The translations under genes were made by a program, and so were the position numbers. The notes below the pieces were generated by a model, which ran no database searches, was not told where the DNA came from, and was given only the letters and a program-made list of their open reading frames with translations. Positions 1 to 50,144 of a DNA stretch of 50,144 bases are shown piece by piece. Numbering within the stretch: position 1 is the first letter of the stretch; every line of letters begins with the position of its first letter. Source of the stretch: Cyanobium sp. C1_MAG_00004 (GTDB lineage: Bacteria; Cyanobacteriota; Cyanobacteriia; PCC-6307; Cyanobiaceae); assembly GCA_027486935.1 (NCBI GenBank), contig JAIXOF010000123.1:1-50144 (forward strand). Direction: 5' to 3'.

Positions 1-576
1 GGCGGCCCATCCCGACGGCCACCAGGCCTGGGGAGGCTCTTCGGCACCCTCGAGCCGCACCAGGGTTGCGGCAGGGCCAGTACCACCCCCCGCACCCAGG
101 GCCAACTTGGCGAACCGCTGCAACTGGGGCAGGGCCAGATCGGGATCACCCTCGCCGGTCAGCCGCAGGCTGCCATCGGTCAGCCGCCACAGCTGGGAGC
201 GCAGGCGGTAATCAGGCCCAAGGCGATCCAGGGCATAGGCCGTGCTGATCAGCTTCTGGTTGGACGCCGGAATCCTGGGGATCCAGCCGTTGATGTCGGC
301 CAGCAGGCGCCCGCTGGGATCGGCAACCGTCACGCTCCAGACACCTGCTTCCCCGCCCAGAAGGGCACGGAGACGCTGCTGCAGAGCAGGGCAACTGACC
401 TGATCCTGGAGCTGGGGCAGGCCGATCGGTGGGGGAGCCGCAGGCAGCGAGGCCAATGGCACCTGGGCCAGTGCCTCCGGCGATGGCACTGCAGGGCGAA
501 AGGCAGGGGTCTGGGCCCACGCCGCCGGGCTTGCTACACCGACCAGGAGCAACAACCAGCCCTGTGGTCGAGCCAT
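1..576 (-). CDS. dacB: D-alanyl-D-alanine carboxypeptidase, PBP4/DacB type (3' end outside window)
   Basis: This is the N-terminal 192 residues of a penicillin-binding carboxypeptidase/endopeptidase of peptidase family S13, which trims peptidoglycan peptides outside the plasma membrane. An ATG at 576 begins a clear signal peptide (MARPQGWLLLLVGVASPAAWA). The catalytic SxxK box is visible as SNQK, with Ser about residue 105, inside the PASNQKLISTAYALDRLG segment typical of DacB; a GEGDPDL segment typical of the family follows. The reading frame stays open to base 1, so the SxN and KTG boxes lie beyond the edge. The neighbour at 582-1112 is on the same strand, 5 bases upstream, so the two are probably cotranscribed. 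Confidence 0.87.
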   Translation of the reverse strand, partial: MARPQGWLLLLVGVASPAAWAQTPAFRPAVPSPEALAQVPLASLPAAPPPIGLPQLQDQVSCPALQQRLRALLGGEAGVWSVTVADPSGRLLADINGWIPRIPASNQKLISTAYALDRLGPDYRLRSQLWRLTDGSLRLTGEGDPDLALPQLQRFAKLALGAGGGTGPAATLVRLEGAEEPPQAWWPSGWAA

Positions 577-581
577 AACGC

Positions 582-1112
582 TCAGGAGGCTCCGAGTTGA
601 AGACCGGTCACGGTGCCCAGCACCCTGAAGGTCTCGCCCTCGAGCTCAACCGGAGCGCCAATCTTGATCGTCTGGTTGCCGAAGACCACACCACCACCGG
701 TCTTGCGACCCTGGCCCTTGAGCACGAAGCGGGCATCCAGGGTCGGAAGCACCTGCTGATTGGGATCGGCTGCAGTGACCACGGTGCCGTTGGGCTGCAC
801 CGCAGTCAGTCGACGGGTCAGGGGGATGACCTGCTCCAGGGAGACGGTTCCATGGGGCTGGTTGCGAATGACGATCGCCAACTTGCCGCTGCTGCGAGCC
901 GAGGCGACGATCCCAGCGGGATCGGCCACGGGAACGCCACGCACATCAACCAGAACCTGGACGGGCTGCAGGCCGCCGGTGGCCTGGGCGACCGCATTGC
1001 TGAGCTTGGGACTCCAGACCACACCAATGGCTGCCAGAGCGACGGCGGCGCCGGCTCCCAGGTCGACCCAGCTCCAGGAACGCGTGCGACCAGCTTGGGG
1101 AGCAGACGCCAT
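582..1112 (-). CDS. DUF4330 family membrane-anchored protein
   Basis: This 176-residue protein resembles the cyanobacterial DUF4330 family, whose function is not established. A short basic N-terminus (residues 1-15) is followed by one hydrophobic segment (about 17-35) that would act as a membrane anchor or uncleaved signal. The rest is a soluble beta-rich domain with repeated short valine-rich strands and a C-terminal part (ETFRVLGTVTGLQL) typical of the family. It lies 5 bases upstream of the dacB start in the same direction, suggesting a shared transcript and possibly an envelope role, though that is inference from context only. Confidence 0.7.
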   Translation of the reverse strand: MASAPQAGRTRSWSWVDLGAGAAVALAAIGVVWSPKLSNAVAQATGGLQPVQVLVDVRGVPVADPAGIVASARSSGKLAIVIRNQPHGTVSLEQVIPLTRRLTAVQPNGTVVTAADPNQQVLPTLDARFVLKGQGRKTGGGVVFGNQTIKIGAPVELEGETFRVLGTVTGLQLGAS

Positions 1113-1172
1113 GACCGCCTATGCAATGAGCGGCAGTGTACGGAGCCCGACGGCTGCCGACCAGGGGCCGGG

Positions 1173-1865
1173 TCAGTTGCGCAGGCCTTCGAGCAAGGCA
1201 TCAACGGCGCGCAGGGTGCCTCCCAGGCCGGTGCCACCGTCACCGCCGAGGGCAGCGGCAATCGCCTCGTTGTCGGGCTTGAGCTCGGAACTGGCCAGCA
1301 GCCTGTATCCATCGGAATCCTGGCGATACAGCTCCCAGGGGCCGGGACAGGCCCTGCGCAGGGCACCACCGGCCAGCGGCTGCAGCGCATAGGCGCTCTG
1401 CCAGGTGGCCACGAACCCTTTGCGGCGCTCACGGGCGACGCTGCCGATGCCCACGGCCGCGTCCTCGAGCCGCCCGTTGACCATCACCACTGCGCCGCGG
1501 TGGCCCTGGCAGACGCTCTCAAATGTCTCGTAATCGGCCGCCGTTGGATTGACCGCCAGCAGAATCCCCTGGCTGGGTTCCTCGCTCTGGCGCTGCTGTA
1601 GCTGACGCAGATCAAGCACCTGCTGCGCACGGTCAGGGGCGTCACGCCGGGCCAGGGCTGCGCCGCCGGCATCGGCGAAGACCAGCGTGACGTCCTGTTG
1701 CTGGGACAAGCGCTCGAACAGGCGCAGCACCGGGGGTAGCAGCCGCAGTCCTTCAAAACGCCATTCGACGGTCCAGCGGCCGGCGGCATCGGCGGCCAGG
1801 GCCGCAACGACGGCCTGCAGGGTCTGCTCCTCGGCGGCGTGCAGGTCGGCAGGCAGCATGGTCAT
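1173..1865 (-). CDS. DUF1995 domain protein
   Basis: About 230 residues, resembling DUF1995 proteins found in cyanobacteria and plastids, whose biochemical role is unknown. The start chosen is the ATG at 1865 (MTMLPADLHAAEEQTLQ), because extending to 1907 would add an unconserved basic stretch and overlap the cysteine desulfurase gene. Family-like features are the N-terminal LPADLHAAEEQ segment, a central VFADAGGAALARRD region and the segment ILLAVNPTAADYETFESVC, which resembles the nucleotide-fold part of the family. No membrane segment is seen. The product is probably soluble and cytoplasmic. Confidence 0.7.
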   Translation of the reverse strand: MTMLPADLHAAEEQTLQAVVAALAADAAGRWTVEWRFEGLRLLPPVLRLFERLSQQQDVTLVFADAGGAALARRDAPDRAQQVLDLRQLQQRQSEEPSQGILLAVNPTAADYETFESVCQGHRGAVVMVNGRLEDAAVGIGSVARERRKGFVATWQSAYALQPLAGGALRRACPGPWELYRQDSDGYRLLASSELKPDNEAIAAALGGDGGTGLGGTLRAVDALLEGLRN

Positions 1866-1885
1866 GGCGGCGACACGGGCCGACC

Positions 1886-3067
1886 TTAGGGAGCGGCAGC
1901 CCCGCAACTGGCCATGGCCCGCTCGAGAGCCAGGGGCACCCGTTCCAGCTGGGAGGCCTCAAGCCAGCTGCCCAGGCTGAGCCTCAGGCCGGAAGCAGCC
2001 TGGGACCGATCCCATCCCATGGCCAGGAGCACCGGACTGGGTTCGGCCCGACCGCTGCCGCCGCTGCAGGCCGAACCGCTGCTGACAGCCACCCCCTCGT
2101 TCCAGAGGGCGCGCACCAGTTTGCGCCCATCCAGGGGTCGCCCCTGTCCATCGCTCAGCAACAGGCTGATGTGATGGGGCAGGCGCGGTTGACGGGTTGG
2201 ATCGGGGCCGCTGAGCCGCACGCCCGGCAACGCCAGCAGATCATGCAACAGGTGATCGCGCGACGCCTCAAGACGTTGGCTGGTGCCATCGAGCTGATGG
2301 CGCCGCGCTGCCGCCAGGGCCGCCGCGAAGCCGGCGGCCAGCACCACCGGTTCGGTACCGGCCCGCTGGCCGCGCTCCTGTCCACCGCCGCCCAGCAGGG
2401 GCTCAAGCCTGAGCCCAGGCCGCACCAGCAACGCACCAACGCCCCTGGGACCACCCAGTTTGTGGGCGCTGAGACTGACCAGATCCAGGCCCAGCTCGTC
2501 CATGGCGATCGGTCGGTGGGGGGCCAGCTGCACCGCATCGGTATGGAGCAGAACGCCGGCCTGGCGGCACAGCTGGGCGATCGTCGTCAGCGGTTGGATC
2601 GATCCCACCTCACTCTGGGCGGCGATCACCGAGACCAGCCGTGTCGGTGGATGCAGCAGGCTCTCCAGAACGCCGAGATCCAACAGTCCCGTCGGGCCGA
2701 CGGGGATGGGCTCAACCTGCCAGCCCTGGCGTTGAAGCTGGGCAGCCGCAGCGTTCACCGCCGGATGTTCGACCGCTGAAATCAGCAATCGCCCCACGGG
2801 CAGGGTTGCGGCGGCCCCCAGCAGGGCCAGATGGACCGACTCTGTGGCACCGGAGCAGAAGCGGATCGCTTCGGCGCCGGTGCCCAGGCTGGAGGCCAGG
2901 CTGTGGCGGGACCGCTCCAGGGATTCGGCTGCTGACAGACCAAATCCGTGCAGGCTGGAGGGATTGGCCCAGGCCAATTGGCGGGCTGCCTCCATCGCCT
3001 CATGGGCAACCTGCGCCAGCGGGGTCGTGGCACAGGCATCCAGGTACAGCGGCGCCTCAGCCACCAC
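1886..3067 (-). CDS. Cysteine desulfurase (NifS/IscS family)
   Basis: A PLP-dependent aminotransferase-fold enzyme that removes sulfur from cysteine to supply Fe-S cluster or thio-cofactor assembly. YLDACATTPL near the N-terminus, ANPSSLHGFG, SGATESVHLAL, HTDAVQ and the PLP-lysine box SLSAHKLGGPRG are all present in order. The active-site loop cysteine is seen as SSGSACSGG near the C-terminus. An ATG at 3112 would add an unconserved 15-residue lead inside dapF; GTG at 3067, directly before VAEAPLYLDACATTPL, is a better start and overlaps dapF by only 11 bases, consistent with translational coupling. It could equally be called an IscS- or NifS-like protein; which target it feeds cannot be told from sequence. 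Confidence 0.85.
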   Translation of the reverse strand: MVAEAPLYLDACATTPLAQVAHEAMEAARQLAWANPSSLHGFGLSAAESLERSRHSLASSLGTGAEAIRFCSGATESVHLALLGAAATLPVGRLLISAVEHPAVNAAAAQLQRQGWQVEPIPVGPTGLLDLGVLESLLHPPTRLVSVIAAQSEVGSIQPLTTIAQLCRQAGVLLHTDAVQLAPHRPIAMDELGLDLVSLSAHKLGGPRGVGALLVRPGLRLEPLLGGGGQERGQRAGTEPVVLAAGFAAALAAARRHQLDGTSQRLEASRDHLLHDLLALPGVRLSGPDPTRQPRLPHHISLLLSDGQGRPLDGRKLVRALWNEGVAVSSGSACSGGSGRAEPSPVLLAMGWDRSQAASGLRLSLGSWLEASQLERVPLALERAMASCGAAAP

Positions 3068-4178
3068 CCACAAACCTGGCGCGGGTTCGACTCTCGAGCG
3101 AGTCACTAGCAAGGTTCAACAGGTCGTCCAGGGAGCTGCGCTCCAGCAGGGCCATGGCCCGGGCGCGGGCCTCGGCGCTGGGACAGGCGTCGGGCCGGAT
3201 GCAGCCGTTGACGCAGACCGTGGCGCAATCCACCGCCATCGCCTGCACTGGAACGACAGCTGCAGCTGCATCGGCATTGGTGGCGGCTGGGGCATCAGCA
3301 GAAACGGGCTCTTCACCCCACAGCTCCGGTGTCACCAGGCCGTCAAAGACCGCCACCGCGGGGCCGCTCATCCAGACCGAACTGCCGGGATCGCCGTCCC
3401 AGGCAATGCCGAGGGGGCCACCGGGCAGGTCGACCCGCGCCTGACTCGAGCACAGCCCCAGCAGTCGGCAGGCCACCAGGGTGGCGCAGGCCCCCGTTCC
3501 GCAGGCCAGGGTGGGGCCGGCACCCCGCTCCCACACCCGCATGCGCAGGTGGCTGGGATTCAGCACCTGAACGAAATGCACATTGGTGCGGGCCGGGAAC
3601 GCCGGGTGGACCTCGAGTGCTGCACCCAGGCCCTCGAGATCAACGGCATCAACATCATCAACAGGAATCACCACATGGGGATTGCCCATGCCGGCGGCGG
3701 CCACCTGCAGGGTGTTGCCATTCACCTCGAGGCTGCCCTGAGGCAACCCGGCCGGGCCGACCTCGAGCGTCGTGGGAATCGCTTCAGGACGCAGGAACGG
3801 CGCACCCATGTCGACCCTGATCGTGCCGTCGGCCTGCAACTCAGGCACGATCCGTCCTGCAAGGGTCTCGACCTGCCAGCGTTGACCCGGTCCGTCGCCA
3901 TCGCTGTCGGCCAGAAAACGGGCCAGACAGCGGATGCCGTTGCCGCACATCTCCGGCTCGCTGCCATCGGCGTTGAAGATGCGCATGCGCACATCGCCAC
4001 CGACCTGCGGTGGCAGAGCCAGGATCACCCCATCGGCCCCAACACCGAAACGCCGATCGCACAGGCGCTGGACCCGTTCGGCAGTCAGCTGGTCCATGGT
4101 CGTCGCGGTTTCCTCCGCGCGGGCGTCAACCATCAGAAAGTCATTGCCCAGACCGTGATATTTGCTGAAATGGAACAC
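3057..4178 (-). CDS. dapF: Diaminopimelate epimerase with a cysteine-rich C-terminal extension
   Basis: DapF converts LL- to meso-diaminopimelate for lysine and peptidoglycan synthesis. A GTG start at 4178 gives FHFSKYHGLGNDF, the family N-terminus; the longer reading to 4295 would run antisense through hfq and is rejected. Both catalytic cysteine boxes are present, EMCGNGIRC and ACGTGACA. At about 373 residues it is roughly 80-90 longer than the usual 270-290. The excess is C-terminal: an Ala-rich linker and then a domain with C-x3-C-x3-C-x5-C spacing (DCATVCVNGCIRPDACPS) followed by a helical segment. The gene overlaps the cysteine desulfurase downstream by 11 bases. The divergent hfq neighbour is a known conserved arrangement in cyanobacteria. 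Confidence 0.92.
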   Translation of the reverse strand: MFHFSKYHGLGNDFLMVDARAEETATTMDQLTAERVQRLCDRRFGVGADGVILALPPQVGGDVRMRIFNADGSEPEMCGNGIRCLARFLADSDGDGPGQRWQVETLAGRIVPELQADGTIRVDMGAPFLRPEAIPTTLEVGPAGLPQGSLEVNGNTLQVAAAGMGNPHVVIPVDDVDAVDLEGLGAALEVHPAFPARTNVHFVQVLNPSHLRMRVWERGAGPTLACGTGACATLVACRLLGLCSSQARVDLPGGPLGIAWDGDPGSSVWMSGPAVAVFDGLVTPELWGEEPVSADAPAATNADAAAAVVPVQAMAVDCATVCVNGCIRPDACPSAEARARAMALLERSSLDDLLNLASDSLESRTRARFVGGG

Positions 4179-4211
4179 GAGGCCAGGGTGTTGAGCTGAT
4201 TCCTTGATCCT

Positions 4212-4451
4212 ATGAACAGCTCCTTTGATCGCCGAGCCCCGACGCTGGACACCACCCAGCCGGGGATCCGCCACATTCAGGATCTGATCCGCCACACCAC
4301 GCCGGTGCGGCTTCTACTCAGCACAGGGGACTCCCTGGAGGGCATCCTGCGCTGGCAGGACCTGCGCTACCTGGCCCTGTGTCCTGGCGAGGATCAGCCG
4401 CTGACCCTGATCAACCGTGAGGCTGTGGTCCTGATCCGATCACTGCTCTGA
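4212..4451 (+). CDS. hfq: Cyanobacterial Hfq-like RNA-binding protein
   Basis: A 79-residue Sm-fold protein matching the divergent cyanobacterial Hfq, which forms hexamers and in Synechocystis acts with the type IV pilus base rather than as a classic sRNA chaperone. Recognisable features are the N-terminal helix ([19 protein letters not shown]), Sm1 strand [15 protein letters not shown] and Sm2-like [16 protein letters not shown]. The divergent dapF starts 33 bases away, the neighbourhood typical of cyanobacterial hfq. leuS starts 7 bases downstream on the same strand, so hfq and leuS may share a transcript. Confidence 0.85.
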
Positions 4452-4458
4452 GGACCCT

Positions 4459-7125
<2,667 letters not shown>

Positions 7126-7728
7126 TCAGACGCTGCGCATCAACCTCCTGAACGTGAGGTTGATGCGCAGCGACTGAACCCGCCGCCGGCGGGGCAGTTC
7201 GTGCAGCCAGTGCTGCTGGGTCGGAGCATCCATCACCAGCAGATCGCCGTGGCCAAGCTCCAGGTTCAGGGCGTCAGAACCCGCCGCCAACGGTGACCTC
7301 GGTTTGGGTTTGAAGCGCAGGGTGCGACTGGCCCCCAGGCTGATCGAGACGATCGAGGCGTCCGGCACCAACTCGGGCTCATCGTCGGCGTGGCACCCCA
7401 TGGCGTCGTTGCCATCGCGGTAGTGGTTGAGCAACAGGGCATTGAGCTCATGGCCGCAGAGGCTCTCAAGCCGCTGCCGCAACGGTGCCAGGCAGGCCAA
7501 CCAGGGCACTGGCTGCTGCTCGATGCCGCTGTACCGGTAGTGACACCCCGGATCTGCCATCCAGCAGGTCAGACGGGGCAGATCATGGGTGCGGCCAAAC
7601 AGGGTGATCGCCTCCTGCTTCCAGGGAACCTGGTGGCGCAGCTCGGCCAACCAGGCATCCGCATCGGCGAGCCAACCCGGCCAGTGTCGCAAGCTCAGCC
7701 CAGGACGCTGCGGATTGATCGCTTGCAA
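7126..7728 (-). CDS. AlkB-like 2-oxoglutarate/Fe(II) dioxygenase
   Basis: A 200-residue enzyme of the AlkB superfamily, most like the ALKBH2-type group that repairs alkylated bases by oxidative demethylation. The iron ligands read as His113-x-Asp115 in GCHADDEPEL and His176 in HWLHELP. The 2-oxoglutarate and nucleotide contacts are suggested by RINLTFRR (Arg188, Arg194) at the C-terminus. LLNHYRDGNDAMG before the HxD box is characteristic. The substrate could be DNA, RNA or a protein; sequence alone does not settle it. The last codons lie inside a perfect 17-base inverted repeat shared with the leuS terminator region. Confidence 0.85.
   Translation of the reverse strand: MQAINPQRPGLSLRHWPGWLADADAWLAELRHQVPWKQEAITLFGRTHDLPRLTCWMADPGCHYRYSGIEQQPVPWLACLAPLRQRLESLCGHELNALLLNHYRDGNDAMGCHADDEPELVPDASIVSISLGASRTLRFKPKPRSPLAAGSDALNLELGHGDLLVMDAPTQQHWLHELPRRRRVQSLRINLTFRRLMRSV
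7131..7172. terminator. Perfect 17-bp inverted repeat at the leuS/alkB convergent junction
   Basis: CGCTGCGCATCAACCTC (7131-7147) is followed by an 8-base loop and its exact reverse complement (7156-7172). It lies 6 bases past the leuS stop and inside the last codons of the AlkB-like gene. There is no T-run on either side, so it is not a textbook intrinsic terminator, but it would form a stable hairpin in both transcripts and could act as a bidirectional terminator or 3'-end stabiliser. Confidence 0.6.
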
Positions 7729-7745
7729 GGCCAGGGTCTCACAAC

Positions 7746-7770
7746 AAAAACCCCCAGCTGAGCCGGGGGT
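7746..7770 (-). terminator. Intrinsic terminator of the HLIP gene
   Basis: On the minus strand a GC-rich stem (ACCCCC paired with GGGGGT, loop GGCTCAGCT) is followed by a run of five T. It sits 44 bases past the stop of the HLIP gene at 7814-7957 and before the AlkB-like gene, so the HLIP is probably monocistronic. Confidence 0.75.
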
Positions 7771-7813
7771 CGGTGTTCAAAAGAGGTCTCAGGACCCTTG
7801 TCCAAGGCAGGAA

Positions 7814-7957
7814 TCAGCCGAGGCCGATCTGGCCGAGGATGCCTTGACCGGTCAGCAGTTCGGTGGCCAGACCGATGACGAAGCCCATCATGGCCAGGCG
7901 ACCATTCCAGGTCTCGGCGAAAGCGACAAAACCGAAGCGGGTGTTGGAATCAGCCAT
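7814..7957 (-). CDS. High-light-inducible protein (HLIP), 47 residues
   Basis: A single-helix member of the chlorophyll a/b-binding-like family that binds pigments and protects photosystem assembly under light stress in the thylakoid membrane. It reads MADSNTRFGFVAFAETWNGR, then LAMMGFVIGLATELLTGQGI and a short tail ending QIGLG. The diagnostic chlorophyll-binding signature E-x-x-N-G-R-x-A-M-x-G-F is complete (Glu15 to Phe26). The gene has its own terminator downstream. It is too short to appear in a length-filtered gene list but the motif makes it secure. Confidence 0.92.
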   Translation of the reverse strand: MADSNTRFGFVAFAETWNGRLAMMGFVIGLATELLTGQGILGQIGLG

Positions 7958-8074
7958 GGTCGAGTTCGTTAGTGACGAAACTTGAAGGAAGTGTAACGGG
8001 TTGTGAAAGCGGCTGGGTGTGCCAAGCGCTACGTACGAGTTCGGTTATCCGCCACACCCAAGCCCGGAACGGGG

Positions 8075-9685
8075 TCAGCGGCGGCTGAACACAAGCGTCG
8101 CTGGTTGCCCCCAGTCACCCGAAGCCTCATACCCACGCGCGTTGTGGCAGAGGTGCCTGAGGATCCAGAACAGAGCCTCGGGGGATTCGGGTGCTTCAGC
8201 ACCAAGATCCTGCAGCAGTCCCTCAAGGCTGCGGGACTGGCCGTCGGCCAGACACTGTTCGACCCGCTCCTGCAGGGCCAGGATCGTCGCTGCCGCTTTC
8301 TTGCCGGCTTCCACCCCAGGCTGGTGGTAGGCATTGATGTTGACGAGCTCGCCGTAGAGACCGACCGCCCGCTCAAACAGGGCGATCAACGCACCGAGGC
8401 TGCGCTCATCGAAGACCTGCATCGTGATCGTCAGACTCTGGCGACCGCCCTCGAGCAGGGCTGTGCGGGTCCCCTGCAGAAAACCGTCGAGAAAATCGGC
8501 TGGATGCTCACCATCCACGGCCTGAATGTCGCTGGGATCCTCAAGGGCCTCGACAAAGGTCACGAAGAAGTTGTCGACCCCATCCCGCAGCTGCTGAACG
8601 TAGGCATGTTGATCGGTGGAGCCCTTGTTGCCGTAGACGGCAATGCCCTGGTGCACCACCTGACCCTCCCGGTCCAGTTTCTTGCCCAGGCTTTCCATCA
8701 CCAGCTGCTGCAGATAGCGGCTGAAGACCTCAAGCCGGTCCCGGTAGGGCAGGACCACCATGTCCCGCTGGCCCTTGCCACCCCCGGCGGCATACCAGCT
8801 GGCGGCGAGCAGGGCAGCCGGGTTGCCCTCCAACGTCGGGTTGCGGGTCAGGCGATCCATCGCCGCTGCACCGTTGAGAAAGGCGCGCTGATCAGCCCCG
8901 ATCAATGCGGCGGGCAGCAGCCCCACGGCGCCCATGACGCTGGTGCGACCACCGACCCAGTCGGGCAGGTCAAAACGCTCAAGCCATCCCTGGTCAGCTG
9001 CCAACTGATCGAGATGGCTGCCGGCCATGGTCACCGCCACCGCCTGAGCGGGCCAGTTGCCGCCAATGGCCTCCAGGCGGGCACGGGCCTGCTCCATGCC
9101 GATGCGGGGTTCGGGTGTGCCGCCTGACTTGCTGACGACGATCACCAGGGTGGTGAGCAGACGTTCACCGATGGCCGCCAGGGTGCGGCTCATGCCATCG
9201 GGGTCGACGTTGTCAAAGAAATGGAACGGAAGTCCGCGGCCCTCCTCATGCAGGGAGCGGATCATCAGCAGCGGGCCAAGGCCAGAGCCGCCGATGCCGA
9301 TCCACAACACATCGGTGAACGGGCGCCCCCCTGGAGCCTGGATGCTTCCCGCCAGCACCTGCTTTCCGAAGGCTTCGATGCGGGCGATCTCACTGCTGAT
9401 GTGGGCGCCCGTGTCCGGATCAGGGGCCAGCTCGGGGGCGCGCAGCCAGTAATGGCCGACCATGCGCTGTTCGTCAGCATTGGCCAGTGCCCCACCCTCA
9501 AGCGCAGCCATGGCGTCGAAGGCCGCTGCAAATCGGGGGCGCAGCTGCTCGAGCTGGGCAGGGCCGAGCGCCATCCGGCTGACGTCGAGCCAGAAACCCA
9601 GATCCCCGTTGAACCAGAGCAGTTCGCAGAACCGGTCCCACTGTTGAGCAGGACTCGAACTGAAGGGATCAGCGGCCAGGGACAT
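8075..9685 (-). CDS. pgi: Glucose-6-phosphate isomerase
   Basis: Interconverts glucose-6-phosphate and fructose-6-phosphate in glycolysis, gluconeogenesis and the oxidative pentose phosphate pathway. The start is taken as ATG 9685 (MSLAADPFSSSPAQQWDRF); an ATG at 9703 adds six residues that overlap a repeated motif. Family features in order are LWIGIGGSGLGP, VVSKSGGTPEP, the signature VGGRTSVMGAVGLLPAAL, HQGIAVYGNKGSTDQHAY and LVNINAYHQPGVEAGKKAA with the catalytic lysine. About 536 residues, normal for cyanobacterial Pgi. Transcription is away from the lysozyme-like gene at 9817, and a 17-base direct repeat lies just upstream of the start. Confidence 0.95.
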   Translation of the reverse strand: MSLAADPFSSSPAQQWDRFCELLWFNGDLGFWLDVSRMALGPAQLEQLRPRFAAAFDAMAALEGGALANADEQRMVGHYWLRAPELAPDPDTGAHISSEIARIEAFGKQVLAGSIQAPGGRPFTDVLWIGIGGSGLGPLLMIRSLHEEGRGLPFHFFDNVDPDGMSRTLAAIGERLLTTLVIVVSKSGGTPEPRIGMEQARARLEAIGGNWPAQAVAVTMAGSHLDQLAADQGWLERFDLPDWVGGRTSVMGAVGLLPAALIGADQRAFLNGAAAMDRLTRNPTLEGNPAALLAASWYAAGGGKGQRDMVVLPYRDRLEVFSRYLQQLVMESLGKKLDREGQVVHQGIAVYGNKGSTDQHAYVQQLRDGVDNFFVTFVEALEDPSDIQAVDGEHPADFLDGFLQGTRTALLEGGRQSLTITMQVFDERSLGALIALFERAVGLYGELVNINAYHQPGVEAGKKAAATILALQERVEQCLADGQSRSLEGLLQDLGAEAPESPEALFWILRHLCHNARGYEASGDWGQPATLVFSRR

Positions 9686-9693
9686 GGGAGCTT

Positions 9694-9761
9694 GCAACGG
9701 CACAGTCCCCAGAACCTATCGGTGATTGCCCCCGTTGGCAGCACGCAACGACACAGTCCCC
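9694..9761. repeat. 17-bp direct repeat upstream of pgi
   Basis: GCAACGGCACAGTCCCC (9694-9710) and GCAACGACACAGTCCCC (9745-9761) match at 16 of 17 bases and start 51 bases apart. They lie in the divergent control region between pgi and the 9817 gene. The nearer copy is only 9 bases from the pgi start codon, so it would be in the pgi leader. Possible operator pair or a small local duplication. Confidence 0.5.
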
Positions 9762-9816
9762 CTTAATCGATGGTTCGACACCGTCGCGTCGGGGCGCTGG
9801 CGCATCTGCTCCGCTG

Positions 9817-10701
9817 TTGCGTTTGTTGAAGTTGTGCAACCATGGGAGCGTCCACGGCATTGCGCCACTGCAGATGTTGCGACCGACCGCGCTTCTGGGT
9901 CTGTGGCGGAGCTGCTCATGGCATCGCCGTGCCTACCTGTTGACCACCCTCGGGTTCCTGCTGGTCCATCAGGGCTTTCAGAACTTTCAACAGACAACCC
10001 TGCTCACCGACCCAGGTCTGGTCGGCAGCATCAGCAGTACCGAAGGCGGCCAGACGGCTGACCCCCTTGAGTTCAGCCCTGCTGAATTAAGGACACTGCA
10101 TCGCCGCTTTGGTGTCCACGGACCTCAGCCTCGGCTGGCCCAGTTGTTCACCGCCGGGCTGGATCAACTCGAACCCCTGCGGGCCGTCACCCTCTCCCGT
10201 CTCGAGGATCTGCGCCCGATCGTGTTGCGCGAAAGCCGCCGCCATCGGATCAACCCAATGCTGGTGATGGCCGTGTTGTTTGATGAGATGCAACACGCCA
10301 AACCGGGTGAGGCCCATCCGCTGGCTGCCCAGTCCGGACTGTTCAGCACTCTGGGGCCAGCCCAGCTGGGGATCGGAGAGATGGTTCACCAGGGGCTGTT
10401 GCCCGAACGCGCCAGCGATCAGCAGTTACAACAGGCACGCACCCGACTGCTGGATCCCGAGTTCAACGTGACCCTGCTGGTGGGCAAGTTCGCGCGTCTG
10501 CGCGATGAACTGGGTTACAGCCGAACGTCGGTGTTAAATGCCAGCCTCAGTCCCCGCGAGGCCAAATCACTGGCGGTGCTGGCCTACCTGCACAACGGCA
10601 AGCTCGACTATCCGCGCCGGGTGTTGCGCTACATGCAGGACGCCGAATTGCATGCCCTGCTCTACGGCAAGCGCAAGCTGGCTACGACAGCGGTGATCTG
10701 A
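9817..10701 (+). CDS. Lysozyme-like/lytic-transglycosylase-like protein, uncharacterised
   Basis: A 294-residue protein not firmly assignable. Residues about 35-55 form one hydrophobic segment (AYLLTTLGFLLVHQGF), a signal anchor. The core has ILRE-type segments (PIVLRESRRHRINPMLVMAVLFDE) followed by LGPAQLGIGEMVH and a helical C-terminus, an order that recalls goose-lysozyme or transglycosylase folds, where the Glu in a RESRRHRINP-like segment would be catalytic. This is pattern similarity only. The ATG at 9874 (MLRPTALLG) is an alternative start. The last 20 bases overlap the 3' end of the convergent amidase, another peptidoglycan enzyme, which mildly supports a cell-wall role. Confidence 0.6.
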   Translation: MRLLKLCNHGSVHGIAPLQMLRPTALLGLWRSCSWHRRAYLLTTLGFLLVHQGFQNFQQTTLLTDPGLVGSISSTEGGQTADPLEFSPAELRTLHRRFGVHGPQPRLAQLFTAGLDQLEPLRAVTLSRLEDLRPIVLRESRRHRINPMLVMAVLFDEMQHAKPGEAHPLAAQSGLFSTLGPAQLGIGEMVHQGLLPERASDQQLQQARTRLLDPEFNVTLLVGKFARLRDELGYSRTSVLNASLSPREAKSLAVLAYLHNGKLDYPRRVLRYMQDAELHALLYGKRKLATTAVI

Positions 10702-11548
10702 ACAGGCTCCGGGGACCCGTGCCGCAGAGCAATCCCAGTGCCTGAAGACGGATCTCAAGAGCCGCCCAGTCAAAGCTGCGGGGGTCAGCCCGCTCACCAC
10801 CCAGATCCACGTAGGCATGGGTGGTGATGTTCTGGTACGGGATCCGATAGCGGAGCATCCAGTCGGCCAGGAGCGCAGCCAGGCCGTCGTACTGCGCCGC
10901 GGTGTAACCGCTGTGACCGGGATCAGCGTCTTCGCCATCCAAGGGGGTTTCAAGGCTGACGTGAAGGGCAAAGTTGTTCACCGATCCACTGACAGCTGGG
11001 TTGGTGACCACCCAGGAGCGGTTGAAGGCTGAATTGCCGGCTCCAAAGGCACGCTTCTCAGGATCAAGTAGCTGGACCACCGTCCCGTCCTGGCCGATCA
11101 AGGCGTGATAGCTGACCTGGTCGTCATCGCGGGGATGGGGGGTGACAAAGGTGTTGATCGCCGAGCCGATCCCGTAGACGGTTTCGTGCAGAACGATCAG
11201 ACGCGGACGGGGATCCAGAGGCTGTCCAAAGGCATCGCGGCTGTAGCGATCGCCGTAGTTGGTGGGATGAATCGCCACCGTCACCCGGTTCTGGCGCAGC
11301 TGCCGCAGACGCTGCAGCACCTGCAGGCGCAGGGCGCTGCTGCCCGGTTGACAGCGGCGTTCCAGGGGCGAGCGCCAGGGCTGCTGCGGGGGCGGCGTCG
11401 GGGCCTGGTTGCGCACCGCGGTGCTCTGGGGTGGCGCAGGGGTACCAGCCGCGGTGAAACGGGGCTGGCGGCTCAGCCAAGCCGCCGCACCCAGTCCGAT
11501 CACAGCAATCGAAGCCAACACCGTGACAGCAGGACGATCGACGCTCAT
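10682..11548 (-). CDS. N-acetylmuramoyl-L-alanine amidase (Amidase_2 family)
   Basis: Cleaves the amide bond between MurNAc and the stem peptide. An N-terminal hydrophobic segment (about residues 8-25) is a signal anchor, followed by a Pro-rich linker. The zinc amidase domain starts near RLIVLHETVYG, with a first His ligand, then VSYHALIGQDGTVVQLLD and ITTHAYVDLGGERADP carrying further histidines and the acidic residue expected of the AmpD-like fold. 288 residues. Its start overlaps the stop of the M61 peptidase by four bases (ATGA), so the two are likely translationally coupled. Confidence 0.85.
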   Translation of the reverse strand: MSVDRPAVTVLASIAVIGLGAAAWLSRQPRFTAAGTPAPPQSTAVRNQAPTPPPQQPWRSPLERRCQPGSSALRLQVLQRLRQLRQNRVTVAIHPTNYGDRYSRDAFGQPLDPRPRLIVLHETVYGIGSAINTFVTPHPRDDDQVSYHALIGQDGTVVQLLDPEKRAFGAGNSAFNRSWVVTNPAVSGSVNNFALHVSLETPLDGEDADPGHSGYTAAQYDGLAALLADWMLRYRIPYQNITTHAYVDLGGERADPRSFDWAALEIRLQALGLLCGTGPRSLFRSPLS

Positions 11549-13257
11549 GGTCTGAGCTGCAGCCAGGCATCGCGGCGCTGATGGACCGGCGGTGGAGCGT
11601 CAGCGTCCACCCTCAGCTGCCAGCGCTCGGGCTTGGGTGGCCCGGGGTGCAGGGTGTACCGGCGCAGCAGACCTTCACGGCTGACCAGCAGCTCGAGCGG
11701 CTGGTCAGGCACGGCGGACGCCAGCAGCTGGTTGAGATCGTCCTGTTGACGAACCCGTTCCTGGCCCAGGGCGATCAGTTCATCACCCACCTGCAGACCG
11801 GCCTGCTGGGCCGCACCACCCCGGCTGGTGCGGGTCACCCACAGCCCCCCGGCTGGCCGTTGCTCGAGCTGCCAGCCCAGGGCAACGACGGTGGGCCGCA
11901 GGGGCTCGAGGCGCAGGCCCACCTCGCTCAGCAGCAGCTGCTCCAGCGGTGGATCCTCGGTGCTGGTCAACCAGTGGGGAAGCAGGGTCCGCAGATCGGG
12001 GGCATGCCTGGCAAAGGCGTCGATCAGATCGTCGTCGCAGTAGCCCCGCCGGCTGGTGCCATGGCTGCGCCAGAGGTCCTGGAGCACAGCACCCAGCCAG
12101 GCCCCCTGGCGCCGCAGGTGCAGGTCAAGCACCAACGCCAGGACGGCACCTTTGAGGTAGTAGCTGACCTGCTGATTGGCCGCATGGGGGTGCGGCCGGT
12201 AGAGCTTGACCCAGGCTTCCTCGCTGCTGGCACGCAGGCTCTGCACGGACCGTCCCTGGCTGCCCAGATAACGGCCCAGGTCCTCGGCCAGGTCCTCAAG
12301 GACCTCGTGGGCTGGGCAGCACCCCGCGGCGTGGGGCAGCAGCTGATCCACATAGCTGGTGATCCCCTCTGCAAACCAGAGGGTCGGCACAACCACGGCA
12401 CGGTCGTAATCGATGGGCACCAGCTGGGACGGGCGCAGCCGGCGCACATTCCACTGGTGCAGGTACTCGTGGGCCACCAGCTGCAACAGCTTGCGGCGTC
12501 CCACAGGGCCCGTCAGCCGGCGCCGGCCGAACTGCAGGACCGTGCTGGTGTCGTGCTCCAGTCCGCCATAGCCCGACTCGGTGAGATGGAGCACGAACAA
12601 GTAGTCGCAGGCGGCGGGTCGCTGTTGCCCCATCAACCGGCAGCAGGCCAGGCAGACCCTGTGCACATCGGCCAGCCACTCCTGGTCCTGCTGAGGGACA
12701 TCGCCACCCCAGCCAACCCAGCGATGGGGGACTCCGGCAACGTCAAACCGATGGCAGGGGTGGGGCCCGACTTCGACCGGGCTGTCGATCAACTGGTCGA
12801 AATCGGAGGCCAGCCAACCACCATCGTCCTGCTCTGGCAGGGGCACAAAAGCCTGCCAACCAGGCGGCAGCAACAGCCGCAGCCTGTGGGGTGACCAGCG
12901 CTCGCCATCGATCTGCAAAACGATGGCCGCCAAGGGCAGGAAGCCATGCTCGTCGTTGAGGTGGGCCGTGCGCACACTGAGCTCGGTGGCCTGGACCCCA
13001 TAGGTGATGGTCACCGGCGCCAGCGAAGCGAGCTCCAGCTCCCAACGAAAGGGGGTCACCCGACGGGGGGCCAGGGCGATTCCCTGCTGATGGAGCTGCA
13101 GGCCTTCAAGCTGGCCCACGTACTCACGCAACAGGTAGGAGCCGGGGGTCCAACGGGGGAGGGACAATCCCAGGTTGGTGGAACGCGGTGTAAAGCAGAG
13201 CCGCGCGTCCAGGCGCTGGCTGTGGGGCTCGCGAAGGTCCAGTTCAAGCTGGGGCAC
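11545..13257 (-). CDS. M61 family metallopeptidase with C-terminal PDZ domain
   Basis: A 570-residue protein of the glycyl-aminopeptidase family M61. The N-terminal beta domain (about 1-180) precedes a thermolysin-like catalytic domain with HEYLH at about residues 263-267 followed by QWNVRRLRP, and the third zinc ligand Glu in WFAEGITSY at about 298. SGYGGLEHDTST before the zinc site is a family hallmark. A PDZ domain (about 450-545) shows AAQQAGLQVGDELIALGQ. No signal peptide is evident. It is coupled to the downstream amidase and follows the Ycf35-like gene by 8 bases. Confidence 0.9.
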   Translation of the reverse strand: MPQLELDLREPHSQRLDARLCFTPRSTNLGLSLPRWTPGSYLLREYVGQLEGLQLHQQGIALAPRRVTPFRWELELASLAPVTITYGVQATELSVRTAHLNDEHGFLPLAAIVLQIDGERWSPHRLRLLLPPGWQAFVPLPEQDDGGWLASDFDQLIDSPVEVGPHPCHRFDVAGVPHRWVGWGGDVPQQDQEWLADVHRVCLACCRLMGQQRPAACDYLFVLHLTESGYGGLEHDTSTVLQFGRRRLTGPVGRRKLLQLVAHEYLHQWNVRRLRPSQLVPIDYDRAVVVPTLWFAEGITSYVDQLLPHAAGCCPAHEVLEDLAEDLGRYLGSQGRSVQSLRASSEEAWVKLYRPHPHAANQQVSYYLKGAVLALVLDLHLRRQGAWLGAVLQDLWRSHGTSRRGYCDDDLIDAFARHAPDLRTLLPHWLTSTEDPPLEQLLLSEVGLRLEPLRPTVVALGWQLEQRPAGGLWVTRTSRGGAAQQAGLQVGDELIALGQERVRQQDDLNQLLASAVPDQPLELLVSREGLLRRYTLHPGPPKPERWQLRVDADAPPPVHQRRDAWLQLRP

Positions 13258-13265
13258 GGCAGCGC

Positions 13266-13616
13266 TCAGGGGCAGAGCACCACCTCGGCTCCGGCCAGGG
13301 CAGGCTCGGCGGCCAGTTGATCAAGGGCTGTACGGGCTGCGTAGCAGCGGGTGAGGTCACGCAGCAGCCGCTGCAGGGGCAAGACCGTACTGAGGCGTTG
13401 CAGATCCGCAACCAGGGCCAGTCGTCCATCGGCCTGGTGCTGCCAGCCGATGGTGTGACCACCCTCGAGCTGCACCCGCAGGGCGACCGGTTGCGCTTCG
13501 GCAGCAAAGCCAGGGACCACACCGCCCCGCTCAGGCCGCAGACCAAGGGCCTCAAGACTGGATGCCAGTGCTGCAAGATCGCGCAGCACGGTTGGCAGGA
13601 TGGACAGGTGGGACAT
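13266..13616 (-). CDS. Ycf35-like DUF1257 protein
   Basis: 116 residues beginning MSHLSILPTVLRDLAALASSLE, the characteristic N-terminus of the Ycf35/DUF1257 family encoded in cyanobacteria and some algal plastids. The function is not established. It is small, soluble and without cysteines except near the end. It starts 6 bases from the divergent purN start and ends 8 bases before the M61 peptidase. Confidence 0.75.
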   Translation of the reverse strand: MSHLSILPTVLRDLAALASSLEALGLRPERGGVVPGFAAEAQPVALRVQLEGGHTIGWQHQADGRLALVADLQRLSTVLPLQRLLRDLTRCYAARTALDQLAAEPALAGAEVVLCP

Positions 13617-13622
13617 GAGCCG

Positions 13623-14288
13623 ATGCCCGCTTTACCAAACCCTAGCCAGAACCAGCTTTCGATCCGGTGGCCGTTGCCACCGCAGCCCGGTCTGACGCCA
13701 CCCCTGCGGCTTGGCGTGCTGGCCTCCGGCTCCGGCAGCAACTTTGAAGCCCTGGTGAACGCCTGCCGCGGTGGCGTCCTCGAGGGCGCTGCGGTCGTGC
13801 AGCTGATCGTCAACAACCCCGGCTGCGGGGCCCAGCAGCGGGCCGACCGGCTGGGTGTGCCCTGGCAACTGGTGGACCATCGCCAACGCAGCCGCCTGCT
13901 GCTGGATCAGGAGCTGGTCTCCTGTCTGCAAGACAGCGCCGTGGATCTGGTGGTGATGGCCGGCTGGATGCGCATCGTCACGCCGGTGCTGATCGCGGCC
14001 TATGCCGGACGCCTGGTCAACATTCACCCGTCCCTGCTGCCCAGCTTTCGCGGCATGGACGCCGTCGGGCAGGCCCTGGCGGCCGGGGTTCGGCTCAGCG
14101 GTTGCACCGTTCACCTGGTCGCTGAAGAGGTCGATGCCGGCGAAATCCTGATGCAGGCGGCGGTGCCCGTGCTCGAGGACGACGACCACAGCAGCCTCAG
14201 CGCCCGGATTCAGGATCAGGAACACCGGTTGCTACCGGCTGCCGTTGCCTTGCTGGGACAACGGCTTGGGTCCCTGGCTCAGGGGTAA
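13623..14288 (+). CDS. purN: Phosphoribosylglycinamide formyltransferase (PurN)
   Basis: Third step of purine synthesis, transferring a formyl group from 10-formyl-THF to GAR. The start is set at ATG 13623 (MPALPNPSQN), since a longer frame upstream would be antisense to the Ycf35-like gene. LRLGVLASGSGSNFEAL is the GAR-binding start of the domain; the catalytic triad region reads NIHPSLLPSFRG and the aspartate is in VHLVAEEVDAGEIL. About 221 residues, with a longer than usual N-terminal lead (about 30). The 3' end overlaps argC by 10 bases. Confidence 0.93.
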   Translation: MPALPNPSQNQLSIRWPLPPQPGLTPPLRLGVLASGSGSNFEALVNACRGGVLEGAAVVQLIVNNPGCGAQQRADRLGVPWQLVDHRQRSRLLLDQELVSCLQDSAVDLVVMAGWMRIVTPVLIAAYAGRLVNIHPSLLPSFRGMDAVGQALAAGVRLSGCTVHLVAEEVDAGEILMQAAVPVLEDDDHSSLSARIQDQEHRLLPAAVALLGQRLGSLAQG

Positions 14289-15343
14289 AACGGCAGGAGG
14301 GGCAGTCCTGTCTGGGCGTCCAGTCCAGCCATCAGATTGAGGCATTGGACTCCCTGGCCTGCCTGGCCTTTGATCAGGTTGTCGATCGCGCTCATCACGA
14401 TCAGCTGACCACTGCGGTTGTCGACCTGAACCGACAGCAGGGCCCTGTTGGTCTGGCGTACCCATTTGGTTGACGGGTAGGTGCCGACCGGGAGCACCTG
14501 AACCGTGGGTGAACCGCGGTAGGCCGAGCTCAGCATGGTGCTGCAGTCGGCGGCCGTCAGGCCTGGATCCCGCAGCCGGCAGTAGACGGTTGCCAGCAGG
14601 CCCCGGACCATCGGCATCAGGTGGGGGGTGAACTGCAGGGTGATCGGGCTGCCTGCCACCTCGCTGGCCAGCTGTTCGATCTCACTGGTGTGGCGGTGGC
14701 CGACCACGCCATAGGGGGCAACGGCCTCAGAGGCTTCGGCCAGCAGCAGGTGCTCCTTGGCGGCACGTCCCCCGCCCGAGGTGCCGGTCTTGGCATCGAT
14801 GATGATGCCGTTGGGCTCAATCAACCCCTGTTTGAGAAAGGGAAGCAGGGCCAGCAGGCTGGCGGTGGGAAAGCATCCCGGCGCGGCGATCAGCCGGGCG
14901 GCTGCGATGGCCTCGGCCTTCCATTCGACCAGCCCATACACCGCTTCAGCGCAGAGATCTGAATCCTGGCGAGGACGATCCCGGGCTTCGCTGGCATAGA
15001 CCTCCATCCACTGGCTGAGGGAGCGATAGCGGTAATCAGCCGACAGATCGACCACCTTGACGCCCCGCTCCAACAGGGCTGGTGCCAGGGTGGCAGCAAG
15101 CCCGTTGGGCAGGCTCAGCACGGCCATGTCAGCGGCCGCTGCCACAGCATCGGGGTCCGGAGCCTGCACGACCGGATCGCCCTTGAGCGGCAGAAAAGGA
15201 TTGAGCTCGCTCCAGCGCTTGCCGCTGCTGCGCTCGCCGCCCAGGAAGCTGACCTCAAGATGGGGATGCTGGTGCAGCAGCCGCAGGGTCTGCAGTCCCC
15301 CGTAACCGCTGGCGCCGATGACTGCGACACGTTGGTGGGCCAC
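14279..15343 (-). CDS. argC: N-acetyl-gamma-glutamyl-phosphate reductase
   Basis: NADPH-dependent reduction of N-acetylglutamyl phosphate in arginine synthesis. VAVIGASGYGG is the dinucleotide-binding loop; the catalytic cysteine is in IAAPGCFPTAS, and KTGTSGGGR, GHRHTSEIEQ and FTPHLMPMVRG are family blocks. 354 residues, full length. The start ATG 15343 lies 72 bases from the divergent ribBA start. Confidence 0.96.
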   Translation of the reverse strand: MAHQRVAVIGASGYGGLQTLRLLHQHPHLEVSFLGGERSSGKRWSELNPFLPLKGDPVVQAPDPDAVAAAADMAVLSLPNGLAATLAPALLERGVKVVDLSADYRYRSLSQWMEVYASEARDRPRQDSDLCAEAVYGLVEWKAEAIAAARLIAAPGCFPTASLLALLPFLKQGLIEPNGIIIDAKTGTSGGGRAAKEHLLLAEASEAVAPYGVVGHRHTSEIEQLASEVAGSPITLQFTPHLMPMVRGLLATVYCRLRDPGLTAADCSTMLSSAYRGSPTVQVLPVGTYPSTKWVRQTNRALLSVQVDNRSGQLIVMSAIDNLIKGQAGQGVQCLNLMAGLDAQTGLPLLPFYP

Positions 15344-15386
15344 GGACGTGCTGAAGCGTTCAGGGATTTATAAAGGATGATTGCTC

Positions 15387-15402
15387 AGACCTCACGGTCT
15401 GC
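15387..15402. promoter_or_regulatory. Small perfect hairpin upstream of ribBA
   Basis: CAGACC-TCAC-GGTCTG forms a 6-bp stem with a 4-base loop, ending 12 bases before the TTG start assigned to ribBA and lying in the argC/ribBA divergent spacer. It could be a translational control hairpin or an operator. No known flavin riboswitch motif was recognised. Confidence 0.35.
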
Positions 15403-15414
15403 GAACGGCGCCTC

Positions 15415-17094
15415 TTGAACGACCTTCAACCCCGCGCTGACGAAGCCGCGATCCGGTTCGATGCGATCGCCGATGCCCTGGCAGCGATCCGCAATGGTGA
15501 GTCGGTGGTGGTGGTCGATGACGAAAACCGCGAGAACGAAGGCGACCTGATCTGCGCTGCCCAGTTCGCCACCCCTGAACAGATCAATTTCATGGCCACC
15601 GAGGCCCGGGGGCTGATCTGCCTGGCGATGGAAGGCGAACGGCTCGATGCGCTGGACCTGCCGCTGATGGTCGATCGCAACACCGACAGCAACCAGACCG
15701 CCTTCACCGTCAGTGTCGATGCGGGGCCCGAAAATGGTGTCAGCACAGGCATTTCGGCCGACGACCGGGCGCGCACCATTCAGGTGGCGATCCACCCGGG
15801 CACCCGGCCCGCTGATCTGCGCCGGCCGGGACATGTCTTTCCACTGCGGGCGCGGCAGGGTGGCGTACTCAAGCGGGCCGGTCACACCGAAGCCGCCATC
15901 GATCTCGCCCGCCTGGCAGGCCTGTATCCCGCGGGTGTGATCTGCGAGATCCAGAACAGTGACGGGTCGATGGCCCGGCTGCCCCAACTGGCTGCCTATG
16001 CCCGCAAACACAGCCTGCGCCTGATCTCGATCGCCGACCTGATCAGTTACCGGCTCGACACCGAGCGTTTCGTGCGGCGCCAGGCCGAAGCCAGTTTGCC
16101 CAGTGCCTTCGGCATGTTTAGGGCGATCGGATACCGCAATGAGCTCGACGGCAGCGAGCATGTGGCCATCGTCAAGGGTCAGCCTGAACTGGCCACCGGT
16201 CCAGTGCTGGTGCGGGTCCACAGCGAATGCCTGACCGGTGATGCGTTCGGGTCCCTGCGTTGTGACTGCCGACCCCAGCTCGAGGCGGCCCTGCGCATGA
16301 TCGAAGCCTCTGGCGAAGGCGTGATTGTCTATCTGCGCCAGGAGGGCCGGGGCATCGGCCTGGTCAACAAGCTGCGGGCCTACTCGCTGCAGGACACCGG
16401 GCTGGACACGGTCGAAGCCAATGAACGGCTCGGCTTTCCCGCTGACCTGCGCAACTACGGGGTGGGCGCCCAGATCCTCAGCGATCTGGGGGTGCATCGG
16501 CTGCGGTTGATCACCAACAACCCACGCAAGATTGCTGGCCTCGGCGGATACGGCCTGCAGGTCGAAGACCGGGTGCCGCTGGTGATGGATCCGGGCGACC
16601 ACAACGCCGCCTACCTGTCAGCCAAACGCACCAAACTGGGCCATCTGATGGGTCAAGGACCCAGTTGCCCGGTGGGTGGGCCTTCGGCGTTGCTGGCCTG
16701 GCACGGTTCGATTGATGGCGAGGGGGCCCTGGCCCTGGCTGCAGAACTCGGCAGCCTGGCCACCGAGCACGGGCTGCAATGCCAGACCGAACAGGATCCG
16801 CGGTTGCTGGCCCTGCTCAACCAGCCCCAGCTGGCATTGCTGCTCAGCACTGCCAGCACCGCGGCTGCGCCCCAGACGGCCCAGTCAGATCTGGGGCTGC
16901 AAAACTGCCTGCAACGGCTGGCGCGTCAACCCGAGACCACCGGCGTCAGCCTGGTGTTGAGCCCGGACCCCCAGCATCTCAACCACCCCAGTGCCTCGCT
17001 GTTGCTTGAGGAGCGCAGTCTTCAGGACCTGCGCCAGGAGGGCATGGTCAACCTGCAGCCCGATCCGGGGTTGCTGATCCGCTGGCAATCCTGA
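15415..17094 (+). CDS. ribBA: Bifunctional RibBA (DHBP synthase / GTP cyclohydrolase II)
   Basis: Makes both precursors of riboflavin. The N-terminal RibB domain (about 1-210) shows [16 protein letters not shown] and the acidic/His site [11 protein letters not shown]. The RibA domain (about 215-410) shows the zinc cysteines in [17 protein letters not shown] and [12 protein letters not shown] further C-terminal extension of about 140 residues after LGHLMG has no catalytic motif; such extensions occur in cyanobacterial RibBA. The start is TTG at 15415, because the upstream ATG at 15377 runs into a stop after 13 codons. The 3' end overlaps the antisense PEP-CTERM-like gene by 47 bases. Confidence 0.95.
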
Positions 17095-17749
17095 GCCGCC
17101 GCCTCAGGCGGCGGCAGACGGTCAAACCACCGACCGCCCCCAGCACCGGCAACGGTCCGGGTACGGCTGCCGGGGCATCCACATGGTCCCGCTGCTCGAG
17201 CAGGTAACGATTGCCGGCCTGGGGGCGCAACACCGGCACCAGCAGTTCCCGGGCCGCATCCCACTGGGGTGCAGTGGCTCCATTGGCGTTGGAGATCAAC
17301 TGAGAGCTGACCACATCGTCCTGCTCGATTGTGCCGACTGGGTTCTGAGGCCCAGCGGGAATCGTGTAGCGCACGTGCAGGGGATTGCCGATCGGGGCCG
17401 GCAGGCTGACGATGTTGGTGTAGGCGAAGCCGCTGTCAACAGCCAGCACGTTCAGCGGTGTGAAAGACGTCCATAAGGAGCCGTCCTTCGACCATTGCGG
17501 CTGCTGAACAACAACCGGCTGATCGGCGGTGGTGAACAGCGACAACTGGAAAAAACGGTTGAGCGCCAGGTTGTGCAACCAATAGATGTTGACCACATCC
17601 GAGGCAGTGTCCGGGGTGAATGTGGCGCAGTTGGTCCCAGGGGCCACCGGTGTTGCCAGGCACGCAGCACGGCTCGCGGGGGGCCAGACCCAGGCCCCGG
17701 CCAAGGCAAGCAACGTCGCGGCAACAGCTCCAGAGGCCTTGTTGAGCAT
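17048..17749 (-). CDS. Secreted protein with PEP-CTERM-like sorting tail
   Basis: 233 residues with an N-terminal signal peptide (hydrophobic 8-20, cleavage likely after ASRA). The body is not recognised; it contains two early cysteines and several beta-rich segments. The C-terminus from about residue 196 reads [14 protein letters not shown], then CRRLRRRLR. This is the tripartite layout (short motif, hydrophobic helix, Arg cluster) of cyanobacterial PEP-CTERM-type exosortase substrates. A very similar tail occurs at 43100-43912. About 13 residues follow the Arg cluster and run antisense into ribBA, longer than usual for this signal, so the original stop may have been lost. Confidence 0.7.
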
Positions 17750-17874
17750 GACCTGGTCGGGGCAGAAGAGGGCTTCGCGACCGTACGGATCCTGCCCCGG
17801 CTCGCGGGTGCGTCCAGCAGAGCAGACACGGGAGTGACTCTGCTGTGCAGCACCCTGCGGCAGGGGGCGACGAC

Positions 17875-18315
17875 TCAGGCCTGAATCGTGACCTTCGTGA
17901 TCTTGGTTCCCTTGCGGATCGCCATCACCACATCCATGTCATCGGTCTTGCCGAAGACCGTGTGAACGCCGTCCAGGTGGGGTTGGGCACCATGGCAGAT
18001 GAAGAACTGAGAGCCACCGGTGTTCTTACCGGCGTGGGCCATGGACAGGGAACCGGGCTCGTGCTGCCTGGCGTTGATCTCGCAGTTGATCGTGTAACCA
18101 GGTCCGCCGGTTCCGGCCATGCCACGGGAGCCTTCACGGCTGTTGGGGCAGCCACCCTGGGCCATGAAACCATCGATCACCCGGTGAAATGCCAGGCCGT
18201 CGTAATAACCCGATTCAGCCAGTTTGACGAAATTGGCCACGGTGTTGGGGGCATCAGCCTCGAACAGTTCGAGGGTCAGGCTGCCGGCCTCGGTTTCCAT
18301 CAGGGCCTTGGTCAC
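17875..18315 (-). CDS. Cyclophilin-type peptidyl-prolyl cis-trans isomerase
   Basis: A 146-residue single-domain cyclophilin catalysing proline isomerisation during protein folding. Motifs are [24 protein letters not shown] with the catalytic Arg in FHRVI, GFMAQGG, and [21 protein letters not shown] with the expected FFI and LDG..TVFG elements. No signal peptide is seen, so it is probably cytoplasmic. It is divergent from the MTA phosphorylase gene. Confidence 0.95.
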
Positions 18316-18407
18316 GTTCAGCTCGCAAAACCCGACTGTATGAGCCAGTGGCTTTCGGTTGCGACGGGCAGCGCGGTAGTGAGAATGGGAGCAACGGCTT
18401 GACCCTG

Positions 18408-19288
<881 letters not shown>

Positions 19289-19313
<25 letters not shown>

Positions 19314-20218
19314 GCCAGGGCCTGCCGGAGGCTTGATCCCTGGCCGAGCAGCAGCTGACGGGCCTGGGCGGCGTCAAGACCGCTCTGTTCCATCAGCAGG
19401 GCGAGCTTGACCGAGCCGCCGGCAGCTGCCAGCAGGGCCAGGCCCCGCTCTTTGGACACCCCGGCCAGGTCCCGCAGGATGCGCAGCGCCCGGTCTTCGA
19501 GCTTGGCGTTGGTCACAGCCACATCGACCATGCGGTTGCCGTGCACCTTGCCCAGGCGCACCATCACCCCGGTTGAAAGGATGTTGAGCGCCATCTTGGT
19601 GGCGGTTCCGGCCTTGAGCCTGGTCGAGCCAGTCAGCAGCTCGGGGCCGGTCAACAGGCGGATGTCGATGTCGCAGGGCATGGCTGCCTGGTCGGCCGGC
19701 ACGCAGGCCATGGCGATCGCCAGTGCGCCGATCTGGCGGGCATGGTCCAGGCCACCCAGCACATAGGGGGTGGTGCCGCCAGCGGCGATGCCCACCAGGC
19801 AGTCCCCCGATCCGAAGCCCCGGGCCTGCAGGTCAGTGATGCCGGCGGCTGCATCATCCTCAAGCCCTTCAGAACTGCGCAACAGGGCTGGGGCGCCCCC
19901 GGCCAGCACACCCTGCACCAGGTTGGGATCACTGCAGAAGGTGGGGGGGCACTCGGCCGCATCCAGCACCCCCAGACGTCCTGACGTCCCCGCCCCCAGG
20001 TAGAACAGCCGCCCACCGCTGCGCAGACGCTGGGCAATGGCGTCAATGGCCCCTGTCAGAGCTGGCGCTGCGGCAGCGACGGCCTGCTGGGGACGCAGAT
20101 CCTCCTGGCAGAAGAGCTGCACCAGGGCCTCGGTGCCGAGGACATCGAGATCGACGCTCAGGGGGTTGGCCTGCTCGGTGAGCAGATGCCCCCGATCGGC
20201 CGACGGGACGTTGTTCAC
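19289..20218 (-). CDS. murQ: N-acetylmuramic acid 6-phosphate etherase
   Basis: Cleaves the lactyl ether of MurNAc-6-P, part of cell-wall sugar recycling. A SIS-fold enzyme of 309 residues: LLTEQANPLSVDLD at the N-terminus, GGRLFYLGAGTSGRLGVLDAAE with the sugar-phosphate loop, GIAAGGTTPYVLGGL, LLTGPELLTGSTRLKAGTATK and MALNILSTGVMVRLGKV. All expected blocks are intact. Its start overlaps the DUF3110 gene stop by four bases, indicating coupling. Confidence 0.95.
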
Positions 20219-20658
20219 AGCAGGCCCTCGAGCCGTCGGCGAAAGGCTTCGAGCTCTGCGTCGCCAGAGCTGATCGGCTCAGACTCAAGCGCCTGGGCCG
20301 GCCCGTTCTGGTTCTGGGCCGAATCACCTTCGCCCTCGCGCCAGAGGCTGGTGTCCATGTTCTGCTCGGGCGGCGCGATCAGCAGCCTGTCCTCGGCGGT
20401 GGTGGGCAGAAAGCCTGCCGGCACGAACCGTGCTTCATACCCGGCCTGAGTGCAGAACAACTCCATTTCGTCGCGCTCCAGGGCCTCCACCGACGGCGTT
20501 GGAAAGTCCTGGGCCTCCAGCAGACCCGCATATCGCTCGGCGTCATCCCGCTGCTCAAACAGCAAAACGACGGTGCGACCGGACAGCTCCAGAGAGTGAA
20601 TGCCTTCCTGATCGCTGCCGGCGTCAAACAGCAGCACATGAACCAATTCGGCAGCCAA
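20215..20658 (-). CDS. DUF3110 family protein
   Basis: A 147-residue protein matching the cyanobacterial DUF3110 family (VHVLLFDAGSDQEGIHSLEL followed by VVLLFEQRDDAERYAGLLEAQDFP), function unknown. The fold looks like a small alpha/beta regulatory domain. The C-terminal third is polar and low in complexity and ends in a helix (ELEAFRRRLEGLL). It is 30 bases downstream of the DnaJ gene and overlaps murQ by four bases, so DnaK-DnaJ-DUF3110-murQ may be one long transcription unit. Confidence 0.75.
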   Translation of the reverse strand: MAAELVHVLLFDAGSDQEGIHSLELSGRTVVLLFEQRDDAERYAGLLEAQDFPTPSVEALERDEMELFCTQAGYEARFVPAGFLPTTAEDRLLIAPPEQNMDTSLWREGEGDSAQNQNGPAQALESEPISSGDAELEAFRRRLEGLL

Positions 20659-20688
20659 AACCCAGGCAACAGAGACGAACCCAGTGTC

Positions 20689-21579
20689 TCACCGGTCGTC
20701 GGACCCATCAGCTGCCAGCTCCTGCAGCCGCCGGTACAGGGCCTTCTCGGCCTCAGTCAGGGTTTCGGGAACCACGATCACGATCTCGACCAGCTGGTCG
20801 CCGCGACGCTCCCCCTGGGACAGACCCCGGCCCCGCAGCCGCAACAGACGGCCGCTGGAGGACCCCGGCGGCACCCGCAGCTGGACGTCACCGTCCAGGG
20901 TCGGAACCAACACCAGACAGCCGAGAGCGGCTTCAGCTGGACTGAGCTCGAGGTTGTAGGTCACCCGCAACCCATCGATGCGCAGCCCCTCGGCGGTGCG
21001 CACCCGCAACTGCAGAAAGTGATCGCCGCCGCCGCGAGCCACACCAGCCAGCCGCAGGCGCCAGCCATCGCCCGCCATGGGTGGGGTCCACACCTCGACC
21101 GCCGTGCCGTCGCTTAACGCCAGCTCGACCCGTTCCCCCCGCAGAGCCTGATCGGGACTGAGCTCGACCAGGGATTCCAGATCTCCCGTCGCCTGGACCG
21201 GCGGTGGTGGCGGTGGCGCCGCTGTGACCTCGGACGGCGGAGACGGTGGCTGGCGGCGCCGCTCGCCAAAGAGCGTGTCCAGGTAGTCCTCGAATGCGGG
21301 AAAGCCGCTGGCAAACGGGTCGCCCGCCGGCCGCCCCCCACCGGCCGAACCACTGCCTGACCCTGCCTCCCATAGCTCGCGGCGCCGAGGGTCCGACAGC
21401 ACCGCATAGGCCTCATTAACCAGCTTGAAGCGCTCTTCGGCAACGGGATCATTGCCGTTGAGATCGGGATGCCAGCGCCGGGCCTGGGTTCGGAAGGCAC
21501 GCTTCAGGCTGACGGCGTCGGCACCCGGCTCAAGTCCGAGGACGTCCCAGTAATCGGGCACGGTAGGTCCAGCAACCAC
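20689..21579 (-). CDS. DnaJ-type co-chaperone without zinc finger
   Basis: J-domain at about residues 7-70 with the HPD triad in RRWHPDLNGND and the helix-4 segment FKLVNEAYAVLSDPRRRELW. A Gly/Ser-rich linker (about 72-90) and a Pro-rich stretch with six consecutive prolines follow, then the substrate-binding C-terminal domain (about 135-285) with LRLRGRGLSQGERRGDQLVEI. No CxxCxGxG repeats are present, so this is a type II (CbpA-like) DnaJ. It stimulates the ATPase of its partner DnaK, encoded 5 bases upstream in the same operon. Confidence 0.9.
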   Translation of the reverse strand: MVAGPTVPDYWDVLGLEPGADAVSLKRAFRTQARRWHPDLNGNDPVAEERFKLVNEAYAVLSDPRRRELWEAGSGSGSAGGGRPAGDPFASGFPAFEDYLDTLFGERRRQPPSPPSEVTAAPPPPPPVQATGDLESLVELSPDQALRGERVELALSDGTAVEVWTPPMAGDGWRLRLAGVARGGGDHFLQLRVRTAEGLRIDGLRVTYNLELSPAEAALGCLVLVPTLDGDVQLRVPPGSSSGRLLRLRGRGLSQGERRGDQLVEIVIVVPETLTEAEKALYRRLQELAADGSDDR

Positions 21580-21584
21580 GGAAC

Positions 21585-23609
21585 TCAGCGCTGACCCCAG
21601 GGATCATCGTCGTCCCAGCCCCGCCCCCTGGACGGGGACGCCGGACGCCGCGAAGGAGGCATGGCCCATGGATCGCTGCCGGGGCGATCCCAGTCGTCCC
21701 AGTCGTCATCTGAAAACAGCTCGTCCTTGAGCGAACCCAGCGTGTTCTTGAGACCCTGCAAGGGACCCTGATCGGCCTTGCGTTCGCTCAGCAGGCGGCG
21801 GTTGAGTCCGTAGAGGGCCTCCTGCAGCTGGCTGACGGCCAGTTCAAGATCAGCCAGATCGGCGCGACCGCGGGCTTCTTCGGCAAGCAGGTCCTGGACC
21901 TCGCGCAGGGCAAGTTCGACCGAGCGTTGCTGGCGTTCGGCCCCGTAGGGCCCAAGCTCGAGGGCCGCATCCCGCAGGCGACGCTCTGCCTGGGCCACCA
22001 AAGTCTGGGCACGGTTGCGTCGGTCGATGTCTGCCCGCTTGCGGCGATCTTCGGCCGCCTTCTGCTCGGCCTCCTCGATCAGCCGCTGGATCTCCTCCTC
22101 AGCAAGATTGGTACCGCCCTGGATCGAGACACTCTGTTGCCGGCCGGTGGTGCGGTCGCTGGCCGAAACCTGCAGCAGGCCGTTGGCGTCGATGTCAAAC
22201 GACACCTGGATCTGGGGAACACCGCGGGGTGCCGGTGGAATGCCGGAGAGCCTGAAGCGACCGAGTGATTTGTTGTCGTCGGCCATCTGGCGCTCCCCCT
22301 GGAGCACATGCACCTCAACAGCGTTCTGATTGGCCTCGGAGGTGCTGAACAGGTCGCTCTTGCGCACGGGAATGGAGGTATTGCGCGGAATCAGCACCTT
22401 CATCACGCCTCCGATCGTCTCGAGGCCTAGAGACAGGGGTGTGACGTCATTGAGCATCAGGTCGCGCAATTCGCCGGTGAGAATTCCGGCCTGCACCGCC
22501 GCACCGATCGCCACCACCTCGTCGGGGTTGACCGATTGACAGGGTTCGAGCGGGACCAGCGTGCGCACCATCTGCTGCACCATCGGCATGCGTGTCGCAC
22601 CGCCGACCAGGACCACGTCATCGATGTCCTCGGCAGCGAGGCCCGAATCCCGCAGCGACCTCTGGACGGGCCGCAACAGGCGGTCCAGCAGGTCGGGGCA
22701 GAGACCCTCGAAGGTGTTCCGTTCCAGGGTCGTCTCGATGTGCAGGGGTCCGCTCTCGGCAGTGGCGATGAACGGCAGCGAGATGGGTGTGCTCTGGACC
22801 CCGCTCAGCTCGATCTTGGCCTTTTCGGCAGCCTCGGTCAGCCGTTGCAGGGCCTGGCGATCGCGGCGCAGATCAAGGCCGTGGTCCCGTTCGAACCCGT
22901 CGGCCAGCCAATCGACGATGCGCCGGTCCCAGTCATTGCCGCCCAGCTGGGTGTCCCCACTGGTTGCCTTGACGTCGAACACGCCGTTGGCAATCCGCAG
23001 CAACGACACGTCAAAGGTGCCTCCGCCCAGGTCAAACACCAGCACCCGTTTGACCGCACTGCGATCGAAGCCGTAAGCCAGGGCTGCCGCCGTGGGTTCA
23101 TTGAGGATGCGTTCAACCGTGATGCCTGCCAGCCGGCCCGCATCACGGGTGGCCTGGCGCTGGGCATCATTGAAATAAGCCGGCACGGTGATGACCGCCG
23201 CTTCCACGGGCTCCCCCAGATAGGTGGCGGCGTCATCCACCAGCTTGCGCAACACGCTGGCGACGAGTTCCTCGGGGGCGTACTCCCTCTCGGTCGCAGG
23301 GCAGACCACCCGCACATGGCCGGCGTCGTTGGCGCGCACGGTGTAGGGAACCGACAGGCTGCCGTCATCAAGCTCGTCCCAGCCGCGCCCAACGAAGCGT
23401 TTGAGATTGGCAAAGGTGTTGCGGGGGTTCAGCACCAACTGCCGCCTGGCCAACTGACCGACCAGCAGTTCCTGCTCGCGGCTGTACCCGACCACAGATG
23501 GCGTGGTCCGACCGCCCTCGGCACTGGCGATCACGGTGGGACGGCCCCCTTCGAGCACCGCGACCACCGAATTGGTGGTTCCCAGATCGATGCCGACGAT
23601 TCGGCCCAT
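21585..23609 (-). CDS. dnaK: Hsp70 chaperone DnaK paralogue with acidic/Trp-rich tail
   Basis: A 674-residue Hsp70. The ATPase domain shows GIDLGTTNSVVAVLEGG, VITVPAYFNDAQRQATRDAG, VFDLGGGTFDVSLL and VVLVGGATRMPMVQ; the substrate domain starts near DVTPLSLGLETIGG. The lid helices are charged and Glu-rich. The last 40 or so residues are unusual: clusters such as DDDWDDWDRPGSDPW, then a basic Pro/Ser/Arg segment and WDDDDPWGQR at the end, instead of the EEVD-like or acidic tail of housekeeping DnaK2. Cyanobacteria carry several DnaK paralogues; this one is paired with a type II DnaJ and is probably a DnaK1-type copy, which I cannot confirm. Confidence 0.93.
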   Translation of the reverse strand: MGRIVGIDLGTTNSVVAVLEGGRPTVIASAEGGRTTPSVVGYSREQELLVGQLARRQLVLNPRNTFANLKRFVGRGWDELDDGSLSVPYTVRANDAGHVRVVCPATEREYAPEELVASVLRKLVDDAATYLGEPVEAAVITVPAYFNDAQRQATRDAGRLAGITVERILNEPTAAALAYGFDRSAVKRVLVFDLGGGTFDVSLLRIANGVFDVKATSGDTQLGGNDWDRRIVDWLADGFERDHGLDLRRDRQALQRLTEAAEKAKIELSGVQSTPISLPFIATAESGPLHIETTLERNTFEGLCPDLLDRLLRPVQRSLRDSGLAAEDIDDVVLVGGATRMPMVQQMVRTLVPLEPCQSVNPDEVVAIGAAVQAGILTGELRDLMLNDVTPLSLGLETIGGVMKVLIPRNTSIPVRKSDLFSTSEANQNAVEVHVLQGERQMADDNKSLGRFRLSGIPPAPRGVPQIQVSFDIDANGLLQVSASDRTTGRQQSVSIQGGTNLAEEEIQRLIEEAEQKAAEDRRKRADIDRRNRAQTLVAQAERRLRDAALELGPYGAERQQRSVELALREVQDLLAEEARGRADLADLELAVSQLQEALYGLNRRLLSERKADQGPLQGLKNTLGSLKDELFSDDDWDDWDRPGSDPWAMPPSRRPASPSRGRGWDDDDPWGQR

Positions 23610-23666
23610 GCCGCTGAAGTCCCGTTACGTCGCCGGCCCAGGATCGAACGTCTGGGCCACACCGAG

Positions 23667-23685
23667 GTTAATCGGGGCTTAAACG
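23667..23685 (+). promoter_or_regulatory. Candidate Pho box upstream of pstC
   Basis: GTTAATCG-GGG-CTTAAACG gives two 8-base half-sites with an 11-base period, fitting the cyanobacterial Pho box pattern (tandem YTTAAYYW-type units separated by 3 bases) bound by PhoB/SphR. A third unit is not convincing. It lies 74 bases before the pstC start and 58 bases before the divergent dnaK start. Confidence 0.5.
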
Positions 23686-23758
23686 GCTCGCCAGAGGCGG
23701 TTTTTAGATTGGCCATCGTAAGGATTCAGCATCCCGTTCGGGGTGCGGTCACCCCTGC

Positions 23759-24724
23759 ATGACATCGGCCCCAACCTCGCCCCCTGCCACAGCAGATTTC
23801 AGTCTGCGCCGCAGGCCAGCCTCTGAAAAGCTGCTCGATCAGGGGTTTCACTACCTGACGCTGGCCCTGGCCTCGTTCGTTGGCCTGCTTTTGCTGGCGA
23901 TCGTTTTGACCGTGTTCCATGGAGCACGGGAGGCGATCGCCACCTTTGGAGCCCGGTTCATCACCACCTCGTCCTGGGATCCGGTCAACAACCAGTACGG
24001 CGCGTTTGTCGCCATCTACGGAACGCTGGTGACCGCCTTTCTGTCCCTGTTGATTGCCGTTCCCCTGGGTATCGGTACGGCGATCTTCATCACCGAGGAC
24101 CTGATTCCGACCCAGCTGCGCAATCTGATCGGCCTAATGGTCGAACTGCTGGCGGCGATCCCCTCGGTGGTCCTGGGTCTTTGGGCCATTTTTGTGATGG
24201 AGCCCGCGATCCGACCTGCACTGAATCTGCTCCATACCCTGTTTTGGTGGAGCCCCTTCTTTGCAGGGGAACCCCAGGGACCCGGCATGGCGCCGGCCAT
24301 CCTGATTCTGGTGGTGATGATCCTGCCAATCATCACGGCCATCAGTCGTGATGCGCTCAACCAGGTCCCCGTCGAACTGCGCCAGGGTGCCTATGGGGTC
24401 GGCACCACCCGCTGGGGTGCCTTGATGAACATCATTCTGCCTGCCGCCATCTCGGCCATCACTGGCGGGATCATGCTGGCGCTAGGTCGAGCCATGGGCG
24501 AGACCATGGCCGTCACAATGATCATCGGTAATTCGCTGAACTTTGATCTTTCTCTGCTGGCTCCAGGCAACACGATTGCCTCCATGCTGGCCAACCAGTT
24601 CGGCGAAGCGGATGGGATTCAGGTTTCTGCCCTGATGTTTGCAGCTTTGATCCTGATGATTTTGACCCTTGTCGTCAACATCATTGCCCAATGGATCGTG
24701 CGTCGTCTCAGCCTGAAGTACTGA
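23759..24724 (+). CDS. pstC: Phosphate ABC transporter permease PstC
   Basis: One of two membrane subunits of the high-affinity phosphate importer. 321 residues with six hydrophobic segments, starting with LTLALASFVGLLLLAIVLTVF. The BPD_transp_1 coupling region and EAA-like loop are seen in LNQVPVELRQGAYGVGTTRWG, followed by ALGRAMGETMAVTMIIGNS. It heads a pstC-pstA-pstB operon, with pstA 6 bases later. The usual phosphate-binding protein gene pstS is not in the window. Confidence 0.95.
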   Translation: MTSAPTSPPATADFSLRRRPASEKLLDQGFHYLTLALASFVGLLLLAIVLTVFHGAREAIATFGARFITTSSWDPVNNQYGAFVAIYGTLVTAFLSLLIAVPLGIGTAIFITEDLIPTQLRNLIGLMVELLAAIPSVVLGLWAIFVMEPAIRPALNLLHTLFWWSPFFAGEPQGPGMAPAILILVVMILPIITAISRDALNQVPVELRQGAYGVGTTRWGALMNIILPAAISAITGGIMLALGRAMGETMAVTMIIGNSLNFDLSLLAPGNTIASMLANQFGEADGIQVSALMFAALILMILTLVVNIIAQWIVRRLSLKY

Positions 24725-24730
24725 TCCGTC

Positions 24731-25642
24731 ATGAATTACTCTCCCATCACTTACAGCAACACCCCTCTCTTTGAGAGGAGACCATTAACTTATAACCCTA
24801 ATTTATTTCGCAACCGCTTCAACCAATTCTGCACAAGCCTTGCTGGCTTGTTTGCAGCGATGGCGGTACTTCCCCTCTTCCTCGTCCTCATTTACGTTCT
24901 GGTCCAGGGCGGGAAGCTGTTGAGCTTTCAGCTGTTTACGCAACTACCTCCGGCACCAGGTCTTGAAGGCGGCGGCATCGGCAACGCCATCCTGGGAACG
25001 GTTGTGGTCACTTTGGTGGCTTCGTTGATTTCGATCCCGATCGGTGTGGGCGGCGGGATTTTTCTCAGCGAGTACTCCCGGAATGGGTGGTTCGCCTCAG
25101 CGGTTCGCTTCGCCAATGACGTGCTCTCTGGCGTGCCGTCCATCATCAGCGGTGTGTTCGTCTACGGGATCATCGTCGCCACCAGGGCCATCGGCGGACA
25201 GAGCTACAGCGCTCTTGCCGGTGGCATCGCCCTGTCGGTGCTGATGCTGCCGACGGTGATCAAGACAACGGACGAAGGCCTCAAGCTCGTTCCGCAGGAA
25301 CTTCGCTGGGGTGCCTACGGCGTTGGTGCCTCAAAGGTGGTGACGATCCTGAGGATCACCTTGCCGGCAGCATTCACCCCAATTGCCACCGGCGTGGTTT
25401 TGGCGATTGCAAGGGCCGCTGGTGAAACAGCTCCGTTGATTTTCACCGCCCTCTTTTCTCCGTTCTGGCCTGAGGGTGTGCTCAATCCGATCGCAACGAT
25501 GTCGGTGCTGATTTTCAACTTTGCGATCATGCCCTACGAAGCTCAGAACGAGCTGGCTTGGGCTGCCTCGTTTGTGCTTGTGATCATGATTCTTGGCGCC
25601 AATCTTCTTGCCCGCTGGATCAGCAAAGCAGCACAGCCCTGA
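24731..25642 (+). CDS. pstA: Phosphate ABC transporter permease PstA
   Basis: Second permease subunit of the phosphate importer, 303 residues. Membrane segments begin at about residue 35 (SLAGLFAAMAVLPLFLVLIYVLV). The coupling loop reads LKLVPQELRWGAYGVGASKW-like with KVVTILRITLPAAFTPIATG after it, and ALARAAGETAPLIFTAL-like sequence follows (here AIARAAGETAPLIFTALF). The first 25 codons are more AT-rich than the rest, with TTATAACCCTAATTTATTTCG-like composition, which may help translation initiation. Confidence 0.95.
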   Translation: MNYSPITYSNTPLFERRPLTYNPNLFRNRFNQFCTSLAGLFAAMAVLPLFLVLIYVLVQGGKLLSFQLFTQLPPAPGLEGGGIGNAILGTVVVTLVASLISIPIGVGGGIFLSEYSRNGWFASAVRFANDVLSGVPSIISGVFVYGIIVATRAIGGQSYSALAGGIALSVLMLPTVIKTTDEGLKLVPQELRWGAYGVGASKVVTILRITLPAAFTPIATGVVLAIARAAGETAPLIFTALFSPFWPEGVLNPIATMSVLIFNFAIMPYEAQNELAWAASFVLVIMILGANLLARWISKAAQP

Positions 25643-25686
25643 CCCTTTTCTGCACCGCAGTCACCGTTCTTCCTGATTCCTGAGTC

Positions 25687-26502
25687 ATGACCAACACCGC
25701 AACCAACCAGACCAGCACGGGCAGCGACGTCTGCATGTCCCTGCAGAACGTCACGATCTCCTACGGCAAGTTCGAGGCGGTTCGCAATGTCTTCATGGAC
25801 ATTCCCCACGGCAGGGTGACCGCTTTCATCGGTCCCTCGGGGTGCGGCAAATCAACCGTGCTGCGGGCCCTGAACCGCATGAACGATCTGGTGCCTGGCT
25901 GCTCTCTGAAAGGCCGGGTGCTGTTCGATGGCAATGACCTCTACGACAGGCGCATTGATCCGGTCGAAGTGCGCCGGCGCATCGGCATGGTCTTCCAGAA
26001 GCCGAATCCGTTTCCCAAGACGATCTACGAAAACATTGCTTTTGGTGCCCGTATCAACGGTTTCAAAGGTGACATGGACGAACTGGTCGAACGCTCCCTG
26101 CGCAAGGCTGCCGTCTGGGATGAATGCAAGGACAAGCTTCAGGAAAGTGGCTTTGCCCTCTCGGGCGGCCAACAGCAGCGGCTCTGCATTGCCCGTGCCA
26201 TTGCCACCGAGCCAGAAGTCATCCTGATGGACGAGCCCTGCTCGGCACTCGATCCGATCTCAACACTCAAGATCGAGGAGACGATGCATGAACTGAAGCG
26301 CAGCTACACGATCGTGATCGTGACCCACAACATGCAGCAGGCCGTGCGCGTGGCCGACATGACGGCATTCTTCAATGCTGAAGCGGTCGAAGGCGGCAGC
26401 GGCAAGGTTGGCTATCTGGTGGAATTCAACGACACCGAGCGGATCTTTAACGCACCCAGTCAGCAGGCCACCCAGGATTACGTCAGCGGCCGTTTCGGCT
26501 GA
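25687..26502 (+). CDS. pstB: Phosphate ABC transporter ATP-binding protein PstB
   Basis: ATPase of the phosphate importer, 271 residues. Walker A GPSGCGKS at about 49-56, the PstB-typical [32 protein letters not shown], signature [16 protein letters not shown], Walker [14 protein letters not shown] and the H-loop [15 protein letters not shown]. The C-terminal [27 protein letters not shown] is diagnostic for PstB. Last gene of the operon, followed 22 bases later by an intrinsic terminator. Confidence 0.97.
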
Positions 26503-26523
26503 GTCGTTGCCTGTCGGAACGCA

Positions 26524-26552
26524 AGCCCAGGCCCCCGGGTCTGGGCTTTTTT
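26524..26552 (+). terminator. Intrinsic terminator of the pst operon
   Basis: AGCCCAG (26524-26530) pairs with CTGGGCT (26541-26547), followed by a run of six T. Clear rho-independent structure 22 bases after the pstB stop. Confidence 0.88.
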
Positions 26553-26593
26553 GCTTGCCGCATTCCCCCCAAAGGGACAGGGGCTCTATCAAC

Positions 26594-26618
26594 AAAAAAG
26601 CCGGCGGTGAAGCCGGCT
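26594..26618 (-). terminator. Intrinsic terminator of tRNA-Ser
   Basis: On the minus strand AGCCGGC-TTCACC-GCCGGCT is followed by a run of six T, starting 10 bases past the tRNA-Ser 3' end. Confidence 0.85.
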
Positions 26619-26627
26619 GTTCTGAAA

Positions 26628-26714
26628 CGGAGAGGGAGGGATTCGAACCCTCGATAGAGTTGCCCCTATACAGCATTTCCAGTGCTGCGCCTTCGACCAC
26701 TCGGCCACCTCTCC
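26628..26714 (-). tRNA. tRNA-Ser (GGA anticodon)
   Basis: The minus strand folds as a tRNA with acceptor stem GGAGAGG/CCTCTCC and G discriminator at 26628, a D arm containing GGCCGAGTGG, anticodon loop CTGGAAA giving anticodon GGA, a long variable arm typical of serine tRNAs, and a T arm with GGTTCGAATCC. CCA is not encoded. A terminator follows directly. Confidence 0.95.
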
Positions 26715-26748
26715 AGGGGCAAAATGGGGCAACTGGCAATCTAGCAGC

Positions 26749-27117
26749 ATGACCAACACCCATCCCATCACCATCCACTGGCGCCAAGAGGGACGGGTGA
26801 TCAGCCACCGGGTCCCAGAAGGCGAGTACATCCTGCGCAGCTTTGAGCAACAGGGTGATCCCCTGCCGTTCAGCTGCCGCAACGGCTGCTGCACAGCCTG
26901 TGCCGTGCGGGTCATCAGCGGCACCATTGACCACCGAGAGGCCCTTGGACTGTCGCGTGAGCTGAGGGATCGGGGTTATGGCCTGCTGTGCGTGGCCAGG
27001 GCCACCGGACCTCTGGAGGTAGAGACCCAGGATGAGGATGAGGTCTACGAGCTCCAGTTCGGACGCCATTTTGGGCGCGGCAAAGTCAAGGCTGGACTCC
27101 CGCTGGATGAGGAATGA
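26749..27117 (+). CDS. [2Fe-2S] plant-type ferredoxin, FdC-like
   Basis: 122 residues. Cluster ligands are in SCRNGCCTACAVRV (C-x4-C-x2-C, using Cys 44/49/52 approximately) and the distal Cys in GLLCVARATGPLEVET. The C-terminal extension after the ferredoxin core (YELQFGRHFGRGKVKAGLPLDEE) is longer than in PetF and resembles the FdC-type ferredoxins of cyanobacteria and plastids. It is likely a soluble electron carrier with a partner other than the main photosynthetic chain, which is inference. The next gene starts 7 bases after its stop. Confidence 0.88.
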   Translation: MTNTHPITIHWRQEGRVISHRVPEGEYILRSFEQQGDPLPFSCRNGCCTACAVRVISGTIDHREALGLSRELRDRGYGLLCVARATGPLEVETQDEDEVYELQFGRHFGRGKVKAGLPLDEE

Positions 27118-27124
27118 ACCGGTG

Positions 27125-28039
27125 ATGTCTGCAGAAACCGCAGTGGTCAATCAATCGGATGATGCCGCCCGCCGTAGCGGCCTGAGCCACCAGGAGCTCG
27201 GAGAGCTGGCCGCCATAGCCCGCCGTGCTGCCGAGGCCGGCGGTGGCCAGTTGCGTCAGCATTTCGGACGGCTGGAGCGGATTGCCGAAAAGGGCCGCGC
27301 CGGCGACCTGGTCACCAATGCCGACACCGCCGCCGAGGCGGCGGTGCTCGACCTGCTGCAGCGCGACAGCCCCGGGGTGGCTGTCCTGGCCGAAGAAAGC
27401 GGTACGAAGGCTGGCGGTTCTGGTGCCAGCGAAGATCTGCAGTGGTGCGTCGATCCCCTCGACGGGACCACGAACTATGCGCACGGCTACCCAATGTTCG
27501 CCACCTCGGTGGGCCTGTTGTGGCGAGGGATTCCCCTGCTTGGGGCCATGGCTGTCCCCAGGATGGACGAGCTGTTCTGGGCGGCTCCGGGTCATGGCTG
27601 TTGGTGCGACCAGCAACCGCTTCGGGTCAGCGACTGTGGTGAGCTGGGCAATGCACTGCTGGTGACTGGATTTGCCTACGACCGTCAGCAACGCCTCGAC
27701 AACAATTACGCCGAATTCGCCTGGTTCACCCATCGCACCCACGGTGTGCGACGGGGCGGGGCTGCGGCGGTCGATCTGGCCTATGTGGCAGCAGGCCGAC
27801 TCGATGGTTACTGGGAGCGGGGTTTGAGCCCCTGGGACCTTGCTGCAGGCGTCGTTCTGGTCGAGCAGGCCGGTGGCCTGGTCAGCGCCTACGACGGTTC
27901 AGCCTTCGAGCTGGGCAGTGGACGCTTGATCGCCTGTGCCCCGGGCCTGCAACAAAGCCTGGTCGATGGTCTTGCAGCCTGCAGGCCGTTGAGCGGCGCC
28001 AGCTTCGGCGCCGCCGAGCTCGACGCAACGGCTCCATAG
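27125..28039 (+). CDS. Inositol-monophosphatase family phosphatase
   Basis: Mg-dependent phosphatase of the IMPase/HisN/CysQ fold, about 304 residues from ATG 27125. Metal-site motifs are present in order: VLAEESG (Glu), WCVDPLDGTTNYAHG, and the C-terminal GYWERGLSPWDLAAGVVLVEQAGG. The substrate could be inositol phosphate, histidinol phosphate or a sugar phosphate; the immediate downstream hisZ makes a histidinol-phosphatase role conceivable but not shown. A longer frame from 27032 would overlap the ferredoxin gene and is rejected. Confidence 0.9.
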   Translation: MSAETAVVNQSDDAARRSGLSHQELGELAAIARRAAEAGGGQLRQHFGRLERIAEKGRAGDLVTNADTAAEAAVLDLLQRDSPGVAVLAEESGTKAGGSGASEDLQWCVDPLDGTTNYAHGYPMFATSVGLLWRGIPLLGAMAVPRMDELFWAAPGHGCWCDQQPLRVSDCGELGNALLVTGFAYDRQQRLDNNYAEFAWFTHRTHGVRRGGAAAVDLAYVAAGRLDGYWERGLSPWDLAAGVVLVEQAGGLVSAYDGSAFELGSGRLIACAPGLQQSLVDGLAACRPLSGASFGAAELDATAP

Positions 28040-28071
28040 GATCACTGCCAGATCTGCGCAATCCAGCCCCC

Positions 28072-29253
28072 ATGGCCCTGCAACCCGCGGCTGGTGCAAG
28101 GGACCTGAATCCCAGACAGGTTGAGGGCAATCGCCGCATCCGCCAGACCCTGGCCGGCGTCTATCGCCTTTGGGGGTATCAGGAGGTTGATCCACCGAGC
28201 ATTGAAACGCTTGACACCCTGGCGGCCGGCGGTGGCATCGCCCCCGAGGAGCTTGTGCGCCTGGTGAGCGACGACCCGCTGGGCCTGAGACCCGAGCTGA
28301 CTGCGTCGATTGCCAGAGCTGCCTGCACGCGCATGGCCGATCACCCCCTGCCGCTTCGGCTCTGGGCCGACGGCAACATCTTTCGCTGCTTGCAGGGCGA
28401 TGCCGGGCGCCTACGCATTCACCAGCAAATCCAGAGTGGTGTGGAGCTGCTGGGCGAGCCATCGCTGAGCGCCGACGTCGAACTGATCCGCCTGCTGTTG
28501 GCCGCAACCGGCAGCCTGGGGCTCCAGCCAGAGCACAAACCCACCCTGCTCATGGGTCACCACGGCCTGCTGCAGGCATTGCTTGAGCCGCTGCCCGCCG
28601 GTCTGGGGGAACCGGCGAGGGCAGCGCTGACGAGCTTTGACCGCCTGAGCCTGCAGGCACTGGAACCCCAGTTGGGCAACAGCGGCGAACTGCTGTCGCT
28701 GCTGGAGCTGCGCGGGCGTCCGCAGCAGGTGCTGGCCCAGCTGCAGAACCGCCTGGGCGACATGCCGTTGTTGCAGGACCTGGGGCGGGTGATCGACCTG
28801 GTGACCCCAGCGGCCCAGGGCCTTGGTGTCGAACTGCAGCTGGATCCAACCTTCCAACCGCACTTCAACCTGTACGACGGGCTGGTGCTGAAGCTGGTCT
28901 GCCAAGGGGCTGATGTGCCGATCGCCATCGCCAGTGGCGGTCGTTACGACGCCCTGGTGGGCCGCTTCAGCACTCCCGCCAGCCTGATGACCCTGCCTGC
29001 GGCTGGTGTCGGGTTCGGGTTCGATGTCGAGCACGTGCGCGAACTGGTCTGCAGCACCCGTGATGGGCAGCAGACGGTGCTGGTGGCCCGTGGTCCCGCC
29101 ACACCGCTCGAGGTGGCACTCGAGCGACTGGAGAGCTTGCACAGCCAGGGCATCCCCGCTGAGCTGCTCGGCGAAGCCACCCCCGATCGCAGTGCCGCCG
29201 AGGCTGTCGCCAGCCAGCGGGGATGCGGTGATCTGATCTGGCTCGGGCCCTGA
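28072..29253 (+). CDS. hisZ: ATP phosphoribosyltransferase regulatory subunit HisZ
   Basis: A histidyl-tRNA-synthetase-like paralogue that activates short-form HisG in the first step of histidine synthesis. 393 residues. PAAGARDLNPRQVEGNRRI at the N-terminus, LRPELTASIARAA in place of the HisRS motif 2 context, and ASGGRYDALVGRF near the C-terminus are HisZ-like; the anticodon-binding domain of HisRS is not recognised. Its partner, short HisG, is encoded at 47253-47903 in the same window, 18 kb away. Confidence 0.9.
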   Translation: MALQPAAGARDLNPRQVEGNRRIRQTLAGVYRLWGYQEVDPPSIETLDTLAAGGGIAPEELVRLVSDDPLGLRPELTASIARAACTRMADHPLPLRLWADGNIFRCLQGDAGRLRIHQQIQSGVELLGEPSLSADVELIRLLLAATGSLGLQPEHKPTLLMGHHGLLQALLEPLPAGLGEPARAALTSFDRLSLQALEPQLGNSGELLSLLELRGRPQQVLAQLQNRLGDMPLLQDLGRVIDLVTPAAQGLGVELQLDPTFQPHFNLYDGLVLKLVCQGADVPIAIASGGRYDALVGRFSTPASLMTLPAAGVGFGFDVEHVRELVCSTRDGQQTVLVARGPATPLEVALERLESLHSQGIPAELLGEATPDRSAAEAVASQRGCGDLIWLGP

Positions 29254-29272
29254 CCCTCGCTGCCTACGATCA

Positions 29273-29297
29273 ACGGATGTCTGTACGAAACATCCGT
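29273..29297 (+). promoter_or_regulatory. 8-bp inverted repeat across the ferredoxin start codon
   Basis: ACGGATGT (29273-29280), a 9-base spacer CTGTACGAA, then ACATCCGT (29290-29297). The right arm includes the first two bases of the GTG start at 29296, so in mRNA the hairpin would occlude the start. It is either an operator or a translational control hairpin. Confidence 0.45.
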
Positions 29298-29520
29298 GGC
29301 CCACACGATCGTCACCGATGTCTGCGAGGGGGTCGCTGATTGCGTCGATGCCTGTCCAGTGGCCTGTATCCATCCAGGACAGGGCGCCAACAGCAAGGGC
29401 ACAGCCTTTTATTGGATCGACTTCGACACCTGCATCGACTGCGGTATCTGCCTGCAGGTCTGCCCGGTCGCCGGTGCGATCCTGCCCGAGGAGCGGCCCG
29501 AGCTTCAGCGCCAGGCCTGA
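29296..29520 (+). CDS. Bacterial-type ferredoxin with two Fe-S clusters
   Basis: 74 residues from a GTG start (MAHTIVTDVCEGVADCVDAC...). The first cysteine set is C-x5-C-x3-C-x3-C in VCEGVADCVDACPVAC and the second is C-x2-C-x2-C-x3-CP in CIDCGICLQVCPV. The spacing of the first set fits the seven-iron (3Fe-4S/4Fe-4S) or modified 8Fe ferredoxins rather than PsaC, so it is not a photosystem I subunit. It lies 42 bases downstream of hisZ with an inverted repeat over its start. Confidence 0.88.
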   Translation: MAHTIVTDVCEGVADCVDACPVACIHPGQGANSKGTAFYWIDFDTCIDCGICLQVCPVAGAILPEERPELQRQA

Positions 29521-29568
29521 GCCCCATGATGCGTTCAACCGTTCTGAACCCCCTGTTGCCTGATCGAC

Positions 29569-30039
29569 TTGTCTGATCGACCCAACGGCCACGACCTGCT
29601 GACCCAGGAGGCCACGGTTAGGCGTCACGGCACAGGGATCACCACCCACGGTCTGGTGGGCCGCTGGAGGTTGGCTCAGGTCTGGGGTAAGGGCCAGACG
29701 ACGCCCTCGAACCTGGCGAGCATGGGCCTGCGTGCAGTCCAGGCAACCTTGGAGCTGGAACACAGCGCAGCCGGGGTGGGGATCGCCAATTCGATCCTGT
29801 TCGGCCCCATCAACCTGCGGTTCACCGGAACTGCCGAACTGGTGGGCAGGCGCCCCCTGCTGCGGTTCAGTTTCCAGACGGTGGAGCTCAGGTGGGGCGA
29901 GAGCGTTGTGTGGGCCCGTTCACTGCCGACCCCCCAGCCCCAGCGCATGCCTTTTTTTGCATTGATCGCCAGGGATTCCAGCGGCTGGTTGGCAGCCCGC
30001 GGGCGAGGGGGCGGCCTGGCCCTGTGGGACCTTGTCTAG
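29569..30039 (+). CDS. Conserved-looking hypothetical protein
   Basis: 156 residues from a TTG start at 29569 (MSDRPNGHDLLTQ). I do not assign a family. It has a beta-rich centre with repeated aromatic positions (LVGRWRLAQVWGKGQ, LLRFSFQTVELRWGESVVWAR) that recalls lipocalin-like or plastid-lipid-associated (fibrillin) folds, which would fit a thylakoid role, but this is only shape similarity. No signal peptide or membrane helix. Codon use and GC at third positions match neighbours, supporting a real gene. It lies 48 bases after the ferredoxin gene. Confidence 0.6.
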   Translation: MSDRPNGHDLLTQEATVRRHGTGITTHGLVGRWRLAQVWGKGQTTPSNLASMGLRAVQATLELEHSAAGVGIANSILFGPINLRFTGTAELVGRRPLLRFSFQTVELRWGESVVWARSLPTPQPQRMPFFALIARDSSGWLAARGRGGGLALWDLV

Positions 30040-30059
30040 ACAGTGTCTCGATCTTGTCT
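30033..30059 (+). repeat. Three phased TGTCT repeats
   Basis: TGTCT occurs at 30033, 30044 and 30055, exactly 11 bases apart; the outer two are part of the longer identical unit CTTGTCTAG (30031-30039 and 30053-30061). One helical turn per repeat suggests a protein-binding array. It ends 50 bases before the start of the gene at 30110, and the first copy includes the stop codon of the preceding gene. Confidence 0.5.
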
Positions 30060-30109
30060 AGTCAAGGGGGGCGGCCTGGGGGCAGGCTGGTGCTGATTGC
30101 CCCTGTCCC

Positions 30110-30499
30110 ATGGCCGAAGCCCCCTACCTGATTGCCCTTGCGCTGCTGGAACAGGACGGCAGACGAGCCATGCCCCTGCAGGGCAAATCGTTGCCCCAGG
30201 CGATCGGGGATGCCGACGCCCCCGGCGACGAAGGGAGGCGTCAGGTTCTCGAACTGCTGGTTCGGGTCTGGCAGCGCAGCGATGAAGGTTCACTGCGACG
30301 GGCGGCTGCAGGCATGAGCCTGCTACTGGCCGAGGTACCGATCGAAGCCCTGCAGGTGCAGCTGCCCCAACTAAAGGCCAACTGGCTCAACAGCGGCGAC
30401 ATCGACACCCTGCTAAGGGAGCTTGGCCAGGTTTCGAGCCGCCTGTGGTGCGTCAGGCAGGAGCCCCGATCCAATCTGGTGTTCGAGCTGATTCCCTGA
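30110..30499 (+). CDS. Uncharacterised 129-residue protein
   Basis: MAEAPYLIALALLEQDGRRAM opens a soluble, mostly helical protein (SLPQAIGDADAPGDEGRRQVLELLVRVWQ in two segments, then LRRAAAGMSLLLAEVP). No recognised domain. Coding appears real by codon use and the clean ATG. It sits downstream of the three TGTCT repeats, and upstream (in order) of an HLIP gene on the opposite strand. Confidence 0.6.
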   Translation: MAEAPYLIALALLEQDGRRAMPLQGKSLPQAIGDADAPGDEGRRQVLELLVRVWQRSDEGSLRRAAAGMSLLLAEVPIEALQVQLPQLKANWLNSGDIDTLLRELGQVSSRLWCVRQEPRSNLVFELIP

Positions 30500-30533
30500 C
30501 CCTCGATCGGACGCCTGGGCATCGACCTGATGG

Positions 30534-30770
30534 TCAGAAGCAGAAGGGCAGGAACTGGGTGTGGCAGGCGGCGTAACCGTCAACCAGGGGCCCGAGGCCA
30601 ATCTGATGGGCGATGCCAGCACCGGTCAGGCCTTCGGTGATCACACCGATCACAAGACCAAGCATGGCTGCACGGCCGTTGAAGCGCTCAGCACGCTTGA
30701 GCTGGTCGAGGTGGATCTGCTCGGCGGCACGATCCTGGAACCATTTGTCGCTGGAGGGGGTTTTTGCCAT
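30534..30770 (-). CDS. High-light-inducible protein (HLIP), 78 residues
   Basis: Second HLIP in the window. A polar N-terminus of about 27 residues (MAKTPSSDKWFQDRAAEQIHL) precedes the chlorophyll-binding helix ERFNGRAAMLGLVIGVITEG, with the E-x-x-N-G-R-x-A-M-x-G motif complete. A C-terminal tail of about 25 residues ends with HTQFLPFCF, longer than in the 47-residue HLIP at 7814. Expected in thylakoid membranes near photosystem II assembly complexes and induced by high light. Confidence 0.92.
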   Translation of the reverse strand: MAKTPSSDKWFQDRAAEQIHLDQLKRAERFNGRAAMLGLVIGVITEGLTGAGIAHQIGLGPLVDGYAACHTQFLPFCF

Positions 30771-30867
30771 GGTCTGTTTCGCAACGTTGCAGCAACTGTA
30801 ACAGGATGTAACGAAACGACAAGGCTCGGGGTGCTGATTTCAGGGCGCCATCGCCAAGGCATTGGGT

Positions 30868-31347
30868 TCAGGGCGCTAGCACCAGGGCATCCGGATCGGG
30901 ATGCAAGCTGCGGAAATGGCGGTCATCCGCGGCGCGGCGGCAGGTCAGCAGGAACAACGGCATCTCAATGCCAAAGGTCTGCTCAAACATGGGCACCACA
31001 CCGGTGGTCTGCCCCAGCCCACAAGCGGCGATCGCATGGCTGAGACCCTGGCGCGGATGCTCGGTGAGCGCCGTAAACAGGCGGTTGAGTCGGTGTTCCT
31101 GCAACGCCTGGGCTGGCGTCATGCCGCGGACCTGATCAAAACTGAAGCTGAGACAATCTTCACTGATTTCCAGTGCTAGGAGTATGTCTGCAGTGACACA
31201 AGGTTCGCTGTAGTGGAGGGAAAAGTAGTGCAAAGAGCGACTCACGATCTGCATCGGCGAACCACAGACGGAACCGCCTGAAGCAGCGCTTAGCTGCTTG
31301 AAATCGTCTGGCACTACCCGCATCGCCACAACCTTGTTGCTGCTCAA
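30868..31347 (-). CDS. AraC-type DNA-binding domain protein, short
   Basis: 159 residues, of which the last 100 match the double helix-turn-helix of AraC regulators: CVTADILLALEISEDCLSF, MTPAQALQEHRLNRLFTAL, LSHAIAACGLGQTTGVVPMF and FGIEMPLFLL align to the expected helices. The second HTH is less canonical than usual. Only about 50 residues precede the domain, so the ligand-binding N-terminal half of typical AraC proteins is missing. Start uncertain: TTG 31347 or ATG 31323; the open frame extends to about 31430 without a better start. It may be a remnant or a stand-alone regulator. Confidence 0.6.
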   Translation of the reverse strand: MSSNKVVAMRVVPDDFKQLSAASGGSVCGSPMQIVSRSLHYFSLHYSEPCVTADILLALEISEDCLSFSFDQVRGMTPAQALQEHRLNRLFTALTEHPRQGLSHAIAACGLGQTTGVVPMFEQTFGIEMPLFLLTCRRAADDRHFRSLHPDPDALVLAP

Positions 31348-31544
31348 AGCCTGGCACCCATGGAGCCGTCCTGCCAGCCAACGGCACCAAACATCACAGG
31401 TTGGTCGGGATTGTCACAGCCCGCAATCATGCGAGTCAAAACAACATCTTGTTCAGAACACCCTTCGAGAGAACACGATCGGGCCGTCGCTGCGCCCAGC
31501 CGACCACCCTCAACGGCGTCAGATCGGTGTTAGGAATGATGCAG

Positions 31545-32147
31545 ATGAGCGCACTTCACACCCCACCCCTGGTTCTGGTCCATGGGCTGCTGGATACCCC
31601 CAAGGTGTTTGACGGCCTTAGGCGCCACCTGGGCGGCCGCCGGCCCAACCTGATCAGCCCAGCCCTGCCGATGCGCCTGGGACGCACCCCTGTCCTGCAG
31701 GCCGCCGAGCTGCTCGCCACCACCATCGAAGACAGTCTCGGAGCTCACCAAACCATTGATCTGCTGGGATTCTCAATGGGTGGTGTGATTGCCCGCTCCT
31801 GGATTCAGCTGCTGGGCGGTGCTCAGCGCATTCGGCGGTTCATCAGCATTGGCAGCCCCCATCAGGGCACCATCACCGCCCAACCCTGGCCTGGAGGGGT
31901 GTTTCAGGGCATCGACGATGTCAAATGGGGCAGCAATCTGTTGCTGCGCCTGAATCGGGACCTCGATCCATTGAGGCGGATCGAATGCCACAGCTTCTAT
32001 TCCGCGCTGGATCTAGTGGTGTTGCCCGGCTGGCGAGCGGTCTTACCTGTGGGGCAGCGCACGATGCTGCCGGTGCTGACCCACCCCCAACTGATGCGTG
32101 ATCGTGCAGCTTTGCAGCCACTGGCCCGCGAACTGCTGCGGCCCTGA
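31545..32147 (+). CDS. Alpha/beta hydrolase, lipase-like
   Basis: About 200 residues. LVLVHGLLDTPKVFDGLRRHL is the oxyanion region, and the nucleophile elbow is LLGFSMGGVIARSW with Ser in G-F-S-M-G, as in lipase/esterase-type hydrolases. SIGSPHQGTITA resembles triacylglycerol lipase and PGAP1-like enzymes. Probable His near PVLTHPQLMRDRAAL. The start at ATG 31545 follows TAGGA at 31531-31535 with good spacing; in-frame ATGs at 31536 and 31539 exist. The substrate is unknown. Confidence 0.8.
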   Translation: MSALHTPPLVLVHGLLDTPKVFDGLRRHLGGRRPNLISPALPMRLGRTPVLQAAELLATTIEDSLGAHQTIDLLGFSMGGVIARSWIQLLGGAQRIRRFISIGSPHQGTITAQPWPGGVFQGIDDVKWGSNLLLRLNRDLDPLRRIECHSFYSALDLVVLPGWRAVLPVGQRTMLPVLTHPQLMRDRAALQPLARELLRP

Positions 32148-32148
32148 C

Positions 32149-32182
32149 TGAACCCGACAAACGCTGATTAGCGTGCGGTTCA
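32149..32182. terminator. Nested hairpin after the hydrolase gene
   Basis: TGAACC (32149-32154) pairs with GGTTCA (32177-32182) and an inner ACGCT-GATT-AGCGT (32161-32174) forms a second stem. It starts 2 bases past the hydrolase stop and lacks a T-run, so it is a possible terminator or mRNA-end structure. Confidence 0.4.
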
Positions 32183-32203
32183 CTGCAGCAGAGATGGCCA
32201 CAG

Positions 32204-33304
32204 ATGGGTTGGCTAATCGTCTCACTGCTGGTGCGCTGGCTGCTGGGCTGGGTCTTGGGCCTGCGGTTGCCGGCGCTGCCACTGCTGGACCACAAGCCTG
32301 CACGATCGAGCTCGTTGGCGGTCCTGATCCCGGCACGCAATGAGGCATTGACCCTGCCCCAGTTGCTGCGGGCCCTGGGCCAGCAATCGCTACAACCGAG
32401 TGAGGTGATTGTGATCGATGATCACTCCAGCGATGGCACCGCAGAGCTTGCTGCTGCCGGTGACTGGGCCCTGCCGGTTCGCGTCATTGCGTCAACACCA
32501 TTGCCTGCGGGTTGGTGTGGCAAAACCTGGGCCTTGCACCAGGGCGTACAGGCGTCTCAGGCCGAAACACTGGTGTTTCTGGATGCCGACACCGAACCCT
32601 TGCCGGGCTTTCTGGCCAGCCTTGTGGCCCAGCTGCAGCAGCTGGGTGGGCTGGTTTCGGTCCAGCCCTATCACCGCACCGAAAAAGCGTATGAACAACT
32701 GTCCTTGCTGTTCAACCTGGTGGGACTGATGGCGGTTCCCCTGGGACCGGGGTGTGGTGTCGCCTTTGGACCGGCCATGGCCACCAGTCGCACTGACTAC
32801 CTGCGCAGTGGAGGGCACGCGGCCGTGGCAGGCCGGGTGGTCGAAGACTGGTTCCTGGCCCATTGCTATGAGGCGGCCGGCCTGCCGGTCAGCGCCTTCA
32901 TCGGCGATGGCTTGATCACCTACCGCATGTACCCCGGCGGTCTGGGCGACCTGGTCCTGGGCTTTGACAAGAATTTCGCCACCGCGGCCGGTGAGGTGCG
33001 CTGGCCGCGGATGCTGGCGGTCCTGCTGTGGCTGTCGGGGTTGTTCTGGGCGGCCTGGAGTTTGCCAGCGGCCCTGCTCGGCTGGCCGCTGGTGGGGGAT
33101 CGGAGCCTGCTCATCAATGGACTCGTCTACGCCCTCTCTGTCCAGCAACTGGCCGTTCTGACCCGGCGGGTCGGGCGGTTCAGCTGGATCAACGCCTTGT
33201 TTCCGATTCCTGTGCTGTTTTTTCTGGTGGTGTTTGTGCTGGCGATCCTCAATCTCGAACGGGGTCGGGTGCGCTGGAAGGAGCGCATCGTCAAGACCCG
33301 ATGA
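32204..33304 (+). CDS. GT2 glycosyltransferase, CrtQ-like (carotenoid-acid type)
   Basis: 366 residues. A hydrophobic N-terminus (1-22) is followed by a GT-A catalytic domain: VLIPARNEALTLPQLL, IDDHSSDG at 71-78, WCGKTWALHQG at about 104-114 and the metal-binding DAD at 127-129 in VFLDADTEPLPG. The second half has RVVEDWFLAHCYEAAG and four C-terminal membrane segments. This layout matches CrtQ-type glycosyltransferases such as the staphyloxanthin enzyme, which glycosylates a carotenoid carboxylate. The next gene overlaps it by four bases and looks like the partner acyltransferase CrtO, which strengthens the call. The actual acceptor here is unknown. Confidence 0.75.
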   Translation: MGWLIVSLLVRWLLGWVLGLRLPALPLLDHKPARSSSLAVLIPARNEALTLPQLLRALGQQSLQPSEVIVIDDHSSDGTAELAAAGDWALPVRVIASTPLPAGWCGKTWALHQGVQASQAETLVFLDADTEPLPGFLASLVAQLQQLGGLVSVQPYHRTEKAYEQLSLLFNLVGLMAVPLGPGCGVAFGPAMATSRTDYLRSGGHAAVAGRVVEDWFLAHCYEAAGLPVSAFIGDGLITYRMYPGGLGDLVLGFDKNFATAAGEVRWPRMLAVLLWLSGLFWAAWSLPAALLGWPLVGDRSLLINGLVYALSVQQLAVLTRRVGRFSWINALFPIPVLFFLVVFVLAILNLERGRVRWKERIVKTR

Positions 33305-33939
33305 GCATGGGCACGTCACCTGCTTTCTGGCCTGAGGTGCTGATGCCGGTGCTCAGTTCGGCTGCTTACTGGCTGTTGGTCTCCTTGCTGGTGGGCGGGA
33401 TGGCCAACCATCTGCCCGAACGGTGGCTGCTTTGCCTGCCCCTGCGGCAGTCAGGGCCCGATGCCCCTGGAATTCGCCGTTGGAAACGCTGGCTTCCCGA
33501 TGCGGGTGCAGCCCTGCCGGGGGGCGTTCGCAAGGCGGCCTTGAGCCGCCCTGATCCACGGTCCCTGGCCAGCCTGCAGCGGGAAACCAGGCGCGCCGAA
33601 CTGGTGCATGCGCTGTTGTGGGCTGCATGCCTGCCAACGGCATTGTGGCTGCCACCGCTGGGGGTGTTGATCAATCTGGTGTTTGCGACCGTGTTCAACC
33701 TGCCCTGTCTGGTGCTGCAACGTCACAACCGCCGCCGGGTGCAGCGCGCGTTGGCACGGTTCGGCACACCCCACAGGGTCAGGACACGAGCACCCGTTCC
33801 AGCAGATCCAAAGCGACTCCCTGGCCGGGATCGTCAGCATGGTCGGCGACCACGAGCCGGTGCCGGCCTGCTTGGACCACAAAACGATCCCGGCCTTCGT
33901 CAAAGCAGGCCAGACGGTGCAACGGGATCGTCAGGCTGA
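33301..33939 (+). CDS. CrtO-like glycosyl-carotenoid acyltransferase with antisense tail
   Basis: 212 residues, ATG overlapping the stop of the GT2 gene. The family part (about 1-155) resembles glycosyl-4,4'-diaponeurosporenoate acyltransferase: membrane segment SSAAYWLLVSLLVGG, NHLPERW, RRWKRWLPDAGA, then ETRRAELVHALLW and NLPCLVLQRHNRRRV, matching by memory the ETKRAELIHW and NVPIIIVQRYNRPRL segments of staphylococcal CrtO. Beyond about residue 160 the frame continues for 161 bases antisense to the 3' end of the GH3 gene, giving an Arg/Pro-rich tail unlikely to be functional. The ancestral stop was probably lost near 33779. Confidence 0.72.
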   Translation: MSMGTSPAFWPEVLMPVLSSAAYWLLVSLLVGGMANHLPERWLLCLPLRQSGPDAPGIRRWKRWLPDAGAALPGGVRKAALSRPDPRSLASLQRETRRAELVHALLWAACLPTALWLPPLGVLINLVFATVFNLPCLVLQRHNRRRVQRALARFGTPHRVRTRAPVPADPKRLPGRDRQHGRRPRAGAGLLGPQNDPGLRQSRPDGATGSSG

Positions 33940-35992
33940 GCCGGCGCTGAGACCGAGGCTGCATGTCCACCTTCACAAAGGCCACGAGGGTGCGCGGTGG
34001 GCGCTCGATCCCAACAGGTGGCGGCTCCAGGTAGATCTGAACCACCGTGGCGGCTTTGACCAACCCGTCATTGCTGACCGTCACGTGTAAACGGATCCTG
34101 GGGTCCGAGCTGCCGTGATCGATCAACTGAGCGGTGGGGACCGTGGTGCTGAAGCGGCCGTAACTCAGCCCAAAGCCAAACGGAAAGCCGGCTCGCTCGC
34201 CCTGGTGTTGCAGACGCCGATAGCCGTGCCACAGGTCATATCGGATCTGCCGCGCCCTGGGGTTGAACGGCGGTAGTTGGGCTACTGACGTCGGGATCGT
34301 CATCGGCAGTCGACCCGACGGCGACACCGCCCCAAAGACCACATCGGCCAGGGCATGGCCGCCCTGCTCACCGGGATACCAGAGCAACACCAGGGCACCG
34401 AGCCGTTGCAGCCAGGACTCGCAGATCAGCACACCGCCTGCCATCAGCACGACAACGGTGCGGGGTTGGGCTGCAGCCACGGCCTTGATCAGGGCCACCT
34501 GCTTGCTGGGCAATCCCAGGTCAATGCGATCACCGGCCGCAAAATCACCTCGCAATGGAGCCGTCGCATGGCTGGTGAACCAGGACAGCAACGATGGCAC
34601 CGGCTGCCACCACTGTTGCAATCGCGCCCGTTCAACGCGGCGCTCGAGCCACCGAGGCGGCGGCGTCTGCCGCAGGATCGGGGCAATGTCGCCGGCATGG
34701 ATGTGCTCGCCTTCGTGGCGCCAGTCCAGACCCACCACCAGCACAGCAGCATCACAGCGCGCCGCCAGGGCGGCCGCAGCTTTGGGGTCACGACCACAGT
34801 CGTGATGCACAGGCAACCCAGACCGGGCGGCCCGCAGGCCTTGCAGGGGTGTGACGACGGCACCCGGTGGTGGACGGGTGTCGGACGAGCCACGATCACC
34901 CTGGTTAGCGGTAGCGGCCAGGTGGCCGATCACCGCCAGCGACCGCAATGGTCCCAGCGGCAACAGGGGCGAGCCATCACCAGTGGGCTGATTGCGCAGC
35001 AGCACAATCGATTCGCTTGCGGCTTGACGAGCCAGGGCCAAGTGCCGTTTGCAGCGACGCCACTGGGGGCCGTAGTCACCCTTGGCCAGGCGTAGGCGTT
35101 GGCGTAACTGGCGCAGCACCGCATCGTCCACCCGGTTCATCGGTAACTGGCTTGCCGCTACCGCATCGCCCAGGACACCGGGCCAGATCATCTGGAACGG
35201 CATTTCGAGATCCTGGCCGGCCCTCAGGGCTGCCAGTCCATCGTGCAGACCAAAGATAAAGTCGGTAACAACGAATCCCTTAAATCCCCAGCGACCTTTG
35301 AGGATCCGGTTCAGCAGTTCGTCGTGTTCACCACACCATTGTCCATTGACACGGTTGTAGGCACTCATCACAGACCCCGCCCCAGCATCCACACAGGCAC
35401 GAAACTGCGGCAGATAGAGCTCATGCAGGACCCGATTGCTGGCCTGCACATCAACGATGAAGCGGCAGCTGTCGATCGAGTTGAGCGCCAGATGCTTGAC
35501 GCAGGCGATCACATGGCGCTGCAGCCCACGGGTGGTGGCGGCACCCATGGATCCGACATGGACCGGATCTTCGCCATAGGTCTCCTGCGCCCGTCCCCAA
35601 CCGGGATGGCGCAGCAGATTGACGCAGACAGCAGCCACCAAGTTGGCCCCAAACGAGCGCGCTTCGCGGGCGATCGCAGCGCCAATCCGCCGCTCCAGTG
35701 ACGGATTCCAAGTAGCGCCACGGGCGATGGGAACCGGAAAGGTCGTTGCCCCCCCGGCAAGCACGACCCCACGGGGTCCATCGACAAAGTTCAACTGCGG
35801 CAGATCCAGCTGGCGCAGAGCGGCCCCCGGCCACCCATGGCGGTGCGAGGCGTCGTTGAAGGCGATGTCAGCCATGCCCGACCAGAACGGGGTGGCCCCA
35901 CTCAGCAACTGCAGCTTGTCGGTTGTGGTGAGGCGGGCCAACAGGGCATGGGCCTCTGCATCGTCAAGGTGATGAGGGTCAGGGCCACGCAC
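33779..35992 (-). CDS. Glycoside hydrolase family 3 beta-glucosidase
   Basis: 737 residues. The N-terminal barrel contains FVDGPRGV, GRAQETYGEDP, the substrate-binding VKHLALNSIDSCR, VMSAYNRVNG and the nucleophile Asp (about residue 244) in GFKGFVVTDF; family members usually show SDW at this point, here TDF. The second domain has VGLDWRHEGEH with the likely acid/base Glu, and a C-terminal FnIII-like domain. About 50 residues are inserted between EGEH and DRIDLGLPSKQ. No signal peptide is evident, so a cytoplasmic role in glycoside turnover is likely. Could act on another beta-linked sugar. Its 3' end lies under the tail of the CrtO-like gene. Confidence 0.88.
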   Translation of the reverse strand: MRGPDPHHLDDAEAHALLARLTTTDKLQLLSGATPFWSGMADIAFNDASHRHGWPGAALRQLDLPQLNFVDGPRGVVLAGGATTFPVPIARGATWNPSLERRIGAAIAREARSFGANLVAAVCVNLLRHPGWGRAQETYGEDPVHVGSMGAATTRGLQRHVIACVKHLALNSIDSCRFIVDVQASNRVLHELYLPQFRACVDAGAGSVMSAYNRVNGQWCGEHDELLNRILKGRWGFKGFVVTDFIFGLHDGLAALRAGQDLEMPFQMIWPGVLGDAVAASQLPMNRVDDAVLRQLRQRLRLAKGDYGPQWRRCKRHLALARQAASESIVLLRNQPTGDGSPLLPLGPLRSLAVIGHLAATANQGDRGSSDTRPPPGAVVTPLQGLRAARSGLPVHHDCGRDPKAAAALAARCDAAVLVVGLDWRHEGEHIHAGDIAPILRQTPPPRWLERRVERARLQQWWQPVPSLLSWFTSHATAPLRGDFAAGDRIDLGLPSKQVALIKAVAAAQPRTVVVLMAGGVLICESWLQRLGALVLLWYPGEQGGHALADVVFGAVSPSGRLPMTIPTSVAQLPPFNPRARQIRYDLWHGYRRLQHQGERAGFPFGFGLSYGRFSTTVPTAQLIDHGSSDPRIRLHVTVSNDGLVKAATVVQIYLEPPPVGIERPPRTLVAFVKVDMQPRSQRRLSLTIPLHRLACFDEGRDRFVVQAGRHRLVVADHADDPGQGVALDLLERVLVS

Positions 35993-36421
35993 GTCTGCCT
36001 GAGCGACTGGTTACAGGCTGATCGGTTTCACAACGGTTGGTGCGCCTAGGGTGCAGTTGCAGGCTTACTGGCTTGTACTTCAGCCAGTGGAGATAAAACC
36101 CGATTTTTGAATCGCAGGAGGCCTACGGAGTTCCGGAAGAAACGGCGACTAAACCATAAGACCGATACGCGGCCAACAATTAGCACACTTCTGATTCACG
36201 AACAACCCTAGATATTAGACACAATTATTATCACGGGCATCAGACACTGGCAATCACAAACACCGAACTTGCTGTCAGCGCACGAGAGAAATCCGGAAGA
36301 CTAAAAGCTAGTTTGATGGCAGAGAATTACTGCCTTGGCTAAGGGTATTATTAAATTTTTTGTATTCATTTTATCCTTTCCCGTGGCACAGCCTTAAAAA
36401 CAAGCCAATTGTCCAATGACC
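35993..36421. other. AT-rich spacer at the island's left border
   Basis: No gene seen in 429 bases. Composition drops sharply from about 36100 (runs of T and A, e.g. around 36340-36380). This appears to be the left margin of the accessory island. I looked for a copy of the tRNA-Pro 3' end (as an attachment repeat) and found none. Confidence 0.6.
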
Positions 36422-36691
36422 TCAGCCTACACACTTGAAACTACAAATGATCTTGTCGGATGGCTTTGCTGGGTACTTTACACCTCCAGAAACCTCCTCT
36501 AACTCCTCATCGCTCAGATCCAGAGCTTGCTTTGCTGTATAGCTCTGCCAATCCTGAATGCTGATATCAAAACGAGCCCCCTGAGCAAGCATCGCTGCTT
36601 CCTCGAGCTCTTCAGCGTCATGAAAATGTGCCCTAAGGCGCGAATCAACTTTGAGCTTGGCAAGCAGGGCTGAAAGTTGTGCTTTCGACAT
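36422..36691 (-). CDS. RiPP precursor with Nif11-type leader, two-Cys core (copy A)
   Basis: 89 residues. The leader (MSKAQLSALLAKLKVDSRL... to LSDEELEEVSGG) belongs to the Nif11-like leader family and ends in the double Gly where the leader is removed. The predicted core is VKYPAKPSDKIICSFKCVG, 19 residues with Ser8, Ser14, Cys13 and Cys17, which could hold one or two thioether rings. The leader is the most divergent of the set (DISIQDWQSYTAKQALDLS). Expected to be modified by a LanM-type enzyme and exported; neither enzyme is in the window. AGCGCTACTCAGAAG upstream (36745-36759) is shared with copy D. Confidence 0.87.
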   Translation of the reverse strand: MSKAQLSALLAKLKVDSRLRAHFHDAEELEEAAMLAQGARFDISIQDWQSYTAKQALDLSDEELEEVSGGVKYPAKPSDKIICSFKCVG

Positions 36692-37019
36692 GGTCCAGAC
36701 AGCAAATTACTTCCTAGCTCAGGGTGCCGCATCCGTCTGTCGCCAGCGCTACTCAGAAGAAACCGCCTTTACCCAGTGCAATGGCTGGACGACGTCCAAT
36801 CAGAACCGCCAGAATCTCCGCTTGACCGGCACTATCGAAGACCCCAAAGGCCATCACGCAAGGCATAATCAATACCAAGAATCGGGTGATTACCGCGTAA
36901 AGCTACAAACAAGAAATCACTGCAGATGCCGTAGTAGAGGATGAATCCGCAGAGCATTCAGGACAGGGGCATTTAAAACAGACGTACAATTGAAAAAATT
37001 TAAACACAAAAACACCGCC
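36692..37019. other. Upstream region of precursor copy A, repeated in copy D
   Basis: 328 bases with no gene seen. The part 36741-36838 aligns with 42349-42445 upstream of precursor D, including an exact 15-base match AGCGCTACTCAGAAG and further matches ATCTCCG and GGCAC. The rest is AT-rich and anonymous. It probably contains the copy A promoter. Confidence 0.5.
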
Positions 37020-37230
37020 TTATCTATGATCTACATGACATTGATCAGCCCATGTAAATGCACCCCCAGCAACTGCCTCCAGCTCCTCATTACAGAGCTC
37101 TACCGGTTGCTTGGATTGCTACCTGAGCCAATCCGCCTTGCTGACAGCAAAGCCGTCTTGCTTTGCCATTACAACGGCGGTATCCAGCTCTGCAGCAGCC
37201 GTGACCTTCTCCAGAAGACCCTGTGGTTCC
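37020..37230 (-). pseudogene. Decayed RiPP precursor, N-terminus lost and one internal stop (copy F)
   Basis: The minus strand reads LLEKVTAAAELDTAVVMAKQ, DGFAVSKADWLR, stop (TAG, 37119-37121), QSKQPVELCNEELEAVAGG and then AFTWADQCHVDHR with a TAA at 37020-37022. The frame is kept throughout, so the nonsense codon is the main lesion in the remaining part, where family members have YQAKQ. The first 15 or so leader residues are absent: upstream sequence no longer matches and merges into the 3' end of the DUF6880 gene. One Cys and one Thr in the core. Confidence 0.8.
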
Positions 37231-37245
37231 CCGTTTCAGACAAGA

Positions 37246-38586
37246 TCAGCGTTCCAACAGCTGCCAGAAGCTCATGTTACGGCCGAATCTCTCTCGTATT
37301 CGGCCAATGAAACTCGACTGGCTCTCCAGACCTTGCCAGTCATCGATTTGCGCAGCCAGCCTTTCGCAGGTCTGCAGGTGGTCGGCCGCGTAGCGATAGC
37401 GTCTGGTTCGACTGCTTGAAAGGGCAAACACCACCATTGATCGCAGCAGGATGGTGGCGGCCAGTGGATGGCTGCTGCTGAGTCGATCAGCCGCAGGTGA
37501 GAGCACGTCGAAGGCTTCGCCATCCCAATGGGAGGCATTGTTGAGCACATAACGCCCCGCGCGCGCTAGTGCGGGCCAATGAATCAGGAAATCCAGGGCA
37601 AGCAGCGGTTGCGGATGCTGATCGGCGAACTGGAAAGCACGTTCCTCGGCAACAACATCGTCGAAATCATCTAGCCGGTTCAGATAGTCGCGCAGATGGG
37701 GGATCGAGAGGCTGTGGCAGAACAGCTCCCAGCGTTGCTGTTGGGCTTCTTCATGCCGAGCAAGGGCATCAAGCACCGCAATGCGTGCATCGCTCCATTC
37801 GGTTGCCAGCCAGTCGATGACGTTGGCAGCGGCTCCATCTAGCACTGCCAGAGCCTGCTCGGCGCGGCCCGCCTCAAGCAGATGCAAGGCCACATCAGCG
37901 GCGACCGCCGGTCGGCTGAGCTGTTTGGAATCGAACTGAGCCACATAGGCGTCAACATCACCCTGCGCCTCCGCGATTTGCAGCAGGGCATAGCTCGCAT
38001 CGGGGCCCCCCTGTTCTTTGAAATGGTGCTGCAGCACTGTCAACCCCTGCTCGCCCAGGGCTGGGGCGACCGAGGGAATTAGGTCGTCAAACTGACCGTA
38101 TCCATTGCCCGCAATCAGCTCGGCCATCTGCCCTGCCAGGGCCTCGGGCTTGATTGCTGCTGCTGTGGCCAGCTCAGCCAAGTCACCTTGGGCCTGTTTG
38201 AAAACGCCGATCACCGACCCGGTGGTGTCGGAACTGCGTTCGAGCACCCCGTCGGCCAGTTCGAGAAACCGCACCAACAGTCGGAAGGCCTGGTGAGGAT
38301 CGGCTTCTGCAATCGGGCCGGTGATCGCCTGATGCTGGGCCTCGAGATCAGCCAGCAGAGCCTTGCGTTTGCGCGAGTCCACAAAGGTGGTGGCCCGCGC
38401 GATCGCTGTGATCCGTTTGCGCACCTCCTGCAAAGCACTCTCGACGCCCTCGGCGACGGCTAAGGCCAACCGAAGCCGACGTTGAATTACGGCGTTGCCA
38501 CTGCTGACCTCCATCAGAAGCTCGGCTAGGGCAGAGGCGCCAAGGGCTTCCAAATTCCTGGCATTGAGGGTGCGTTTGCTGGCCAT
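37246..38586 (-). CDS. DUF6880 family protein
   Basis: 446 residues, all helical, beginning MASKRTLNARNLEALGASALAELL, the signature N-terminus of DUF6880. TPR-like helical pairs follow (ASYALLQIAEAQGDVDAYVAQFD, LHLLEAGRAEQALAVLDG). Ends RFGRNMSFWQLLER. Family function is unknown; it is found scattered in bacterial accessory regions. GC is nearer to the core genome than its immediate flanks, so it may have a separate origin from the precursors. No operon partner. Confidence 0.8.
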   Translation of the reverse strand: MASKRTLNARNLEALGASALAELLMEVSSGNAVIQRRLRLALAVAEGVESALQEVRKRITAIARATTFVDSRKRKALLADLEAQHQAITGPIAEADPHQAFRLLVRFLELADGVLERSSDTTGSVIGVFKQAQGDLAELATAAAIKPEALAGQMAELIAGNGYGQFDDLIPSVAPALGEQGLTVLQHHFKEQGGPDASYALLQIAEAQGDVDAYVAQFDSKQLSRPAVAADVALHLLEAGRAEQALAVLDGAAANVIDWLATEWSDARIAVLDALARHEEAQQQRWELFCHSLSIPHLRDYLNRLDDFDDVVAEERAFQFADQHPQPLLALDFLIHWPALARAGRYVLNNASHWDGEAFDVLSPAADRLSSSHPLAATILLRSMVVFALSSSRTRRYRYAADHLQTCERLAAQIDDWQGLESQSSFIGRIRERFGRNMSFWQLLER

Positions 38587-38885
38587 CGCAGCATTTAAAT
38601 GCCGGCCCTCTCCATGTGTGCCGGAATTTGAATGCTGGTCCAGGCTTGTACTGAGGCATTGGCCCGCGATCCAGCAACGCTGGCCTGGCTAAACGGGCAC
38701 GGACACACCTTGATCGCCGTGCTCAACGAGAGTGCAGGAGCCAGCGCAGCAGCGGTCATTGAGATCCTGTGCCCGATGCGGGATCACGACCTGGTGTCCA
38801 AGGCTCTGGAAGCAAAAAACTGCCAACTCAGAGGCCAAGGAGCGTTTAGCGCTCACCGTCAGCTGGGTAGGGGTCTGCCCCTACG
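38587..38885. other. No convincing gene
   Basis: About 300 bases with a plus-strand open frame from 38632 (MLVQACTEALARDPATLAWL) that has coding-like composition for its first 60 codons and then degrades. It may be the remnant of a helical-repeat gene. Not called as a gene. Confidence 0.3.
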
Positions 38886-39317
38886 TCAAAGCAAGCAGAA
38901 ATGACGGTGAACCCCAGCAACCGAGGTCCAACCCATTGAAGAAGCGCTGAAGCCCCAGTACCCAAACGTCCCATCGCTGATGTCGCTCTGCACGGCGCCG
39001 CAGTCGCAGGCCACCCGCCAAAGGGCCTTGTGGATCGGTGAGGACTCGTAGCGCACCAACTCTGGCAAGCGCTGCCTAAGCAGGGAATTGCCGCGCCAGG
39101 CGTTGAAGTGCGGGATGCGTGAGTTGAGGTGATGGCATACGTGGGTAGAGCCTACGCCGTGGTGCAGCAGGTTGAGCAGCGAGCCATAGGGGCAATCCAC
39201 CGTTTGCATCGCACCTTTGGCCCAGGTCCACTCGGCGGTGGAATAGTAGGGAATGGCCACATCGGTGTGCTGAAGCCTGGGCCAGGAGTTACCCCAATTC
39301 GGACTCGATCGGCCCAT
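38886..39317 (-). pseudogene. 5'-truncated fatty acid desaturase (C-terminal third only)
   Basis: The surviving frame matches the end of DesA/DesB-type acyl-lipid desaturases: LQHTDVAIPYYSTAEWTWAKG, TVDCPYGSLLNLLHHGVGS, THVCHHLNSRIPHFNAW with the third histidine box HVCHH, and PIHKALWRVACDCGAVQSD. The first two histidine boxes and the membrane segments should lie upstream but the region 39317-39368 is unrelated, so two thirds of the gene are missing. No frameshift is needed within the remnant. Without histidine boxes 1 and 2 it cannot hold the di-iron centre, so it is not functional. Confidence 0.8.
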
Positions 39318-39368
39318 GGCTGGGAGCCGGCGAAGCCTTTTGGCAAGGCCAAACCTCCGGCACGCCCT

Positions 39369-40514
39369 TCAGAGTGCAGAGCGAATCACGAGCAACACAA
39401 TCAGTGAAATGAAGACAAAAGTGCTTATGCCTGCCATGCGTTGCTCTAGACGTTGGATGGCGGCAGCATCGCCGTGTTTCTGAAAGCATCGCCATGCAAT
39501 CACCCCAGAACTAGTCGCCACCATGATGTAGAGCAATACAGCAATATGTACAGCATCAATCAACGTGGCGTAACCAGCTGCCCCCAGTTCATTGGCAGAG
39601 CTGCGCAAGCTGATCACGGCTGCAAAAGCAGAACCTGCTAGTAGGCCAAAGCGGGGGCTGAGTGCACTGGGATGATCAACCCGTAGCCCAAACGAAGCCA
39701 GGGCGATGAGCGAGGCTGCGAAGGCTCCCATCGTGAGTTTCCAGAAGCCCGTCTGATCGATGCGTTGTAGCAGGATCTGCAGTTCGACCTTTGCGTAGCT
39801 GCTGGCGCTGCCAGGTGGAAGACGTGGGTCGCCGAAGGTGGTGCGGTATGTCTTAGTGCCGCTTACCAAGCGAGTGGAGTGAATCCTCCAGCCACTGAGA
39901 TTGATATCCCGATCGAAGCTGGAATTGCTCGCGTCGGCTGCAAACAAGATTGACTGGCTGTCTTTCTCAGCTTCCTCCAACTCGATACGCAGGAGCTGTT
40001 GATCGAATGGAAAACGCCTTACATCCCATCCATGACGGAAGCTGCCTACGATCTTGCGCTGTTGCCAAACTCCTGAAGCTGTTGCTTCCGAAATGGCATT
40101 GGGACTCTCGATTTTGATCGCATTGGGGAACTCCAGACGATCAAGGGGGGAACCCGCTTCCTGATTACTGATTGACCACAGCCAGAATGATGCAGAGAAA
40201 CTTTTCTTAGATGGGTCAAGATCGCTAAGACCTGTCAGAAATGCGCCTATCCGCACAGTTTCTGGCGAAGCTGCTGCAGCCTGGACAGGCTGTAGACCAA
40301 CCATGCTGATCAGAAGCCCCAGGGCCAACGCCAGCAACGCTCGACTCCAGGAAGCTAAACCAGTCCTGGTGGGATGAGGATCTGACACAGCGTCAGGATT
40401 CGGATTTTCAGACTTTAACTTTTTAACACCAGTATGGCCTTCTGAACCAGTCCGACATAAGCCATGAGATTCCTCTTCAGATCGGCCGGACCCGCCGCAG
40501 TGGTGAGACAACAT
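39369..40514 (-). CDS. Pentameric ligand-gated ion channel homologue (Cys-loop receptor fold)
   Basis: Up to 381 residues. An N-terminal hydrophobic signal (ALLALALGLLISMVGL) precedes an extracellular ligand-binding beta-sandwich: ETVRIGAFLTGLSDLDPSKK, FSASFWLWSI, then WDVRRFPFDQQLLRIELEE, the FPFDxQxL block diagnostic of these receptors, and NLSGWRIHSTRLVSG. Four membrane segments follow (about 255-275, 287-309, 316-338 and 358-380), as in bacterial GLIC/ELIC. The Cys-loop cysteines are absent, as in most bacterial members. The start is uncertain: ATG 40514 gives a 50-residue lead before the signal; GTG 40388 is shorter. Ion selectivity and ligand are unknown. Confidence 0.78.
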   Translation of the reverse strand: MLSHHCGGSGRSEEESHGLCRTGSEGHTGVKKLKSENPNPDAVSDPHPTRTGLASWSRALLALALGLLISMVGLQPVQAAAASPETVRIGAFLTGLSDLDPSKKSFSASFWLWSISNQEAGSPLDRLEFPNAIKIESPNAISEATASGVWQQRKIVGSFRHGWDVRRFPFDQQLLRIELEEAEKDSQSILFAADASNSSFDRDINLSGWRIHSTRLVSGTKTYRTTFGDPRLPPGSASSYAKVELQILLQRIDQTGFWKLTMGAFAASLIALASFGLRVDHPSALSPRFGLLAGSAFAAVISLRSSANELGAAGYATLIDAVHIAVLLYIMVATSSGVIAWRCFQKHGDAAAIQRLEQRMAGISTFVFISLIVLLVIRSAL

Positions 40515-40883
40515 AGCCCTCAGTCCAATAGGCGCCTGAGGGTCGTTGGACGCGGATCTTGGCTTGCCGCTCCATTGTCATGGCTGCACGGGGGATGCTG
40601 CGTCAAGGGTGCTGGAGGTCGCCAGCTGGCCGCAGCAGCCTTACACGGGCGGCAGGCCGCGAAGCTGGCGATCTGCATCGCGTTGGCCGTCGATGGCGAA
40701 TGATGCACCTGCAAACATTTAGAAGCAATCGCAATTGCACGTTTTTTACTAATATTCGCTGGCATCTTGGGGCCAAGGAAGTGATTGAAGAAATAAAAAG
40801 CCGCTGCTGCAACAGGGGCTTTTTGTGGTCAAAGTTACTCCTGCCTGAGAGTGCACCAAGAGAGAGGTATCGACCAAAAGGTC
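40515..40883. other. Spacer between channel gene and precursor pseudogene B
   Basis: 369 bases, no gene seen. It holds the precursor-type terminator at 40785-40826 and the upstream region of the channel gene. AT-rich around 40740-40800. Confidence 0.5.
40785..40826 (-). terminator. Precursor-cassette terminator T1
   Basis: On the minus strand, AAAGCCCCTGTTGCAGCAGC forms an imperfect hairpin with GCGGCTTTTT and is followed by TATTTCTTCAATCACTTCC. It lies about 58 bases past the end of precursor B and shares its TTTTTATTTCTTCAAT tail with T3 and T4. Confidence 0.75.
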
Positions 40884-41162
40884 TTAGCACGCAGTGCAAA
40901 AAGACATAGGATCACAATCTTTTCTGGTTAAACAAGCAGGACCAGTACCTTTCCCCCCAGCAACCCCCTCCAGTTCCCCATCACTCAGTTGACGGGTCAG
41001 CTTGGCTTGACACCTGAGCCAATCCACCTTGCTCACATCAAATCAAGCTTCCTTGGCGATCGCCACGGCGGCGTCAAAGCCTGCAGCACCCTTGAGCTTT
41101 TCGTAAAGCCCAGCATCGTCGTTGAGCTTCGCAAGCAGGGCTGTTAATTGATCTTCGGACAT
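40884..41162 (-). pseudogene. RiPP precursor with one leader nonsense codon, four-Cys core (copy B)
   Basis: ATG 41162 starts MSEDQLTALLAKLNDDAGLY; codon 40 is TGA (41043-41045), where relatives have Gly (GGx), then FDVSKVDWLRCQAKLTRQLS and DGELEGVAGG follow in the same frame. The core after the double Gly is 22 residues, starting KGTGPACLTRKDC and ending DPMSFCTAC before the TAA at 40884-40886, with four Cys and four Ser/Thr. A single G-to-T change explains the stop, so inactivation looks very recent; a sequencing error cannot be excluded. It has its own terminator (T1). Confidence 0.85.
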
Positions 41163-41520
41163 GGATTAACAGCAGCGATGCCTCAGTTTTGGCCCAAAAC
41201 GGTGCTGCTATTATCCGCCGACCCAGAATGCCAAATTGTCCCAAGCCTGCCGAAGCAAAGGCTCCGCTCACCCAGGGGCGGCGTTGAGTGCCAAGGGATG
41301 CGGCGCAGATCGAGTAGAAGGGGCTGCAGAAAGCAGGGTGGCCAAGGGTGTCGGCGGAGTGGTGACTCTAAAGTCTGTACATTAATCGCGCTTGACGCTT
41401 GTATAACCATTAGAGAAGTGGACTCAAAAGTGCCATGAATCGGACTTTTTTGAGGCGCTCTGGGTTTGATTGATGAAACAAAAGCCCCGTGAGTATCAGG
41501 GGCCATTGATTCGGTAGGGT
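41163..41520. other. Spacer between precursors C and B
   Basis: 358 bases without a gene. It carries terminator T2 (41480-41503) and CCATTAGAGAAG (41407-41418), which is exactly repeated at 42480-42491 upstream of copy D and may belong to a promoter region. The sequence just upstream of copy B does not match the C/D/E upstream block. Confidence 0.5.
41480..41503 (-). terminator. Precursor-cassette terminator T2
   Basis: Minus-strand GGCCCCTG-ATACTCA-CGGGGC then TTTTGTTTC: a stem with T-rich tail, 17 bases past the end of precursor C. Confidence 0.75.
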
Positions 41521-41796
41521 TTAGTCGCAGTAGTCGGCAGTCCTATTGATGCAAGACAGTGGTGTGCCGATCACCCAGCCGACAGTGCCACCAGCAGCCG
41601 CATCCAAATCCGCATCACTCAATTCAAGAATTTGCTTCGCTTGAAACCTGAGCCAATCCGCCTTGCTGACAGCAAAGCCGGCTTCCATTGCAATTGCAAC
41701 GGCTGTTTCCAGATCTCCAGCAACCTTGAGCTTCTTCTGTAGCTCCGTGTCGTCTTTGACGGCTGCGAGGAAGGCTGAAAGTTGTTCTTCGGACAT
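41521..41796 (-). CDS. RiPP precursor with Nif11-type leader, two-Cys core (copy C)
   Basis: 91 residues. Leader MSEEQLSAFLAAVKDDTELQ ... FAVSKADWLRFQAKQILELS ... DADLDAAAGG; here the usual ELEGV before Gly-Gly is replaced by DLDAA. The core of 21 residues begins TVGWVIGTPLSCINRTADYC and ends with D, with Thr1, Thr8, Ser11, Thr16, Cys12 and Cys20. A Ser-Cys adjacent pair at 11-12 and a distant Cys20 could allow one small and one larger ring. Own terminator T2, and a 68-base upstream block shared with copies D and E. Confidence 0.9.
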   Translation of the reverse strand: MSEEQLSAFLAAVKDDTELQKKLKVAGDLETAVAIAMEAGFAVSKADWLRFQAKQILELSDADLDAAAGGTVGWVIGTPLSCINRTADYCD

Positions 41797-41864
41797 CGGC
41801 CTAGACGGCAGACAACGACCAAGTCATAGCCTAAGACGCCGCTGCTGTCAGCCATGGGGGCAAC
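41797..41864. repeat. Upstream repeat block, copy next to precursor C
   Basis: Plus strand begins CGGCCTAGACGGCAGACAAC and ends near the ATGGGGGCAACCC stretch. The same block, about 90% identical by eye, lies at 42296-42350 (copy D) and 42880-42948 (copy E). It directly abuts each start codon, so it is the 5' leader/promoter-proximal region copied with the gene. Confidence 0.8.
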
Positions 41865-41900
41865 CCCAGGATGGTTGTTTTTGGGTGAGGAAGTGATTGA

Positions 41901-41929
41901 AGAAATAAAAAGCCCCTGCGCAAGGGCTT
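41901..41929 (-). terminator. Precursor-cassette terminator T3
   Basis: Minus-strand AAGCCCTTGCGCAGGGGCTT followed by TTTATTTCTTCAATCACTTCC, about 75 bases past the end of precursor D. The tail is identical to that of T1. Confidence 0.85.
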
Positions 41930-42004
41930 ATGTATGGGTGGAATGAGGGGGTACCGCCGTGATAGGACAGCTCCACCACGATCCAACTGTGATGGGGATG
42001 AGTG

Positions 42005-42295
42005 TTAACACATATCGATAATATCACTGCAACTCTGGCAAGTCTGCCGACAGCTCCAAGCCGCTGGATCACTCGAATCTGCTTTCCCACCAGCAACCCC
42101 CTCCAGCTGAGCATCGCTTAGCTGGAGGGTCTCCTTTGCCTGATACTTAAGCCAATCCGCTTTACTCACGTCAAACCCGCCTTCCTTCGCAATCGTCACA
42201 GCGGCATCAAGGTCTGCAGCACCCTTGAGCTTCTCCAGAAGCCCGGCATCCTCCTTGAGCTTGGCAAGCAGGGCTGAGAGTTGTTCCTCAGACAC
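42005..42295 (-). CDS. RiPP precursor with Nif11-type leader, four-Cys core (copy D)
   Basis: 96 residues from a GTG start (siblings use ATG at the same position). Leader: MSEEQLSALLAKLKEDAGLL, DVSKADWLKYQAKETLQLSD, AQLEGVAGG. The core is 26 residues, starting KADSSDPAAWSCRQTCQSC and ending SDIIDMC: Cys at 12, 16, 19 and 26, with Ser4, Ser5, Ser11, Thr15, Ser18 and Ser20. It is the longest and most ring-capable core of the intact set. Upstream it has both repeat blocks (the C/E block and the block shared with copy A). Terminator T3 follows. Confidence 0.9.
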   Translation of the reverse strand: MSEEQLSALLAKLKEDAGLLEKLKGAADLDAAVTIAKEGGFDVSKADWLKYQAKETLQLSDAQLEGVAGGKADSSDPAAWSCRQTCQSCSDIIDMC

Positions 42296-42612
42296 GGCCT
42301 AGACGGCAGACAACGCCCAATTCATAGCCCAAGACGCCGCTGCTGTCAGCCGCAAGCGCTACTCAGAAGCCCCGACTTCACCTAATGCAACGGTTAGATG
42401 CCCCATTAAGGCAAGCGAGGATCTCCGTTTTGCTGGCACGATGGTATCCCGTACAGGCCATCATAGAGACGGGTAATAGCCATTAGAGAAGACGGCAAAT
42501 GTTGCCAAGTATTGGTGGCTGATTTATGGGCGCTGGCGGGTTATTGAAGAAATAAAAAGCCCCTGTGGTGGCAGGGGCTTGGGGGTTATATGGTACAAAA
42601 CTGCTACTTAAA
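42296..42612. repeat. Upstream region of precursor D: two repeat blocks
   Basis: 42296-42350 matches the blocks before copies C and E; 42349-42445 matches the block before copy A (36741-36838), including AGCGCTACTCAGAAG at 42355-42369. CCATTAGAGAAG at 42480-42491 recurs at 41407-41418. So the region is a mosaic of segments seen at other precursors. Terminator T4 lies at 42557-42580. No gene seen. Confidence 0.75.
42557..42580 (-). terminator. Precursor-cassette terminator T4
   Basis: Minus-strand AAGCCCCTG-CCACCA-CAGGGGCTT with TTTATTTCTTCAAT following; perfect 9-bp stem, 33 bases past precursor E. Confidence 0.88.
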
Positions 42613-42879
42613 CTAATTACAATAAAATAATCTATAATCGTACTCAGTTTTTTTAATCTCACCGGCCGTCCCTCCAGCAACCCCCTCCAGCTCCTCATCG
42701 CTCAACTGCAAGGTCTGCTTGGCTTGATACCTCAGCCAATCCGCCTTGCTCACATCAAACCCAGCATCCTTCGCTATCGCCAAGAGGGCATCAAGGTCTG
42801 CAGCACCCTTGAGTTTCTCCTGAAGCCCCGCATCCTCCTTGACGGCTGCGAGGAAGGCTGAGAGTTGTTCCTCTGACAT
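42613..42879 (-). CDS. RiPP precursor with Nif11-type leader, single-Cys core (copy E)
   Basis: 88 residues. Leader MSEEQLSAFLAAVKEDAGLQ ... GFDVSKADWLRYQAKQTLQL ... SDEELEGVAGG, closest of all to the canonical prochlorosin leader end. The core TAGEIKKTEYDYRLFYCN has only one Cys (position 17) and two Thr (1 and 8), so at most one thioether ring. The tail has four aromatic residues (three Tyr and one Phe). First gene of the run C-D-E on the minus strand. Upstream block of 68 bases shared with copies C and D. Confidence 0.88.
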   Translation of the reverse strand: MSEEQLSAFLAAVKEDAGLQEKLKGAADLDALLAIAKDAGFDVSKADWLRYQAKQTLQLSDEELEGVAGGTAGEIKKTEYDYRLFYCN

Positions 42880-43099
42880 GGCCTAGACGGCAGACAGCGC
42901 CCAAGTCATAGCCCAAGACGCCGCTGCCGTCAGCCATGGGGGCTACCCCGCCCTCTGCCAGGATGTGGGCCATAGTGTGCGACATGCCGCGGCCGTCGTA
43001 ATCGGCCCTCTGCTCAAGCGTTGGAAACGAAGGGCGACTCCCTTACACAGAGGGGACCTGTGGCACTCAGCTCATCCGAAGCTGAGCCAATGTCGCATC
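42880..43099. repeat. Upstream repeat block of precursor E and spacer
   Basis: 42880-42948 is the third copy of the C/D/E upstream block (ends near ATGGGGGCTACCCC). The remaining 150 bases to the PEP-CTERM-like gene are GC-richer and show no gene. Confidence 0.65.
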
Positions 43100-43912
43100 T
43101 CAGGCCAGGGTGGCGATGTTAATACGCTTTCGAAGTCGACGGCTGAAGCCAATAGCCGTACAAGCACCGAGAATTGGTAGGGGGCCGGGGACGGCATTAT
43201 CGCCGGCGATTTCTCTTACAATCTTCCTCTTCACGGCAAGATTGAAATCATTGAAGCTGGTTGCCGGAATAACGAATCCATCAGTTGTTATAACATTGTT
43301 TATATACCAATCCTGGAGACCACTCTCACTACCGAGGATAGGCAGGCCATTGATCTTGATACCAAGTGCAGCTGCAGCATTGCGAGCTCCAGGGGCAGTT
43401 GCGGTTCCGGTGGGGCCATTGGAGGCATTGCGGTTTTGAGAACCATCTCCAGAGACATCAATGACACTAGGTCCTTGATAAGCGTTCGATTGCAAAGCAG
43501 AAACCGCAGCATTGATTCCACATGCTACGCAAGTGAGGTCGTTCGATAGCCTAGATATGCCATTGATTGCAGTAGCAAATGCATTGGCATCTGCCGATGT
43601 TCTTAGCAAGTTCCATCCAAGGATGGGGTTGTTAGCCGTGCTGCTCCACTGACCAAGAGCCACGGCGACACCATTTGGCTTGCTTACAATGGCAGCCTGT
43701 ATGTCTGCATCTTGAAACGCTTGAACATAACCTGTTTTTTGCAGTCCGAATTCGGCGGCAGAAATGCTTCCGGAGACATCCATGGAGAGGAATAGCTCTA
43801 GGTCAACGGTTGTCGCCGCAGCCGCCATGGAGGCGGGAACGAGGCTGCTGATTGCAACCGAGGCAGAGGTCGCAATAACTTTAAGACCGAAGAACTTGAT
43901 TGGAGGACGCAT
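43100..43912 (-). CDS. DUF1194 (VWA-like) secreted protein with PEP-CTERM-like tail
   Basis: 270 residues. Signal peptide (about 10-33, ending ASMAAAAT). The domain starts DLELFLSMDVSGSISAAEFG, where DVSGSIS is the metal-ion-dependent adhesion site of von Willebrand A folds, and continues through VALGQWSS, DLTCVACGINAAVSALQS and VIDVSGDGSQN, fitting DUF1194. The last 30 residues (VPGPLPILGACTAIGFSRRL then RKRINIATLA) are the motif-helix-Arg layout of cyanobacterial exosortase substrates, nearly identical to the tail of the protein at 17048-17749. Probably cell-surface attached or released; role unknown. Right-hand end of the island. Confidence 0.85.
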   Translation of the reverse strand: MRPPIKFFGLKVIATSASVAISSLVPASMAAAATTVDLELFLSMDVSGSISAAEFGLQKTGYVQAFQDADIQAAIVSKPNGVAVALGQWSSTANNPILGWNLLRTSADANAFATAINGISRLSNDLTCVACGINAAVSALQSNAYQGPSVIDVSGDGSQNRNASNGPTGTATAPGARNAAAALGIKINGLPILGSESGLQDWYINNVITTDGFVIPATSFNDFNLAVKRKIVREIAGDNAVPGPLPILGACTAIGFSRRLRKRINIATLA

Positions 43913-44430
43913 TTAAAACAAAGAATTTATGATTCTCCATGATGCTATCAAGGCCGAATATGCTCTCGTTCATTTGCATTTATTCAGGCACTTTATAGCC
44001 GCTAATCTGATGACTCTGAATGCATGGAGCTGCAGGTCTGCTGTGATTCCGCCCCTCTTCCGGATCGGGTCGTAGGCAGGGCGTGCCTTAAAGCTGAGGA
44101 AAGCGAGTGACGATCAAGTGATTCTCAGCTCTCAAATGCCGCCAGTGGCGACAACCTGCCATAAGTCTGTGGACGATGCGCCAGGGCAGGGGCTCTGATC
44201 CCTGACGGTTTGCGCCGCAGAAGTCAGATGGGGGCACAGCAGCGTCTGCAGCCCGCCGAGGGTGCAACCTCGCCGTCCCACCCCACCTATGCAACGAATC
44301 CACCGCCGGCGGTGTTAGCTGCGGCGGATGTGCTGCACGGGTGCTGCATGCAGGTCAGGACAGGGGTCCCGCGATGCTCGCTTGCCCACGTATTGCCCAC
44401 GATCACGTAGGCCAATCCCTGAGAATTCAG
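43913..44430. other. Gene-free stretch next to tRNA-Pro
   Basis: 518 bases. The left part (43915-43990) is AT-rich promoter-like sequence for the DUF1194 gene; the right part has GC like the core genome. Short open frames exist but none has recognisable content. No integrase or remnant was identified. Confidence 0.5.
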
Positions 44431-44504
44431 TCGGGGCGACAGGATTCGAACCTGCGACCTAGTGCTCCCAAAGCACCCGCGCTACCAAGCTGCGCCACGC
44501 CCCG
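44431..44504 (-). tRNA. tRNA-Pro (TGG anticodon)
   Basis: Acceptor stem CGGGGCG/CGCCCCG with A discriminator at 44431, D arm GGCGCAGCTTGGTAGC, anticodon loop TTTGGGA giving TGG, T arm GGTTCGAATCC. CCA not encoded. The accessory island lies on its 3' side, as is usual for elements that integrate at tRNA 3' ends. Confidence 0.95.
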
Positions 44505-44611
44505 CGACCTGTTCACGTTAGGGCAACACTGGTGTCTCGCCACGGCTATCAGGGCGGGCTCGGTACGCATCAAACCCTTACACCTCTGTCGAGCCCGGAC
44601 ACGCAGCTAGT

Positions 44612-44836
44612 GTGGAAATCAGGACATCCAGGCAAGGCATGGGCTTTCCCTTGACACCCAACGGCGGATCCGGGCCATTCGAGTCAGAGAGCCCTGACGA
44701 TCTGTTGGGCAGGTCCTGCATGAAGTGGGGTGCTGACGGCGAGTTGTCGGCCGTGGACCTGCAGGGAATTTTGGCCCGCCTGGGCGCTGTGGACCAGCAG
44801 GCTGCCCGGCTGATGGACTGCCCGCTCGACAGCTGA
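44612..44836 (+). CDS. Small hypothetical protein
   Basis: Up to 74 residues from GTG 44612, or 65 from ATG 44639 (MGFPLTPNGGSGPFESESPD). Polar, ending in a helix (LSAVDLQGILARLGAVDQQA). No family recognised; composition matches core genes. It may be real, but an open frame of this length is also expected by chance at this GC. Confidence 0.35.
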   Translation: MEIRTSRQGMGFPLTPNGGSGPFESESPDDLLGRSCMKWGADGELSAVDLQGILARLGAVDQQAARLMDCPLDS

Positions 44837-44864
44837 CACGGCGTGACCTGCAGGCAGGGCCTGA

Positions 44865-45266
44865 TCAACCCGCCAGGGCAATGCAGTCGATCTCGACCAG
44901 GGCGCCCTTGGGCAGGGCCGCCGCCTGCACACAGGCCCGGGCTGGCGAAACCCCCTGTCCGAACAGCTGGGCATAAATCGCATTGACGCGCGAAAAATCG
45001 CCCAGATCGGCCAGGTAGACCGTCGTGCGCACAACCCGGTTTGGACTGGAGCCCGCCGCCGTCAGCACCGCCAGCAGATTGGCCAGCACCTGACGGGTCT
45101 CGGCCTCGACATCGCCGGCGCCGACCATCTGACCGCTGGCGGGGTCCAGGGCGATCTGCCCCGAACAGAACAGCAGTCCACCCGCCAGAACCGCCTGGTT
45201 GTAGGGCCCGACCGGCTCGGGGGCGGCAGTGGTGTGAATCGCTTGAAGCTCGGGGTTGGAGGTCAT
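44865..45266 (-). CDS. ridA: RidA family reactive imine/enamine deaminase
   Basis: About 133 residues from ATG 45266 (MTSNPELQAIHT). RidA hydrolyses 2-aminoacrylate and related imines produced by PLP enzymes. APEPVGPYNQAVLAGGLLFCSGQIALDP, VEAETRQVLANLLAVL, VVRTTVYLADLGDF and ARACVQAAALPKGALVEIDCIAL are the family blocks, with the conserved Arg in PARACVQ. The longer frame to 45323 would overlap the next gene's start and adds no conserved residues. Confidence 0.93.
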   Translation of the reverse strand: MTSNPELQAIHTTAAPEPVGPYNQAVLAGGLLFCSGQIALDPASGQMVGAGDVEAETRQVLANLLAVLTAAGSSPNRVVRTTVYLADLGDFSRVNAIYAQLFGQGVSPARACVQAAALPKGALVEIDCIALAG

Positions 45267-45291
45267 CGTCTGGGGCGGTCCAAGATGGGGG

Positions 45292-46446
45292 GTGAGCTTA
45301 TGGCCCAAGCGCCTGTCTGCCATCGCCTTCCCTCTGATCGAGCAGCCCGACAGGGGTCTGCAGCACCCGCAGCACGTCCACCTGCAAGGGCTCTGGCATC
45401 GCTATGACGGCGCCGCTGAATCCGCATGGACCCTGCAGGGCCTCGATCTGTGTCTTCGTCAGGGAGAACTGGTGGGTCTGCTGGGGCCGTCGGGCTGTGG
45501 CAAGACGACCCTGCTACGCCTGATCGCCGGCTTTGAACGGCCGACCCGGGGCAGCATCAGCATCAACGGCCGCGAGGTGGCGGGCCCGCAGCGTTGGCTT
45601 GAGCCCGAGCGCCGCGGCGTCGGCATGGTGTTTCAGGATTACGCCCTGTTTCCCCACCTGAGCGCCTGGGGCAATGCCTGCTTCGGCCTCAGGCGCAGCG
45701 CCGACACCAGCCGGGCTGCCTGGCTGCTCGAGCTGCTGGGCCTGGGGGGACTAGAGCAGCGTTACCCCCATGAACTGTCGGGTGGCCAGCGGCAGCGCCT
45801 GGCCCTGGCCAGGGCCCTGGCGCCGGCACCGGCGGTGGTGCTGCTGGACGAGCCCTTCTCCAACCTGGACGTGGAGGTGCGCCTGAGGCTGCGCAGCGAG
45901 CTGCCCGGGGTGCTCAGTCAGTGCGGCACCAGCGGCCTGATCGTGACCCACGACCCCGAAGAAGCCCTGGCGATCTGTGACCGGGTGGGCGTCATGGAAG
46001 GCGGGATCCTGCACCAGTGCGCCAGTCCCAGGGAGCTGGTGCAGCAACCGGCCAGCCCCTTTGTCGGCCGCTTTGTGCTGCAGGGCAACGCCCTGCTGGT
46101 GTCCGCCTGCAGCCCCACCAGCGTCACCACCGAACTGGGGAGCTGGCAGCTTGGTCAACTGGGCGATCTCAGCGGCATGGACCCCAGCGCCCTGACCGTG
46201 CTGGTCAATCCCGAAGCGCTGCAATTGGAGGCCGATGCCAGCGGCGACGCCCAGGTGCTTGGCCGCGAATTTCTGGGTCGCGAGTGGCTGGTGCAGGTGC
46301 AGCAGGGCGAGCTGCGCCTGCGGTTGCGACTGCCACTCGAGCAGGACTGGCAGCGGGGCCAGCGCTGCCGGGTGCGGCGCCGGCTGCGTGCCACGGCATT
46401 GCTGTATCCGGGTGCGGTGCCGCTGCTGGCTCAGCCGCGCCAGTGA
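45292..46446 (+). CDS. ABC transporter ATP-binding protein, iron/sulfate/polyamine (FbpC/PotA/CysA) type
   Basis: About 384 residues from GTG 45292 (VSLWPKRL). Walker A GLLGPSGCGKTTLLRL, Q-loop VFQDYALFPHLSAW, signature LSGGQRQRLALARALA, Walker B VVLLDEPFSNLD and H-loop LIVTHDPEEALAICDRVGVM. A C-terminal TOBE-like domain (about 270-384) follows. FbpC-type ferric-iron uptake is most likely by the FERPTRGSISINGREV-like and YPHELSGGQ context, but the permease and binding-protein genes are not adjacent, so the substrate is uncertain. It overlaps gloB by 16 bases. Confidence 0.85.
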   Translation: MSLWPKRLSAIAFPLIEQPDRGLQHPQHVHLQGLWHRYDGAAESAWTLQGLDLCLRQGELVGLLGPSGCGKTTLLRLIAGFERPTRGSISINGREVAGPQRWLEPERRGVGMVFQDYALFPHLSAWGNACFGLRRSADTSRAAWLLELLGLGGLEQRYPHELSGGQRQRLALARALAPAPAVVLLDEPFSNLDVEVRLRLRSELPGVLSQCGTSGLIVTHDPEEALAICDRVGVMEGGILHQCASPRELVQQPASPFVGRFVLQGNALLVSACSPTSVTTELGSWQLGQLGDLSGMDPSALTVLVNPEALQLEADASGDAQVLGREFLGREWLVQVQQGELRLRLRLPLEQDWQRGQRCRVRRRLRATALLYPGAVPLLAQPRQ

Positions 46447-47165
46447 TCCTTGTGCTCGCGCAGGCCTGCCAGTTCGGCCGCTGAGCCGCTGCGCACAAAC
46501 AGGTTGGTGGCCCGTTCGGCCGCCACGGTGCTGGGGACGCTCGGCAAGCCGCGACTGCGCAGATCCAACACCTGCTCGAGCCGCTGTTGCAGGGCAACTG
46601 CCAGGGGATCAGAAGCCTGCACCCGGGACAGGGCCCAGCGCAGATTGGCGGCGCTGTATTCATGGGCGCACCAGACGCGGGTGGTTTCGGGCAAGGCAGT
46701 GAGCCGCTGCAGGGCCGCCAGCATCTGCTGGGCGCTGCCTTCGAACAGCCGGCCGCAACCGGCGACGAACAGGGTGTCGCCGCAGAACAGATCCCCGCTC
46801 TCTGGCAGGTAAAAAGCCAGATGGGCCCGGGTGTGGGCCGGAACAGACAGCACCTCCACGGGCTGACCCAGCAGCACCAGGCGGTCCCCGTCAGCGACCC
46901 CCAGGGTCTGCAGCGGAATCCGCTGCCGATCGGAGGCTGCAGCCACCACCTGGGCCTGGGGCCAACGGGCCAGCAGCCCGGGGGTGCCGCCGATGTGATC
47001 GTGGTGGTGATGGGTTTGCAGCACCGCCACCAGCTCGAGGTTTTGCCGCTCAAGCCGCTCGATCAGCGGTTCGGCAACCGCAGGATCGACCACCACAGCC
47101 TGGCCAGCCCGGCTCAGCAGATACAGATAGTTGTCGCTGAGAACCGGCACTGTCTCGATCGACAT
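46431..47165 (-). CDS. gloB: Hydroxyacylglutathione hydrolase (glyoxalase II)
   Basis: About 244 residues from ATG 47165 (MSIETVPVLSDNYLYLL). Detoxifies S-lactoylglutathione made by glyoxalase I. Metallo-beta-lactamase fold: THHHHDHIGG, LSVPAHTRAHLAFYL, DLFCGDTLFVAGCGRLFEGS and the C-terminal WCAHEYSAANLRWAL. An ATG at 47201 and a longer frame to 47231 add unconserved residues. Divergent from hisG, with 87 bases between starts. Confidence 0.93.
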   Translation of the reverse strand: MSIETVPVLSDNYLYLLSRAGQAVVVDPAVAEPLIERLERQNLELVAVLQTHHHHDHIGGTPGLLARWPQAQVVAAASDRQRIPLQTLGVADGDRLVLLGQPVEVLSVPAHTRAHLAFYLPESGDLFCGDTLFVAGCGRLFEGSAQQMLAALQRLTALPETTRVWCAHEYSAANLRWALSRVQASDPLAVALQQRLEQVLDLRSRGLPSVPSTVAAERATNLFVRSGSAAELAGLREHKDHWRG

Positions 47166-47252
47166 CGGTGGATCGGACTGAAGCTGCACGAGAGAGGCCA
47201 TCGTTAAAGTCCGCACTGCGGCCACCCCCATGATCGGCGCCGCTGCCCGCCC

Positions 47253-47903
47253 ATGCTGACCATTGCTCTGGCCAAGGGCGCCCTGCTCAAGGATTCGGTG
47301 CGTTGCTTTGCGGCAGCGGGAATCGACTTTTCGGCCCTGCTCGACAAAGGCAACCGCCAGCTAATGGTGCCCAGCCCCTGTGGCAGGGCCCGGGCCCTGC
47401 TGGTGCGCAACGGTGATGTGCCGGTCTACGTCAGTTATGGCCAAGCCCAGCTGGGTGTGGTGGGGTACGACGTGCTGCAGGAGCACCAGCTGCCCGTGGC
47501 CCAGCTGCTCGATCTGGGTTTTGGTGGCTGCCGCATGAGCGTGGCGGTCAAGGCCAGCAGCCCCTATCGGCGGGCCGCCGACCTGCCTGCCCACTGCCGC
47601 ATCGCCAGCAAGTTCACCCGCTGTGCCGAGCGTTTTTTTGATGGACTGGATCTGCCAGTGGAATTGATCCATCTGACCGGGTCAGTCGAATTGGGCCCGA
47701 TCACCGGCATGAGCGAGGCGATCGTCGATCTGGTGGCCACCGGCCGCACCCTGGCTGAAAACGGCCTGGTGGCGATCGAGGACCTGTTTCACAGCACCGC
47801 TCGCCTGGTTGGCAACCCGCTGGCCCTGCGCCTCGACCAGGGCGACATGCAGCAGCTGGTGAAGGAGCTTGCCGCTGCTGCACAACCCATCGAGGTGGCC
47901 TGA
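47253..47903 (+). CDS. hisG: ATP phosphoribosyltransferase, short form
   Basis: 216 residues, lacking the C-terminal regulatory domain of long HisG, so it needs HisZ (encoded at 28072-29253). [16 protein letters not shown], the PRPP-binding [25 protein letters not shown] split across the family's conserved loop, and GLVAIEDLF are present. First enzyme of histidine synthesis, feedback-inhibited by histidine. Its TGA overlaps the next gene's ATG by one base. Confidence 0.95.
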
Positions 47904-49699
47904 TGGCCAGTCGTGACCGGCAGCGCCTGCTGCGCCTGCTGCCCTATCTGGGGCGCGACCGCCGGCGGCTGACCTTGACCCTGGTGTTGCTGCTGCCGGT
48001 GGCCCTGGCGGCTGCTGTGCAACCCCTGCTGGTGGGTCAGGCGATCGCCGTGCTCCGGCGGGAGCCGACGATGCCGTGGCTGGCGGGGTTGGCGGTGCCC
48101 CAGGCCCTGCAGCTGCTGGTGCTGCTGCTGTTGTGCGCGGTGCTGCTGCGGCTGGGCCTGCAGGGCATTCAAACCTTCAACGTCCAGGCTGTGGGGCAGC
48201 GGCTGACGGCGCGCATCCGCGATGACCTGTTTGCCCATGCCATGGCCCTGTCGCTGCGGTTTCACGACCGCACCCCGGTCGGCAAGCTGCTGACCCGCCT
48301 GACCAGCGATGTGGACGCCCTGGCCGAGGTGTTCGGCAGCGGCGCCGTGGGGGTGCTGGGGGACCTGGTGACCCTGATAGTGATCGCCGCCACCATGGTG
48401 ACGATCGAATGGCGATTGGGTCTGCTGCTGCTGGTGGCCCAGGTGCCGGTGACCCTGGGCATCATCTGGTTGCAGGGCCGGTACCGCAAGGCCAACTACA
48501 GGGTGCGCGAAGAGCTGAGCCAGCTCAATGCCGACCTGCAGGAGAACCTGCAGGGGCTTGAGGTGGTGCAGATGTTCCGCCGCGAGAGCCGCAACAGCGA
48601 ACGCTTTGCCACCACAACCGGGGCCTACCGCCGCGCCGTCACCGGGACGATCCTTTACGACAGTGCCATCTCGGCCTTCATCGAATGGGTCGCCTTGGTG
48701 GCCGTGGCCCTGGTGCTGGCCCTCGGAGGTTCGATGGTGACCGCCGGTGCCATGGGTCTGGGCACCCTGACCACGTTCATCCTGTATTCGCAGAGGCTGT
48801 TTGACCCCCTGCGCCAGCTGGCCGAGAGATTCACCCAGATCCAGGGCGGCTTGACGGCGGTCGAGCGCATCGGTGAACTGCTGGAAGAACCGATCGAGAT
48901 CGCCGACCGAACCGGGTCCCTGAACCCTGTTCAACTGAACCCTGCTCAAGCAAGCAGCCAGGCAGCCGAGGTGGTGTTCGACTCGGTCAGCTTTGCGTAC
49001 CGCCCCGACGAGCCGATCCTGCAGGACTTCTCGATCCGGATTGCGCCGGGAGAACATGTGGCCCTGGTGGGTCCGACCGGCTCGGGCAAGACCACGGTGA
49101 TCCGCCTGCTGTGCCGCCTGTACGAACCGCAGCAGGGACGGATCCTGCTGGACGGCGTCGACATTCGCGACCTCCCCCTGGCCAGCCTGCGGCAACGGTT
49201 GGGAGTGGTCCTGCAGGACACCTTTCTGTTCAGCGGCACCGTCGCTGACAACCTGCGACTCGACGCACCGATCAGCCGCGACGAGCTCGAGCGCACCTGT
49301 GCCGAACTGGGTCTCAACCCCCTGCTCGATCGCCTCAGCGATGGGCTGGCCACCGAACTGCGCGAACGGGGCGGCAACCTGTCGTCGGGCGAGAAACAGC
49401 TGCTGGGGGTGGCCCGGGTGGCCATGCGCAATCCCTCGGTGCTTGTGATGGACGAGGCCACTGCGTTCATGGACCCCTCCACCGAAGCCACCCTGCAGCG
49501 GGACCTCGACACCCTGCTGAGCGGGCGCACGGCGATCGTGATCGCCCACCGGCTGGCCACGGTCGAGGCGGCCGATCGCATCCTGGTGTTGCAGCGCGGG
49601 CGCCTGGTCGAACAGGGCAGCCACCGGCAGCTGCGGGCCGCAGGCGGTCTCTACGCCCGACTGGCCGAGCTGCAGGAGCGGGGACTGGCCAGCCTCTGA
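47903..49699 (+). CDS. ABC exporter, MsbA/MdlB type (fused membrane and ATPase domains)
   Basis: 598 residues. The membrane domain (about 1-320) has about six hydrophobic segments, starting LTLTLVLLLPVALAAAVQPLLVG, and the ABC_membrane block FHDRTPVGKLLTRLTSDVDAL. The ATPase domain (about 350-590) has GPTGSGKTTVIRLL, LGVVLQDTFLFSGTVADNL, LSSGEKQLLGVARVA, VLVMDEATAFMDP and IVIAHRLATVEAADRI. Half-transporter working as a dimer, exporting lipids or small molecules. It is coupled to hisG by a one-base overlap, though a functional link is doubtful. LanT-type peptidase domain is absent, so it is not the transporter for the RiPP precursors. Confidence 0.92.
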   Translation: MASRDRQRLLRLLPYLGRDRRRLTLTLVLLLPVALAAAVQPLLVGQAIAVLRREPTMPWLAGLAVPQALQLLVLLLLCAVLLRLGLQGIQTFNVQAVGQRLTARIRDDLFAHAMALSLRFHDRTPVGKLLTRLTSDVDALAEVFGSGAVGVLGDLVTLIVIAATMVTIEWRLGLLLLVAQVPVTLGIIWLQGRYRKANYRVREELSQLNADLQENLQGLEVVQMFRRESRNSERFATTTGAYRRAVTGTILYDSAISAFIEWVALVAVALVLALGGSMVTAGAMGLGTLTTFILYSQRLFDPLRQLAERFTQIQGGLTAVERIGELLEEPIEIADRTGSLNPVQLNPAQASSQAAEVVFDSVSFAYRPDEPILQDFSIRIAPGEHVALVGPTGSGKTTVIRLLCRLYEPQQGRILLDGVDIRDLPLASLRQRLGVVLQDTFLFSGTVADNLRLDAPISRDELERTCAELGLNPLLDRLSDGLATELRERGGNLSSGEKQLLGVARVAMRNPSVLVMDEATAFMDPSTEATLQRDLDTLLSGRTAIVIAHRLATVEAADRILVLQRGRLVEQGSHRQLRAAGGLYARLAELQERGLASL

Positions 49700-50144
49700 A
49701 CCAACCAGCCGTCGATGGCCCCGGCCAGCCGGTCGGGCATCTGACGCATCGGCAGATGGCCGGCCCCGGCCAGCTCCACCAGATCATGGTCGGGGGTGTA
49801 GCTGGCCAGATGGCGAACGTAACGGGGCTCCATCACCCGGTCGTTGCTGCCGGCGATCCACAGGCTTGGCACGCTGAGCCGGTGCACAAGCTGGGGCAGC
49901 TGCTGCACGGCCTGACGGCGCATGCTGCAGGCCAGCAGGCCGCGGGCGGCATGCAGGTCGGCCCGCAACGGGCTGGCCAGGGGCGCTGCCGCCGGCACCT
50001 GGGCCAGCCACCCGGGGCGCCAGCGCAAAAAGGCGGCACCACCGCGGCGTACTGCGACAAAGGGCCGGGGCTGGTAGATGCCCCCACCAACCGCCACCTG
50101 CACCAGACCCTGCAACTGGGGGCCCAGCAGCGCAGCCGCGTGCA
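49651..50144 (-). CDS. Alpha/beta hydrolase, C-terminal part (5' end outside window)
   Basis: The frame is open to the window edge; 164 codons are visible. The features are the late part of an alpha/beta hydrolase: SVPSLWIAGSNDRVMEP (region of the catalytic Asp) and LVELAGAGHLPMRQMPDRL with the likely catalytic His in GAGHLP. The nucleophile elbow lies outside. The last 49 bases overlap the 3' end of the ABC exporter on the other strand. Confidence 0.8.
   Translation of the reverse strand, partial: HAAALLGPQLQGLVQVAVGGGIYQPRPFVAVRRGGAAFLRWRPGWLAQVPAAAPLASPLRADLHAARGLLACSMRRQAVQQLPQLVHRLSVPSLWIAGSNDRVMEPRYVRHLASYTPDHDLVELAGAGHLPMRQMPDRLAGAIDGWLVQRLASPRSCSSASRA

Follow-up and report, generated by a model that had tools for sequence, protein, structure and literature searches.

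Nif11-leader precursor genes of a probable prochlorosin-type lanthipeptide system in a Cyanobium genome: constant leaders, variable cores and recurrent flanks

Prochlorosins (ProcA/ProcM, Prochlorococcus MIT9313) and synechococsins (SyncA/SyncM, marine Synechococcus) come from precursors in which a Nif11 leader with a D/EELExxxGG end precedes a hypervariable core with Cys, Ser and Thr; many such precursors, scattered away from lanM, are served by one LanM with a CCG zinc motif, and a C39/TolC/HlyD exporter belongs to the system (PMC10783134). The LCCG-type form of the motif has been tied to promiscuous ProcM-like enzymes, and what prochlorosins do in biological terms is not yet known (PMC10783134). 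Each of these traits recurs in the Cyanobium genome described here: besides the identities of leaders and cores and the flanks of the gene cassettes, every feature that we tested is already described for the marine systems (PMC10783134). Several Nif11-leader precursors with diverse cores and one C39 transporter are also found in the LahA/LahT system of Lachnospiraceae C6A11, which differs in its host and in forming a compact cluster, whereas the precursors here are dispersed. The Cyanobium genome also encodes two Nif11 peptides, L006 and L026, with a -GEYH/N terminus (group F, PMC10783134); they share the Nif11 domain but have a conserved C-terminus without Gly-Gly or Cys, and stand outside the present system.

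Precursor genes, leaders and cores

The window, a stretch of 50,144 nucleotides, is one contig (C75) in full, from a genome of 2.98 Mb that is 99.8% complete. The initial annotation had placed four intact precursor genes on its minus strand, with cores of 19, 21, 26 and 18 aa carrying 2, 2, 4 and 1 Cys; the genes, coordinates and counts all hold, while two further minus-strand copies, at 40884-41162 and ~37026-37271, had been missed. The six copies are:

36422-36691, minus strand: intact precursor, diverged, 89 aa; TIGR03798 E=2.2e-15; no VSKADWL; leader end ELEEVSGG; core VKYPAKPSDKIICSFKCVG, 19 aa, 2 Cys, 2 Ser
~37026-37271, minus strand: fossil leader interrupted by TGA and TAG; it overlaps a DUF6880 gene at that gene's 3' end
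40884-41162, minus strand: decayed precursor, leader complete, single in-frame TGA; core KGTGPACLTRKDCDPMSFCTAC; no conserved promoter
41521-41796, minus strand: intact precursor, 91 aa; TIGR03798 E=1e-19; leader end DLDAAAGG; core TVGWVIGTPLSCINRTADYCD, 21 aa, 2 Cys, 4 Ser/Thr
42005-42295, minus strand: intact precursor, GTG start, 96 aa; TIGR03798 E=1.1e-18; core KADSSDPAAWSCRQTCQSCSDIIDMC, 26 aa, 4 Cys, 6 Ser/Thr
42613-42879, minus strand: intact precursor, 88 aa; TIGR03798 E=9.7e-23; leader end ELEGVAGG; core TAGEIKKTEYDYRLFYCN, 18 aa, 1 Cys, 2 Thr

In a family profile search all four intact ORFs score above the cut-off of TIGR03798 (leader_Nif11), with E from 2e-15 to 1e-22, and in all four the Gly-Gly occupies residues 69-70; residues after position 70 were taken as the core. 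Contrary to the initial annotation, the VSKADWL element is absent from 36422-36691, which begins with MSKAQLSALLAKLK and has ISIQDWQ at the corresponding place; by its sequence this gene is a diverged member of the family. The leader end that C39 proteases recognise reads L(-12)xxxE(-8)L(-7)...GG (PMC6363468); it is matched in full by 42613 and 36422 and with D or Q at -8 by 41521 and 42005.

Genome-wide there are 38 Nif11 matches, about 19 of them intact precursors with a Gly-Gly-type end. Leaders and cores behave very differently in this set. Cys makes up 9 of 84 core residues in the window and none of 280 leader residues (Fisher p = 1.3e-6), and over the 19 intact genes 11.6% of core against 0.2% of leader residues; Ser and Thr together account for 17.3% of cores and 8.4% of leaders. 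Core-core similarity scores equal those of shuffled sequence, in keeping with the earlier claim that the parts after Gly-Gly are unrelated except for Cys and Ser/Thr. Leader DNA, by comparison, is 78% identical on average among 14 VSKADW-type copies, one more distant gene included, and a median leader dN/dS of 0.13 indicates that the leader protein is under purifying selection. Since the core of 42613-42879 has a single Cys, it could form one ring at most. The calculated [M+H]+ of the unmodified cores, and of the same cores after loss of every possible water, are 2083.11 and 2047.09 for 36422 (-2 H2O), 2284.07 and 2212.03 for 41521 (-4), 2821.14 and 2713.07 for 42005 (-6), and 2214.05 and 2178.03 for 42613 (-2).

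Alignment of the leaders, a check proposed at the outset, gave best matches 52-65% identical to leaders of G075, a genome that encodes published prochlorosin cores. Its cores FFCVQGTANRFTINVC, TIGGTIVSITCETCDLLVGKMC, AACHNHAPSMPPSYWEGEC and GDTGIQAVLHTAGCYGGTKMCRA are what we take to be prochlorosins 1.1, 1.7, 2.8 and 3.3, so that G075 would be MIT9313 or a near twin. Leader middles differ (VSKADWLxxQAKQTL here, SITTEDL in prochlorosins), and so do the cores: among 41 cores of G075 and G034, two marine Prochlorococcus-type genomes, of which the G034 cores may include over-extended frames, no convincing relative of the window cores was found. Five cores were tested against this set; 42613 reached a nominal p of 0.01, which is unconvincing after five tests, and the others gave p 0.51-0.97. 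Unrelated core sequence does not by itself show the new ring topologies that the initial annotation had proposed.

Gene flanks and decayed copies

Three of the four intact genes are preceded by a promoter-like element, and stem-type terminators lie downstream of several copies:

42906-42933, minus strand: promoter-like element CTGACG-N17-TATGAC, 54 nt before the ATG of 42613-42879
42543-42580, minus strand: cassette terminator of 42613-42879, stem AAGCCCCTGCCACCACAGGGGCTT, then TTTATTTCTTCAAT
42322-42349, minus strand: promoter-like element CTGACA-N17-TATGAA, 54 nt before the start codon of 42005-42295
41896-41929, minus strand: cassette terminator of 42005-42295
41824-41851, minus strand: promoter-like element CTGACA-N17-TATGAC, 55 nt before the ATG of 41521-41796
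41485-41501, minus strand: diverged terminator of 41521-41796, stem CCCTGATACTCACGGGG, then CTTTTGTTT
40784-40821, minus strand: diverged terminator of the decayed copy 40884-41162

Neither the common promoter-like element nor the terminator was found at 36422-36691. The pattern CTGACR-N17-TATGAM occurs three times in the 50-kb window, each time at a precursor gene, against 0.06 expected, and CTGACR, followed after 17 nt by a TATGAM-like hexamer, stands upstream of 14 VSKADW- and related-type genes of this genome and of several congener genes. Counted from the beginning of the element, the distance to the start codon is mostly 52-60 nt. All 16 copies aligned have CTGAC, but they were chosen by that very motif, so that the independent signal consists of the constant spacing and the second hexamer; spacer sequences vary between subgroups. 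These promoter-like elements went unflagged in a generic scan for sigma-70 promoters, so it is from position, spacing and conservation that we infer promoter activity. Neither lanM nor the exporter genes have the element within 300 nt, so that a regulon common to these and the precursors is unsupported.

On the downstream side, 11 genes of this genome have a GC stem and then CTTTTTATTT or a closely similar sequence, and the exact 19-mer CAGGGGCTTTTTATTTYTT has three genome-wide occurrences, each just after one of these precursors. A nearly identical stem, AGCCCCTGCCACCGCAGGGGCTTTTT, lies downstream of a G075 precursor. In pairwise DNA alignments of close pairs identity drops at the Gly-Gly codons or a few codons later, and in the clearest pair, 42613 and a gene on contig C189, it resumes at the terminator; within the cassette, conservation is missing only in the core. 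Three window genes and many of their relatives thus appear to be self-contained cassettes of promoter-like element, leader, hypervariable core and family-specific terminator. More tentatively, the cassettes may constitute an evolvable library in which the core, lying between a fixed promoter-leader and a fixed terminator, is exchanged or scrambled, a possibility that we regard as somewhat less than even.

Two of the six window copies are decayed, and about four more copies with stops or truncations occur elsewhere in the genome. As to how copies are dispersed, the title of one preprint speaks of transposon-dispersed (TnpAREP-associated) precursors in marine strains; the present genome has no Y1_Tnp (PF01797) match, and dispersal by TnpAREP was rejected for it. 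Carriage by phages was likewise set aside, IMG/VR and GenBank phages containing no relative of the 42613 precursor.

Enzymes, phyletic distribution and rival readings

The lanM and exporter genes lie on contigs other than that of the window (C70 and C230 versus C75). Searches of the genome that the initial annotation had called for returned exactly one synthetase, of the ProcM type with LCCG, and one C39 peptidase-transporter with both Cys and His. The LanM (1125 aa, contig C70; TIGR03897 E=1e-215) contains the only PF13575 and the only PF05147 match of the genome. Its motifs KPKDM, CHYEN, LIDTET, WCHGAPG and LCCG are conserved and of the same type in Prochlorococcus MIT 0701 and marine Synechococcus homologues, WCHGAPG and LCCG forming the three-Cys (CCG) zinc site of the ProcM clade that is present in this enzyme and in the aligned full-length homologues. 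The closest LanMs (68-88% identity) belong to Cyanobium/Synechococcus MAGs, several with lake-type names; the Prochlorococcus MIT 0701 enzyme follows at 46%, and identity to the G075 LanM is 45%. Six Nif11 matches share the 12.9-kb lanM contig: three intact precursors, two damaged copies and one further Nif11 protein. The genome also encodes 17 radical SAM proteins, none on contigs C70, C75 or C230.

The exporter (contig C230; PF03412 E=7e-32, catalytic Cys in ECGAA and His in place) has as neighbours an HlyD and a TolC-type protein, the latter assigned from sequence outside the family search. In the congener G001 its orthologue, 71% identical, is immediately followed by four precursors of the same family, so that gene neighbourhood ties the exporter to the substrates. 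A second C39 match (C219) was discarded as exporter: the catalytic Cys motif is absent and the protein is part of a large type I secretion ATPase. The best match of the exporter pair is NHLM_micro_ABC1/ABC2, below curated cut-offs, and next to the pair are two Nif11-like proteins whose C-termini are hydrophobic and contain no Cys.

Precursor expansion tracks LanM across the 81 genomes of the family, five with LanM and 76 without, that were searched with the 42613 precursor. The five carry 27, 8, 11, 30 and 0 matches, the zero belonging to G076, while genomes without LanM have three at most, several of them 1-3. At least four matches are thus present in 4 of 5 genomes with and 0 of 76 without LanM (Fisher p = 3e-6, a value that ignores shared ancestry, two genome pairs being of the same genus).

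Taken together, the window genes are very probably precursors of a prochlorosin-type class II lanthipeptide system, and the initial suggestion that one promiscuous LanM serves many substrates is supported by a genome that holds both a LanM and a C39 transporter. The Nif11 leader would recruit the single ProcM-clade LanM encoded on the other contig, C70; this enzyme would dehydrate Ser/Thr and close thioether rings onto Cys in whichever core follows Gly-Gly, and the C230 exporter with its HlyD/TolC partners would cleave after Gly-Gly and export the product. With the exception of 36422-36691, the intact window genes would act as independent transcription cassettes of promoter, leader, core and terminator, with copies spreading by duplication, perhaps through recombination, cores diversifying and some copies decaying.

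Three other readings deserve consideration. The window copies could be remnants with little or no transcription, kept as recombination stock while active precursors reside elsewhere; the decayed third of the window copies, the roughly four damaged ones elsewhere and the bare flanks of 36422 fit this, but four frames are intact, leader dN/dS is about 0.13, and promoter-like elements and terminators accompany three of the four intact genes, which makes the idea quite improbable. Still less probable is that a YcaO cyclodehydratase and a SagB dehydrogenase modify some or all of the window precursors, yielding azol(in)es in place of lanthionines or in addition to them. Contig C182 does encode one YcaO (TIGR03604 SagD family, with the TIGR03882 leader-binding domain) and one SagB (TIGR03605), and syncA genes adjoin YcaO/SagB in Synechococcus KORDI-100 (PMC10783134); yet the surrounding 10.8 kb, where a TOMM/LAP assignment would look for one, contains no Nif11 precursor, whereas lanM has precursors on its own contig and it is LanM that precursor expansion follows.

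Hardly any weight attaches to the third, that the peptides are unmodified Nif11 double-glycine bacteriocins exported in linear form. Although the best, sub-threshold match of the exporter pair and the two Cys-free proteins beside it would agree with such a role, and the exporter can plausibly export non-lanthipeptides, the cores are strongly enriched in Cys and Ser/Thr and a ProcM-type LanM is present.

Implications for prochlorosin-type peptides

Read as products of a prochlorosin-type system, the peptides would enlarge the prochlorosin repertoire beyond the marine strains surveyed in PMC10783134, to a lineage related to lake MAGs, and the LanM, which differs from its marine homologue by about 55%, may be a further promiscuous catalyst. 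Duplication and decay are both visible within one 7-kb stretch, which makes the locus useful material for the question of what role prochlorosins have. The anatomy of the cassettes gives a specific explanation, open to testing, for the continual supply of new substrates to one enzyme; if the cassette-library idea is true, a new core would at once be transcribed, modified and exported by trans-acting enzymes.

Other Nif11 proteins and a TOMM-type pair in the same genome

L036:9303-10447 (contig C230), two Nif11-like proteins of ~200 aa each, adjoining the C39 exporter
L006 and L026 (contigs C109 and C48), Nif11 proteins lacking Gly-Gly
L102:6423-9711 (contig C182), TOMM-type pair of YcaO cyclodehydratase and SagB dehydrogenase

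The N-terminal parts of the C230 proteins are long, and their C-termini, following VTGG or VVGG, are hydrophobic and free of Cys; they probably represent a different class of exported peptide. The proteins of L006 and L026 end in -GEYN or -GEYPGRYY and, with such C-termini and no Gly-Gly, resemble the unexplained group F of PMC10783134. The pair on C182 is complete, its YcaO being fused to a leader-binding domain; no recognisable precursor for it was found in the surrounding 10.8 kb.

LanM genes in other genomes

L057:8001-11579, LanM of the alphaproteobacterium Roseovarius lutimaris

This enzyme is 43% identical to the LanM of our genome and has the CCG motif; near its gene lies a Nif11-like peptide ending in ISLCKDCE. 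A congener (G005) carries two ProcM-type LanM genes, on contigs C26 and C122, within one genome bin.

Precursor copies in the window

37026-37271, minus, decayed precursor copy
39369-40514, minus, gene for a 381-aa protein
40884-41162, minus, decayed precursor copy

The 381-aa protein, encoded between the precursor genes, matches no Pfam family and contains several hydrophobic segments. Four intact precursors are accompanied by the two decayed copies, all inside one 7 kb, and this region shows both duplication and decay of precursor genes.
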